Positions 1 to 64,000 of a stretch of 64,000 nt of DNA are shown piece by piece. The DNA is from Gonatopus flavifemur. Lineage: Eukaryota > Arthropoda > Insecta > Hymenoptera > Dryinidae. The notes beneath the pieces are model-generated. The model had not been told where the DNA came from. It was given only the letters and a program-made list of their open reading frames with translations, and ran no database searches. The stretch is taken from positions 186,001 through 250,000 of the forward strand of contig JAFFJZ010000026.1 in assembly GCA_018340375.1 (NCBI GenBank), in the 5' to 3' direction. How positions within the stretch are numbered: position 1 is the stretch's first letter; each line of letters begins with the position of its first letter. Made by a program: the position numbers and the translations under genes.

Positions 1-321
1 ATTTATCACAAACAATCACGGAGTAACATTCTTATTAGGAGAATTTCATTTTGCAAACCCCAAAATTCTAACAATTCTCCCGTTTTTCTATCTACAAATT
101 TTATTCTCAACCCCACGGATAGAGTGACTCAAACAATTTGATGTATGATTTTCATTTGGTCCAACTCTTACAGAATTTGAGGACTAAGTTTTTTTATGAT
201 CATGTTTGATCAGGATCCCAAATAGCATTTTGAAGTATCCCTTAGGTTCGCATGCAATTTTCGTGTAGAAGCTTATCCATGTGCGTCGTTTCGTGATGGG
301 ATGTTATTTGCGGATGATAAT
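1..321. other. unannotated AT-rich stretch
   Basis: I see no convincing coding sequence, RNA gene or repeat border here. It leads into a small palindromic element at 322. Confidence 0.4.
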
Positions 322-445
322 TACCCATGTGGGAAAAATGTCCAAAACTGTATACAATTGTACACAATTTGAATACAATTATATACCATTTGTATACAAT
401 TTTTGTACAAACGTATACATTTTTTGACATTTTTTCCACATGGGA
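322..445. mobile_element. palindromic MITE, CCCATGTGG family, copy 1
   Basis: The left end reads TACCCATGTGGGAAAAATGT and the right end is its approximate reverse complement (ACATTTTTTCCACATGGG). The interior is rich in GTATACAA/TTGTATAC. A second copy with the same ends and interior style lies at 62203-62301. It has no coding capacity, so I read it as a non-autonomous inverted-repeat element. Confidence 0.7.
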
Positions 446-732
446 TTGGATCATTACAATACGCTCCTAGGTTGGAATGAAACATTTAGTTTGGAATATG
501 TAGGGGGGAAGCATGCAGGTTGAACCGGCATGCAGGTTAGGCCAGGGAGTTTTTTGTATTTTTAACCGTTGGCAACTCTGATTTCATGACGATTGAAGTC
601 AAGTCTTATCATATGTTAACTTTTCATATGCATAGGATGCAAAAACAGAGACCTCTTATGAGTATTCCAGAAGGCAAGTGGAAAAACGTGCAAAAAGTTT
701 TATTCCAATTTACTTCATTTCGTCCAAAGAGG

Positions 733-2848
733 CACGGTGCTCTAGAAGCAGTGATAGGTATGACAAAAATGTGTCAACAAACGGGATGCGGGGTCATATT
801 CGGCGTAATTTACAGATTGAAAATCCGTTTGAAATGAAATCCTAACTGTAGCCGTTCTCCAGATCTCGATAAATACATTTTCGTTAATTTTATATTGGAT
901 CTGATAAGGCAAGAAACACGTCTTTATCATATTATAGTGGTTAATTCCAGCTCAAAATGCCCGTGTGAACATGTTTTGGGGAAGATTGGATATATAAATC
1001 ATTGTCAATTATTATTTCGTTATCTTGTTTATATGCGACAGGTGAAAAAAGGGTGAATAGACAGTAGTCAGAAAAAAAACGCAGATACTAGTATGTATTT
1101 TATTCGTGCTGTATTTTCTTGAAGTACTCTGCCATTAAAAGATTCAATTTATCAGTTGAGCTCATTAGATCTAGTTCCTTTTGGTAAAATAATATCATTG
1201 TAATTTGGCACCTTTACAAGGGTCTCCTGTAATTCATTTTCTCATGCTCCAAATGTGTGATACGACACGGTGCGCATATGCTCAATGGAAACCTTGAATC
1301 CTGAAGACTAAAGACAGGAGTGTGTAAAGTTTTAATAAGCTGCTCATGTTTTTCTGTTATAAGAAATTGTTCTGGCCTTTTTTTCCCGAACGAAATTTTC
1401 TGCACACACTTTTTTTCTATTGTCTTCATGTGAACATTTGAAATGATTCATTGTAACTTCGTTTGTTGAATGTGTTGAGCATATATTCACTACATGAATC
1501 CCTACACGAAAACAAGAGGAATCTAGTTTGTTGTCAAAATAAAACACACTATCAACCCGTTGTAGATATGCTTAAGTTATCTTTGTTATCATGAAATGAG
1601 GTGCTTTTTTACTACAATGCAAAAAATCTATGGTTAGAATGACAATACGATTGATTTCAAACCGAAATTTAGGTCACAAATTTAGGGCTTCGCACGAGAC
1701 TCTCGTCTTAAATTGAAAAATGATCTATATTTACCATCCTAAAAATTTAAGACATAAAACTTTGGAACGGAATCAAGTTTCTACCTCAGATGTGACAAAA
1801 TCACATGGAATTCTGATTTCATCGCAAAGGATAACGAAGATATTCTCTCAGTCTCGGAACTAGTCTCGACATCGGTCTTGGTGCAGGTCTCGTTGCATAT
1901 TTCGACATATATCTGTGCTAATTTTCTTTGAATGATCGAGGTTCCACCCCATTCCGTTGATTCCATTTGTACTCTCAAATTATCTTGATCATCTTGATAT
2001 TTCAAGAGATTGGAATAATTATTGGTAACTATTTTATCTTTCTTTGACGCGAGTCTCGTGCGAAGCCCTAGTCACAATGTAGGTATCACAGCACAACTTC
2101 TGGTTTTAATCTCTATACCATTGTTATCAGCACTACACATTTCTTCAGTGTGTTTGAAATCATTAATATTGACAAGTAATTATGAGTATGACTAATTAGT
2201 TATTTTGTACTTCCTGGACTAGCAAAGCTTTGAATTATTGTGGGTTAAGTGGTCTGAATATAGTTATAAAGATTCATATTTATCAAATGTCGATATAGAA
2301 GTTGCATGAAGTGGACTAAACCAGTACGAAGGCAATTCAATTTGAACCTGATAATGAGTTCCAAAACCGTATTTGTATTTCGACTCGGGTTTTATCATTT
2401 CGAATATTGTTTATTTATTCATCAACTGATAAATTGAATCTTTTAATGGCAGAGTACTTCAAGAAAATACAGCACGAATAAAATACATCCTAGTATCTGC
2501 GTTTTTTTTTCTGACTACTGTCTATTCACCCTTTTTTCACCTGTCGCATATGAACAAGATAACGAAATAATAATTGACAATGATTTATATATCCAATCTT
2601 CCCCAAAACATGTTCACACGGTCATTTTGAGCTGGAATTAACCACTATAATATGGTAAAGACGTGTTTCTTGCCTTAGCAGATCCAAAATAAAATTAACG
2701 AAAATGTATTTATCGATATCTGGAGAACGGCTATAGTTAGGATTTCATTTCAAACGGATTTTCAATCTGTAAATTACGCGGAATATGACCCCGCATCCCG
2801 TTTGTTGACACATTTTTGTCATACCTATCGCTGCTTCTAGAGCACCGT
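733..2848. mobile_element. 2.1 kb foldback element with ~425 bp inverted arms
   Basis: Bases 733-1159 reappear, reverse complemented and nearly unchanged, at 2422-2848. Landmarks are GCACGGTGCTCTAGAAGCAG near 735 and its complement near 2830, and CAGTACTTCAAGAAAATA-type sequence near 1120 and 2455. The interior (1160-2421) carries no recognisable protein and contains another small inverted-repeat element. Short frames at 742-930 and 1344-1547 have no family resemblance. It is probably non-autonomous. Confidence 0.75.
1683..2070. mobile_element. nested MITE with TAGGGCTTCGCACGAGACTC ends
   Basis: Left end TAGGGCTTCGCACGAGACTC and right end GAGTCTCGTGCGAAGCCCTA are inverse copies. GTCACAA occurs at 1673-1679 and again at 2071-2077, consistent with a 7-8 bp target duplication as in hAT elements, although two extra T bases separate it from the left end. 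It sits inside the loop of the 733-2848 foldback. No transposase is present. Confidence 0.65.
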
Positions 2849-3841
2849 GGAGGATAGTGTTCATCGATTCATGAAGGTAAATCAATCTATTATGTTTTTT
2901 TCTTAATTTCTTCGAATCGCACAAAACATATTTCGATCATATTGTGAAATTAGAATAATGCTCTTGCAATTGCAAAGTTGCATTGAATATGTAGATTGGG
3001 CCACTCAAAACATGCAGGTTGGGCCATTAGTTTTTCTTGTCATATAAGTGTTCAACCACCATTTCGATCATCTTTGATGATCAGAATAGTGTTTACATTG
3101 GATGTAATCTCAAGTATTCGGTGATTTTTCTATTCCAGAATGGCATGCCGAAGGGAAAGGAAGACAGACCATGGAATCAGTGATTATGATTCCATTGTTA
3201 GTGATATTTCATTATTGCAATGTTGAAACTATTTGAAATAAATAAATATCGGCTACAAATTCCATACCTGATGTATAGAATGCATTTCTCTACCTTTTCA
3301 GCGAATTTTCAGAAGTGGCCCAACTTGCATGCTTACTTTTTTTCAACCAATTTTTTCCAACTTCAGAAAATCGCTTGTATTCCGCAGTATTTCGAAGCAA
3401 CCAAGAAGCTTTTTATCACGAAATATAGCTGAAGGTTGCCACTTTTCAGTGGTATATACATATTGATCAAATAATTTCCTGTTCTAATCTTATAAGTCAA
3501 GAACAAAACACGGTCCAACCTGCATGCCTCTCCCCTACTAAACAATGCAAAAAGGAAGATTCGGTATTCCATACAAATAAGCAGGTAACACCATATTCCT
3601 TGTTTCACATCGTGTATGAATAGTGTGAGAATATGAGGATTTTTGTATTTTTCAAGGTGTCAATTGCAATAATATTGGAGAATGAGCATAAATAACATGT
3701 AGTGAAATACATAACAAAATTATTCATTGTCTCAAGAAAAAAGCTCTTCTTTTGTATTTCAAAGCACGGTAACGATCCCCTCCAAAATTATTTTTAAATT
3801 CCCATAAAATTCTAGAGTGCATATAGCATGTCTTAGAACAA
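2849..3841. other. no gene recognised
   Basis: Short frames at 3220-3432 (+) and 3363-3608 (-) overlap each other and show no family resemblance. Fragments of a GCATGCAGGTT-type motif (also near 510, 3010 and 3515) suggest old repeat debris. Confidence 0.4.
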
Positions 3842-3976
3842 TACCCTGGTAAAAACGAAGTGTAACAAAATACGTTTGCGATGCATTCCACGGCGCGAAA
3901 CACCACTCCGGGTACATTCGGATGAACCTCGCATTGCACTGTAACTACAGTGTAACACTTTATTTTCACCAGGGTA
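3842..3976. mobile_element. short palindromic MITE with TACCCTGGTAAAA end
   Basis: Left end TACCCTGGTAAAAACG pairs with right end TTTTCACCAGGGTA. About 135 bp, non-coding. The CCCTGGT terminus is shared with the 10 kb giant element at 44594-54640. Confidence 0.6.
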
Positions 3977-4142
3977 TAAAGAGGTGGCTCTTTATTCTTT
4001 CCAAACTTCGATTCTGAATATCACCCTAATAAAAACGGTGCACCAACACATCAAGACAATATTCTACACAGACAGAAACTTACTTGAGAAGATTAATATT
4101 GTATTCGTCAACTACAACTATTCGAAAAAGGTGGGCCATAAC

Positions 4143-4245
4143 TTCTAACATAAGTCATAATCATTGCCAGGTGTGATGGTAAAAATCCAAATGGATCTCG
4201 ATTTTTACCATCACAGCTGGCAATGATTGTGACTTATGTTAGAAA
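4143..4245. repeat. near-perfect hairpin of ~50 bp arms
   Basis: TCTAACATAAGTCATAATCA through TGGTAAAAATC is followed, after about 8 bases, by its reverse complement ending TGACTTATGTTAGA. A compact palindrome with no coding content, probably a small foldback relic. Confidence 0.65.
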
Positions 4246-4282
4246 TTATTTTCCAACTTTCCCGAATAGTTCTAGTTCACGA

Positions 4283-4847
4283 TAGGGATGGGCGATATTG
4301 CATCGATATTTTGAGTACCGATACTTTTTTCATCGATTAATCGATATTTTTTCCCCGATATATCGACACATTGATATTTTTTTTATAAGTATCGATATTT
4401 TTTCTTCAATTTCATATACCTGTATATAAATTCACATCAACTGGTAAATTTTTGAAGTTAGGATTTGACAGGATGCATGAAGAATAGGAAACAGAAATAC
4501 GATCGCGAACTTCCAAAGTGCTCCCGAAAACGTATCCTAGATTGGTCTCGAAAGTCGCGCTCTTGTACGTATTTACCAGTATTCACTACTCAGTAACCAT
4601 GGAAATCGAATGATTAACCAATAAGACTCAGGTTTTTACTGGTGCAATGTGCAAACGCCATCAAATGTGAACATTTTGGAACTACCTAGACGCCAATTTT
4701 TGGCCACTTTCCGTTGGAGGAAATCGACCTCGATCGTACTCTTTTCCTCTATTCTTCATGATAGGATGTGAATTGGTCCGAATGAAATAGATCCAAACGG
4801 AAGTGAACCCGGAAACATTTGAATACACCCAGAAGAATGATGCACCC
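4283..4847. repeat. ATCGATATTTT-rich segment and weak inverted repeat
   Basis: 4290-4410 is a degenerate run of ATCGATATTTT-like words. 4472-4765 has ends ATGAAGAATAGG...CGATCG and CGATCG...CTATTCTTCAT, which form an imperfect inverted repeat. No coding sequence recognised. Confidence 0.45.
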
Positions 4848-5110
4848 TGTTGTGGTTTGTGTAGGATGGGCTGGTGTTAATTGGTTGTTATTAATAAATA
4901 CACTTTTCAGATCAATCGAAGTTAAGACTTTTATTAGTCTTTGTCATAGTATATTAAAAGTACATGTATCACGGCTCACGGTGTGACAGAGACGCGTGAT
5001 AGTCCCGTACATAGTTCTCCGGCATCATCTCAACGACTAATTATATTTCAAGGCGTTCCCTCGCTCCCCCCTCCTTATGTCATTTCTATGACATAGTTCG
5101 TCATATAACA
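4848..5110 (-). repeat. 3' LTR of the Gypsy element
   Basis: 263 bp that match 12958-13220 over their whole length with scattered differences. On the minus strand it starts TGTTATATGACGAAC and ends CAAACCACAACA, giving the TG...CA ends of an LTR. Divergence between the two LTRs indicates an old insertion. Confidence 0.85.
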
Positions 5111-5131
5111 TCTTTCCCTTTTCCCTTTTTT
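5111..5131 (-). other. polypurine tract of the Gypsy element
   Basis: On the minus strand an A/G-only run (AAGGGAAAAGGGAAAGA) directly precedes the TG of the 3' LTR. This is the standard position of the plus-strand primer in LTR elements. Confidence 0.8.
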
Positions 5132-5689
5132 TTATTTATTCACTTTTTCTTTTATTAAATTTTACTTTCCCTAGTTAATACTATTTAGCCTCAATGCGAT
5201 CATTTTTATATTTTCAAATCTTTAGTGTAATATAGTATAGTATCATCTATATGATGAATAATCGGAACAAAAATCTCATTCAAGCCGGTGTAGTTTTCAC
5301 CGCTATCACTATCCGTTTGACGCTGATTTATTTGGCTATCTATGTTTCCATTATTAATTCTTGTTTGCGATATTTGGGGATCTGCATTGACAAGGGATTC
5401 TAGCGATGTGATTGTTTGATCCAATATTGGAGTTTCCTCTACTGATAATTTGTCTATATCATCAAAATGAGGAGCTCCTCGTGCTCGAAATTGTCTACTT
5501 GACTCAGTCTCATCATTTTCCCTATTATGTTTTGGAATTACTCTATTTACAAATCTTTTTATATCAATTATATTGCGCTTTACTATATTCCCTCTCGAAT
5601 TCACTAAGAGATAGGATCGTGGAACTTTATCTACTTTTCTCAATATTCTAGCCTTTTCCCAACATTCATTGAAGTTATTCCTTAACATT

Positions 5690-5953
5690 ACACTGAGAGA
5701 GAAAATTTCCGGAAACAATAAAATATTTAGTTGAATAGTCGCCATAAAATACTTAATTGATTCGAATAAACTTCCATTGGCTCGATTAAATATCTATTCA
5801 ATCAAACCAATATTTAATATGCTATGAAATATTTCATCAATGGGAACAGTTATTTAATTGAGCCAATGAAAGTTCATTCAAATCAATTAAGTATTTTATG
5901 GCGACTATTCAACTAAATATTTGATTGTTTCAGCAAATTTTCTCTCTCAGTGT
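5690..5953. mobile_element. MITE with ~70 bp inverted ends inside integrase
   Basis: Left end ACACTGAGAGAGAAAATTT and right end AAATTTTCTCTCTCAGTGT pair, and pairing continues through GTTGAATAGTCGCCATAAAA for about 70 bp. It divides the C-terminal part of the Gypsy integrase, which proves insertion. It has no coding capacity. Its end belongs to the ACAC(T/G)GAG-type group found throughout the window. Confidence 0.85.
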
Positions 5954-6181
5954 AGTATTTCATTAGGTTTATGAACCACTGGCTCTAATGCAATTTTCTT
6001 TTGAGCAGTTTTATCGTACTTATCTTTGATCTTTTCTCGTTGAAACTTAATTTTATTTATAATTTCCGAATTTATTTCGGTCGATTTTAGTCTATTCCCC
6101 TGAATAGGTAACTGAGTCCTTAAAGACCTCCCCTGTAACAATTGAGACGGACTCACATTGATTCCACTTGGAGGGGTATTA

Positions 6182-6389
6182 CCAGGGTACCCAAGCTCCA
6201 ATGAACAGAAAAGTTTCATGTTCGCCATCCGAGATTGTAGGGGGCGATACTATAGTGACTAACACATGCCCCTTTTTACATTCATGTGCACACAAAAAGG
6301 GTTGTGTGTTAGTGGCCACAGTATCGCCCCCTACAATCTCGGATGGCAAACATGAAACTTTTCTGTTCATTAGAGCTTGGGTACCCTGG
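6182..6389. mobile_element. 208 bp foldback MITE inside integrase, 6-bp target duplication
   Basis: Ends CCAGGGTACCCAAGCT and AGCTTGGGTACCCTGG pair, and the arms extend about 85 bp each through TGTAGGGGGCGATACT. GTATTA flanks it on both sides (6176-6181 and 6390-6395). It interrupts the integrase between the core and the C-terminal segment. Confidence 0.9.
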
Positions 6390-6975
6390 GTATTACTATA
6401 ATTGAGTAGTCTTGACTCTAAATTTTCTTCACCCGATTTTTTGAGAATCCTTTCAATTATTCCTACTGCCTTTTCTGCCAAGCCATTTGATTGAGAATGA
6501 TGCGGGCTTATTGTTCGTACATCAAATTGGCTTGAGAATGGCACATTATCCACAATCAGAATCTTAGGTATTTCGAGTCGGGCAAAGATTTTCTTCACGT
6601 TCATCACTGAGCCCACTGTTTTGGGCTTAACCGTGAGGCTTCAAGCCACTTAGAAGGATAATCTTGTACTACAAGATAAGTTTTCCTGTCATATCCCGCA
6701 ATGTCCATCCCGATTTTCAAATAGGGTGTTGTATTGATTTGGTGCTGTATCGAAGAAAATTTTTGCTGTTTTGAAGCAAAAGTTTGACAAACTTCATAGC
6801 TGTTTATATATTGCTTCATGTCGCGTGTCATTTCAGGCCAGTCAAATAAATTTGTTCCTTGCTCAATTAGTTTTGTTGTACCTATGTGTGTTTCAAGTAA
6901 GGTGTCCAAAATATACAATCCTAGCACGGTGGGTACTATAGAGCGATTTTCTAGATAACAAGTACCCTCTTCCAC

Positions 6976-7565
6976 AGTGATTTTATTTCGTCCACTATAA
7001 TAGATTTGAGAATCCTCATTTTCTGAGTGACTTGAGCCACCCTCCGTTATAATATTGAGGGATTTGTTTTGAATTCGGGTCCTTTGCTGTTTCTTGCTGG
7101 AATTTGAATAACACTGGTCTACAAAGTGAACAAAATTTTTTGTCCACCTGATGACACTATTTTTTTCTGATGCATTTTGGCTCTCTCAATGAAAAAATCA
7201 CAGTGAACACTTTTTTTATGGATAAGTTTTTGAGATATGAATTTTTGAAGTTGAAAAAAATTTTTTCCATCGTCGTTTCACTATTACAGGTTCATCTCAA
7301 GTCAGAAGCGATCAATCCAATTGCGTGGTATAGGTGTCAAAATAGACATAATCGAATTGCCAACAAATATCACCGTCACTATTGTTGATTACTCAAGTAG
7401 TTAAAGTGCAATGAATCGAAGTATTTGAAAAAAATGCTGTTTTTCGACAAAAATGAAGATGCAAAAGTTACTTTTTTGCTAAGGAAAAACAGAGAACGTA
7501 GGAGTATACCCCGTACCAAATTCTCTACGTGCAGTTAGCTCTTTTACGAAGAAAATGATGTATTC
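6976..7565 (-). other. Gypsy pol remnant and unrecognised sequence
   Basis: The minus strand just upstream of the integrase zinc finger still reads as short in-frame pieces (a hydrophilic stretch near 7060-6980), plausibly the end of RNase H or a linker. Beyond about 7140 I see nothing recognisable; the small frame at 7170-7388 has no family. Confidence 0.35.
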
Positions 7566-8460
7566 ACTACTGTCGGCAAAAAGTAAGGTGAATTTGTTTG
7601 TAAAATGAAAAATCTTCATTCATTCTTCTACATCAACTCATCCCCTTCAAAGTAATCCCCTCTCGATATAATACACTTTAACGTTCTTTCCAATCATCGA
7701 AACATGCTAAATAGTCCCTTTCCGGTATAGCCATCAGCGCCTTCTTCGATTCAGCTTTTATCTCCTCAATCGACTCGAAACGCTTTCCCCGGAGTGGTCT
7801 CTTGAGTTTTGGGAATAGCCGGAAGTCACACGGAGCCAAATCAGGCGAATATGGTGGTTGCGGAACGATATGCGTCGAATTTTTGGCGAAATGGTCACGA
7901 AGAACGAGTGCAGTATGAGACGGTGCATTATCGTGATGCAAAAACCAAGAGTTGTTGGCCCATAATTCTGGTCTTTTCAGACGAATTGCTTCACGCGTCA
8001 TATCAGTAAGGTCTCTAACAGTCAACCGACGATTTTTGAGCACTAATTCCTCCACTTCATCGACGTGTTGGTCATCTGTTGACGTCGATGGTCGTCCGGA
8101 GTGCTCCAAGTCATCAACACGTTCTCGACCCTCTTTGAAGTCTTTGCACCACTTATAAACATTTTTCTGCGACATGGTAAAATCACCAAAGGTCTTCTAC
8201 AACATCCTCAAAGTTTCCGCAGCCGAAATTTCATTGCACTTCTCTGCTCAATTAAATCAGACATTGTGAAAATCGAAAAATGCACTCTTGGTCGTTTGGT
8301 AAACACAAGAGTAAATGTATTACTGATAATGACATTGATATGAAATTTGACACAGATGTCATTAACAGTCCTGCCAATTCAAGAAAAAAAGAACTAGCCT
8401 GAAATGTCAAGCCCGCGAAGTTTAAATTAAAAATTCACCTTACTTTTTGCCCACAGTAGT
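7566..8460 (-). mobile_element. internally deleted mariner element
   Basis: Ends ACTACTGTCGGCAAAAAGTA and TACTTTTTGCCCACAGTAGT are inverse repeats that continue into AAGGTGAATTT. About 0.9 kb against about 1.3 kb for a complete mariner. It lies inside the Gypsy element and encodes the shortened transposase below. Confidence 0.85.
7678..8175 (-). pseudogene. mariner transposase with central deletion
   Basis: The 165-residue frame starts in the N-terminal helix-turn-helix (NVYKWCKDFKEGRERVDDLE, then SGRPSTSTD) and continues to LTVRDLTDMT. It then jumps to REAIRLKRPELW, losing the segment that carries the first catalytic Asp. The C-terminal half keeps HHDNAPSHTA and SPDLAPCDFRLFPKLK, with 34 residues between the second and third Asp (DD34D type). 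It ends FDDWKER. Because a catalytic residue is missing it cannot be active, and the smooth in-frame join suggests one clean deletion. Another mariner of similar type is at 39441-41125. Confidence 0.85.
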
Positions 8461-8654
8461 ATAAAAGAAGATATATGAAAAATTACCGAAGTTACGACCA
8501 TTTATGTAAAAGTGCCAAAATCCAACGTTTTTTCCATTCTGAGAGTTTGAGTTTATTCATAGCCTATACACGAGTTTGATTGATTCGAATCATTTTTGTC
8601 CCAATATCGTAATGTAACATGAGTGTCAAAAGTAATTCTGGCTTCTTGATTATT

Positions 8655-8805
8655 GTTTGTTTTTTGTAGCATTTATTTCTCTTATGAGGAATCAAATATA
8701 ATCTCCCTTCATCTTTCGTCCCAAAATTCATCGTAGCATTGCTTCATGGACTTCAGTCGTTGATGGAATCTCTCACCATGTTCGCCACTAACATCGGCCA
8801 AAGTC
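8655..8805 (-). pseudogene. fragment of an unnamed insect repeat protein (EHGERFHQ motif)
   Basis: The minus strand at about 8790-8715 reads SGEHGERFHQRLKSMKQCYD then EFWDER. From memory this resembles the HGERFHQDI...YQGRW motif of a multicopy arthropod protein of presumed transposon origin. Only about 25 residues are legible before a stop. I cannot name the element. Confidence 0.4.
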
Positions 8806-10370
8806 TACGGGGAAAAATCCAAGTGGAAATATGAGAAATAGATCTTGAGATAGACCCCTGTATTGACCCCTGTTGGAAAAATTGAAGGGATACAATACAT
8901 ATTCAAATAACCCGGAATCCCTTCCACCATCATACTCCTTCACCAACAATTGTACCTCGACTCGCCTATCCTCGACCCCTCCCCCTATCTGACTTCTATC
9001 CCTCTCCTCCAATTCTCCCCACGCCCATCCCTATCCTCCCTAGCTTCGATTCTTCCCCCTTCATCCCCATTCCCCCCAGCCAATCTCTCCTCTCCCCCTC
9101 ACACTTCTCCCCTGCCCTTCTGTCTTTTATCTCCCTCCAGCATCTTACGGCTACCTCTCCCACCACCCCCCTTCCCAGTTTTTCCTCATATCTACATGCT
9201 CTCTCCCTGAATCCCACCCTCATTTGATCCCCCTCACACTCCTCCCTTGCTATGTAGCCCGGAGTCCTCCAGTCCAATCCCAGCATCCACCTCTAATATT
9301 TTTCCTGTATACCCTCCATTCCTTTTCTTTCTTTTCACCCTCATATCTCCGCATGATATTCCAATACCACTCCACTAACCTATCCCATATCCACAGCCTC
9401 CTTTCCCAGTCCGCTCCTCATTTCCTTTCTCCTATTTCCCATAGTGTCCTCATCACCTCCATTCCCTTTCTCAGCCTTTTACTTATCATTCCTTCCTGTC
9501 TCCCATTACTTTGTATCACATACCCCAGGTATCGATATTCTCCAACCTCATTCACTACTCCTTTCCCCCACCCCCATATCATCCCTTCTTCTTCTTTCCT
9601 TCCCCTCCTAAACCTCATTACCTTCTTTTTTCCTATATTGGCCTCCAGTCCTTTCCTCCGAAAAGATCTCCTCAGCGCCCCTATCACCTCCTGCAACTCT
9701 TCCACCAGCGACATCACCGCTATATCGTCAGAACCTCCCCTCGCCCCTACCTCCATTCTTTCTGCTTCCTCCAATGCCCTAAAATCCCCCATCACGTTAT
9801 CAATCACCGACTACCCCTCACTTCCAATGTATTCGAATTCTCCCTCCTCACCCCCCTTCATCACTCCATCCATAATTCTCCACCCTCTTCTCCCAATATT
9901 CTCACCAACTTCATCCCTTCTCTGTTCATCACCTTGTCCTTTGATCTCCTCTCCTCCACATCCCACTCCTGGTGTGCACATACTACTCCAACTCTACTCC
10001 CTGTCCTCGCATTGAAATGCCCTCCCATGATGACCCTCCCCTTCAGTTCCCCCCAGAACTTCTCTCACCTCCTCCATTCTCTTCTTCACATTCCCGTCTG
10101 AACGTACCAGCACAATGCTCCATGTCACCCTTCCACTGAATCCTCCTCATCTTAACCCATCTCCCTCCTCCCTTTGCTCCCCTCCTCCACTTCCTCCAGA
10201 CCTTTCTGATCCCCATCATCATCCCCTACATAACTCCGCCTTTCTTATTCCCTCGTTTTGCCCACTGCATCCTCTATTTATACCCCTTTGACAATTCCCC
10301 TTCTATTCTCCCCCGCCCCTCCTTTTCTATCCACGTTTCTATCAATCCTAAGTAATCTCGTTCCCCCACT
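8806..10370 (-). pseudogene. purine-rich LINE fragment: endonuclease joined to late reverse transcriptase
   Basis: The minus strand is strongly G/A-rich. Near 10040-10000 it reads RVIMGGHFNARTG, the GDFNAR-type motif of APE endonucleases (Asp changed to His). It continues to MIDNVMGDFRALEEAERMEV at 9807. At about 9730 it switches to DDIAVMS and then LEANIGKKKVMRFRRG and YRYLGYVIQ, the palm/thumb part of a reverse transcriptase. Normally several hundred residues separate these, so the middle is deleted. The C-terminal piece (9286-8996) has WRTPGYIAREE. The element lies within the Gypsy and is dead. The plus-strand Pro/Ser-rich frames over it are shadows. Confidence 0.75.
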
Positions 10371-12710
10371 CCTTCTCGAAAATCCTCTTCTTTTCTCCTC
10401 CTTCTACATTTATATTTTCGTTCACTGAAAAACTGTTAATGTTCTCATTAGTGACCTTATTCCCCTTTCGACTAATATTATGATCGATATTCGTTTCAGA
10501 TTCCGCTAACGTTACATTATTCAATTGAATATGTTCTTCCGAATTATCAATATTTGTATCATCTTTTCTTATGGTATTAATCTTAAGATTTTCACCTCGA
10601 TTTTCCTTCACAGTTTGCTTTTCAAACTGTCTTACTCTTTGGTTTTGACAGCCTACAGCGAAATGATGAAGTTGTAGTTACTACACGTCTTATTGTACGC
10701 CGGGCATTGTCTCTTTGCGTGATGTCTTCCGCATTTTTTGCAGTCATACGTTTCGTTTTGTCGTTGATTCCAGGTTGCCTTTGATTCCTGGTGTTTCTCT
10801 GTTCCTCTTCTCAACTGTAGACTATTTCTCGTGTTCTTCTGTTTCATATTAACAGCATCAACGAGTTGATCTTCGATGAATGTATCTTTACTTCCAGATA
10901 CCAGACCTTGACTATCTTTGGCCAACTCCGATGCTCGTTCGATCTTCAGAACATTTCCAAGCGTTATTTCTGGGTTTCTCAGGAAACGTTCTTTTGAGGA
11001 TTCATCATCTAGGCCCAGTATGATTCTCACTTTTGGAAGATTGTCACTCAATGGTCCGAACTCACACGTTCAGGTGAGCTTTCTCAGCTCGAGCACGAAA
11101 CGATCGAATCGTTCGTTGTGTAATTGTTTCCGTTGGAAAAATTCAAATTGTTCGACGACAACATTTGTCTTCAGCGAGGAATACTTTTCTAACCCTCCGA
11201 ATATTTCTTTGACTGGCTTGTCCGTTAGCTTCAGACTGTCGATCAGGGTTGTCAGGTCACATCCACAATAAATCGCCGATTTCTGATGCGCAAGTTGCCC
11301 AAAGTCGCAGAAATGATTTTTGACGCGCAAGTCGCCCAAAGTCGCAGAAATGATTTTCAACATGTGAGTCGCCTAAAGTCGTAGAAAATTATAAAAATTT
11401 CTTTTTCAAAGGTGGTCAAGTATTATATCATTTATCTTTGCTCAATATATCATTTTGTTTTTGTCTAATAAATAAGCTGAGAAAGAGAAAGATTATGGTG
11501 CGCTCGAGTGCTCTCAAAGACCAATTCTACCAACTAAATTTAAAGTTCAACCAAGGTTTAAGCCGTGAATCCTGAATTTCAATTGGCTGATTTTGGATTT
11601 AAATCTGGTTTAAGTTTTGATGAACCCAGTCGCAGAACTATGAACTTTTTGGATTGCGGTACCCACTTTCGAAAATTTCTTTTTAAATTATTTGATCAAA
11701 TAACACATAAAAATCAAGGACGTCGTTCTTTCTGCGCGTCTTGAATTGCCCTAACTTCACAGAGAAAGATTGTTCAGCTTTGACGCTGAAATCTAGAACT
11801 TGTAAAAATCGCTCGACGCTCGACGCTAGATGCTCGTATGAAATTACACCTTAACCCTTTCTGTATTGAGATTATTTAGTGTATTATCCCTGCTTCAAAA
11901 TTCTCATTAAAACCTGTATGAACCGATTCAATTCCGATGCAAATCCACGATCCTATCTCATTCACGATGAATAAAAATCAATAGGAATAAATCAGATGTG
12001 CATTTTGAATCAGATTGGTTCGGAAATATCTGAATAAACATGCCCCTGGAATAAGAAATCAGGTAGTGTTGAATAAGAATTGGATTGATAAGAAAATTCT
12101 GATGCAAAATTCGGATAGAATCCGATTAAATTTTGTAAATTGGTTTTAATAAGATCTTTTAAGCAGGAATTGTTTGGAGCATCGATATATTAGAACGCAG
12201 GGAACAAGTGTGGAGGTTTTGCACAAGTGGGAAGTGGGTTCGAAGATCGTGGCATCAATCAAACTTTTCTTCCATCAAATGGAATTTATAGGGGATATTT
12301 AGTGTATTTCAGTTGGATAATCTTAGCGAACCAATCCGATTTTCGGATTCTCTTCCTCTTCTTAGAATTTTTGGTCCTTGGAAAAATCGCCTAAAAGTCG
12401 CCGTTCAAAATAGCGAAGATCGCCCAATTTTTGAACAATCGCAGATCTGAAAATTTGGTCGCAAATTGAGTTGTCAAATCGCCCAATTGGCGATATATCG
12501 CCCAATCTGACAACCCTGCTGTCAATTACTTCATTTGCGTCGTCTCTTATCAGAGAGTGCAACACCGCTGTTTCTATGTCTGGTTTATCTATAAGCCTTT
12601 TTGTTTGCTATGACGTGGAGTTCGAATTTCCTTCTGAAAACTCTCAGCTCATCTTCCGAATTTCCTGTGGAGTTTCATTCCAGGGGAGGATTTATTATCT
12701 GTGCACTCAT
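10348..12710 (-). pseudogene. Gypsy gag with zinc knuckle, split by a hAT element
   Basis: Gag would package element RNA. The probable start is the ATG at 12710 (MSAQIINPPLE), followed by stops and frameshifts. After the hAT insertion (11244-12518) the frame resumes with SLKLTDKPVKEIFGGLEKYS and FEFFQRKQLHNERFDRFVLE, typical Gypsy capsid wording. The 132-residue piece 11051-10653 ends with a zinc knuckle, YDCKKCGRHHAKRQCPAYNK then CSNYN (last Cys changed to Tyr). A hydrophilic linker (10611-10348) follows, up to the LINE insertion. The fragments join logically only when the hAT is removed. Confidence 0.8.
11244..12518. mobile_element. 1.28 kb non-autonomous hAT-like element in gag
   Basis: Terminal inverted repeats are CAGGGTTGTCAG (left) and CTGACAACCCTG (right). 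The flanks CTGTCGAT (11236-11243) and CTGTCAAT (12519-12526) form an 8-bp target duplication with one mismatch, as expected for hAT. Subterminal repeats of GTCGCCCAAAGTCGCAGAAA occur near 11300-11390 and GATCGCCCAATTTTTG-type words near 12420-12500. No transposase is visible. Confidence 0.85.
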
Positions 12711-12957
12711 GTTCGTTAATTATTTTTAGTTACTCCAGTTCTTATTATTTTCTTACAGTTTTCACCAGGATAACACCAAACCAAGAGCGACACTTTTATT
12801 TTTGCACATGTATACGTTTAGTCAAAGACAGTTCACTGTTACTTCAGTAACACGCTCGTGCAAGTTCTTTGTGTCCTGTGATTAATACTACGTAATACTT
12901 CCCATCGCGATGATTTTACTTTAATCGTCGCAATTCTTTGAAAGATCCTCGTCGTCA

Positions 12958-13220
12958 TGTTGTGGTTTGTGTAGGACGGGTTGATGTCAATTAGATGTTA
13001 TTAATCAATACAATTTTCAGATTAGTTGAAGTTAAGACTTTTATTAGTCTTTGTCATAGTACATTACAAGTACGTGTATCACGACACAAGGTGTGACAGA
13101 GATGCGTGAGAGTCCCGTACATAGCTCTCCGGCATCAACTCAACGAGTGATTACATTTCAGAGCGTTTCCTCGCTCCCCCTTCCTTATGTCATTTCTATG
13201 ATATAGTTCGCCATATAAGA
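12958..13220 (-). repeat. 5' LTR of the Gypsy element
   Basis: Direct repeat of 4848-5110. Its outer end reads ATATAAGA where the other LTR has ATATAACA, so the terminal TG is mutated here. The next 7 bases lead straight into another element at 13227. Confidence 0.8.
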
Positions 13221-13226
13221 TACTCT

Positions 13227-14367
13227 ACACGGAAAAAAAACTAACAATATTATTGCTGAATTGACAATAAAATATTGTTGTATATCAACCCACAATAAAT
13301 ATCGTAAAAATATGACCGCCACTATTGCTGAACTCGCAACAATATTATATTGTCAACATTATTAACAATTCAAATATTCAATTTTGCAACATCATGTTGT
13401 TATATCAATAATTTATATTTACCTATTTAAAAAACATTACTTTTTGAATAAGGAAAAAAATTTCTCACCCAAATTTATCTCTACAAACATTCTATTACGA
13501 TGTGGTTTGATTCATATGTGAAGAAAAAGCGATTGTAAGTTCCAATGTTGGAAAGTTGTCTTAGCGAGATTCGAACCTGGGTCCTCCGAGTGGGAAACAA
13601 AGCGTTTATCATATCAGCAGATCTCCAGGATGACAACTGAGTACTTGAATTGCCATTTATGGTAATCTTTGTTTGTTCAAAGTTAACGATGAAAATATAT
13701 TTTATATAGACTAAAATCTTGAAAAAGTACTGTTTTTGTCCGCATTAATCAACCATCAGGACAAAATCAGTCTAAAAATGAAACAAGAGAACAAAAACCG
13801 TCCAAATTTTTCGACCCGGGAATGAATTAGGATTTGAACCACAGGAATTTTTTCAGAAACGAATGAAACTCGTCAAATTTGTTCGTTAAACTCATGTGAG
13901 GTTTGTTATTCAATCGGAAATTGGGATTGATTTTTATGTTTGTGAATTCAAGAAAAACTTCATCGAAGAAGGGTTTGTAGAAGAATGTATATCACTTGGA
14001 TATTATTTTTAACTGTCTCCTGAAGTGGATCAAAATAATCTCTAACGGGAATAATTACACCGCTTTATACGTTCAGAATATACAGCTGTTCTGACAGTAG
14101 ATAGATTTTGTTACGACAATTTCCTTGTTAATTCTGTGATACTTATTGTTTTCGCTGCTTGATATTGTTTTGTCAAATCAACAATGTTTATTGTGAGTTG
14201 GAATGACAACTCATATTGCCATTTTAACCAGTGATTTTCAGCAATACAATCCTTGTCAACGAAACAATCTGCTGTTGCTGTGCGAACAACAACTTATTGC
14301 ATAACCAGCAATGAAATGTTGACAATTCTTATATTGCTGGTTCTACCATACACATTTCTCTTCGTGT
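13227..14367. mobile_element. 1.14 kb element with ACACGGA ends and CAACAATATT-rich subterminal repeats
   Basis: Left end ACACGGAAAAAAAACTAACAA and right end TTCTCTTCGTGT are approximate inverses. Just inside are many ATTGTTG/CAACAAT words on both sides (13245-13410 and 14160-14340). The middle is AT-rich, with a tRNA-like segment at 13561-13636. No transposase. It abuts the Gypsy LTR. Confidence 0.65.
13561..13636 (-). ncRNA. tRNA-like SINE-head sequence (degenerate)
   Basis: On the minus strand the segment has an A-box-like CTGCTGATATGATAAACG and a B-box GGTTCGAATC in the right order and spacing (about 40 bp). It closely parallels 19159-19231 (GAGATTAGCTGATGTGATAG ... GGTTCAATCC). No acceptor-stem pairing or clean cloverleaf is evident, so it is a tRNA-derived repeat, not a functional tRNA. 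Confidence 0.5.
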
Positions 14368-15160
14368 ATCAAGTATAGGGCCGGCATAAGCCCCAATCCG
14401 CCAAACCTGGGCCAACGTGGATACACGCTAGGGTATTGGAATATGAACCGAATAAGTTTTGATTTGAATCACATAAGATATTACTTGATTCAAGTAAATT
14501 TCATTTTGAATGAATAAAATTGACTGCCATTCGAGTTGGTAGCGGTAGAACTCCGTTAGCCTGAATTCTGATATTCCGAATGAATTCAATTCTGAATAAG
14601 ATTTTGTTATGTATTTTCCTATCCACATACAACTAATAACATGTAGTCGTCCTTCGGAATTTTATAAAGCCGGAAGAAAGCTATCAAATGAACACTATTT
14701 TTGAGGGCAATGATACCTCGACCATCATACCATATAACTACGACTTCATCTATGCTGAACCCAGGAATAATGAGTCCATCTCCAGAAGAATTTACAATTC
14801 CATATACGTATATTCTTTTGAATCTGCTGCATGATTGGATAGGATTCATAATTTTAGGTTTTATGATGATAAGACAGAGATGTAGTCGTAGTCATATGTA
14901 CACTCTGATAACACACGAAGAATTCCTTTTCATGAACAAAAATAAAATTCTTCGAGAACTCTCTCCGAACTAATGAGTTCATGAGGAGCTCTGGAGGAGT
15001 TCAATGTTTGGAACATCAACGAGTTCTTCGTTTTGATTTCTCATTTGGTATCAAATTTGAAAATTTCCATTACTTACAAGTTTTCGAATAATAATTCTTT
15101 TCACTTCAACCTGACTTCAAGTTAGCTCTTTCAGAAATGTATCTTGTGAATAATTTGCAT
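14368..15160. other. no gene recognised
   Basis: AT-rich sequence with overlapping short frames on both strands (14428-14628, 14619-14849, 14701-14973) and no family resemblance. No inverted-repeat pair found. Confidence 0.4.
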
Positions 15161-15185
15161 TTTGAATCTGGGAATAGTGAAACAG

Positions 15186-15335
15186 AGTAGAACCTGGTTA
15201 TACTTTGAAAAATCTAGAGACGATTGTATGTTGGCAAGATACAAATTGTGTACAAAACGTGTAAAACACGCTGGTGATACAACAAACCTAATGACTGGTT
15301 CACAAAGCAAACACAATAATCACCTCGAAGGTGAT
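15186..15335 (+). pseudogene. BED-type zinc finger fragment of a hAT (ZBED-like) transposase
   Basis: Within a plus-strand frame that can start at 15162, residues 9-57 read SRTWLYFEKSRDDCMLARYK, then LCTKRVKHAGDTTNLMTGSQ, then SKHNNHLE. This is the BED finger layout (W.YF, C..C, TTNL..HL, H), but the first cysteine of the C..C pair is Tyr and the HL is GS. The following ~100 residues have no recognisable dimerisation or catalytic domain. Probably a scrap of a domesticated or dead hAT transposase. Confidence 0.6.
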
Positions 15336-15675
15336 GAAGGAAATCAAATTCATCACATTAATACCAACGAAGAAACTGAAAACAACTCTGCGATTGAAAC
15401 TATTAAGCAAGACTTCGCATCAACGATGAATATTGACAATGGAGTATCAACGTGTTCACAAAATATCATGAACAGTGATGATCAGTCATGTGAGGTGGAG
15501 GGATCATCTGAAAGAGTATGCGTCAGAATAATAATCCTTCGAATTGATTCAAGAGGTGATGTGATGTGGACGGTATTTTCTCGCGTTCTTCTGTTTTTGA
15601 ACATGCATTCATGTTTTTTAACCGAAAACCCTTATGTACATCAAGTTAACAAATCTTGAAATTATCATTATTTCC

Positions 15676-15706
15676 ATCATCATCATCATCATCATCATCG
15701 TCATGA
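15676..15706. repeat. (CAT)n microsatellite at the LINE 3' end
   Basis: About nine CAT units followed by CGTCATGAAGTG. On the minus strand it directly follows the LINE 3' end, matching the shorter ATGATGATG tail of the copy at 60250. Confidence 0.8.
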
Positions 15707-17107
15707 AGTGATAAGTCTTATGACTGGTTTGATGAAATCCTCCAACCCTGTCTATTATACGCTAACCGCTTAATTTTTGCATATCTACGACAACCCTTAT
15801 CTTGTATAATTTGCTTCATATAACTTAATCTGGATCTACCTTTCCAAGTTTTACCATTCATTCTTCCTTCCAATATTGTTTCCAATAAGCTATCATGCCT
15901 TAATGTGCGTCCTATCAGAATACTTCTTCTTTTCACGGCATCTCTCGAAAGACTTCTTTTTTCATTTACCTTCTCAAGTACTTCTCCATTTTTTACTTTC
16001 TCTATCCACTTTACTCTAAGCATCCTTCTATAACACCACATTTCAAAACCTTCAAGCCTTCGTTGGTCCGTTTTTCCAATTGTCCAAGTTTCGCAACCAT
16101 TTAATGCTGTGCTCTAAACGTAACTCTTCAAGAATTTCTTCCTTCCTGCTAACCTAATATTCTTCGAACATAGTAACTGTTTCTTTTGGTGGACAGACTG
16201 TTTTCCTTGTGCTATTCTTGCTCTTATATCTCTCTCGCTTTGAACGTTTTCTGTGATTATGCTTCCTAGATATTTAAATTCTTTGACTTGCTAAATTGTC
16301 TCTGCATCTATTCTGACTTTCGTTCTTCTTGATGTTTTCGCTGTTCTACATATCATGAAACTTTGTTTTGTCCTTATTTATATTCATGCAATATTCGTCT
16401 TGTAAGATTTTTTTCATAGTGTTGAGAGTATTCTCTAACTCAGCACTACTCGTAGCTAATATAGCTATGTCATCCGCAAATCTCAACATGCTTACATTTT
16501 CACTTTGAATCTGTAATTTCAATTGCACTTGCTCCTTCACTTCGTTCATCGCTTTCTGTATATACAAATTGAGAATCAATGGTGATAGTGAACATCCTTA
16601 TCTCACCCCTCTTTTAATTTGTGCTTCTTCTTTTTGACCCTCTATTTCTATTATTGCGGTTTGATTCTCATATGATTCATATATTATTCTCCTATCCCTG
16701 GAATTAATTCCTACCTTTTTCAAAGTCGTGAACATTTTCTCCCAATCGACATTATCGAATGCTTTTTGTATATCTACAAAACCTATATACACAGACTTTT
16801 TGGACTCTAGACTTTTCTCTACTACTGTTCTGAGTGCTAATATTGCTTCCCGCGTTCCGCTATTTCTCCTAAAACCGAACCGATCTTCTGCTAATCTATT
16901 CTCTATTTTATTCTCTATTCTCCTGTACATAATTCCCGTCAGTATTTTCGAGGCATGTGAAGTTAAACTAATCGTTCGGTAGTTCTCGCATTCGTCTGCT
17001 CCTTGTTTCTTCGGAATTGCGACAATTTTATCCTTCTGGAAATCTTTCGGTACTTCTCCTATTTCGTACATATCTCTGACCGATTCAAACAGTCCCATGT
17101 GGAAATT
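15676..17107 (-). pseudogene. non-LTR retrotransposon reverse transcriptase, copy 1
   Basis: The minus strand carries NYRTISLTSHASKI, then EDRFGFRRNSGTREAI (RT motifs), GFVDIQKAFDNVDWEKM (motif A Asp), RGVR followed by a stop where GCSLSPL would continue, then RFADDIAIL (16480, motif C FADD). The C-terminal part (16041-15718) has MWCYRRMLRVKWIEKV, TLRHDSLLETILEGRMNGK and YMKQIIQDKGCRRY. A CAT/ATG trinucleotide run at 15678-15700 is the 3' tail. It is 5' truncated at about 17107 and has stops and frameshifts near 16590 and 16330-16060. The same family occurs at 58090-60262 in opposite orientation. Confidence 0.85.
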
Positions 17108-17239
17108 GCCGGAGTTGACAAATCGCCCTGTAATGATACCGTTAACACCTTCAGCAGGTTCGTTCAAGTAAGATGAAACGGAACTCCAATCCGAAAACAC
17201 GACACACTGTAGAAAACAACACCCTCGTAGGAATGAATT

Positions 17240-17690
17240 CACAGTCGCCAGCTTATTTTATGGAGAAATAAGCAAACCTTCTCTTGGACAGTATAGGTTT
17301 GGAGAATTTATCAAACACACCTCTTATCTAATTAAACTCAATGATAGGAACTGCAAATGATTTTTTATTAAATATTAAGACTAGTATTAATATTTATCAA
17401 CATAAGTTTATTTCAAATCAAACACATATTCACTTTTGCATTATTTCACGAGATAAATATTTCAACTTTTCACTATGATTCCGTCGTCGCACCGGAGCTC
17501 TGCTCTCTACTGCGGTAAGACATTGAATGCCTAACGGCGCTAGCGGCACTCCTTATATAATACTCCCAAGCGATTACGGTAATTCTTAATTATATGTTGA
17601 TCATAAATTTTGAGCTCCATACTGGGTAGATAATACTTAATTTATCCCCCTGAGCGTGTCCTAGCAATTATATTATTAAAATGATGCAAT
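17240..17690 (-). repeat. LTR-like segment with TATA box and leader
   Basis: On the minus strand there is TTATATAAGG (17551-17560), then a GC-rich stretch and AATAAA-type words. The sequence ends in ATAAGCTGGCGACTGTGAATT near 17245, which looks like an LTR end followed by a primer-binding-site region as in Gypsy elements. No partner LTR is seen and the left border is uncertain. The LINE above begins shortly downstream. Confidence 0.4.
17551..17560 (-). promoter_or_regulatory. TATA box of the LTR-like segment
   Basis: TTATATAAGG on the minus strand with a GC-rich, initiator-like region 25-40 bp downstream. Position within the presumed LTR fits a U3 promoter; no transcript evidence. Confidence 0.4.
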
Positions 17691-17744
17691 TTAAACAATT
17701 TCAAATTTTTTGACATATGATACCGTGTATCAGATGTTGATTGT

Positions 17745-19080
17745 GACTACTACATGCGAAAATAAGTATACCTGTGAACGGTCCGTGCACAGCCCAGTAC
17801 TGGGAAGGTTGTATTTGCCAGACTTCGGCGAAAACAACTGTTCCTGTTCAGGCCCATCACTGTTTTTCAACTGGCTGTACATGTTCAACGGAGTTGAGAC
17901 GGTATTGGTTGGCGTGGGCAGACAGTGTTGGGCCAGTAATGAATCAATACTGGCCGGAAAATACACGGATCGTAGTGTAACGGAGCCGCGCCAGTACTGA
18001 GCCAGAGTTGGGATGACCATTTAATATATCCAATAGGCGATCGAGTGTCAGGATCGGTAGGGCAATGGCTAACTACAAAATCGGTAGTCGAACTACGTTA
18101 AAATTATGTCCATGGAAATCCGGCTGTTATGGTAAACCAAAGCGGCGCCAGTACTGAGCCAGAGTGCGGATTACTATTTCATAGATTTGATAGCCGACTA
18201 TATGCCAGTATCAATATGGCACTGGCTGACTACAAAATCGATGTTGTATTGTCGTTAAAATCAATTCATTATGACAAATGGCGTGGTACTGGCGAGGTTG
18301 TATTTACCAAAGTTCGGTAAAAACAACTGTGCCTGTTCAGAATCATTACCGTTTTTCAACTGTCGCCGAACATTCGCAAAATTTCAACCGATATTGGCTC
18401 GCGCGGACAGACGGTATAGGGTCAGTATCGAATGAATACTGTCTGGACAATACCCAGGATTTCGAGAAACGGTACCACGCCAGTATTCAGCCAGAGTCAG
18501 TATTATCATTCCATATGTACAACAGACGGCAATATGCCAGTAATGATATGACTCTGGCTGACTACGAAATCGATGTTGTATTGTCATTAAAATCAATCCA
18601 TTATGACAAATGACGTGGTACTGGCGAGGTTGTATTTTCCAAAGTTCGGCAAAAACAACTGTGCCTGTTCAGAATCATTACCGTTTTTCAACTGTCGCCG
18701 AACATTCGCAAAATTTCAACCGGTATTGGCTCGCGCGGACAGTAATGATATGACTCTGGCTGACTACGAAATCGATAATCGATTGATGTTGCAATTATGA
18801 TCTTGGCAACTCGGCTGTTGTGGTCAGCCGGAGTCACGCCAGTATTGAGCCAGAGTTGGTATTGTGATTCAATATGTTCGATAGACGACATGGTACCAGT
18901 ATTGGTGGGACTCTGGTTGACTACGGAATCGGTAGTCGATTGACATTAAAATCACGATCTTGGGAACTTGATTTTTGTAGTGAGCCGGAGTCGCGCCAGT
19001 ATCAAGACAGAGTTGGTATGATCATTCAATACTTTCGATAGAGAACAATGAATCAGTATTGGTAGAATCTCGTTTCACTA
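17745..19080. repeat. degenerate tandem array with CCAGTACTGG words
   Basis: A unit of about 334 bp repeats. The block GTGGTACTGGCGAGGTTGTA to GCTCGCGCGGACAG appears at 18281-18412 and again at 18615-18742, with an older copy near 17800-17925. Each unit also carries GCCAGTACTGAGCCAGAGT-like and TGACTACGAAATCG words. Frames inside (17710-18000, 18278-18613) are shadows of the repeat. Related words resume at 20650-21010, after the mariner. Confidence 0.7.
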
Positions 19081-19158
19081 CGGAGTAGTGAGTGATGGTA
19101 AATTGCGTGACTTCGAGGGAATTGGTGCAATAAGAGGGAATTTAAGTGGTCCGTTGTC

Positions 19159-19231
19159 AACTCGGAGATTAGCTGATGTGATAGAGACTCTGTTTCTCAC
19201 TCGCAGATCCCGGGTTCAATCCCCGCCCAGT
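19159..19231 (+). ncRNA. tRNA-like SINE-head sequence
   Basis: A-box-like TAGCTGATGTGATAGAG (19170-19186) and B-box GGTTCAATCCC (19213-19223) are spaced as in a tRNA gene. Flanking stems do not pair well, so this is a tRNA-derived repeat. It shares wording with 13561-13636, suggesting one SINE family. Confidence 0.55.
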
Positions 19232-19325
19232 GAACTTTCATGAAACCACTTCCAAAGCGTCTTTCTCAGATAACGGCGATGAGAAAAATAGATTCACAAA
19301 GTTTTGAAAGTTCAAATTCGATATA

Positions 19326-20618
19326 CGAGGGTGGATTGATAAGTTTCCGGCCTGACCAAGAGATGGCGCCACTAGGCCTACCTTGAGGTGGCGTTCTATA
19401 GTACCACCCTTAGATAGCTTGTAGCTATAGTTTCAGTCCGATCGCCATGTTAGTTTATTTTTGAGAGCACGCTGACCAAGATGCCTCTGTGTTTTTCGTA
19501 AAAATGGAAAAGCTGGAAAATCGTGCTGTCATCAAATACTTTTATTTGAAGGGGTTAACGCCGAAGGAAATTGAAGAAGAGATGGACTCAACACTGGGGA
19601 CATCCTCCCCATCATATTCAACCGTTAAGCAGTGGGTTTCCGAGTTTAAAAAGAGTCGTGTGAGCACCTCTGATGAGCCTCGCTCAGGACGCCCCATTGA
19701 GGTCACAACTCCAGATATGATCGAAAAAATCCATCAAATAGTGCTGAAAGATCGCAGATTAAAAGTTCGTGAGATAGCTGAGACCTGTAAGATGTCATAT
19801 GAACGTGTACAAAATATTTTGCACCAACATTTGTATATGGAAAAGCTCTGTGCAAGATGGGTGCCGCGTTTGCTAACAGTCGACCAAAAATTGATTCGAA
19901 AGAACATTTCTACCGCCAATTTGGCGTTGTATAAGCGTAATCCAAGCGAATTTTTGCGTCGATTCGTAACCGTTGACGAAACTTGGGTCCACCACTACAC
20001 TCCTGAAACCAAAGAACAGTCTAAACAGTGGATTGGACCAGGGGAACCAACTCCAAAGAAGGCAAAAACAATTTTTTCGCTGAACAAGGTTATGGCTACT
20101 GTTTTTTGGGATGCAAGAGGTATTATATACATTGATTACCTTGAAAAGGGTAAAACTATCACTGGTCAATACTACGCAGACTTATTGCAACGTTTGAGCC
20201 ACGAAGTGAAAATTAAACGACCTCATCTGGCGAAGAAAAAAATCTTGTTTCATCACGATAACGCACCAGCGCACACGTCAATCGTTGCGATGGCTAAAAT
20301 CAACGATCTGAAGTTTGAATTAATGCCGCACCCTCCCTACTCTCCAGACCTAGCCCCGAGTGACTATTATCTGTTTCCTAACCTCAAAAAATGGCTTGGC
20401 GGTAAGAGATTTGCGGACAATGAAGAAGTAATCGAAGCTGTGAATGGGTATTTTGAGGAGATTGACGAATCAGTCTATAGAGATGGCATTACTAGACTAG
20501 AACACCGCTATGAGAAATGTATCAGCCTTGGAGGAGATTATGTTGAGAAATAAAAAAAAAAAAATTCTTAAAAACGTTGTTTTTCTTGGTCAGGCCGGAA
20601 ACTTATCAATCCACCCTC
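19326..20618 (+). mobile_element. mariner element, irritans-type, apparently complete
   Basis: Inverted ends CGAGGGTGGATTGATAAGTT and AACTTATCAATCCACCCTCG are exact over at least 35 bp (to CTTGGTCAGGCCGGAAA...). TA flanks both sides (19324-19325, 20619-20620), the Tc1/mariner target duplication. Length 1293 bp is normal for mariner. It interrupts an older repeat region and looks young compared with its surroundings. Confidence 0.93.
19504..20553 (+). CDS. mariner transposase, uninterrupted
   Basis: Cut-and-paste DDD transposase that would bind the flanking inverted ends and insert at TA. I prefer the ATG at 19504 (MEKLENRAVIKYFYLKG), which matches where irritans mariners start; an in-frame ATG at 19489 adds five residues. 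Order: N-terminal paired-type helix-turn-helix (about residues 5-115, with SGRPIEVTTPD), linker WVPRLLTVDQK, then the catalytic domain with VDETWVHHYTPE, HHDNAPAHTS and SPDLAPSDYYLFPNLKK. There are exactly 34 residues between second and third Asp. About 349 residues, full length, no stop or frameshift. It could be active; nothing in the sequence proves expression. Confidence 0.92.
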   Translation: MEKLENRAVIKYFYLKGLTPKEIEEEMDSTLGTSSPSYSTVKQWVSEFKKSRVSTSDEPRSGRPIEVTTPDMIEKIHQIVLKDRRLKVREIAETCKMSYERVQNILHQHLYMEKLCARWVPRLLTVDQKLIRKNISTANLALYKRNPSEFLRRFVTVDETWVHHYTPETKEQSKQWIGPGEPTPKKAKTIFSLNKVMATVFWDARGIIYIDYLEKGKTITGQYYADLLQRLSHEVKIKRPHLAKKKILFHHDNAPAHTSIVAMAKINDLKFELMPHPPYSPDLAPSDYYLFPNLKKWLGGKRFADNEEVIEAVNGYFEEIDESVYRDGITRLEHRYEKCISLGGDYVEK

Positions 20619-20649
20619 GTATTTTCTTTTTTTCACTTGAAATATAACT

Positions 20650-21010
20650 CCGGGGAGCTATAATTACCAGCACTGTGCCAGTACTGGGTCGGGTCTGAAT
20701 TCCTACGTAGGATGTATTATTTTGACCCTTTACCACTTCTCATCCAGTACTGGCCGAACAACTGATTCTGTTGCAATGCCAGAGTTCCACCATAGTAGGC
20801 ACACACCAAATATCGCTACTGACGTGGTGGTAAATGTTTTACTGGCCCTTATGTAAAATGATGTTATCATTCCGACTCCTTGCCAGTTCCGTCCAAACCA
20901 CTGGCCCCATAAGGGCAAGGTTGGATTTGCCAGTACTGGCAACTCTGGCAACAGCACCGCGCCAGCAGCGGCCCGTGTGTACATTTCCACATGGGAATTG
21001 TTCTGCTGTA
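20650..21010. repeat. CCAGTACTGG-type repeat, right-hand part
   Basis: GCCAGTACTGGGTCGGG, CATCCAGTACTGGCCG, GGTTGGATTTGCCAGTACTG and related words recur. They match the vocabulary of 17745-19080 (GGTTGTATTTGCCAG). No coding sequence. Confidence 0.5.
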
Positions 21011-21497
21011 TCAAAATTCCGATTCTTAACGTAACAAAATATTTCGTCTCCCCGCGTCATCTCCAAACTCGACTCATCATGAACGCAAAAACGAATTCAC
21101 CCATTGTGGATCTTAGAACTCCGCATTCCCAACTCCTCGGTGTGTACCTCATCCCAGAACTTTGAGATATTGATCTCTCCTCCCAATATAGCTTGTAATG
21201 CTATGGATTCGTCATAGAATCCAGCATATCATTTCCATAAATATTGAAAAAATTTCATACATCGCTTCCAATGATTGGAACTCAACATTCTCCACTTTCC
21301 CGCATGCTCACAGTCCCAGAACTCTCGAGTTCTGATTGTTCCAACCTCTCATCGCTGGAATGCTATGATATCATTGTAGAACTTGGCATTCCATTTTTTC
21401 AAATTCAATTTTTCTGAGTAATATGAATAGAACTATTGTTCCAAATTATCAAGAACTATAGAACTATGGTGAATGCTACTGGAACTGTCACTTTTCC

Positions 21498-22080
21498 GTG
21501 CAATGCCAGCATTCGATATGCCAACTTCACATTCACAAGAACGCGAGTTATCTGGACCTAAAATGCAATTTAGAACTTGAGAAACTGTTTGCTCAAGTCA
21601 GACTACTAAACGGAAACTTTCCGAGATTATATATCAAGAATAAAATTTATAATTTGAAAGACATGAATACCTGCCTGTATTGTAACATAAAGAATGTGAA
21701 TCTCTTCCATTGGATTGTTGAATGTGGGCATCTAGTCAATAAAAGGAAACAGTACGATCTTATAACAGAGGTTGAAGAATCTGCCCAATTAAATCTTTTT
21801 GATATGCTAGAAAATCCAAAGGAAGAGATCATGAGAAAACTTATGTGCTTCATCTTAGACTTGTTAGAAATCGAGGCTTTTGTGGGCTCAATGAACATAA
21901 GAGAGCTATAATAATACGTAAATAACAATGTTTAATTTGTAAGTTCGAGGAGTACAAGATTTGAATCTTTTTCATGATACGGAACTCAAATTATTTTGTG
22001 AAAAGTTCTTTATATATGTATGATACCTTTGCATGTTCTGTGGAACTGGAACAAATAAACCACTACTACTACTATGAGTT
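21498..22080 (+). pseudogene. 3' end of a non-LTR retrotransposon (Cys/His tail domain)
   Basis: A 137-residue frame has YLDLKCNLELEKLFAQVRLL, FPRLYIKNKIYNL, then CLYCNIKNVNLFHWIVECGH, a CCHC-like motif found at the C-terminus of some LINE ORF2 proteins. The untranslated part ends in ACTACTACTACT near 22060, a likely 3' tail. It is 5' truncated at about 21490. A related copy is on the minus strand at 40983-41510. Confidence 0.65.
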
Positions 22081-23059
22081 CCAGCCTGATTCTCACAGGG
22101 AAACGGAAGAGCAAGGGGAAACATGTTATCGACAATTCTGAAGAATTTGTACGGTGAATCAAGTCGAAATGGATACTTGAATAATGTACAAGACTTCATC
22201 TAAAAATAATTCATCTCCGATATGATTCCGAAAAGGCACCATGCCACCTCAATCTCTTGGTACACATTCTTATCCTTCAGCAAGACTTCATATGTGTAAT
22301 TATAGCGCTTTGAATTGAGCAATTTAGATTCATGTATATCGTTGAAATGTAGTGGTTTGCAATATTAGAATGAAGTATCGTGAACACCAATTATAGTAAT
22401 CAAGATGGATATCGTTTATCAATAGAATAAACCATACAAGAAGAGACGTATCATCTTTTATAAAGACAAAAGTACACGCGGGAAATCGACGAGTATAAAT
22501 CACGAGGCATCGATTTCTATCGAACGAGTTATACGCTGACTCGCTTCTCTACATAAAGCTAAAGCAGCGCCTCCCTCTTATACAAGCGCGTGAATTCAAA
22601 CATGTTTATTCGCGAGATATTCAACATATATTTCATATAATGTATGTGCTACATACTTCTAGAATGATAATTTGATGAATAATGACTTATGAATTCATTT
22701 ACAGGTTGGAAATCCTACACTTGACAAACGTGTTAAAAAAAGCAGTTGAATTGTCTCCACCGTTCCTCCTTTCATCTTTCTTCCTCTTTGGAGTGTTCTG
22801 TACATTCGAGTATTTCTTCCTTCCTTACTTCCTAATACATTTCAAATACTCTCAGCTGCTCATGCGTTAGATCATCAATTGAGTAGCGCTGACGGCTGCC
22901 AAAGAGCCGTGTGATTGAGAACACTCTTGTTCTCAACAATTTTGAAGCTGCTATTTATTACATGCTGATAAACAACATTGTTAATCAATATCACGTAATA
23001 ATCGGAACACTTATTTCATTATATCCAACATGAGCAATAATTTTGTGTTGGATGTCCAC
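22081..23059. other. no gene recognised
   Basis: AT-rich, with a hydrophobic short frame at 22682-22870 that lacks any family signal. No inverted repeat or tandem repeat noticed. Confidence 0.4.
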
Positions 23060-23560
23060 AATATTCAAATTCTAACTGCAGGAGATTAGTTAACAAATGA
23101 ACATGTAGATCGTTTCTATAAATTGCTAAACAACTGTTCGGATTATCAACCTCGGGAAACATGGAGAATTCAATTATCGGAAACGATTGAGGCCTGTCCC
23201 TAGGAATCGAAAACATATTCAGATTCTGCACAATTGTGACGATTCCAAGACCAATGCGGGTGAACATTGGGTTTGCAGTTATTACGATACACACAATATT
23301 CATATTTACGATCCACTCAATTCGAAACAGTTGCATACGCATTATAAGATTCTTCTGAGAAATGATATCCTTTCCATTCATTAGAAAAAATCAAATTCCG
23401 GCAAGTACAAACTTAACCCAATGGTCGAAACTGCGGTATATTTGCAATAGCTTTTGTGACATCGTTATTGTTTCGGAAATGCCCAGAAAATATTGGATAC
23501 AAAGTTGCATTGATGCGTCTTCATTTATTAAAAATACTTTGAACAAATCGAATTGAACAT
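23060..23560 (+). pseudogene. Ulp1-type cysteine protease domain, frameshifted
   Basis: Three plus-strand frames carry successive parts. 23085-23190 reads LTNEHVDRFYKLLNNCSDYQ then PRETWRIQLSETIEACP. 23190-23384 reads HIQILHNCDDSKTNAGEHWV (His of the catalytic triad) and IHIYDPLNSKQLHTHYK (Asp). About 23432-23540 reads CGIFAIAFVTSLLFRK, with the nucleophile Cys at 23432. Such domains occur in SUMO/Ulp1 proteases and in many insect mobile-element proteins. At least two frameshifts and several stops make it inactive. Confidence 0.75.
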
Positions 23561-23770
23561 TTTCTATGCATCGTTGGAATTTCAGATCCATCAATTACTC
23601 TTCCTGTCATAGATTTGAAAAAATCGTATAAATTATACGTGGAGAATAAAAAACAAGAGATAGGGGTTGATGGAAGGAACTGTAAAGTTACAGATGTTTC
23701 ACAACAAAACTAATATAAGTCTAGAATACTATCAGGTTACGCCAGTGATCAGCCAATCAATCCCACCTCA

Positions 23771-24328
23771 ATGAATAGTTTTGAGCGAAATCATAATCTT
23801 ACAGAAACAAAACAACATTCGAAGTGTTCTATTCATTCTACAGTACAAATAATTGATTTGTCCAACAGGGGTAAGCTTGAAACTGGAAATGTCAAATTTG
23901 ATGAGAAACATTTGCAATTACGTATTGATACCACAAATGATATTGACCGAAACGATTGCAAACAAGTAATTAATGAACTTCCCTCCAATCGAAATTTCTC
24001 ACAGAATTCTGATTTTATGAATTATACAAATTCTCCCAAATTCACTCAAACGCCAAGCTGTCAAAGTTCATAAACTGTGGTTTCTCAATCGAGAATAGCC
24101 TCTACACATGAAATTATCGCCAAAAAAAGTCAAGAGCAAGAAGTTGACAATGCTTGTCGTCAAACAGGAGCAGATATAGATGAGAGAAGGTTACAGAAGA
24201 GAGCTTACTATAAGGAGGATGAAGAGGAAATCAATCCGAAAAGGAGAGCTGTTCACGAGGAGAAAATTAGCCACAGTAAAAAGCAGAAGGTTTGTAAGGA
24301 ATTTGGAATCCTTTCGAATAATGGTTAA
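23771..24328 (+). pseudogene. charged ORF pieces downstream of the Ulp1 domain
   Basis: Two adjacent frames (23771-24073 and 24077-24328) separated by one stop. The second is rich in Lys, Arg and Glu, with RAYYKEDEEEINPKRRAVHE. This recalls basic repeats that accompany Ulp1-type domains in some insect repeat proteins; that link is inference. The first is Asn/Ser/Thr-rich and unrecognised. Confidence 0.4.
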
Positions 24329-25246
24329 ATATCAATTCTATACATTATAGAATTCTACACATTATAGAAGAAGTGACGGAAATGGAAAGTTTATTCAAAC
24401 TACCCATACTCCAAACGATTCATTGTCTTGCAGTTCTCTCATTGATTTGCTATCGATTGATTCTCTTCAAATCATTGGTAACAAGCATGAAAATCAGCAA
24501 TGCAATATTCTTTTCTGTGGAAGTGATGAAATTCAAGAAAATACAATTATATCCCCCCCTCCCCCAAAAAAAACTCTAAAAAAGTAAAAATAAAGCCAAG
24601 TACATGAAAATCCAAGAAATTTAATACTCACTTCTGTTCAGTTGAAGGCATATTCAGAAAAAGAAGTGAAATCCCCCCCCCCCCCCGAAAAAACTTCAAA
24701 AAAGTAAAAAATAAAGCCAAATACATGAAAATCCCTTCAAAACTAAAAAGAAAAATTTTAAAACACGTTTTAAAAGAAAATTTTGCTACATTCAACACTC
24801 TGATGGAATATAACGTGAGTATAATGCTTCAGCTGAAAAAAAAGACGTGAAATCAATATCGGCTGCGAAGTACATTATCTCAATGAAATGTAACATCCTC
24901 GTCTTTTTTCGCACTTTTTTTTGTCTCTCTTCTATCAGAATATAGATATATTCATACTCTTTACTCATATAACATTGTTATATAAATGTTATATCAAAAT
25001 TACATAACATGGAATAACAATCTTATATTTAGGAAATTACAGTTGAATCATGATTCCAATTGATTCTAACGATTCAATTACATGCAAGTAACAATCTTTC
25101 ATGTGAAGTTCTTCTATTAATTCATAAAACAATATATCAATAAAATTTTCGCGTTATGTAATTTTCATTCATTCATGATATATATTCTTTTTTCTCTCAT
25201 AATTCATATGTTCTTTATATATGCATATGTACATATAGGTATATAC

Positions 25247-25276
25247 ACATGTATATATATATATATATATATTATA
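25247..25276. repeat. (AT)n microsatellite
   Basis: Uninterrupted alternating AT for about 20 bases inside the solo LTR. Confidence 0.9.
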
Positions 25277-26274
25277 TGATTTTAATTTTCAATCAATATT
25301 CAATGAAAAATGCAAATATTTTAAGATATAACAATATTCTTTTTCCTACGCCTTTGAATTGTTTTTGAAAGTACGTCGGAATATATACAAATTCTGTATA
25401 CATTTGGGTGACAGATTCGAAGGAAACTCCTGTGCGCTACGGAAAAGCGTTCATAAAAAACTCGAGACCAGAACAATGCCTGTGCTGTTTCGATACCTCG
25501 CTATGTGACGTCAACCCATGCATTCCTAACTCTATGTATACTTTCAGAAATAATTTTGATTATTAAATATGCAATATTATTGGGCAATATTTATAACCAA
25601 ATTCAGATTCTTGAGTATTAGTTATATTTTCTTTAACAATATGACTCGACCCCCAAACTTCAGATAAGAATTAATCTATGCAATAGAATTATAAAATCTA
25701 ATATAAATTGTTCAGATTACATTTTCAATATTGACTAGAATTCTCAGAATGAAGCTATAGATAGATATAATACATTGAAAATGGTTTTTTCTAACTTGAG
25801 CAATATTTGAAACATATTCTTCACAAATTTAAACAAATTCTGAAAATATTCAAATGTATTGAATCATATTTTTGATGAATATTGCTCAATAGAATATCAC
25901 CATGATATTTTTATATAACATTTATAACAAATATATAACTAGAATATAACAAAGTTCAAGAAACTATTCAAAAACATTTAAATTATAATTCAACAATTTC
26001 TATGTTGCTTCTCATTGGGAAAATCTATTTAAACTATGAAAAACCAACAAATATATTATATAAGATCATCATCATTGTAATTCTGAACAATTATTATAAG
26101 AAAATCTATTATTTTTAACTCGAGTCTACGAGGAAAAGCTATGCAAACATAAAGAATCATTGATACGTAGGAAAACCTATATGAAAAAAACTGTCGAGCC
26201 ATAGAAAGAATGAAAACATATTTCCTTCTTTCTTAAACAACTGACCCCCACTTGGAGGGCAGCTCTCAGAACAG

Positions 26275-26283
26275 TATATAAAG
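26275..26283 (+). promoter_or_regulatory. TATA box with initiator of the solo LTR
   Basis: TATATAAAG is followed 29-30 bases later by TCAGACACAC, an insect initiator-like site at about 26304. A run of ACACTCTCTCAATTTAG repeats follows directly. Placement about 1.4 kb into the LTR would define a U3/R border. Confidence 0.6.
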
Positions 26284-26589
26284 AGCCACCTCGTGCCCTT
26301 TGATCAGACACACTCTCTCAATTTAGACACACTCTCTCAATTTAGACACTCTCTCTCAATTTACAGACTCTCTCAATTTTGACTCACTCTCAAATTTTTC
26401 TCAAACTCATACATTCACTATTATAGTTCAATTCAAAAAGTTATATACGTTATAATCTCAAAGTTAAGTTCATTGTACTTGATAAATTTATTTTAAATAT
26501 ACTCAACCAACATTCAATTGGGAAGTTTTATTCATCAAAACCACAAAGTAAGTTCAAAAGAATAAAATACACGCGATTTTATTTCTTCT

Positions 26590-26880
26590 TAATCCCTTCA
26601 AATTTCAATCCTTTTCCCTGATAACGAAACTCGCGGTCGTTATCAGAACATACTATACAATTTTCCTTGTTTTAAGACGAGATACTCGCGATCTAGTCTT
26701 AATCCCTTCAAATTTCTATCCTTTTCCCTGATAACGAAACTCGCGGTCGTTATCAGAACATACTATACAATTTTCCTTGTTTTAAGACGAGATACTCGTG
26801 ATCTAGTCTTAATCCCTTCAAATTTCTATCCTTTTCCCTGATAACGAAACTCGTGGTCGTTATCAGAATATACGTTATCC
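26590..26880. repeat. 110-bp tandem repeat with ATACTCGCGATC motif
   Basis: AATCCCTTCAAATTTC starts at 26591, 26701 and 26811. Each unit contains CTGATAACGAAACTCGCGG and GAGATACTCGCGATCTAG (CGTG variants later). Shorter ATACTCGTGATC words continue to about 27020. It lies in the presumed R/U5 part of the solo LTR. Confidence 0.85.
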
Positions 26881-28206
26881 ATATACCTTCCACATTCAAG
26901 ATATGATACTCGTGATCAAATCTTAAAATTCTTATGATACTCGTGATCATTTGTACAGAAATATACTCGTGATTGTTAACAGTAAAAGACATTACAATTT
27001 TGGTCACGATACACGCGATCGTGATCATAAAATATATTCTCAATCAATTGCCCAAGATCTTCCTTTTTAATCAAACATAAACATAATATGAGTATCATAT
27101 CACTATCCCTTTAAAGTTTTCATTTTCATTTTCGCGACTCTACATTTGCAAGAATAGGTTAAATAACCCCGAGTGTAATCAATTGTGAAATTTCTAATTG
27201 TTTTAGTGACTCAATCCCTAAAAGAAATAGCATCAGATCTCCAAGACTACAAAAAACCTATCTCACTCTCCGTTTCTCCCAGTTCATAGAAAAATCTATC
27301 TATTAGAGTCAGTGAAGTAATTCTTACGAATTTCAATCCTGACTCATGTCAGGGAAAGGTATTTTTCGTTCCGACGAAATCCCTGGACGTGACAGAAACT
27401 ATCTTTGGAGGGAGGTCAAGCATTTCTGGTATATAGTCACTTCAGTTTGTGCATCAAACTGTATTCAAAGTGGTTTATGACCATTGAAAAACATCATTGT
27501 ATTTGATATCAAGCGAAGTAGAACAAAATTAAATTTAGGCATTTAATATACTAGAAACAATTTTGAGTTGATTGGAACCAGACTTGTGGGTGATTTTCAA
27601 TAGTTTCTGAAATTCATGTCAATGCGAAGTACTTGACGTGACCAATAGTGAATTTTGAGCTTTTATTATCAAACAGACACTTGGATCATAAAATCTTCAT
27701 TGGCCACGCCGAGTACTTCGCATAGACATGAATTTCAGAACCTATCAAAAACCACTCACAAGTCTGGTTCGAATCAACTCAGAACTGTTCCTAGTATCAC
27801 AAATGCTTAAATTTGATTTTGTTCTACTTTGCTTGATATTTGATACAATGATGTTCTTTAATAGTCATGAACCACTTGAATACAGTTCGATAAACAAACT
27901 GAAGTGACAATACACCAGAAATGCTTTACCTCCCTCCAAAGAAAGTTTCATCGAGGTAATGTACTTGGCAGTCCATATTGATTTTACATCTTTTTTTTTC
28001 AGCTGAAGCATATCCTGTTATATTTTATCAAAATGTTGAATGTAGCGAAATTTTCTTTTGAAATGTGTTTTTAGATTTTTGTTGAAACTTGTGAAGGGAT
28101 TTTCATGTACTTAGCTTTATTTTTACTTCTTTTGGGGGGGATTATATTTATTCTATGTATTCATTTTTGATGAAACAGAATGAACCACATCAGGTCATAA
28201 ACTTAC

Positions 28207-28397
28207 TTGAACCAAGTAATCAAAGAGTCTCGCGTAAATGTCTTTAGCCAATGCGTCTCGAGTATAAAGAGCTTGTTCCACGTTTAAGGTGAGATCTACG
28301 CTCTCTGATTGACTCCCCCACTTGGATTCGAACTCCCGTGAAATCAATTTGTGCGCCAACTGTTCTGTCGAGATTTCGAGTAAGTAAGCTGGAAAGT
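28207..28397 (-). CDS. Myo1e: class I myosin, motor-domain exon E
   Basis: Translates as [20 protein letters not shown], then [20 protein letters not shown], then [20 protein letters not shown], then LVQ. This matches the MYO1E/F motor after the HLG(N) segment, including the conserved TRDALAK. Borders are TTCTAG before the exon and GTAAGTTT after it. 191 bp: it completes a split His codon from exon D, then 63 codons, ending in phase 0. The next exon should start near S-I-N and carry switch II, but I could not find it at lower coordinates. Myosin I is an actin motor linking membranes to cortical actin. Closest family is my judgement from sequence wording. Confidence 0.92.
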
Positions 28398-28498
28398 CTA
28401 GAACTAATGATGAAGAAAACAAAAAAAGATTATTACAAAGTGGCTGAAATTGTCACTATTATTAGAAAAAAAACGGAGAGAATACTTGTGTTACTCAC

Positions 28499-28627
28499 GT
28501 TGTTTGTCGGCTATCTGAGAATAATTTCCGTTTTCCTTGAATGTTATATTTCCTATATGTAAAACACCTGCCACCAATCTGAAGATATTATTCATTTCCG
28601 CATCTTTTATACCCATCACGCTAAATG
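28499..28627 (-). CDS. Myo1e: class I myosin, motor-domain exon D
   Basis: Acceptor TTTTTTCAG, then FSVMGIKDAEMNNIFRLVAG and VLHIGNITFKENGNYSQIAD, then KQ, then donor GTGAGTAAC. The GVLHIGN...F segment is diagnostic of myosin motors (HLGN helix). 129 bp, beginning by completing an Ala codon split with exon C and ending with one base of the next codon. It is separated from exon E by a 101-bp intron, the only short intron of the five exons. Confidence 0.92.
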
Positions 28628-29360
28628 CTGAAAAAACAATTCCAACCATTAAACTGGTATGAATTGAGGATTTTAATTAACCAATTCTCCCTTCAATATT
28701 TTGGGAATGGAGGTGGGATGTTGATGCCTTGCTGAAAATGTCGGAAAGTTTCAGAAGAAGGTGGGACAAAAACTGCCAAACAACGGTTGTTTTTTTCATA
28801 TGGTGACGTTTTTTATCTCGGTTTCTTTGCAAACCTTTTCGAACATTCCCAGCATCCTCAATAGGGTGGAGAATGGGAAATTTAGGTATCTTTGAGAAGA
28901 AAACGCGTTGGAAACAATATTCAAAACCGCGAAAATACCCAGTTGACAATTTTTGGATGGCCAGGATGACGAAATTTGCATATGGCTTTGGAGTCCCATT
29001 CAAAACTAATCGAATCAACAACCGGTAACCACGTTTTTCTTCAGATTCCGCCCGAAACCCTGAAGACTCCTGTCCGAAACCACTTGAGTTCCCGTTTGGG
29101 ACCTCTCAAGTGCCTGTCAACCTGGAACCACCGTCGTCCCGTGCGGAATCTTGAAGAGTGACACAGGTTCTGGATGGGGATTTGACAGGTTCCGAGTGGA
29201 AATTAGAGGCCACATGCAAATTTGGTCATCTTATCAATCTGGGAATTTCTAAATGGATAACTATTTCAACACAGTCAAAAGGAATCTAGTCGTAAGTATT
29301 GAAAGCCATCCACATATTCCTGGTAAAAATAGAGTGAAATTTTTACCGAAGATGAGCTTG
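28628..29360. other. myosin intron sequence, nothing recognised
   Basis: Part of the roughly 7.9 kb intron between exons C and D. Overlapping short frames at 28677-29161 show no family. Some imperfect inverted words (TGTCCGAAACC / TGAAGACTCC) but no clear element borders. Confidence 0.4.
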
Positions 29361-29551
29361 TACACTGTCGGAAATTCGACCTCCCGTAACCACTCTCTGG
29401 TGTGTATGGGCGTCCATCAGTTCTGTGTTAGAATTTTATTTCCGATTTGTGTTGTATTTTAGAAATTAACACCAATCGGAGTATAATCCTTACACAATAT
29501 ATATGTGTGTATAAGTCCATCAATTCGGTGTTAGTTTTTCTTAACAGTGTA
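29361..29551. mobile_element. short element with TACACTGT ends
   Basis: Left TACACTGTCGGAAAT and right TTTCTTAACAGTGTA are approximate inverses. Same end type as 38179-38402 and 54723-54949. About 190 bp, non-coding, in the myosin intron. Confidence 0.5.
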
Positions 29552-30122
29552 TAGCCCCGCCTCAAATGGATACGTCGTTTCTACATTAGAATTCAGGAGG
29601 AAAATCCGTGGATGACGTGAATTGGCGGGGAAATGAAGGCTCGATGCACTTTCTAAATTCAACAGAGTGGGAATTCTACCTGAAAGCCAAGATTAGTTCT
29701 CTTCTGGCTGCCTGAAGAGTGAATTCTCACTCTAACAGAGTGGACCTATCTTTCCGTTCCATATTGGTTCCAAATTCTCAAAAACCGCCGAAAATAATAG
29801 TATATTCCCAGATAGCTTGTAAGCTTGAGAAAAGCTTGTTTTGCTTGTTCATGACTCTTCAATGACAACATTTACGTCACAAATGTTGTGAAAATCTTTA
29901 CACAGGATTATAAAAATAAGCTCTTAGTGACATAATTAATCTTGGATCTTTTGTGACAACCTTCACAGTGGTTGCATTGCGAAAATGTTGATGCAATATT
30001 ATGAAAGATCTCCCGAGTGGTTTCAGAATAATTATTTCCTACAGTTCGTTTTCAATTATTCCTCTCTGAACTTTCGTGCTATGTGGGTTTAAGGTAAGCG
30101 TCCTAGCGACCGAACCGAACAT
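29552..30122. other. intron, no element recognised
   Basis: Mixed sequence with no clear repeats or frames. A weak tRNA-like word pair near 30080-30110 was not convincing. Confidence 0.35.
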
Positions 30123-31242
30123 GTACCTATTTCTGAATAACATATATTATAACCAAATGTAGAGTATTCATCCAAATCATGGCCACCACTAGGATAATGA
30201 AGCAATTGTGAGTTATTTTTGAGTGGTGGTCATAATTTGAATGAATACTCAATAATTCATTATATTATATGTTATTCGGAGATACAGTTGCGTGCGCAAG
30301 TTTTGGGCCAAACAGTTTTTTGTTGTTAACTGAGGTACAAATGGATTTGAAAAAAAATCTGAAGTACATCAATACAAACTCATTTAATTGTAATAATCCA
30401 ATATACAAATGATAAATTCTCCAACACAGAATGACAATAATTTATAACAATGATAAAATCTTTTCAGTCATCAAAAGAATTAGGCCAAACACGAATTTCT
30501 CAATACAACTTGAAGGTGCTAATTTCAGACCGATTCTGAAGCTTCATACGTAATAGTTCAGTCAGTACTTGGTAACCATACCCTTTGAAGCTTCTACGAC
30601 GGCACATTGTTGAGGCATTGACTTCAGATATTTTCTTCATGTGACTCACGAGCAATTATTACTGCATCTTTCTCCGGATCTACGACTGCTTTCTTCTTAG
30701 TAACTTTACCCACGCGGTTTAAAGTTTTTTTAGGCCTTCCAAAAGCGGGTTTTGCTTTTCAACTACCTGTGATTCTCCATTCTTCAATGCTGTTATTGAA
30801 TGCCATTTTTCTTATTAATAACAGTAATGCTATTCCTTATGAAACTTTTCCTTCATGATGCAATTCTATAACAGTTTCACGCATCTGTCACTGCGTACGT
30901 TCCGGCATTTCGATACAACATTCTTAATCAGGTTACACACGGCTCTAACTTCTCAATATTTACTTAGATACTCGAACATAGACATATATAAGGTAGAAGA
31001 GTCAGAACTATTAAGTAACTGTATGAAGTTGGCTCGATATTTTTGATCACATAAAAAATACTATTTTTGTTATAAATTATTGTCAGTCACCTTTTAAAAA
31101 TTCATGTGTTGTATATTCATTCGGTTTAATTGAAGGAGTTTGTACCGATATACGTTACTTTTTTATAATCTATTCGTACCTCAATTATTGATGAGAAGAA
31201 CTGTGTGGCCCTAAACTTTCGCACGCAACTGTAGTAGGTACA
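30123..31242. mobile_element. small foldback interrupted by a Tc1-like element
   Basis: GTACCTATTTCTGAATAACA at 30124 pairs with TGTTATTCGGAGA (ending about 30282), continued after the Tc1 by GTAGGTACAT at 31232-31242. The arm also includes GAGTATTCATCCAAATCATG against CATAATTTGAATGAATACTC. Removing the Tc1 restores the palindrome of about 170 bp. Confidence 0.65.
30283..31233 (-). mobile_element. deleted Tc1-like element
   Basis: Ends TACAGTTGCGTGCGCAAG and CGCACGCAACTGTA, with TA at both borders. On the minus strand 30770-30650 reads AKPAFGRPKKTLNRVGKVTK, resembling the N-terminal GRPKK hinge of Tc1 transposases. At about 30615-30555 it reads KSMPQQCAVVEASKGMVTKY then a stop, like the Tc1 C-terminus. 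The catalytic middle is missing; the piece order suggests internal deletion. It sits in the myosin C-D intron. Confidence 0.7.
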
Positions 31243-32157
31243 TGGAGAAGAATAAAAAAGTATATTTTAATCCATACGGTTAGTTAATATTTTTTGGTAG
31301 ATTTACGATATTTTCAGTATGACTTGCCCCTCACAAAGTAAATCCTTCTCGAAAATCAGTAAGAAGTACTCCAATAGAGTAACTTCTACTCCGAAAACAG
31401 TCATCCATATACTGACTGAGCGCTGGAGTAAGAGCTACCGCGATTGGAATAGCAGTTACTCCTCATCTCTCTCCGTATACATGTTCAGTTACTGAGACGC
31501 TCACCTTATGAGCTTTCAAATATTTATCTCTGAAAATTTCAGATTTTTTTATGAGTTCAGTTTCCATTAATTTTGACACAAAGGATTCACCAGATGAAGT
31601 ATTTTTTGTCCTCGTATTCACTTGAATTCGCCAAATGAGTGAGATTCTGGTATAATCGTTACATGTTTGTTGAAAGCTTTTCATATACATACTTTATTTG
31701 AGGTTTTTATATCCTTTTCATCAGCTTGTTACAACCTGTTTGTTCGCTTCGTGTAGAGTTTTTCTTCGCTTTTCGGACACTTGTAATTTGTTTGATATAG
31801 CCTTTTCACACGCTTGCTACAAACTTGTTTTGTGTCAACTAGGAACCTTGTCGTAACATTGTAATAAGCCCCCACGAAATTAACATACTATTGTTCCCCT
31901 ACGACTGCGGAGAAAGTGAAAACTGTTTGTATAATCGTACATAGAATCTTCATATGTATATTTCAGAGCGAAAGAACAGGTCGTGTTTTTCCCCCACTCT
32001 GACACATTGGCTTGAAATTGAACACTTTCCCCCCTAAAAATAGGTTTGTAGACATGAACTTTCCGTGCAGATGTGGAAAAAACCTCGAATCTTGCTGACA
32101 ACACAACTCCAGAAGACCTCAAAGAGGGAAACAAACTTTCAACGTGTTTTACCGCCT
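31243..32157. other. intron, nothing recognised
   Basis: Short frames at 31463-31690 (-) and 31880-32134 (-) have no family signal. No inverted repeat pair noticed. Confidence 0.35.
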
Positions 32158-32528
32158 ACACGGAGGAAAAGGAATTCGCTGTGGCAGCGAAATCTACTTT
32201 TGCTGGGTTCCTTTTGCCAGAGCAGCAAATTTTTTGCTGTGACAGCAAACTATTTGCTGTTCCAGCAATCTTGTTAGCTGCGACAGCGAATTTTTAGCTA
32301 TTGCAGAAAAAAATGTTTGCTATCCCAGCAAAATTTGTTTGCTATTCTGTATATAATACGGAAAATTTGCTGGCGGAGCAAACATTTTTGCTTCCACAGC
32401 TAAAAAATTGCTGTCGTAGCTAACACGATTGCTGTTATAGCAAATTTTTAGCTAGGTCAGCAAAAAATTTTGCTATTCCATATATAATACCTCGATTTGC
32501 TGCGTCAGCAAATTTTTTCTCTCCGTGT
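32158..32528. mobile_element. CAGCAAA mini-hairpin MITE, copy 1
   Basis: 371 bp between ACACGGAGGAAAAGGAATT and TTTTTTCTCTCCGTGT. The interior is a series of about fifteen short inverted words of the form TTTGCTGnnnCAGCAAA or AGCTnnnnCAGC, such as TTTGCTGTGACAGCAAA. Two TATATAATAC words lie at about 32345 and 32485. No coding function; the frames at 32065-32297 are its shadow. Copy 2 is inverted 137 bp away. Confidence 0.85.
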
Positions 32529-32665
32529 ATCTATGCCGAGTATTAAATGGGAAAAACAAAGACAATTCGTGTTATAACACATCAAAATAGGCAAAGAATC
32601 TGAATAATTCCTGGAACATGTTGATTCTGATTGTGAAAATAACTCTGGCGTTTTAGTAACACCTT

Positions 32666-33036
32666 CACGGAGAGAAAAAATTTGCTGACGCAGCAAATCG
32701 AGGTATTATATATAGAATAGCAAAATTTTTTGCTGACCTAGCTAAAAATTGGCTATAACAGCAATCGTGTTAGTTACGACAGCAATTTTTTAGCTGTAGC
32801 AGCAAGAAATTTTTGCTCCGCTAGCAAATTTTCAGTATTATATACGGAATAGCAAACAAATTTTGCTGGGATAGCAAACATTTTTTGCTGCCACAGCTAA
32901 AAATTCGCTGTCGCAGCTAACAAGATTGCTGGAACAGCAAATAGTTTGCTGTCACAGCAAAAAATTTGCTGCTTTGGCAAAAGGAACCCAGCAAAAGTAG
33001 ATTTCGCTGCCACAGCGAATTCCTTTTTCTCCGTGT
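32666..33036. mobile_element. CAGCAAA mini-hairpin MITE, copy 2 (inverted relative to copy 1)
   Basis: Begins CACGGAGAGAAAAAATTTGC and ends AATTCCTTTTTCTCCGTGT, the reverse orientation of copy 1 and the same 371 bp length. Differences are scattered substitutions. The pair can form a large inverted repeat with a 137 bp loop in the myosin intron. Confidence 0.85.
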
Positions 33037-33455
33037 TATCAGGATGACAATTCTAGAGATGTTCACATCTTTTCACGTAAATTCTTTCCCCTCTGCCAAT
33101 TATTTTTTCGGATTACATTTATGTTCAGATACAATTGAGGTAATCCGGAACAAGTGTTTTTCAAAAACGCACTCGAGAGAGTTTCTTCTATTAATTGAGG
33201 TGAAATTTGTGACACAGAAAACTACATGGAATTTTTATAAGATCGATTGCAAATTCGTAATCGGCAGCCTAGAAAACATAAAAGTACGAAGTTCCCAATG
33301 TATTCATTATACGGTTACTGAGAAAATGTGTTTCGATCGGTTTTTGAGTGTTTGGAACCGCTGTGCGTTCGTGTAAAATTCTCACCCTTCCATTTTCAGA
33401 GAGTAGGAGAAACAACTATCCAACCTTGGATTTCATGCGAACATTTTTACATGTA
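33037..33455. other. intron, nothing recognised
   Basis: The plus-strand frame 32966-33376 begins inside the MITE and has no family resemblance. No repeats noticed. Confidence 0.35.
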
Positions 33456-34697
33456 TTAGGTTGGTAAGAAAGTCTTGCAACACACAAAAAAAGTGAAAAA
33501 AAGTTTTCATCATTTTCAAAATATAATATTATCAACTGATGCACGCTCCCTCTGCATCTACAACTCGTGCCCAATGCTCTGGTAAACTTTGCACGCCCTC
33601 CGTCCAGAATTGTTTTGGTCGTGAGTTTAAAAAGTCGTTCAGCGCATTTTCGAGATCGGCGATATTATGAAATTCCTTATCCTGTAAATAATTTCTCAAT
33701 GGCCGGAGAAGATGGTAGTCGGTAGAAACCGAGTCTGGTGAATACGGTGGATGTGGTAAAACTTCCCAACCTAGCTGCGAAATACAGTCTTGTGTCATCT
33801 TAGCTACGTGGGGTCCAGCGTTGTCATGGAGAAGTCGAACTTGGACACGTCTGCGCCTTTTTAGTTTGATAATTCCAGCCAGTTTTTGCAGTTTTCTAGT
33901 GTAAATCTCCACCGATAACCGGGATTTAGCTGTTAGCAATTCGTAATAGAGCAAGCCCTCAGAGTCCCACCAACAACAGAGTAATACTCTCTGTACTCCG
34001 CGAGGCAGTTTAGGGGTTGGCTCTGGTTTTTCTCCTTCCGGTAGCCACTGTCGCTTGCTTGTGTGGTTAACATAGAGCACCCAACTTCCATCTCCAGTGA
34101 CGATTTCTCGGAGAAAATCCTTTCTGTTTGGACGATGCAGGAGTGAAAGACATATAGACACCCATGACGCTTTGTTTGATTCGCTGAGATCGTGTGGTAT
34201 CCAAGGCGACACAGCTTTTCGATATCCCATCTCTTGTAAATGTTGGAGAATCGTGGGGTGACTACAACCGAGTTTGTTGGCTAATTCTCGTGACGACGTG
34301 GTAGCCTTTGCCTTTATAAGTGCACGCAGTTTTTCATCGTGAGCAGCTGATTTCCTGCCGGACCTGGGTTTGTCTTCAAAAGATGTATCGCTGAAACGGA
34401 AACGTTGGCACCAACGAGATACAGTTGAATGATGAACAACGTCTGACTTGAACGGGCTGCAAATACTAGCGGCTGCAACTCTTGCAGAATGCCCTTGTAA
34501 AAATTCGTAATAAGCGATTGCTCGAAGTGCACTTTGTTCCATTTTTGCTCGTACCGACTGCGCGGAACAACTGACTGGTCTATAAACACTGCGGTATGGA
34601 AGGTTCTAGACAAATCTCGAATGTTCTCGAACTTTGTTATTAGAAAAAATAGATTGATTGAAAAAAAAAGTATCGCAAGATTTCCTTACCAACCTAA
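33456..34697 (-). mobile_element. mariner element with nearly intact transposase, in myosin intron
   Basis: Ends TTAGGTTGGTAAGAAAGTCT and (complement) TTAGGTTGGTAAGGAAATCT, with TA at 33454-33455 and 34698-34699. 1242 bp, normal mariner size. Only a few differences separate the two ends. Confidence 0.92.
33532..34542 (-). CDS. mariner-type transposase, full-length frame with altered residues
   Basis: 336 residues without a stop. The N-terminal helix-turn-helix has HHSTVSRWCQRFRFSDTSFE then DKPRSGRKS, followed by SHPTILQHLQEMGYRKAV. The catalytic Asp motifs are TGDGSWVLYV (normally DESW), LLHDNAGPHVAK and SPDSVSTDYHLLRPL (normally SPDLAPTDYHLFRPL). All three Asp survive, but Glu-to-Gly beside the first and several changes near the third suggest reduced or lost activity. 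It differs in sequence from the irritans copy at 19326 and belongs to another mariner lineage. It opposes nothing: the same strand as the host myosin gene. Confidence 0.85.
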   Translation of the reverse strand: MEQSALRAIAYYEFLQGHSARVAAASICSPFKSDVVHHSTVSRWCQRFRFSDTSFEDKPRSGRKSAAHDEKLRALIKAKATTSSRELANKLGCSHPTILQHLQEMGYRKAVSPWIPHDLSESNKASWVSICLSLLHRPNRKDFLREIVTGDGSWVLYVNHTSKRQWLPEGEKPEPTPKLPRGVQRVLLCCWWDSEGLLYYELLTAKSRLSVEIYTRKLQKLAGIIKLKRRRRVQVRLLHDNAGPHVAKMTQDCISQLGWEVLPHPPYSPDSVSTDYHLLRPLRNYLQDKEFHNIADLENALNDFLNSRPKQFWTEGVQSLPEHWARVVDAEGACIS

Positions 34698-35218
34698 TAT
34701 TTCGCTTTTACGTTGTTTCTACATTAAGCCAACATCTTTCCACCGATTCATGTCATGCATGAATTTCGCTCCTGAGTTCTACGTAGAGACTATGTACTCT
34801 ATCGATGGCAGAACTGTACACGATATAATATGTGCAACTAACGGAATCATTGACGTAAATTCGATTTCCTCAGACGACTTCCGCAGATGCGGCAGAGATG
34901 ACATAAAGGAATTCGTGAATTTCAATGTGTGAATCTACCAAAGTGAATCGTTTTGAGAATACAGGCAACGGCTCCCTGATGAAAGAATTCCTCTGGGAAT
35001 CTTTGGAAATTTCGAAAAACAATTTAATTGAAGAATTGTTCAGAGGATTTCATGGTTTTCCAGGGAGTTCAAGTGATTTTCAGAAAAAATGGGAATTTAG
35101 GGATATTCGAAGATATTTTGAAAAATTTTTAGTAAAAAAAATATGTCACATAAATAAGACTTCCTCAAAATTTTTCAAAGATTTTTAGGGGTTTTCTAAG
35201 TCTTCCAGAGTTTGAAAA
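34698..35218. other. intron, nothing recognised
   Basis: Plus-strand frames 34534-34932 and 34925-35188 have no family resemblance. They overlap the mariner end or are AT-rich. Confidence 0.35.
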
Positions 35219-35890
35219 AACTCTGCCAATTGGCATATTGCTTCCTCGTTTGTATTGGAAAATTCCCTCTCCCGTTTTCCTCTAAGAATCAGGCTGAAAC
35301 TAATATGGGATCGATACTGCATAAAACTGTGATGAAAATTTCATCAATGTGTGATAATAGGAACAAAAAATATCCGTATTGTACCGAGATTTATGAAATT
35401 TTCAAATTTCGTTTCGGAGCTGACTGTTTACCCTTCTCTTCCCTCACTTCCTATCTGCGTGAAATTTATATGACACAATCATCACCTCATTAATTGACTA
35501 TACTCAAAGTTTCATGGCATTCAGATGATACGGACATAGGGGAGGCATGCTTTCAAAACATTAGGAAATAAGGCGGATCGCAAAACAAAAAATTCCACAG
35601 TTTTCGTTTGATCCGGATAGAACTCATATGGGACGACTATCACCTCGGTCCACAACTGTGATAAAAATTTCCTTACGATCGAATGAGTAGAACGGGGAAT
35701 ATTCGGGTTCGCACATTTGTTGTCATGGGGACGGATAAGTTGACAGACAGACAGACAGGCACGCAACTAAAATTGTTCCTCGAGCTCATAGAAGCATTTA
35801 GGTGTAAGAGATCTTCGTTTTGGAGACAAAAGACTTTTCGACCCTCCGAAACGATCACAAAGTTTACCTCTAACAAGGAAGCAAAATCCT
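35219..35890 (+). repeat. dispersed ~670 bp repeat, copy 1
   Basis: Matches 63075-63893 in the same orientation with scattered differences. Landmarks are GTTTGTATTGGAAAATTCCC, CTCTAAGAATCAGGCTGAAA, TGATACGGACATAGG, GAATGAGTAGAACGGG and GACAGACAGACAGGCA. Both have short frames in several phases but no conserved protein. The right-hand copy has about 150 bp of extra sequence near 63500-63640. Family unknown. Confidence 0.75.
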
Positions 35891-36046
35891 CATGATTTGC
35901 AGAATTTTTCAGATTTTCTCAAAGTTTCATAGAGTTTTCCAGTAGGATTCAAAGTTTTGAAGTAAAATTCAAACGAATTTTCAGAGATTATTGAAAACAT
36001 TTCTTTCACCAGGGTCATTTCACCGTCATCTCTGCGTTGCATCGAT

Positions 36047-36418
36047 ACACGGAGAGAAAAAATTTGCTGACGCAGCAAATCAAGGTATTATATATAGAAT
36101 AGCAAAATTTTTTGCTGGCTTAGCTAAAAATTTGTTATAACCGCAATCGTGTTAGCTACGACAGCAATTTTTTAGCTGTGGTAGCAAAAAATGTTTGCTC
36201 CGCCAGCAAATTTTCAGTGTTATATACAGAATAGCAAACCAATTTTGCTGGGATAGCTAACATTTTTTGCTGCCCCAGCTAAAAATTTGCTGTCGCAGCT
36301 AACAAGATTGCTGGAACAGCCAATAGTTTGCTGTCACAGCAAAAAATTTGCTGCTCTGGCAAAAGGAACCCAGCAAAAGTAGATTTCGCTGCCTCAGCGA
36401 ATTCCTTTTTCTCCGTGT
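36047..36418. mobile_element. CAGCAAA mini-hairpin MITE, copy 3
   Basis: ACACGGAGAGAAAAAATTTG to TTCCTTTTTCTCCGTGT, same orientation as copy 2, 372 bp. It ends about 135 bp from the splice donor of myosin exon C. Confidence 0.85.
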
Positions 36419-36554
36419 AGATACTTTTCTTCGTTTCCTTCTCATATCCACGGTTTGTATTTCTCCGCCAAGTCTCCACCTTTGTTTCTTCGAATTTCTA
36501 GGTGAAGGATCGGTGATTGTGCTGTTAGGGTTGTTTAATTACTAGCAAATTCAC

Positions 36555-36662
36555 CTTTTAGAGTATCCTGAAAATCACGGGCGTCATTGGTACCATCAAC
36601 TCTGTGACTGCCTCCGTAGCTCAAATATTGATAATACTTCAGATCAGTGAGACCGAAATCGG
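36555..36662 (-). CDS. Myo1e: class I myosin, motor-domain exon C
   Basis: Acceptor ATTCTTCCAG, then two bases completing a Ser codon, then DFGLTDLKYYQYLSYGGSHR and VDGTNDARDFQDTLK, one base of the next codon, and donor GTGAATTTG. This corresponds to the LxxYxYLSxxG...VDgxdDxxxFxxt region of myosin motors. 108 bp. Phases agree with exons B and D. Confidence 0.92.
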
Positions 36663-36874
36663 CTGGAAGAATTGAATTATTACGAATCAGGAAAATTGTG
36701 TCGAATGAATCTTACTTAAAATACATATTAATTGAGTTGGATGTAATTTTGTCTGGATATTTAGTCATTTTGCATAAACATTCACATCTTCCAAAATATC
36801 TTCATCTTTTCACACGTTAATGCATTCGGATATCAATTTTTTATCGGATCTATGGAGCAATCAGATGATAAAAT

Positions 36875-37205
36875 ACACGGAGAGAAAAAGTTTGCTGACG
36901 CAGCAAATCGAGGTATTATATATAGAATAGCAAATTTTTTTGCTAACCTAGCTAAAAATTTGCTATAACAGCAATCGTGTTAGCTACGACAGCAATTTTT
37001 TAGCTGTGGCAGCACAAAATGTTTGCTCCGCCAGCAAATTTTCAGTATTATATATAGAATAGTAAACAAATTTCGCTGGGATAGCAAACATTTTTTGCTG
37101 CCACAGCTAAAAATTCGCTGTCGCAGCAAAAAATTTGCTGCTCTGGCAAAAGGAACCCAGCAAAAGTAGATTTCGCTGCCACAGCGAATTCCTTTTTCTC
37201 CGTGT
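36875..37205. mobile_element. CAGCAAA mini-hairpin MITE, copy 4 (internally deleted)
   Basis: Same ends and orientation as copies 2 and 3 but 331 bp. About 40 bp covering AGCTAACAAGATTGCTGGAAC and the following hairpin are missing. It lies in the 1.1 kb intron between myosin exons B and C. Confidence 0.85.
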
Positions 37206-37761
37206 ATGACGATAAACAAGTAATTGTAGGAATATAAGAACATGAAATCATTAGAGTCATGTGAGAAAATCATTCAAACTCTACGTATGAGAGCTTCTAA
37301 AGCAAATTATCAGCATCTTTTCCATGCAGTGATGATCAAGCATTTCTTTTTCTAGTGATTAAGAATGGAAATTTCCATATCAAGAAAACCTTCAAATGAG
37401 AGATTTGTCTCTAGATTTTGAATATTCATTAAAACCTTTGTCCTTATATTTTTCAAAATAACGAACTCATAGTTCGTTTGAAAAAAAAATTCTAAACCAA
37501 TAGAACATTGATAACAGTATCACAGTGAAGGAAATTTGGATTTCCCCTATGCACAAATCATAAGAATTTTCCCATTTCCTATACCGAATGAATTTTCATT
37601 TTTTCAAACATACTTTCTATAAATGCGTATATTAACGACTTCACGTTGATAATGAAAGTTTCTCACAGTTTTTGATTCAAAATAATGGAACTGATTGAAG
37701 ATTCCAACTCATCAACTTCCATAACTTTTATAAAGAAAAAAAGGAATAATCATTTACACAC
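37206..37761. other. myosin intron, nothing recognised
   Basis: AT-rich sequence upstream of the exon B donor. No repeat or coding signal. Confidence 0.4.
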
Positions 37762-37924
37762 ATTTCATTCGTTGATCCGCTCCCGTCGCCAGTTGATAGA
37801 AGATGTGAAAATTTCGTTCACCTGGATTATGACACGTGACTCTTGATTTCTCCAGGAGGAAATTGGAGATTTTACCCCCATTTGGTTGCCCACCCAAACC
37901 GAATTTCATCTCCACGTATTTTCC
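37762..37924 (-). CDS. Myo1e: class I myosin, motor-domain exon B
   Basis: Acceptor TTTTGTTCAG, then [40 protein letters not shown] and [14 protein letters not shown], plus one base, then donor GTGTGTAAAT. GKY completes switch I (NNNSSRFGKY), which is split exactly between exons A and B. The NFLLEKSRV...[13 protein letters not shown] block is hallmark myosin. 163 bp. The [17 protein letters not shown] wording favours the MYO1E/F type over MYO1C/D. Confidence 0.95.
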
Positions 37925-38178
37925 CTGAACAAAATCAATTTGAAACATTATAATTCAAAAACAAGGACATTTGTATCCGGGTTTCTTTTATGTAAAAGAA
38001 CCACATATAGATTATACATAGTGACTGCATATAATCTATGCATAATCCACTATATACAAGCTTGTGAGATATATTATATATAAAGTATAATATATGTAGA
38101 ATATGAATGCACATTTTTATGTTCTATTATATCAGATATAGATTGAAAAGTTCTTCAAGTCCGAATTTGATGTATATG

Positions 38179-38402
38179 TACACTGTTAGAAACATCAGTA
38201 CAAAACTTCGTAACACGGATATGAAAGTTTTTACGTATCAGTGTTACAAAATTTCATATTGTGTGAACACATGTGGTAATATCTGTTTACATCATTGTTA
38301 CGAAATTTAGAATTACTTTTGATATCAAATTTCGTACGATAGCTGGGTACGAAATTCAATATTATTTTTAATACAAGATCTCGTATCATTTTTACCAGTG
38401 TA
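38179..38402. mobile_element. element with TACACTG/CAGTGTA ends
   Basis: Left TACACTGTTAGAAACATCAG, right TATCATTTTTACCAGTGTA. The interior repeats variants of GTTACGAAATT and ACGAAATTTC on both strands. Non-coding, 224 bp. Confidence 0.55.
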
Positions 38403-38422
38403 TTCTACGTGTGTATATCATG

Positions 38423-38710
38423 CACTGAGAAAACTGTTTTTTTTGTGCCTACTAAAACATTCTGTTATTATATACCCAACCAAAATTTTTTTGTTGGCAT
38501 AACTAAAAATTTGGTGGGCGCTAACACAAACATTTGGCTGCACTAAGCAAATCATCTCACCAAATCACGTTTGCTTCTCTTAACTGAAAGTGATACAGTA
38601 AATTTTTTTTGGTTGACATCACCAAATTTTGGTTAAACCCACTAAAGTCTTAGTTACGCCAACAAAAACTTTTGGCTGGGCATATATGAACCAAATTTTT
38701 CTTCTCAGAA
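38423..38710. mobile_element. element with CACTGAGAAAA end and ACCAAATTT/TTTGGT words
   Basis: Left CACTGAGAAAACTG, right AATTTTTCTTCTCAG. The interior carries many short inverse words such as TTTGGTTGACATCACCAAATT, a layout like the CAGCAAA MITEs but with a different core word. Confidence 0.5.
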
Positions 38711-38729
38711 TTTCGAAAAATTACACAGG

Positions 38730-39047
38730 TCAACAGAAAAAAAATTGTTTTCACTAGTGCCCGAGATTTGGTAACTCACACCTACGTCAGCGATCAATGT
38801 TCAGCTGTGCCATCACAAGCATACACTTCCTGAGATTTGGTAACTGATTCGGAGTGCTTTTGATGCGTTGAATGCGAAACGAATATCGGATTTCTCGGAT
38901 CAGTTCACTTTCTGTGATCTTTTATACATAATTTTTATATTTAATCTGTATAATTGATGAAATGTATGTATAAAAGATCATAGAAAACGAGCTGATCCAA
39001 AAAATCTGATTTTTTCCCGTATTCAGTGCCCTAAAACTACTCCAAAT
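38730..39047. repeat. dispersed repeat (ACAGGTCAAC end), copy 1
   Basis: ACACAGGTCAACAGAAAAAA at the left and CCGTATTCAGTGCCCTAAAA at the right reappear inverted at 60264-60474. It also contains GATCAGTTCACTTTCTGTGAT and an inverse copy near 38975, so it is internally palindromic. Non-coding. Confidence 0.6.
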
Positions 39048-39440
39048 CAGACGCATCAGAGAACTTTCTGTTGGCATTTAGAGAGCATAATAAATGTCCG
39101 AAATGTTGAGGGAATAAATGTTCACTAGGATGTTGCTGAAGTTTGAATCGTTTATCAAGACAGGTTGGAAAACAAATACGAATGTCCTTAAGACTTTATT
39201 AAGGACTCAAAATCTTGCAGTACATTTTTAAAACGATGTTCTTAGTGTCAAGAAGGACATTGGAGAAAATATTGTATCAAGTTTATTTGTTTCAATTCCA
39301 TAGAACATACAAAAGGTATTATACCTAGATATGGACTTCTCGCAAAACAAATCGAGTTCCATATTATGCTTATATTTAGATTTTATATCGAACAGGGTTA
39401 CGAGCACATCGGAGTATATTTAGTTTTTATTATAAATTAG
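39048..39440. other. intron, nothing recognised
   Basis: No convincing repeat borders or frames. It may hold the lost 3' end of the LINE at 41126-42647, but I could not show this. Confidence 0.3.
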
Positions 39441-39495
39441 TTACTTTCTGATCAAAAAGGACCCGGAATTTCTCAATGGAACGAAAACGGTTCAA

Positions 39496-40953
39496 TTATT
39501 CATCGATATTCACTTTATTTCCTTCGAAGTAATCTCCATTGCAAACAATACACATATTCCAACGCTTCTTCCAATCGTCAAAACATTTTGCGTAGACCGA
39601 TTTCGGAATCACCTTCAGTTCCTTCTGCGAATTGTACTTTATTGCCTCAATCGTCTCAAAACGCTTCCCGCGAAGTGGTAACTTGAGTCGTGGGAATAGG
39701 AAAAACTCACGAGGAGCCATATCAAGTGAATACGGAGCTTGAGGAACGGTATGAACATTCACGGAGAAGAAGGAATTCGCTGTGGCAGCGAAATCTACTT
39801 TCGCTGGGTTCCTTTTGCCAGAGCAGCAAATTTTTTGCTGTGACAGCAAATTTTTTGCTGTGACAGCAAACTATTTGCTGTTCCAGCAATCTTGTTAGCT
39901 GTGACAGCGAATTTTTAGCTGTGGCAGCAACAAATGTTTGCTATCCCAGCAAAATTTGTTTGCTATTCTGTATATAATACTGAAAATTTGCTGGCGGAGC
40001 AAACATTTTTTGCTGACACAGCTAAAAAATTGCTGTCGTAGCTAACACGATTGCTGTTATAGCAAATTTTTAGCTAGGTCAGCAAAAAATTTTGCTATGC
40101 TATATATAATACCTCGATTTGCTGCGTCAGCAAATTTTTTCTCTCCGTGTTGTTTTTAGTCAAATAATCGGGTATAAGATGAGATGTGTGTGCCGGTGCG
40201 TTATCGTGATGAAGAAACCACGAGTTATCATTTCACAATTCTGGTCTCTTGCGACGAATGTTTTCCCTCAAACGCTTCAATACGCTCACGTAATATTCCT
40301 TATTCACTGTCTGACCTGGTGGGAGAAATTCGGAGTGGACCACACCACGGCAATCAAAGAAAACCGTCAACAAAACCTTGATTTCAGATCGACTCTGTCG
40401 CGGTTTTTCAGGTTTTGACTCGTGTGAAAAGCGCCATGTCGATGATTGTTGGTGAGTTCCGATGTCATATTCATAGACCCATGTTTCGTCACCGGTAATG
40501 ATGCCTTCGATAACATTTTGGCCCAAAGAAAGCATTTCTTTAGCAACATCAATGCGATGCTGTTCCTGCAACAAATTCAACACTCTCGGCACAAGCCGTG
40601 CTTCAACTCGTCTCATGGCCAAAATATTGTGCATAACGTTCTGCACCGACCCGAACGAGACACCAAGATCGGATGCTATCTCCCTAATGCTCACACGACG
40701 ATTTGCGAGGACGATTTCTTTAATTTTATCAATATTTTCGTCAGTGATACAGGGTGGATGGACGACCGGAACGAGGCAAATCATCAACCACAATACGACC
40801 TGCTTTAAACTCTTTGTACCACTCATTCGCTTGTGTTTTCGACATCGTCGAGTCCCCGTAGGTTTCTGTTAACATCTTCAACGCTTTCGCACATGAAATT
40901 TTGTTGAAAACACAAAATTTTAGAAAAACTCTTTGCTCAACCAAATTCGACAT
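39496..40953 (-). pseudogene. mariner transposase, split by a MITE
   Basis: N-terminal part 40953-40741 (MSNLVEQRVFLKFCVFNKIS ... DLPRSGRPS), then a frameshift, then 40680-40233 with ASDLGVSFGSVQNVMHNILA, ITGDETWVYEYD (first Asp) and NIRRKRPEL. The MITE at 39762-40150 falls shortly after the second-Asp region. The remaining part (39761-39496) has VPQAPYSLDMAPREFFLFPR, where the third catalytic Asp is Glu (normally PCDF/PSDF), and ends FDDWKKRWNMC. The frameshift, insertion and catalytic change make it dead. Same broad type as 7678-8175. Confidence 0.85.
39762..40150. mobile_element. CAGCAAA mini-hairpin MITE, copy 5, inside mariner
   Basis: CACGGAGAAGAAGGAATTCGC to AATTTTTTCTCTCCGTGT, copy 1 orientation. 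389 bp, because the word TTTGCTGTGACAGCAAA is duplicated near 39833-39866. It interrupts a recognisable transposase, so its mobility after the mariner insertion is certain. Confidence 0.9.
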
Positions 40954-40982
40954 TGCGAAATTCGTTTACAAAGCAACACGCA

Positions 40983-42647
40983 CTAACTTCTGACGAATGA
41001 GGCACAAATAGACATTTGAGCGTTAAATAGCAGATGAAATAACATGGGGAACAAATGATTCCGACAATATCTCAAGCGCGGTTTGTGTGAATAGAGAATT
41101 CCGGGTACTTTTTGATCAGAAGGTATATCAATTGAGCCCAAGAGGACCTCGCTTTCCAAGAAATCCAAGATGAAACACTTAAGTTTCCTCATGATCTCTT
41201 CCGTTGGATTATCTAGCATCTTAACGATATTTATCGAGACCATTTCATCAAAATCTGTTGCTAGATCATACTCTTCCCTTTTATTGGCTAGGCGCCTACA
41301 ATTAACAATCCAATTAAATAGATTTACATTATCCAAGTTACAGTATAGGCAGGTATTCAATTTCTCTGAATTATGGATTTTATTCCTCATGTATAATCTC
41401 GGCAGGTTTACATTCAATAGCCTCATTTGAGCGAAGAGTTTTTTCATTTCAAATGTACATTTCAGTTCCAGATAACTCGCGTTCTGGTCCCTAATTCTTA
41501 AACTGGGCATGATTTTAAGAGTGCACGATTTATCATATTTGTGCCTATCGTTGTCTTTAAACCATACACGGAGAGAACTTTGTAGTATAGATTACTACAA
41601 TTATTTTGTAACGCTGGACTATACTGACACTCTGACTAAAATCACTAAACGTTTATTCAGAAATGCTTTGCATGCATCCCTTTTTACGATTGAGACATTG
41701 TAACCTTTCTTTGTTTTGTTTCCAATTTTACTATAATCTATCGTAATTTAAATCATTATCATCGCAATATTCCTCGTAATGTCAGTATGGTCCAACTTTA
41801 CAAAAACATAGTAATATTGAACACATTTTTTATGCAATGTATACTACAAAATTTTCTCCGTGTACCATATATTTTTCAGCTAACGCCTGCTTCATATCTG
41901 TTCATTTAGACAATTCTATATTATTCCATATATCTAATTCATTAATGGGGCGAAGAAGGTTGATTTTAACTTGCTTACCCAATTTTATTTACTGATGCAA
42001 TCGTTTCTTCTGTCTAGTTCTATTAATTTTTTAAGGCATATTTTTGGTAACCTGACATCTGTTCAGTTATCCAGTTAAGTATTATTCGGAATATTTCCCC
42101 ACCTAAGTGTATCCTCCCTATTTCCCAATCTTACTGCATAATTCGCAGTATAAAGAGGTAGGGCTGGAAGCCTTTTGAAGAATTGCCCTTGTATCCTTTC
42201 TATAAATTCTAGATATCTGATACTCCATATTGGGCACGAATGCAGCACCGTGTAGGTCACTAGAGAGTCAAATAATCAATTAATTTGGATCCATGAATTA
42301 ATTTTATTCCGTTTAATCAAGGAAAGAGTTGATATAGATGCTATGTTGGCTTTTTGTGCTATCTGTTTTGCAGCCACTTCAAAGAGTCCCGTATTCGTGG
42401 AAGTTATTCCTAAGTACGTATATTGTTTTACAATCTCCATATCATCTTCTCCAAATTTGAATCTCAAATCGTTGTATCTTCTTCCTCCCTTCGATAAGGT
42501 CATAAGTTTAGTTTTTTTTTGTATTGACCGTGAGATGGTTACCCAGCAGTACTCCTTGAGAATTTTCATTAGGTGTGCAAGTTGAAACTCGGCTTTTTTT
42601 GTCAAATTCAATTTTCTCACAAAAATACTTCTTTCCAGAATTATCAA
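40983..42647 (-). pseudogene. non-LTR retrotransposon ORF2, C-terminal half
   Basis: The minus strand 42580-42400 reads KKTKLMTLSKGGRRYNDLRF and EIVKQYTYLGIT, the RT thumb. 42260-42075 reads YTVLHSCPIWSIRYLEFIER then FKRLPALPLYTANYAVRLGN. After the MITE, 41510-41130 reads YLELKCTFEMKKLFAQMRLL and CLYCNLDNVNLFNWIVNCRR (the CCHC-like tail domain), as at 21498-21911. The catalytic RT core is absent. A mariner cuts it at about 41126. Frameshifts separate the pieces. Confidence 0.75.
41566..41863. mobile_element. 298 bp MITE with ACACGGAG ends and 5-bp target duplication
   Basis: ACACGGAGAGAACTTTGTAG and CTACAAAATTTTCTCCGTGT pair over about 20 bp. ACCAT flanks both sides (41561-41565, 41864-41868). 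It interrupts the LINE ORF2. The interior is unrelated to the CAGCAAA type although the ends agree. Confidence 0.9.
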
Positions 42648-42659
42648 TTAAAATATTCG

Positions 42660-43594
42660 CCGTTATTATCTACAGTCTTTTGCCATTTAACGGGTTCCAG
42701 CCATTTCCGGACATCTTCGATATCCATGAAGTGCTGATCCTTCAAATATGACGACATTGATCTAAATCAGTGATAATCAGGAGCTGAGTCTAGTGAATAT
42801 GCCGCATGAGGTGAAACTTCCCAGCCTAAATTGAAGATGAGTTCCTGGGTTGGTTTTGCTGTATGTGGACGTGCATTATCATGCAGCAGCATCACTTTTC
42901 GCCTTCCTTGCCCTGTCAATGGTCTTTTTTCCTCCAGAGCATCACTTACTTTGATCAGCTGGGCCCGGTAACGCTCACCTGTAATAGTTTGGCCAGCTTC
43001 GAGGAGCTCGTAATAAATGATTCCTTCCCAATCCCACATGAATATTCGGTTTTTCAACTGATGTAGATGGCTGGCCCGGATCAACCCATGCTTTTCTACG
43101 TTTAGGATTGTCGTACAAAATCCATTTTTCATCACTCGTAATGATTTTATGCAGAAAATTCTTCTTCTTGAACCGAGAAAGCAAATTCATGCAAATGGCA
43201 ACTCTTTGTCTTTTATTTTCTTCCGTCAGTTTATGAGGAACCCATTTTCCTTCCTTCTGTATTTTTCCCAATGCATGCAATCGAAGTGAAATTGCTTGAC
43301 GAGTAACTCCTAACTGTTCTGCAAGCTCTTCTTGAGTTTGACATGGATTTTCATTCAGTAAAAAAAAAATTCTTCATCCTAAAATTTTTTGATTACACCT
43401 GGATGTCGGTCGTCCTCAAAACTGAAATTTCCATTACGAAATCTTGTAAACCACTTTTTCACTGTTGAATGGCTCACAGAATGTTGACCCAATGTCTTAT
43501 TAATCAATTCCATAGCTTGGGCAGCATTTTTTTTCATTTGGAAACAGAATAGAATACACCGAGAGAGAAAAAGAACAAAAATTACAATCTCCAT
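42660..43594 (-). pseudogene. degenerate mariner transposase, third lineage
   Basis: Pieces in order on the minus strand: 43540-43380 (KKNAAQAMELINKTLG ... SHSTVKKWFTRFRNG, helix-turn-helix), 43280-43060 (GKWVPHKLTEENKRQRVAIC, ITSDEKWILYDNPKRRK with the first Asp), 43060-42767 (WEGIIYYELLEAGQTITGER, LLHDNARPHTA with the second Asp, then a damaged SLDSAPDYH). At least two frameshifts. Terminal repeats were not identified. It lies immediately upstream of the LINE fragment. Confidence 0.8.
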
Positions 43595-44287
43595 TCACAT
43601 AACGAGGATATCGCTGTAAAATTTAGATAATCACCAACAAAAATCTACGAAATTAAAATACGATGTTTGTAGATAGTGAACATCATTTATATAAATTACA
43701 ATCTATGATTAGAATATTCATATTTATTGAAAAATATATAAATGAATCCAATAAATCACTAGTTCCAATCAAAATATTGTATTGATCCCAACCATTCTTT
43801 CAATAAAGGATATTTGAAATTTGAACTTTGCAACTGTAATTTTTTATCAAATTTCTGATGTGTCATTAACAGTATTTTCAACACAATTCATTATCATAGA
43901 TTGTGATTTTCAGTAACTCGTGTGTGATTGGTCGAATCACAGATTCCATTCAAAATGAGCGCAACCAAATGTTTAATGCGTCACGTGGTGCTCAATCGTA
44001 GTTTATTGTTTTCGACTTGTTACCGGCGAGATCTACATATGACAAGAATGGAAGAGTTAGAAGACATTGGACACGTGATAAATCAATCCTCTTTCAAAAC
44101 TCATTATCATATCTTCATTGGACATCTTTTAAACTTAGATACAGCCACGAAATACTTTTCAGGATTGATTAAATTAAAGATTCTTCATGCGATAATAACA
44201 TATTGTAATCGCTCAATGTATTGGAAAATGTTACATCTCAGGTTATTATGAATATTCTGTTATTTGTAGGTTATTACTCTTGAACCC
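43595..44287. other. no gene recognised
   Basis: A plus-strand frame (43928-44251, 107 residues) has no family resemblance. AT-rich. A possible element end (ACACCGAGAGAGAAAAAG) is at 43556 but its partner was not found. Confidence 0.35.
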
Positions 44288-44589
44288 CTAGCAAGTTCGT
44301 GATACGTATCTCTTAGGTATATCTCAGGTATCGATGAGGTTTCGTATCTTTGAGGTATCATAGCAGTATACTTGAAGTATTTATACTCAATTGCAACCTC
44401 GATAATACGTTTCATATGGTTAAAAATGATACCCCAAGGATACTAGAATGAAACGTAACGTGTCAGTATATGATACGGAAATGTAACATTGCTCTCAACA
44501 GGGTGTCTGCTATCTGGAAATTCTACCAGAATTGTTCAACCACAAATTCGCGTTGAATAGAATGATCGGTTGGACGCATAGAATTTCCA
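44288..44589. repeat. CCTAGCAAGTTCGTG repeat end and a short hairpin
   Basis: CCCTAGCAAGTTCGTGATAC at 44287 has its complement (ACACGAACTTGCTAGGGA) at 46500-46518. Both flanks are rich in AGGTATC/GATACC words (44300-44480 and 46365-46500). At 44515-44589 CTGGAAATTCTACC pairs with GCATAGAATTTCCAGG. The arrangement suggests an older element now straddling the left end of the giant palindrome. Confidence 0.5.
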
Positions 44590-44593
44590 GGTA

Positions 44594-44990
44594 CCCTGGT
44601 TAAAAGGTCCAATAGAAACCGATAAAAACCGATTCAAAATTAATCGGAATGAATAGGGTCAATCGGAGAGGCTCAACTACCGATTCAAGATGAATAGGAA
44701 TTAATTGGAACGTGGTATATATAGGATTGAATCGAGGATTCATCGATAGAAAAATATTTGTTTTATTGGAATTAATGTGACTTTCAGTGATCAATCGGTT
44801 TGTATGAGAGATATCTGATTGAGAATATGAAAATTTCTCCATTTCATGAGGCAAATGGTTTTTATCGAAAATTTCCATGACCTAAAGCTATTGGAACCGA
44901 TCGTAAATGTTACGTAATGGGCAATTTAATCGGTTTTTATGAAGAATGTCCAATTCGATTAGAGTTCGTACAGATTTGATCGGTCTGTAG
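44594..44990. repeat. giant element, left terminal block
   Basis: The complement of 54245-54640 with few differences; shared words include GGCTCAACTACCGATTCAAG and GGAACGTGGTATATATAGGA. Rich in AACCGAT/ATCGGTT. After 44990 the two arms diverge: this arm goes directly into the 66-bp array, while the right arm has additional blocks. Confidence 0.8.
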
Positions 44991-45710
44991 ATTTTATTGA
45001 ATTCTATTGAAAAATATTTGACTGGTATCAAATGAAATTTTCATGATTAACAAAATACCGATTCAATCCAATTGAAAAATATTTTATTGGTATTAATCGG
45101 ATTTTTTTATCAACTATAAAATACCCATTCAATCCAATTAGAAAATATTTTCTCGGTATCATTTGGAATTTTTGTGATTAATGAAATACCCATTGAATTC
45201 CATTGAAAAATATTTCACTGATATCAATTGAAATTTCAATAATTAATAAAATCTCGATTTAATCAAATGAAAAATATTTTCTTGGTATCAATAGGAATTC
45301 TTATTATTGATGAAATACCTATTGGATGCCATTGAAAAATATTTGACTGGTATCAATTAGAATCTTCATAATTAATAACATACCGATTCAATCCAATTAC
45401 ACAATATTTCATTGGTATCAATCGGAATTCTTATTATTGATAAAATACCTATTGGATCCCATTGGGAAGTATTTGACTCGTATCAATTAGAATTTTCATA
45501 ATTGATAAAATACCGATTGAATCCAATTGAAAAATATTGTATTGATATCAATCGGAATTTTTCATCCATCATAAAATACCGATTGAATCCAATTGAAAAA
45601 TATTGTATTGATATCAATCGGAATTTTTCATCCATCATAAAATACCGTTTGAATCCAATTGGAAAATATTCTCTTGGTCTTCATTGGGATTTTTATTATT
45701 AATGAACTCC
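44990..45710. repeat. ~66 bp tandem array, left arm
   Basis: About eleven units of the pattern AAATACCGATTGAATCCAAT...TGAAAAATATT...GGTATCAAT...GAATTTT. The AAATACC word recurs at about 45053, 45118, 45184, 45312, 45443, 45506, 45577 and 45645. The last two units are almost identical. Confidence 0.85.
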
Positions 45711-45834
45711 CATGCTCTCATTGAGACCGATACAATCTCTCATATGTCCAATGGACTATTACCAATTGAATCTTATTACTACAGGACACCCATCCCTGAC
45801 ATAAGACAGTCATTTAGTTCACGTTGATAGGAAG

Positions 45835-45928
45835 CGAACCACGGCATCGAGCGAGCGGGTGTTCCAGGTCGATCTTCTAGGTTAAGCAACGACAACTGCG
45901 GTACAAGGTGGATGGGTGATCACCATGT
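45835..45928 (+). ncRNA. 5S rRNA-like segment, left arm (degenerate)
   Basis: Contains GTTCCAGGTCGATCTTCTAG, GGTTAAGCAACG and TGCGGTACAAGGTGGATGGG then TGATCACC, in the order and spacing of eukaryotic 5S rRNA (cf. AATTAAGCAGCG and ..GGATGGGTGACC.., the internal pol III control region). 5' and 3' ends of a full 5S are not clear. Probably a 5S-derived repeat that may supply a pol III promoter. The right arm has an inverted copy. Confidence 0.5.
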
Positions 45929-46727
45929 TAATAACACATAAATGATCGTTTGAATTTATTTCAGCAATAATTTGTCATACGTAATGATTGAATAAATGAT
46001 ATATGTGTTTGTTTAATTGATGTAAAATGCGCGTATATAATGTATATAAACCGTTCGTTGGTTGGGTTAACAACCAACAAAATTCAATAAGAAAATCGCG
46101 ATGCAGGAATCAATTCATTCCGATAAGTTTTTTTTATCGGATTCAATCGGATTTTTTAACCAGGGGAAAGACCGATTAAATCCAATTGAGAATGATCTTA
46201 TTGGTATCAGTAGGAAATTTCCGATGCAGAAACTCAATTCATTCCGATAAATTTTTTTTCAATTTCAATCGGATTGTTTAACCAGGGTGGATTACACTTA
46301 CAATAATTGCAAATTACAAAGTCTAAATTGTAATACAAAGGAGAAGTGTTTGGTATTTTTTGAGTAACAATGATACTGTATGAAGTTCTTTTCCAAGGGT
46401 TTCCTTTTAGTATCGAAGATGCTTTAAGCGTATCGTCTACGCATCATTCAAGTATCAAATTGAACATTTTGCGACGTAACATTCACGTATCATTGAGGTA
46501 ACACGAACTTGCTAGGGACCACTCTTATACTCGCCGCAAGAATCAGTGAAAGACTAAAACTTATATTTAGAAACTGATCTGCATCGTGGATTTCATTGTT
46601 ATGCAGTTGAAATTTCCCGTAAATGCATTACTTATGGAAAAAATGGCGCAACATTTGACTCGCTTCTTCTGATGCTTGAATATGGCTTCAAGTGTCGTCC
46701 AAAACTCCCCAATCTCACAGCGGTCAA

Positions 46728-46790
46728 TTGGCTCAGCGGTTCGCGTATTATCTTTCAATCACTTGCGTGCAATCAGAGTTCGTGTCTCCC
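46728..46790 (+). ncRNA. weak tRNA-like A/B box pair
   Basis: TTGGCTCAGCGGTTCGCG followed 30 bp later by GAGTTCGTGTCTCCC resembles the A and B boxes of a tRNA. No cloverleaf. Could be a SINE head or coincidence. Confidence 0.3.
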
Positions 46791-46916
46791 TGGGAAGCAA
46801 AATTTCCTACGAAATGTTACTGTCCAAATTCCGTCAATAATACAGGTTAATTCAATAGTATAATTGGAAAACGTATAGTTTGTAAGACTTCGAATCCGTG
46901 AATATGGTATACTAAG

Positions 46917-47170
46917 TACACGGAAAGAAGAAAACAGCACCAGTTACTGTCCATAACAGCAATCAGTTGAAAAACAAATGAAAACACGCTTGGATCATAG
47001 AGGTTAGTGCGATCACAGTAATGTGTACTGCAGTGAAATTCGTCAATGCTGCTTGGACATTAACGGTTACTGAGAGACGCGGTAATGAACAGCGTGAATT
47101 TGATTTTTCATTATTTTTCAATGAATTACTGCGATTCACAGTAACCATTGCTGTTTTATTTCATTCTAAA
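46917..47170. mobile_element. element with TACACGGAAAGAAGAAAACAGC end
   Basis: The left end and AGTTACTGTCCATAACAGCAA pair loosely with CACAGTAACCATTGCTGTTTT near 47140. Non-coding, nested in the 46053-47561 insert; right border uncertain. Confidence 0.4.
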
Positions 47171-47561
47171 TCATTTATAATATTCAATCCGTTCATCCCT
47201 GGTTAAACAATCCGATTGAATCCGATAAAAAAAAATTTTATCGGAATGAATTGAGTTCCTGCATCGGAAATTTCCTATTGATACCAATAAGATGATTTTT
47301 AATTTGATTTAATCGGTCTTTCCCCTGTTTGAAAAGTCCGATTAAATTCGATAAAAAAACATTTCTTCGGAATGGATTGAGTTTCTGCATCGGAAATTTC
47401 CCATTGATACCAATAAAATAATTCTTAACTGGATTTAATCGGCATTTTCCCTGGTGAAAAAATCCGATTAAATCCGATAAAAAAAACTTATCGGAATGAA
47501 TTGATTCCTGTATCGCGATTTTCTTATTGAATTTTATTGGTTGTTAACCCAACCAACGAAC

Positions 47562-47950
47562 ACCTCCGTGAACTTGGCCGGGACCCGGAACGGATTTGAA
47601 ATTTATATACGGCAATCGAAAAAGCATCGTTTGTACCTGATTGTACCGCAAAAATTTTCGTTTGCACCTCAAAGGGGGCGGAGATATGGCCCAGGGGCTT
47701 ATGCCCCCGCCTGTGACTGGAACCGATAGGGACGATCTGGGTGTCATTTGAAAGGGCTTCGTTTGTACTTGATTGTACCGATGATATTTCCGTTTGTACC
47801 TCAAAGGGGGAGGAGATATGAGGAAAAATAGTTTTTAGCAATTTATATCGATTTTTTTGGGGATTTCTCATTAGGAGGACTCTGGATTGCTTCAGACTGT
47901 ATCCTAAACTGTGTAAGATCTTGGGGCAGACACCCATACATCTCGGGAGT
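47562..47950. repeat. inner GC-richer block, left copy
   Basis: The inverted partner is 51195-51591. Shared words include CACCTCCGTGAACTTGGCCG (or its complement), CAAAGGGGGCGGAGATATG, GGGGCTTATGCCCCCGCCTG and repeated CGTTTGTACCTGATTGTACC. Frames such as 47524-47988 and 51195-51692 are mirror shadows of each other, not genes. Confidence 0.85.
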
Positions 47951-49888
47951 GGAATCCCGTCGTTTGTACCTCCACAGTTTCGCCACAATTAGACTAGATT
48001 GCCCAAAAATCGATATACTTTCACGATTTTTTTTCCATCAGGACCCTGGATTAGTCCAGGCTATGTTCTGAACGGCATGAAAACTTAGATTGAACCTCCT
48101 CACATACTAGAAAAATGATTTCGTCGTTTGTACCTCCACAGTTTTGCCACAATAAGCCTAGATTGCCTGAAAATCGATGTATTTTCACGATTTTTTTCCC
48201 ATCAGGCCCCAGGATTAGTCCAGGCTATATTCTCAACTGCATGGAAACTTGGGTAGGACCTCCTCACATACTAGAAAAATCATTTCGTCGTTTGTACCTC
48301 CACAGTTTTGCCACAATTAGACTGGATTGCCCAAAAGTCGATATACTTTCACGATTTTTTCTCCATCAGGACCCAGGATTGGTCCAGGCTGCATTCTGAA
48401 CCGCATGGAAACTTAGGTAGGACCTCCTCACATACTACGGAAATGATTTCGTCGTTTGTACCTCCACAGTTTTGCCACAATAAGCCTAGATTGCCCAAAA
48501 ATCAATGTACTTTCACGATTTTTTTCCCATCAGGACCCAGGATTAGTCCAGGCTATATTCTGAACGGCATGAAAACTTGGATTGAGCCTCCTCACATACT
48601 AGAAAAATGATTTCGTCGTTTGTACCTCCATAGTTTTGCCACAATAAGCCTAGATTGCCTGAAAATCGATTTATTTTCACGATTTTTTTTCCATCAGGAA
48701 CCAGGATTAGTCCAGGCTATATGCTGAACTGCATAGAAACTTAGGTAGAACCTTCTCACACAATAGAAGAACGATTTTGTCGTTTGTACCCCCACAGTTT
48801 CGCCACAATTAGACTAGATTGCCCAAAAATCGATATACTTTCACGATTTTTTCTCCATCAGGACCCAGGATTAGTCCAGGCTATATTCTGAACTGCATAG
48901 AAACTTGGGTAAACCTCCTCACACGCTACAAAAATGATTTCGTCGTTTGTACCTCCACAGTTTTGCCACAATTAGACTAGATTGCCTGAAAATCGATATA
49001 CTTTCACGATTTTTTCTCCATCAGGACCCAGGATTAGTCCAGGCTATATGCTGAACTGATTAGAAACTTAGGTAGAACGTTCCCACACACTAGAAGAACG
49101 ATTTCGTCGTTTGTACCTCCACAGTTTCGCCACAATAAGCCTAGATTGCCCAAAAATCGATATACTTTCACCATTTTTCTTCCATCAGGACCCAGGATTA
49201 GTCCAGGCTGTGTTCTGAACGGCATGAAAACTTAGATCGAACCTCCTCACATACTAGAAAAATGATTCCGTCGTTTGTACCTCCTCGGTTTTGCCACAAT
49301 CAGCCTGGATTGCCTAAAAATCGATGTATTTTCACGATTTTTTTTCCATCAGGAACCAGGATTAGTCCAGGCTATATTCTGAACTGCATAGAAACTTGGG
49401 TAAACCTCCTCACACGCTAGAAAAATGATTTCGTCGTTTGTACCTCCACAATTTCGCCACAATAAGCCTGGATTGCCCAAAAATCGATATACTTTCACGA
49501 TTTTTTTTCCATCAGGACCCAGGATTAGTCCAGGCTATGTTCTGAACGGCATTGAAACTTGAGTAAAACCTCCTCACACGCTACAAAAATGATTTCGTCG
49601 ATTGTACCTCCACAGTTTCGCCACAATTAGACTAGATTGCCCAAAAATCGATATACTTTCACGATTTTTTCTCCATCAGGACCCAGGATTAGTCCAGGCT
49701 ATATTCTGAACTGCATAGAAACTTGGGTAAACCTCCTCACACGCTACAAAAATGATTTCGTCGTTTGTACCTCCACAGTTTTGCCACAATTAGACTAGAT
49801 TGCCTGAAAATCGATATACTTTCACGATTTTTTCTCCATCAGGACCCAGGATTAGTCCAGGTCATGTTCTAAACGGCATAAAAACTTT
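47950..49888 (+). repeat. ~163 bp satellite array, forward half
   Basis: About twelve units. GTCGTTTGTACCTCCACAG starts near 47960, 48123, 48287, 48451, 48614, 48779, 48942, 49107, 49270, 49434, 49597 (variant) and 49760. Each unit continues with CACGATTTTTT, CCATCAGGACCCAGGATTAG, TCCAGGCTATATTCTGAAC and CTCCTCACATACTAG. Confidence 0.92.
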
Positions 49889-51195
49889 TTTTCTAGTATG
49901 TGGGGAGGTTCCATCTGAGTTTCCATGCCGTTAAGAACATAGCCTGGACTAATTTTGGGTCCTGATGGAAAAAAAACCGTGAAATTATATCGATTTTTGG
50001 GCAATCTAGTCCAATTGTGGCGAAACTGAGGAGGTGCAAACGACGGAATCATCTTTCCAGTATGTAAGGTGGCTCAATCCAAGTTTTCATCCCGTTCAGA
50101 AGATAGCCTGGACTAATCCTGCGTCCTGATGGAAAAAAAATCGTGAAAGTATATCGATTTTTGGGCAATCTAGTCTAATTGTGGCGAAACTGTGGAGGTA
50201 CAAACGACGAAATCATTTCTCTAGTATGTGAGGAGGCTCAATCTGAGTTTTCATGCCGTTCAGAATATAGCCTGGACTAATCCTGGGGCCTGATGGAAAA
50301 AAAATCGTGCAAATACATCGATTTTCAGGCGATCTAGGCTAATTATGGCAAAACTGTGGAGGTACAAACGACGAAATCATTTTTCTAGTATGTGAAGAGG
50401 TTCAATCTAAGTTTTCATGCCGTTCAGAACATATCCTGGACTAATCCAGGGTCCTGATGGAAGAAAAATCGTGAAAGTATATCGATTTTTGGGCAATCTA
50501 GTCTGATTGTGGCGAAACTGTGGAGGTACAAACGACGAAATCATTTTCGTAGTATGTGAGGAGGTTCTACCTAAGTTTCCATGCAGTTCAGAATATAGCC
50601 TGGACTAATCCTGGGTCCTGATGGAAAAAAAAATCGTGAAAATACATCGATTTTCAGGCAATCTAGGCTAATTGTGGAAAAACTGTGGAGGTACAAACGA
50701 CGAAATCATTCTTCTAGTATGTGAGGAGGTTCAATCTAAGTTTCCATGCTGTTCAGAACGTAGCCTGGACTAATCCTGGGTCCTGATGGAGAAAAAATCT
50801 TGAAATTATATCGATTTTTGGGCAATCTAGTCTGATTGTGGCGAAACTGTGGAGGTACAAACGACGAAATCATTTTCGTAGTATGTGAGGAGGTTCTACC
50901 TAAGTTTCCATGCAGTTCAGAATATAGCCTGGACTAATCCTGGGTCCTGATGGAAAAAAAAATCGTGAAAATACATCGATTTTCAGGCAATCTAGGCTAA
51001 TTGTGGAAAAACTGTGGAGGTACAAACGACGAAATCATTCTTCTAGTATGTGAGGAGGTTCAATCTAAGTTTCCATGCTGTTCAGAACGTAGCCTGGACT
51101 AATCCTGGGTCCTGATGGAGAAAAAATCTTGAAATTATATCGATTTCCGGGCAATCTGGGCTTATTGTGGCAAAACTGAGAAGGTACAAACGACG
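49889..51195 (-). repeat. ~163 bp satellite array, reversed half
   Basis: About eight units in the opposite direction, with GGTACAAACGACGAAATCAT near 50200, 50365, 50530, 50695, 50860, 51020 and a variant near 51185. The switch occurs at CTTTTTTTCTAGTATGTGG (about 49885-49900). A two-unit block of about 325 bp (50550-50875) is repeated almost exactly at 50876-51195, so this half expanded recently. Confidence 0.92.
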
Positions 51196-51591
51196 TGATT
51201 CCACTTTCGAGGCGTATGGGTGTCTGCCCCAAGATCTTACACAGTTTAGGATACAGTCTGAAGCAATCCAGAGTCCTCCTAATCAGAAATCCCCAAAAAA
51301 ATCGATATGAATTGCTAAAAACTATTTTTCCTCATATCTCCTCCCCCTTTGAGGTACAAACGAAAATATCATCGGTACAATCAAGTACAAACGAAGCCCT
51401 TCCAAATGACACCCAGATCGTCCCTATCGGTTCCAGTCACAGGCGGGGGCATAAGCCCCCGGGCCATATCTCCGCCCCCTTTGAGGTACAAACGAAAATT
51501 TTTGCGGCACAATCAGGTACAAACGATGCTCCTTCGATTGCCGTATATAAGTTTCAAATCCGTTCCAGGTCCCGGTCAAGTTCACGGAGGT
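51195..51591. repeat. inner GC-richer block, right copy
   Basis: Reverse complement of 47562-47950 with few differences, for example CCTCCCCCTTTGAGGTACAAA and CAGGCGGGGGCATAAGCCCC. Confidence 0.85.
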
Positions 51592-51730
51592 CCAACGAAC
51601 GGTTTATATACATTATATACGCGCATTTTATATCAATTAAACAAACACATATATCATTTATTCAATCATTACGTATGACAAATTATTGCTGAAATAAATT
51701 CAAACGATCATTTATGTGTTATTAACATGG

Positions 51731-51821
51731 TGATCACCCATCCACCTTGTACCGCAGTTGTCGTTGCTTAACCTAGAAGATCGATCTGGAACACCCGCTC
51801 GCTCGATGCCGTGGTTCGCTT
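51731..51821 (-). ncRNA. 5S rRNA-like segment, right arm (degenerate)
   Basis: Inverted copy of 45835-45928: CACCCATCCACCTTGTACCG, CGTTGCTTAACCTAGAAGAT and GGAACACCCGCTCGCTCGAT on the plus strand. Differences from the left copy are few, so any pol III promoter would direct transcription toward the outer end in one arm and inward mirror-wise in the other. Confidence 0.5.
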
Positions 51822-51949
51822 CCTATCAATGTGAACTAAATGACTGTCTTATGTCAGTGATGGGTGTCCTATAGTAATGAGATTCAATTGGTAATAGTAC
51901 ATTGGACATATGAGGGATTGTATCGGTCTTAATGAGAGCATGGCAGTTC

Positions 51950-52985
51950 ATTAATAATAAAAATCCCAATGAAGACCAAGAGAATATTTTCCAATTGGAT
52001 TCAAACGGTATTTTATGATGGATGAAAAATTCCGATTGATATCAATACAATATTTTTCAATTGGATTCAATCGGTATTTTATCAATTATGAAAATTCTAA
52101 TTGATACGAGTCAAATACTTTCCAATGGGATCCAATAGGTATTCTATCAATAATAAGAATTCCGATTGATATCAATGAAATATTGTGTAATTGGATTCAC
52201 TTGGTATTTTATGATCAATGAAAATTCCGATTGACGCCAATACAATATTTTTCAATTGGATTGAATAGGTATGTTATTAATTATGAAGATTCTAATTGAT
52301 ACCAGTCAAATATTTTTCAATGGCATCCAATAGGTATTTTATCAATAATAAGAATTCCCATTGATACCAAGAAAATATTTTTCATTTGATTAAATTGGTA
52401 TTTTATTGATCATTAAAATTCTAATTGATATCAGTGAAATATTTTTCAATAGAATTCAATGGGTATGTCATTAATCATAAAAATTCCAATTGATACCAAG
52501 AAAATATTTTCTCATTAGATTCAATGGGTATTTTATGATTGATAAAAAATTCCGATGGATACCAATAAAATATTCTTTAATTGGATTGAATCGGTATTTC
52601 ATCAATCATGAAAATTCCAATTGATACCAGTCAAATATTTTTCAATGGGATCCAATTGATATTTTATCAATAATAATTATTCCGATTGATATCAATGAAA
52701 TATCGTGTAATTGCATTCACTTGTTATTTTATGACCAATGAAAATTCCGATTGATGCCAATACAATATTTTCCAATTGGATTCATTCGGTATGTTATTAT
52801 TCATGAAGATTTTAATTGATACCAGTCAAATATTTTTCATTCGGGATTTTATTAATCATTACAATTATACTTGGTACCAGTAACATATTTTTCAGTGGGA
52901 TCCAATGGATATTCCATCACTGATAAAAATTCCCATTGATACCAATGAAATATTTTCTAATTGGATTCTCTTGGTATTCTATGAT
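51950..52985. repeat. ~66 bp tandem array, right arm
   Basis: Inverse of the left array but longer (about fifteen units), with GGTATTTTATCAATAATAAG-like and AAATATTTTTCAATTGGATT words. Units vary more than in the left arm. Confidence 0.8.
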
Positions 52986-54245
52986 TATAGTTCTCTATTC
53001 CAGCAACTTTCCCATTAGTTCCAATACATCGAGGTCACCAGGGATTCTGATAAAAACCAATGATTTGATGCAATGAAAGAAATTTCAGAACTGAATCGGT
53101 TATTGCCGGTACATACCTATAGGACTTTAGAATCTGTAAACTTGCCTATTATTTTCAATAAATTTGAATGTTGGAATAATCCAATTAAAACCCATTGATC
53201 AATGAAATCGATACATCCTTAAATGCAGTCAGAAATCTCCCATAAGAAACCCATTCATCATTCAATTTCACAAATTTTCCCATTAGTTCCAATGGATTGA
53301 AATTGCGGAAACCTCCGATAAAAACCGTTTGCCTGATGGAATGGAGAAAATTTCAATCATCCAATCAGATATCTCTTATACAGACCAATAGATTATGTGA
53401 AGTTTGATTAATTCCCATAAAATGCAGATCTTTTAATTCGTGAATCCCCGATTGAAACCTATAGAAAAGAGATTCCGATAAACTCTTATTGATTTTTAAT
53501 CGGGGATTAAACTGTTCCGATTGATCCTATGCAGTCCGATTAATTCTGAATCGGTTTCTATCGGATCTTATCGGATTTTTTACCAGGGCTAATCCGGTGG
53601 AATAAAGTCTAAAATTGAATTGGACATTTCTCATTCAATGCTATTGAATATTCAATCCCGTAAATATTCCTTTCATTTCCCATGAATTGCACTGAAAAAA
53701 AAATTTCATCGAAAATTAATTATATTTTGTTGTTAGGGTAACTGAATATCATAGTCAAGTCAACAAATATATGATCAGATTGGCAGTATAATCGTTGACT
53801 TAACACCATGATGGTTGATTCAACTGCATGTAGTTGAGTCAACAGTGTATGTAATTGAGGCAACAGTCAGATTCAGTTGGATATATCCAATTGTATTCTA
53901 CTGTTGAATCAACTATATCACCGTTGTCTGTACCCACCTTTTTTCAGTGTGGGATGATCGAATAATCCAATTGAAACCTATTGACCAATAAAATAAACAA
54001 ACTCAAATCGAATTGGATATTCTGGATAGAAACCCAGTAAGTCTTGAATTTTGTACAATTTTCCCATTGGTTTCGATAGACCGAGATCACCGAAAATTCT
54101 GATAAAAACCGATAATTCAATCCGCTGAAAGGAATTTTGAATTCGAATTGGATATTTCTCATTCAATCCTATCCAATTTTCAGATCCGTAAATGGTCCTA
54201 TTATTCCCCATGAATGCGGATGGTGGAATAATCCGATCAAAACCT
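52985..54245. repeat. extra right-arm blocks with an internal CCAGGG end
   Basis: 53040-53590 ends CGGATTTTTTACCAGGGC, resembling the outer terminal block, and 53591-54245 is another degenerate copy (ATAATCCAATTGAAACC / GGAATAATCCGATCAAAACC). This material is absent from the left arm. It suggests stepwise duplication of end blocks. Confidence 0.65.
53690..53949. mobile_element. MITE with CACTGAAAAAA ends in the right arm
   Basis: CACTGAAAAAAAAATTTC and ACCTTTTTTCAGTG pair. The interior is rich in GTTGA.TCAAC words (GTTGAGTCAACAGTG). It interrupts the ATCGGTT-type repeat, so it inserted later. Confidence 0.65.
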
Positions 54246-54640
54246 ACAGACCGATCAAATCTGTACGAACTCTAATCGAATTGGACATTCTTCATAAAAA
54301 CCGAATCAATTTCCCATTACGTAACATTTACGATCGATTCCAATAGCTTTAGGTCATGGAAATTTCCGATAAAAACCATTTGCCTCATGAAATGGAGGAA
54401 TTTTCATATTCTCAATCAGATATCTCTCATACAAACTGATTGATCACTGAAAGTCATATTAATTCCAATAAAACAAATATTTTTCTATCGGTAAATCCTC
54501 GATTCAATCCTATATATACCACGTTCCAATTAATTTCTATTCATCTTGAATCGGTAGTTGAGCCTCTCCGATTGACCCTATTCCTTCCGATTAATTTTGA
54601 ATCGGTTTTTATCGGTTTCTATTGGACCTTTTAACCAGGG
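54245..54640. repeat. giant element, right terminal block
   Basis: Complement of 44594-44990. The frame 54440-54634 mirrors 44600-44878 and is not a gene. Confidence 0.8.
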
Positions 54641-54722
54641 ATGTTACACCAAATTAAATCTATTACTGATTTTCCTCCTGTGCTAACATATGTGTGTATA
54701 GCAGGTAACTTGCTATATGACC

Positions 54723-54949
54723 TACACTGTCAGAAATATTATGAAGTTTTCTTCAATACCGTACATGAATTCAAGTTAATACACATTTTACATTCAATTT
54801 AATGTACCAAAACATTGAAAAAATATAGATTTTGCTATAGCTTACATTAAATTTAATGTAAAATGTGTATGAAACTCAATTCATGTGCGTATTTGAAAAA
54901 AACTTCCAGCAAATACATTAAAATTAATGCAGAAATTTCTAACAGTGTA
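54723..54949. mobile_element. MITE with TACACTG ends in the LINE
   Basis: TACACTGTCAGAAATATT and GCAGAAATTTCTAACAGTGTA. The interior has ACATTTTACATTCAATTTAA and its inverse. It separates two recognisable endonuclease motifs. Confidence 0.75.
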
Positions 54950-55159
54950 CCATTGAGCAAGATGAATCCTCTATCTTCCATAAAATCCACCAGCTCCCCC
55001 TACCAGCTTCTACCCCTTGTATTCATTTCTTTATCCAAACTCTCCCTAATATCAAGAAAAGGAGGGAGCTGGTTTGAGTTTTCCGGTAGTGAATTCCTTT
55101 CCGCGACTCTTGCATTAAAATCCCCTCCCAGAACAATCGTTTGGTTAGGAAATTCATTT

Positions 55160-55433
55160 CCCACTGAGCATTTCCGTTAGAACCTCGTATTAATATTGTA
55201 GCAATATTGATGCGATCTTGGGAGTACCTGTTTTTCAATTTGCAAATGCAATATTACAAAAGTAACTCACAGAAATATCGTTGGAATATTACTTGACAAC
55301 GTAACATCGCTGTAACTTACTTGTAATCGAATTCTGTAATATTACTGTTGTAATTCTCATGACAGGTACTTTCAAGATCGCATCAATATCGCTGCAATAT
55401 TAATGCGAGGTTCTAACAGAAATGCTCAGTGGG
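55160..55433. mobile_element. MITE with CCCACTGAGCATTT ends in the LINE
   Basis: CCCACTGAGCATTTCCGTTA pairs with TAACAGAAATGCTCAGTGGG, and arms continue for about 60 bp (CCTCGTATTAATATTG.. / ..CAATATTAATGCGAGG). It divides the endonuclease just before GGDFNAR. Confidence 0.85.
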
Positions 55434-55695
55434 TTCCAATTACTAATTCAGTTTCATTTAATTCTTCAAATATATTTGCTTCGTCAATATTAGGTTTCAC
55501 ATAAACTACGCCAATACTGAGTCTGATTTGATGTATGTGTATAAAAATGAAGCTTTGATTTGCATACATATGATCTATCTTATACAAATTTCTGTTTACT
55601 ACACAGGCTATACCCCGCTCGCTCTACCTTTCTTCGCTGTTCTCTCTGCTGGTGAATCGATGATTTCGAATCCTTTGCGTCATAGGGGGAGTGTT

Positions 55696-55932
55696 ACACG
55701 CAGAAAAAGATATTTTAAAAATTCCCATAATTTATTGAGGATTAGCGCCAGTCTGTGATAAATGAAATTATTTACCTGAATATAGCTTCAAAAGTACCAT
55801 AATTTCTTGTAGAAATACGTCTAATTATGGGACTTTTTAAAAGTAAATTCAAGTGAAAACTTTATCTGTCAAAGACTGGCGCTGATCCTCAATAAATTAT
55901 GGGACTTTTCACCACATCCGTTTTCTGCGTGT
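55696..55932. mobile_element. MITE with ACACGCAGAAAA ends in the LINE
   Basis: ACACGCAGAAAAAGATATTT and CATCCGTTTTCTGCGTGT, then CCATAATTTATTGAGGATTA against its complement near 55890. Arms about 65 bp. Non-coding. Confidence 0.85.
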
Positions 55933-55971
55933 AGTATCGGTGTCTTCTTTTGCCATGTTTCACTCATACAT

Positions 55972-56543
55972 ATTGGGTGATTCAAAATTGCCGTACACTT
56001 TCCTGAGAGCAGATTCTTGATGAAATTCTGGAAAGATTTTGGTCCGGAATGTTCAGATCTAATCCTTAGATCCGGAGATATGAGCATTTTTTAATTTTTT
56101 GAAAAATCCAAATACCTAGGAAGTACCATATTTCTGACTTTTGAATCCAATACTATTCTCTAAGTCAGATCACGGGGCATCCCTGAAAGAAAATGAATGT
56201 CATTTCGCTTCCTTCGTTGTGGAGTTATATCGGTTTGAAAGTTTTTGCATTCCAGCCAGTCAGAATTCAACAACTTTAAATCGCTATAACTCCAAAAAGA
56301 AGGAAGCTAAAGTAGATTTATTTTTTTCTAGGGATACCCCGTGATCTGACTTAGAGAATGGGGTTAGATTCAAAAGTCAGAAATATGGTACTTCCGAGGT
56401 ATTTGGATTTTTCAAAAAATTAAAAAATGCTCATATCTCCGAATCTGAGGATTAGATCTGAACATTCCGGACCAAAATCTTTTCAGAATTTCATCAAGAA
56501 TCTGCTCTCAGAAAAGTGTACGGCAATTTCGAATCACCCAGTA
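55972..56543. mobile_element. 572 bp foldback with ~210 bp arms in the LINE
   Basis: ATTGGGTGATTCAAAATTGC and GCAATTTCGAATCACCCAGT pair. Arms continue through ACCATATTTCTGACTTTTGA and TCAGATCACGGGGCATCCCT. TA borders both sides. It lies between the first two endonuclease motifs. Confidence 0.85.
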
Positions 56544-56649
56544 TAATATCTCCAGTGTTTATATTCTCCATGAAATGATCTATGTTGTCAAAACCGTTTA
56601 CATTCCAGTAAATAATCTTGGGATTTGACTCGTCGTTACTCCTTGGTTG

Positions 56650-57472
56650 CTATTTATATCCGATAACGATTTGGCTTTGATTTTTCTTTGTAAGATATCT
56701 TCTTATGGATTTATTCTTATCTCCTTTGCCAGTTTTGATATGAGTGGTATGTTTGCCTTTATTTTTACGGGATCTTTTTCGTTGATTACTCGATGCTTGC
56801 GAGAGTGTGGAGATATCACTATCCTAGCTATCTGAACTATCGCAGTTATTTGCTTTTTGGAAAAGATTCCGGGCATCATAGAAATCAATCAATCCTCCAT
56901 TTATTAGAAGTTCATTTCATTTTAATTTCGACTCGATCTCTAATTTTCCAAGTTCTTTCTGCATATTAATTATTCGACTTTTCTCCTCCCGTTGTCTGTT
57001 TGATAAATCATTAGCAATAATTATCTTGTTTCCCCGAATGTGTCAAATTTTCCAAAGAGATTTTTTTGATGTTCATGCTTATCAAGCGAAATCAGAATCG
57101 GCCTCTTATTTGCAATTTTTCCTAGTCTTACAACATTTGTGATGGTATCTCTCGGGAAGTCTGGTACCACTTCTCTTATTACATCGCTGATACTGATTCT
57201 TAGTTGCTCTTTGATCTCTCTATTGTCCTCGACGCGGTACATGATGATATTTTTCCCTTTTTCTATATACAATTGGTGATCGAGATCACTTTTAAGAAGT
57301 TCCATATCTTCTTTCAATAATAAATTTTCTCCTTCCAGCTGTTACGGTCTGTCTTCTAATCTCTCGATCTTTTCATCATATTTCTTCACAGCCATTTATA
57401 TGTTATCTATTTTCAGATTCAGTTCATTCTTGAGAGATATAATCAATTCCTTTAAATCCTCGTTGGTTGTCA
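56650..57472 (-). pseudogene. LINE ORF1 (coiled coil plus RRM-like part)
   Basis: From ATG 57472: MTTNEDLKELIISLKNELNL, a stop, MAVKKYDEKIERLED, a stop, then LEGENLLLKEDMELLKSDLD (heptad-like coiled coil) and EKGKNIIMYRVEDN, VVRLGKIANKRPILISLDKH, which resembles the central RNA-binding fold of LINE ORF1 proteins. A basic, Ser-rich tail (SNQRKRSRKNKGKHTT) ends at 56650, about 45 bp before the endonuclease start. ORF1 proteins bind element RNA. Three or more stops make it dead. Confidence 0.65.
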
Positions 57473-57500
57473 TGTTCACAACTTCACTTCACTTCTCTCT

Positions 57501-57723
57501 ACACGGAGAAAAATTTGTAGTTAAATTTACTATGTTATTATTGTTTCCGAGGAACAGACTGGACTATGACGGGTTCCCCCATAAAACATAGTAAATATGA
57601 TCAGCATTCTATTGTTGTACCATAGTAAAAATATGCCCTTCATAGTAAAATCCGACAGAATTCAGTCTGTTCCTCGAAAACAATAATAACATAGTAAATT
57701 TAACTACAAATTTCTCTCCGTGT
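57501..57723. mobile_element. MITE with ACACGGAG ends, ~65 bp arms
   Basis: ACACGGAGAAAAATTTGTAG and CTACAAATTTCTCTCCGTGT pair, and arms extend through TTAAATTTACTATGTTATTA and GAGGAACAGACTG. The interior word CATAGTAAA recurs. It sits just upstream of LINE ORF1. Confidence 0.9.
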
Positions 57724-58089
57724 ACTATTCGTCACAACCGAGATTATAAAGCTGCTGTATATAAACACGTCTGATCTGTTCGACGGCTGAAGCGGAACTC
57801 AATTGGAGAAACTAAACATCGATGATTTCTGAAATTGGATGAGTCCAAATTTCCGTTCTGTTTCAATAGACGATTCAAACTTCAAGGACTTCACTGGGTG
57901 GGTACACTGAATTTTTACGGAAATTGATCGACTGCATGATTTGATGTGAGGTTTTCAGCATTTTAGACTACTGTGCATACTTCTGTAAACTTCAATTATT
58001 ACACTGATCAACAGACATTTTGATCCCTGGGGTTTGAGAATTGATTCTGAGTAGTTTTTGGGTAGTAGTTTATAGATAGTGATCATAAT

Positions 58090-60262
58090 ATGTTGCTGAT
58101 GAAATTTTCTCTGAAATTGTAAGCTCTGAAGAAGGAAAGGGAGATGCGAAAACGATGGAATTTGAAGAATCTTAAACAAAAACAAACACAGGAGGCATTC
58201 AATGGATTTTGGATGATAAATTGAAGGATTAACAAGATAAAAACTTGAAAATAGAGAGTGATGGTATAGTAGATGGACAAACATAAAGGGGAACATAAAA
58301 CTATGTGCAAATGAAATTTTGAAGAACGACGGAGTAGAACCTAGGAAACCATGGATGACAGAGGAGATTCTCGATTGACTAATTGAAAGGGGGGAATACA
58401 AGGATGAGAGTAGCAAACAAGACCAACAGACATACAAGTCACTGAGGAATGAAATGATGAGAGAATCGAGGGAAGCGAAAGAACAATGGTTGGAAGAAAA
58501 ATGTCAGAATATAGAAGTAAGATTACTCTTAGGGAAAATAAATGAGGCATATAAGATTGTTAGGAGATTTTTTGGACAAATGAAATCTAGGAGCAGTAAA
58601 ATTAAAAATTCTCTAAGGAGATAATTGATGGGAACGGAGGAAGAAATAGAACAACGGATTAATCATTTAGGGAATCTGTTTCAAGGGAGCGATAATATAG
58701 GATTCTTGGAGAGGAAAAAAGATGTCGATGAAGAAGAATTGGGAGATTCGATTTTGAAATCAGAATTCGACAAGGCTTTGAAAGGATCAAGAAACAATGA
58801 AGTGCCAGGAGTAGATGGCATAAGTGCGGACCTTATCAAAGCCTCCAGTCAAAGAACTCGTGACGCACTGTTTGAATTGGTCAGAGATATGTACGAAAAT
58901 GGAGAAGTACCGAAAGATTTCCAAACGAATAAAATTGTCGCCATTCCGAAAAAACAAAAAGCAGACATGTGAGAACTACAGAACGATTGACAGTTTAACT
59001 TCACATGCCTCGAAAATACTGACGAAAATTATATGCAGGAGGATAGAAAATAAAATAGAGAGTAGATTAGCAGAAGATCAGTTTGGTTTCAGGAGGAATG
59101 GGGCAACGCAAGAAGCAATTTTAGCACTCAGAACAGTAGTAAAGAAAATACTAGAGTTGAAAAAGTCTGTGTATGTGGGTTTTGTAGATATACAAAAAGC
59201 ATTCGATAATGTTCATTGGGAGAAAATGTTCGCGATTTTGAGAAATGTAGGAATCAATTTCAAGGATAGGAGAATAATATATGAATGATATAACAATCAA
59301 ACCGCAATAATAGGAATAGACGGTCAAAGAGGAGAAGCGCAAACTAAAAGAGGAATGAGACAAGGATGCTCACTATCCCCATTGATTTTCAATTTGTATA
59401 TAGAAGAAGCGATGAACAAAGTGAAGGAGCAAGTGCAATTGAGATTACAGATTCAGAGAGAAAATGTAAGCATGTTGAGATTCGCGGATGACATAGCTAT
59501 ATTAGCTACGACTGGTGTTGAATTAGAAAATATTCTCAACAGTATTAGAACAATATTACTAGGAAACTATCGTATGAATATAAATAAGGACAAAACAAAA
59601 TTCATGATTTGTACAACAGCGAAAACATCAAGAAGAACGAAAATCAAAATAGGTGCAGAGACAATTCGGCAGGTGGAATAATTTAAATATCTAGGAAGCA
59701 CGGACAGGAAACGGTAAAAGCGAAAGAGGTATAAGAGCGAGCATAGCACAAGGAAAACAGGCTCTCCACCAAAAGAAACAGTTACTATGCTCAAAGAATA
59801 TTGGCTTAGCAGTAAGGAAGAAACTCTTGACGAGTTACGTTTGGAGTACAGCATTATATGGTTGCGAAACTTGAACAATTGGAAAAACGGACTAACAAAG
59901 ACTTGAAGCTTTTGAAATGTGGTGTTATAAGAGGATGCTCATAATAAAGTTCATAGAGGACGTAAAAAATGAAGGAGTACTTGAGAAGGTAAATGAAAAA
60001 AAAGTCTTTTGAGACAGGTCGTGAAAAGAAGAAGTGATTTGATAGGACACACATTAAGGCATGATAGCTTATTGAAAACAATATTGGAAGGAAAAATGAA
60101 TGGTAAAACTCGAAGAGGTAGACCTAGATTGACTTATATGAAGCAAATTATACAAGATAAGGGTTGTCGTAGATATGTAGAAATTAAGCGTTTAACGGAT
60201 GATAGACAGGGTTGGAGGATTCCATCAAACCAGTCATAAGACTGATTACTTCATGATGATGA
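58090..60262 (+). pseudogene. non-LTR retrotransposon reverse transcriptase, copy 2
   Basis: Reads EAKEQWLEEKCQNIEV and NEAYKIVRRFFGQMKSR (~58460-58590), then VPGVDGISADLIKASSQR, NYRTI, EDQFGFRRNGATQEAI, GFVDIQKAFDNVHWEKM (motif A Asp), RQGCSLSPLIFNLYIEEAMN and RFADDIAIL (motif C). The C-terminal part has LKTILEGKMNGKTRRGRPRL and YMKQIIQDKGCRRY, and an ATGATGATG tail at 60255. It is longer at the 5' side than the copy at 15676-17107 and in opposite orientation. Frameshifts at about 58970, 59290 and 59690-60010 inactivate it. Confidence 0.88.
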
Positions 60263-60263
60263 G

Positions 60264-60474
60264 TTTTAGGGCACTGAATACGAAAACAACGTCAGGTTTG
60301 TTGGATTAGCGCGTTTTGTATGAGTTTGTATACATAAAATTCACAATTATATAGATCATATATGAAAATCGTGTCTGATATTCGTTCCGCATTGAACACA
60401 CCAAAAGCACTCTGGATTAGTTACTAAACCTTAACCTCCAGAGAAAACATTTTTTGTCGTTGACCTGTATTATT
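60264..60474. repeat. dispersed repeat (ACAGGTCAAC end), copy 2, inverted
   Basis: TTTTAGGGCACTGAATACG at 60265 and GTCGTTGACCTGTATTATT at 60452 are the inverse ends of 38730-39047. It begins right at the LINE tail. Confidence 0.55.
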
Positions 60475-60857
60475 CGTAGAGCATACGTATATAATTCGTG
60501 TTCGATTGCTGGAGAATCTAAGTGAAAAAATTTCCAAATTATGGATCATTATAATTTATATATAGAGCTGCATGTGAATTTTACCTAATTTGTATCATTT
60601 TCCCACCTGGGAATACTTAACTGAAGAATAAAAATATTGGTGTCAACCTCACGGCGATTTTGTGTGCGCGGAGTTGAATGAATCGAATATGGGTAGAAGT
60701 GACTGCTTGTTCAGTCATTTCAATCGAAATTCAATTGACCCAACATCGTAGCGAGATTCGCTGTATGCAAACTCGCTGTGAGATTGGCTCCACTATTTCT
60801 TTTTCCCAGTGTTGAAATACAAATTTTTATTTTCAAAGATAAATGATAAGTACTTAC

Positions 60858-61035
60858 GAATCTACTGCTGTTATTGTTCCTCACTGTTTTGGCGTTACCG
60901 AAGGCTTCCAACAGAGGATTTGATTCCAAAATTATGTCTTTGACTCTCTGAACTTTTTCTGTACCGCCGCTTATCCTCGCTACGTAGGACATGATGTATT
61001 TTGCGGCCACAGTTTTTCCAGCTCCAGATTCACCG
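60858..61035 (-). CDS. Myo1e: class I myosin, P-loop exon A
   Basis: After acceptor TTCATGTAG, one base completes a codon (probably Ser), then [40 protein letters not shown] and [19 protein letters not shown], then donor [18 protein letters not shown] is the myosin ATP-binding P-loop and NNNSSRF is the first half of switch I. 178 bp, ending in phase 0, which joins in frame to GKY of exon B, 22.9 kb away. Upstream exons (motor N-terminus) should lie above 61035 but none was found to 64000. Myosin I would act at the actin cortex and membranes. Confidence 0.95.
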
Positions 61036-61383
61036 CTACATGAATCACATACAGATATTAAATCACAAAAAAAGTTAGAAGCAAAGAGGAAAACATGAAC
61101 AAATCGACAAAGTAAAACGAAGTTGTGATGTTATATCTGGGAGGATAACACTGCAAAAGAAGAATAGGGAAGCCAATCCCGCGACGAGATTGGCCACACT
61201 ATTTTGCTCCTTCAGAGGAAGAGATAGTTACAAAATATTGGGAAATAATGCCGATGTTCAGGAATTTTGTTCTTCCCCGTGCTTGATCTTTCAATTGATT
61301 TGAATGAAGCTACCCATGAGTAGTCATGCATTTGAAAATTGCCGGGGGAGGGGGGGGGGGGCCAACAGCTCGGTACTAGCAGG
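61036..61383. other. myosin intron, poly-G run
   Basis: No repeat or coding signal apart from a GGGGGAGG plus (G)11 run near 61343-61360. Confidence 0.4.
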
Positions 61384-61527
61384 TAGAGGTGCACAATATC
61401 CCACGATGTCGATATTTCACCAACACACAATTTCCATAAAGTTTTTATCGATATGTTATGAAATTCAATATAAACTCGGCAAAGTTTGATAAAAAATATT
61501 GTTACCGTTAAATATCGTGCACCTCTA
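61384..61527. mobile_element. short element with TAGAGGTGCAC ends
   Basis: TAGAGGTGCACAATATC and AATATCGTGCACCTCTA pair. 144 bp with ATCGATAT words, non-coding. The word group resembles the ATCGATATTTT segment at 4290-4410. Confidence 0.65.
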
Positions 61528-61860
61528 CTGGCAGAGATTTATTTGCCAAATTTTGGCAAAATCAAATGGTTCGCTACTATTTCATTCTCGTCTCCCAATT
61601 GATAAACTTCGTCTGACAAATATCAAACAACACGGAGTCTTGAAAATCACTAGTCAAGCCAATATTAAATCAAACCCACGCTGATACACAGCAGAATGCA
61701 TGTTTGAGACGTTTTCATCACGTTCAGAAAACTTTCTCTATGTTCTTTAAACGTTCCATCAACGCTCCAGTGGCACGTTGTGCTGTCTGGGGATGTATTA
61801 AGGTTCCATGCTGAAACATTACCCAATCAGTCCTGGGCTTGCTATATAGAAGACACTAAC

Positions 61861-62119
61861 ACACGGAGAAAAATGAAAGGTCGAAAATTACTACATTTCC
61901 TACTTAATTGGAAGGATAAAAAAAAATACTACTGTTATTGCTAGACAGTGTGGTAAAAAAAATGATTCAACAAACATTCTTCAGTATGAGCGTGCAATCT
62001 TATGCATGATAGAGTACACATTCTTACTACACCTATTTATCAATAACAGTGGTATTTTCTCTTATCCGGCCAATTTGGTAGAAATGTAGTAATTCTTGAG
62101 ACTTTATTTTCCCTCGTGT
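61861..62119. mobile_element. MITE with ACACGGAGAAAAA end
   Basis: ACACGGAGAAAAATGAAAGG and CTTTATTTTCCCTCGTGT are approximate inverses, and TACTACTGTTATTG / CAATAACAGTGGTA pair inside. 259 bp, non-coding. Confidence 0.65.
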
Positions 62120-62131
62120 AGTGCGGATTGC

Positions 62132-62408
62132 CTATTGCACCAGAGCTGCCAGATGGGCAGTACCGTTGAGGAGGACAGTACCCCCACCATCGTTCATATA
62201 CATACCCATGTGGAAAAATGTTCAAAAATGTATACAATCACGACTTTTATACAATTTGTGTACAATTTTATACATTTTTGGACATTTTTCCTACATGGGT
62301 ACTTTCATCTTCACACGAAACCTATGAACACATGTAACTCATAAATATGGAGCGATAGTGGGGGTACACATTCAGAATAGTAGTGCCCATCTAGCAGCTC
62401 TGTATTGC
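62132..62408. mobile_element. foldback with a nested MITE in its loop
   Basis: TATTGCACCAGAGCTGCCAGATGGGCAG (62133 on) pairs with the sequence ending GCTCTGTATTGCAC at 62410, and CAGTACCCCCACCATCG pairs with CGATAGTGGGGGTAC. The CCCATGTGG MITE (62203-62301) occupies the loop. Confidence 0.75.
62203..62301. mobile_element. palindromic MITE, CCCATGTGG family, copy 2
   Basis: TACCCATGTGGAAAAATGTT and GGACATTTTTCCTACATGGGTA, 99 bp. Same family as 322-445. No coding. Confidence 0.75.
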
Positions 62409-63074
62409 ACCCGCTATCGTACCCTTTGACCGTATCTTTGAAATATTTGAGCAAACCATTTGGGAGTTGGATAGTTTTCCATTTCATTGAATACTCATTG
62501 TTAATCCGTGGAGTTGCCTGTCTGTCTGTATTCCGGATATCTCTGGACCAAGTGGGACAAATTGATTGAAATTTATAGCGAACCTTCTTCGAACCCTTCC
62601 CCAAGGACCATTCGAGTTTGATTTAAATCGGCCAAATCCTTCTATTGTTTTTATAATTTTTTTTTCGCGGATCCACGTATCAAAAGACACCATTAAATGG
62701 AACCGCCAATGAGGAAAACCGAAAAATCACTAGGCTGGTAACGCTGCTTGCGAGGTTCTGGTAAAGTAAAAGCATGCGGGGTTTAAGGTTATTTTCTAAA
62801 GCAGCAAGTGGTAACAACACCACCTCCACGCGATCATTTTAACGAACGCATAGAGAAATCCCATGCGTCGTTTGTAATCGCTCCATGGTTACTAGTGAGA
62901 TTGATTGCGTGAAAGTGGCGACACGCATTAGTCCGCCATTTTTCTCTCCGGGTGAAGTAACATTCTTGTGCGCAAAATAATTACTAGCGCCCTGTATTAT
63001 CATAGTTTAACACACACATCGTAAATACAGTTTTCCAAAAGATTTCCAAAAACAAACTAATAGGAAAAGGACTG
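62409..63074. other. repeat debris, no gene recognised
   Basis: The minus-strand frame 62484-62693 and the words CTGTCTGTCTGTATTCCGG suggest another member of a dispersed repeat that carries CAGACAGACAGG. Nothing else noted. Confidence 0.35.
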
Positions 63075-63893
63075 TCAGTTGGCAAATGGCTTCCGCGTTT
63101 GTATTGGAAAATTCCCTCTCCCGTTTTCCTCTAAGAATCAGGCTGAAACTAATATGGGATCCATACTGCATAAAACTGTGATAAAAATTTCATAAATGTC
63201 TGATAATAGGAACAAAAAATATCCGTACTGTACCGAGATTTATGAAATTTTCAAATTTCGTTTCGGAGCTGACTGCTTACCCTTCTCTTCCCTCACTTCC
63301 TATCTGCGTGAAATTTATATGACACAATCATCACCTCATCAATTGATTATACTATATAAGTTTCATGACATCCAGATGATACGGACATAGGAAAGGCATG
63401 CTTTCAAAACATTGGGAAATAATGCGGATCGCAAAGCAAAAATTCCACAGTTTTCATTCGATCCAGATGGAACTCATATGGGACCACTATCAGATCACAA
63501 CTATAACCCGGAATGAGTATGATTGGAATAAGATAAGCAGAGCAGGAGATATGCGGGTTTGCAGAAACGTTTAATTTCGGTCATATTCCTTCTGGCCCAT
63601 CCTGTTTTTCTGAATGAATCAGGCTGAAACTCATATGGGACCATTATCACCTCGGTCCACAACTGTGATAAAAATTTCCTTACGATCGAATGAGTAGAAC
63701 GGGAGATATTCGGGTCCGCAAATCTGTTGACATACAAACGGATAAGCTGACAGACAGACAGGCATGGAACCAAAATTGTTTCTCGAGCTGTGAGAAACAT
63801 TTTGGTGTAAGAGATTTTCGTTTTGGAGACAAAAAATTTTTCGACCCCCCGAAACGATCACAAACCTTCCTTCTAACGAATAAGCAGTATTTA
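63075..63893 (+). repeat. dispersed ~670 bp repeat, copy 2 (with ~150 bp extra)
   Basis: Same orientation and word order as 35219-35890, including AATGAGTAGAACGGGAGATA and CTGACAGACAGACAGGCA. Near 63500-63640 an internal duplication repeats the ATCAGGCTGAAACTCATATG and ATGGGACCA words. Confidence 0.75.
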
Positions 63894-64000
63894 AATATGA
63901 TGTGCTAGTTGATTCCAAATTCTTTGCTGAAATCTCACCTGTCGCCTTTATAATTTTTCTAGCAGCACTCAAAGGTTCTCAAAATGTCTTCTAAACCACT

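Follow-up and report, generated by a model that had tools for sequence, protein, structure and literature searches.

In the passages cited here, Tetris, a foldback transposon of Drosophila virilis, is described as having long inverted arms in which an outer flanking domain precedes tandem repeats, and no coding frame, with a variable number of repeats and target duplications of 8 to 10 bp (PMC4079207). Tm1, a Mutator/foldback family of root-knot nematodes, is presented as mostly nonautonomous, with composite inverted repeats that include tandem repeats and target duplications that are mostly 9 bp (PMC3169594), and Galileo of Drosophila as a P-superfamily element with 7-bp duplications (PMC3573991). 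ISL2EU is reported to have inverted ends and a 2-bp target duplication that is AT only (PMC4482050), CACTA-type elements to have CAC...GTG ends (PMC6004678), and Dada to have duplications of 6 to 7 bp (PMC3706591).

Here, we analyzed a window of 64,000 nucleotides from the hymenopteran Gonatopus flavifemur, in which a first-pass annotation had described positions 44594 to 54640 as one giant palindromic element of 10 kb. We conclude, with a probability of about 93%, that this interval consists of nested insertions that arose independently by cut-and-paste transposition and is not a single 10-kb element. It contains two oppositely oriented copies of a family that we call E (El1 and El2), and El2 is split by a foldback transposon, X. 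Boundaries, target duplications, uninterrupted sites, and dispersed copies are observed here, and all results depend on one assembly.

Boundaries within the apparent palindrome

The opposite orientation of El1 and El2, together with the palindromic structure of X, makes the interval look like a layered 10-kb palindrome. The features outside X are as follows.

44286..46517, unstranded: element F, carrying El1, with ends CCCTAGCAAG...CTTGCTAGGG, a 2-bp duplication, AC, at 44284-44285 and 46518-46519, and a 20-bp end match
44594..46287, plus strand: El1, a family E copy, internally deleted at 44995/44996, flanks TA/TG
44996..45703, plus strand: 65-bp tandem array of El1
45704..46061, plus strand: E block named 5S-like in the first pass; a regular part of E, also in loci L040 to L044
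47164..47196, minus strand: LINE frame continued beyond El2, reading MNGLNIINDLE up to a stop
47197..54640, minus strand: El2, a fuller family E copy, interrupted by X, with a 2-bp duplication, AT, at 47195-47196 and 54641-54642
51953..52982, minus strand: 65-bp tandem array of El2
54641..54722, minus strand: LINE endonuclease fragment between El2 and the small inverted-repeat element; the frame resumes at 47196
54723..54949, unstranded: small inverted-repeat element with ends TACACTGT...ACAGTGTA, which also cuts the LINE; a 98% copy is in locus L020

Self-comparison of the window paired 44594-44995 with 54239-54640 as inverted arms (402 nt, 96.8%); further inverted arms pair 44996-46061 with 51592-52656 (91% identity) and 47562-49262 with 49888-51591 (90% identity). 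The mirrored layers of the first-pass annotation are therefore real as inverted arms, but the mirror is not continuous and is not one element: 46053-47561 is a separate local palindrome, 52657-54238 on the right side lacks a full-length counterpart in the left arm, and comparison with other copies places transposon boundaries at 46287, 47197, 47562, 51591, and 54640. The reported arrays of ~66 bp are the two 65-bp arrays listed above.

The interruption of a LINE endonuclease frame at the right end of the interval (54640), as observed in the first pass, was borne out. The frame resumes at 47196, and the insertion in the LINE is therefore 47197-54640. With the resumed frame added, the PF14529 score rose from 22.7 to 24.7 bits, which is below the cutoff of 27.4 bits; the LINE contains stops. 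An intact mariner frame has named relatives from insects and a scorpion.

The inverted ends at 44594 and 54640 do match, as they would in a single giant palindromic element moving as one unit, yet we regard such an element as extremely improbable. The LINE resumes in the middle of the interval, and the left and right outer arms represent independent insertions of a dispersed family, the outer ends coming from different E copies whose own other ends are 46287 and 47197. The flanks, TA and AT, are mismatched. In the host genome (636 Mb), 201 places match the 17-base end motif and 0 match it read backwards; by inspection, among the 100 of these 201 places that were listed, the window alone has a plus end after which a minus end lies within 12 kb. 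Hairpin-based amplification of the whole interval, which had also been suggested, is contradicted by the continuity of the LINE, the separate borders, and the identity comparison given below. The claimed giant element thus gives way to bounded, ordered insertions. In the order that we propose, the LINE would first have taken in El2 (minus orientation, AT duplication), and X, a satellite-armed foldback transposon, would later have entered El2 (9-bp duplication). F, which adjoins El2, would already have held an E copy, here El1, and traveled with E as a composite.

Family E and its composite with element F

Family E copies have the ends CCCTGGTT...AACCAGGG with 2-bp target duplications. These duplications are present in all five long E copies that retain both ends; in a sixth long copy, L043, the 3' end is degraded. 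Of 20 further copies fetched, 14 could be read at both ends, and 11 of these have the duplication (10 by script and L011 by inspection); as counterevidence, it is mismatched in the other 3 of the 14. Besides AT, the duplicated dinucleotides are GT, AC, CA, CT, TA, TC, and AG. The mismatched flanks of El1 itself (TA/TG) are attributed to one change, because L067 and L068 have TG/TG.

El1 and El2 lie only 0.9 kb apart in opposite orientation, an arrangement that could point to an inverted duplication of one E copy through a hairpin or template switch. The identity between El1 and El2 is 96.77%. In a comparison with 29 other E copies, El1 was closer to all 29, and El2 to 28, than the two are to each other; the El1 half of this test is biased because the 29 copies were chosen as the best matches to El1, and the El2 half is unbiased. 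Being less alike than either is to nearly all dispersed copies, El1 and El2 are separate insertions. Moreover, the deletion of El1 is absent from El2, yet common to L067 at another site, and the flanks of El1 and El2 differ. We therefore give an inverted duplication almost no probability compared with separate insertion.

The composite of F and E was also found elsewhere. In L067, E lies within F at the inner junction seen here, both ends of F are present, and the duplication (TC) and the flanks are different; in L068 and L069 the F left end and the F/E junction are identical to those of the window. E and F resemble ISL2EU and CACTA-type elements, as described, in having inverted ends and 2-bp target duplications. 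ISL2EU was rejected for E on the basis of its varied dinucleotides versus AT only, and the CACTA type was rejected for both E and F, which have 2-bp duplications but CCC...GGG ends. E is not Dada, because the duplications described for Dada are 6 to 7 bp. Movement of E and F would call for another transposase, distinct from the MULE type considered below for X, that makes 2-bp staggered cuts.

The 5S-like label of the E block did not hold up. At the gathering score, the window had no Rfam match, the 5S covariance model gave none in the E block at an E value of ≤1 or ≤10, and the local alignment of the block with an insect 5S query was weak, being equaled by 77 of 2,000 shuffles; a 5S origin is unsupported. 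The E end motif had two exact 17-base matches in viral contigs, which extended to ≤18 bases and were taken as chance. Searched as text in papers, the E end string occurred in seven, none with a title on transposons, and the F and X end strings in none.

The foldback transposon X and its copies in the host genome

The structure of X in the window is as follows.

47553..47561, unstranded: left 9-bp target duplication, CCAACGAAC
47562..51591, unstranded: X, foldback transposon of 4,030 bp inside El2, with inverted ends and a perfect 9-bp target duplication
47562..47957, plus strand: left flanking domain, 396 bp
47958..49887, plus strand: left-arm array of the 164-bp satellite, 11.8 units
49888..51195, minus strand: right-arm array of the 164-bp satellite, 8.0 units, opposite direction
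51196..51591, minus strand: right flanking domain, gap-free and 95.7% identical to the left domain
51592..51600, unstranded: right 9-bp target duplication, CCAACGAAC

The central satellite that reverses direction was correctly recognized in the first pass; it is the 164-bp satellite of 47958-51195, with its turn at 49888. The accompanying comparison with Drosophila FB elements applies to the inner 4 kb, X, and not to the whole 10 kb: long inverted arms with tandem repeats form most of X, and X has dispersed copies with target duplications, both of which characterize the foldback class. The uninterrupted site is found in El1 and in 18 other fetched loci, where the 9-mer is exact in 15 of 18. 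The 164-bp motif was absent from viral contigs.

Searching the host genome with the left flanking domain gave 40 scored matches (95 to 100%) of 291 candidates, and these 40 ends include eight inverted pairs of 2.4 to 7.1 kb. The 9-bp duplications are exact in six of the eight pairs by script and in a seventh (C35) by inspection; the eighth, C218, has none and sits between inverted flanks. A satellite interior is hard to assemble, and in C218 the arms are 99.8% identical over 492 bp and the inverted flanks 99.6% over 244 bp, as expected of either an assembly artifact or a real inverted duplication. Nevertheless, it is very improbable that the palindrome, or its X part, is such an artifact: the window copy has a perfect 9-bp duplication and uninterrupted sites, its arms differ (95.7% in the flanking domain), five other paired copies have exact and different 9-bp duplications, and all three single X ends checked start at the same base. 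The length of the X array in the window could still be misassembled.

Paired X copies differ by near-whole multiples of the 164-bp unit, and unequal exchange or slippage may account for the changes in array length. X offers a useful case for studying how foldback transposons seed satellite arrays or lose them. Because many X copies have common ends, and a common center where the middle was compared, yet differ by near-whole units, unit gain and loss could be traced copy by copy.

Mobilization and classification of X

As the first-pass annotation had noted, no transposase was recognized: the frames of the window copy of X had no Pfam match, the right-arm frame had no relative at an E value of ≤0.01, and the 7.1-kb copy had no long frame. 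The host genome has at least 150 MULE-domain matches (150 scored of 323 candidates); by inspection, none of the matches listed lies within 10 kb of the 40 X ends listed. Since no transposase was found in X and the host has these MULE-domain matches, mobilization in trans, as had been proposed, is plausible for X, and a MULE-type transposase may be what moves it. X shares the Mutator (MULE) trait of 8- to 10-bp, mostly 9-bp, target duplications, which is common to other superfamilies and insufficient alone. A further-reaching reading is that E and F, with their CCC...GGG ends and free-sequence 2-bp duplications, are moved by an undescribed transposase group, that the F and E composite spreads with its passenger, and that in X the foldback structure has shrunk to two satellite arrays placed head-on, with lengths that change in whole 164-bp steps; we consider this combination unlikely.

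X resembles Mutator-type foldbacks, namely, Tetris and Tm1. Compared by description, it is like Tetris in its flanking domain, tandem repeats in the arms, lack of a coding frame, variable repeat number, and duplication length, whereas the repeats described for Tetris are ~220 bp, and inner and middle domains lie between its arms; in the window, X has 164-bp arrays head-on and no middle domain. With Tm1, X shares composite inverted repeats that include tandem repeats, 9-bp target duplications, and mostly nonautonomous members, but the repeats reported for Tm1 are ~14 bp, and a MULE-like transposase is encoded by one Tm1 type, whereas none was found with X. Like Galileo, as described, X has long arms with internal tandem repeats that change in number, although the duplications are 7 bp in Galileo and 9 bp in X. 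X represents a new family within a known type of element.

Composition of the interval 44594-54640

The first-pass annotation had read 44594-54640 as a single palindromic element of about 10 kb; the interval is explained as a nest of transposons. The inverted layers claimed for it exist, and three pairs of inverted arms were recovered by repeat search and self-comparison:

44594-44995 / 54239-54640, 402 nt, 96.8%
44996-46061 / 51592-52656, 91%
47562-49262 / 49888-51591, 90%

The 65-bp arrays and a 164-bp satellite switching direction at 49888 are present as well. Self-comparison did not bear out a continuous mirror, which is broken at 46053-47561, itself a separate small palindrome, and at 52657-54238, for which no full-length left-arm counterpart was found. 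The label "5S-like" was unsupported on the tests run: the block so termed gave no Rfam 5S match, aligned weakly with an insect 5S sequence, and is a regular part of a dispersed transposon family, E.

The left end motif of E occurs 201 times in the host genome (636 Mb, 402 contigs; the window is G000:C176:186001-250000), and the 402-bp left end retrieved 39 copies at 98 to 99% besides the window (40 scored of 1118 candidates). Six copies were fetched at length (L039 to L044). L040, L041, L042, and L044 run from a CCCTGG end (CCCTGA in L044) through to AACCAGGG over 3.0 to 3.7 kb, L039 is a 2.8-kb version without most of the middle block, and the 3' end of L043 is degraded. The 2-base flanks, compared by eye, were identical in all five long copies having both ends. 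Of another 20 copies, 14 could be read at both ends; their flanks matched in 11 (10 by script; L011, whose end reads GGA, by eye) and differed in L033, L015, and L032; for six of the 20, the 3' end was not found in the fetched stretch. Target dinucleotides varied (AT, TA, CA, AC, GT, CT, TC, and AG). These other copies indicate that the window holds two E insertions in opposite orientations:

44594-46287, El1, E copy, orientation opposite to El2
47197-54640, El2, E copy, orientation opposite to El1

A recent inverted duplication could also have produced El1 and El2, which are 96.77% identical over the terminal 402 bp. That explanation predicts that they are mutual nearest relatives, and the identities contradict it: El2 is nearer to 28 of 29 other copies than to El1, and El1 is nearer to all 29 than to El2, the El2 half being the fairer test since the set (L010 to L038) comprised the best matches to El1. 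Paired inverse ends, sought elsewhere in the host, occurred as a plus end then a minus end within 12 kb solely in the window (100 of 201 places listed, by eye).

The first 1.05 kb of E is also found alone, in L014, L020, L031, and at 53590-54640 of the window. This stretch stops at CATTA, directly before the internal CCCTGG end of full copies, with flanks AT/AT, AT/AT, and TC/AC; it is either a separate unit or a remnant after excision of the inner part.

Element F and the interrupted LINE

El1 lies in a second element:

44286-46517, F, CCCTAGCAAG ends, AC on either side, contains El1

L067 holds F with E at the identical inner point, both F ends, and TC on either side, and L068 and L069 share the left F end and inner F/E junction of the window. 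Since F and E meet at the same inner point in these loci, F moved while containing E. The internal deletion of El1 is also present in L067. El1 is flanked by TA and TG, and E in L067 and L068 by TG and TG; the mismatch is most simply explained by a single change in the window copy. We conclude that insertion of E and F duplicates 2 bp of target and that the window is a stack of X, E, and F insertions, X being a foldback transposon within El2. E and F differ from ISL2EU, which duplicates AT only (PMC4482050), and from CACTA elements, which have CAC...GTG ends (PMC6004678).

The minus-strand LINE frame to the right of El2 has the sequence SYSKLPAIHTYVSTGGKSVIDLIWCN; once one AT is taken out, it resumes left of El2 at 47196 as MNGLNIINDLE, then a stop. 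Across this join, the PF14529 endonuclease score rises from 22.7 to 24.7 bits, both below the cut-off of 27.4. A search of the window and the loci compared with it gave no second copy of this LINE stretch, so the insertion of El2 into a LINE is read from frame, profile, and duplication rather than from an observed empty site. A separate element likewise cuts the LINE and has a 98% copy in L020:

54723-54949, small inverted-repeat element, ends TACACTGT...ACAGTGTA

Foldback transposon X

The most interesting component of the nest is X, a new foldback family of known kind:

47562-51591, X, 4,030 bp, satellite-armed, within El2, start ACCTCCGTGAACTTGG, end near-inverse

Its terminal bases, TCAAGTTCACGGAGGT, are one difference from the exact inverse of the start, and CCAACGAAC flanks it on either side. 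The uninterrupted site is present in El1 and 18 other fetched loci (no more than 9 of 51 bases differing), with the target 9-mer exact in 15 of the 18. A host search using the X flanking domain (396 bp) as query yielded 40 scored ends of 291 candidates, all at least 95%; 16 of the 40 make eight inverted pairs within 8 kb, and the remainder have no partner within that distance among those scored, a negative of little weight with 40 of 291 scored. Exact 9-bp duplications, each different, border six of the eight pairs (window, C343, C111, C292, C88, and C176), and C35 has CATCTCATG, seen by eye past one changed end base. The C218 copy (G000:C218:51930437-51932991; L078, L082, L087, and L088) is without a 9-bp duplication; its inverted flanks are 99.6% alike over 244 bp and its arms 99.8% over 492 bp, and it is either an inverted duplication or an assembly artefact. 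These data demonstrate that X duplicates 9 bp of target on insertion and that it has inserted in this way at several sites.

The eight pairs measure 7145, 4030, 4030, 3867, 3865, about 3710, 2555, and 2389 bp, differing from 4030 by +19.0, 0, -1.0, -1.0, -2.0, -9.0, and -10.0 times 164. The two copies examined, L080 and L081, align over the centre of the window copy. In the latter, no unit-for-unit mirror between the arms was found; the most alike units (right 2 and 4, 100%; left 6 and 11, 98%) point to local duplication.

A MULE-type transposase may move X in trans, as suggested by the 9-bp duplications and foldback arms that are reported for Mutator-type foldbacks. Tm1 has foldback arms and mostly 9-bp duplications (PMC3169594), and Tetris has foldback arms and 8- to 10-bp duplications (PMC4079207); X resembles both in its arms, and its duplication equals the usual one of Tm1 and falls inside the range of Tetris. 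A scan of the host for MULE domains gave at least 150 matches (323 candidates, 150 of them scored), and several of these stand in frames of more than 400 aa without interruption. By eye, none of the listed matches lay within 10 kb of the 40 listed X ends, and the 7.1-kb X copy held no long frame.

Other features of the window

19465-20553 (+), uninterrupted mariner-type transposase frame, 362 aa (Pfam Transposase_1, HTH_48)
26587-26873, tandem repeat, 110-bp unit, 2.6 copies, 97%
60720-61130 (-), myosin head exon (PF00063, 2.7e-28)

The best database relative of the mariner-type frame is 99% identical over 96% of the frame. The myosin head exon is the clearest host-gene piece of the six frames scanned.
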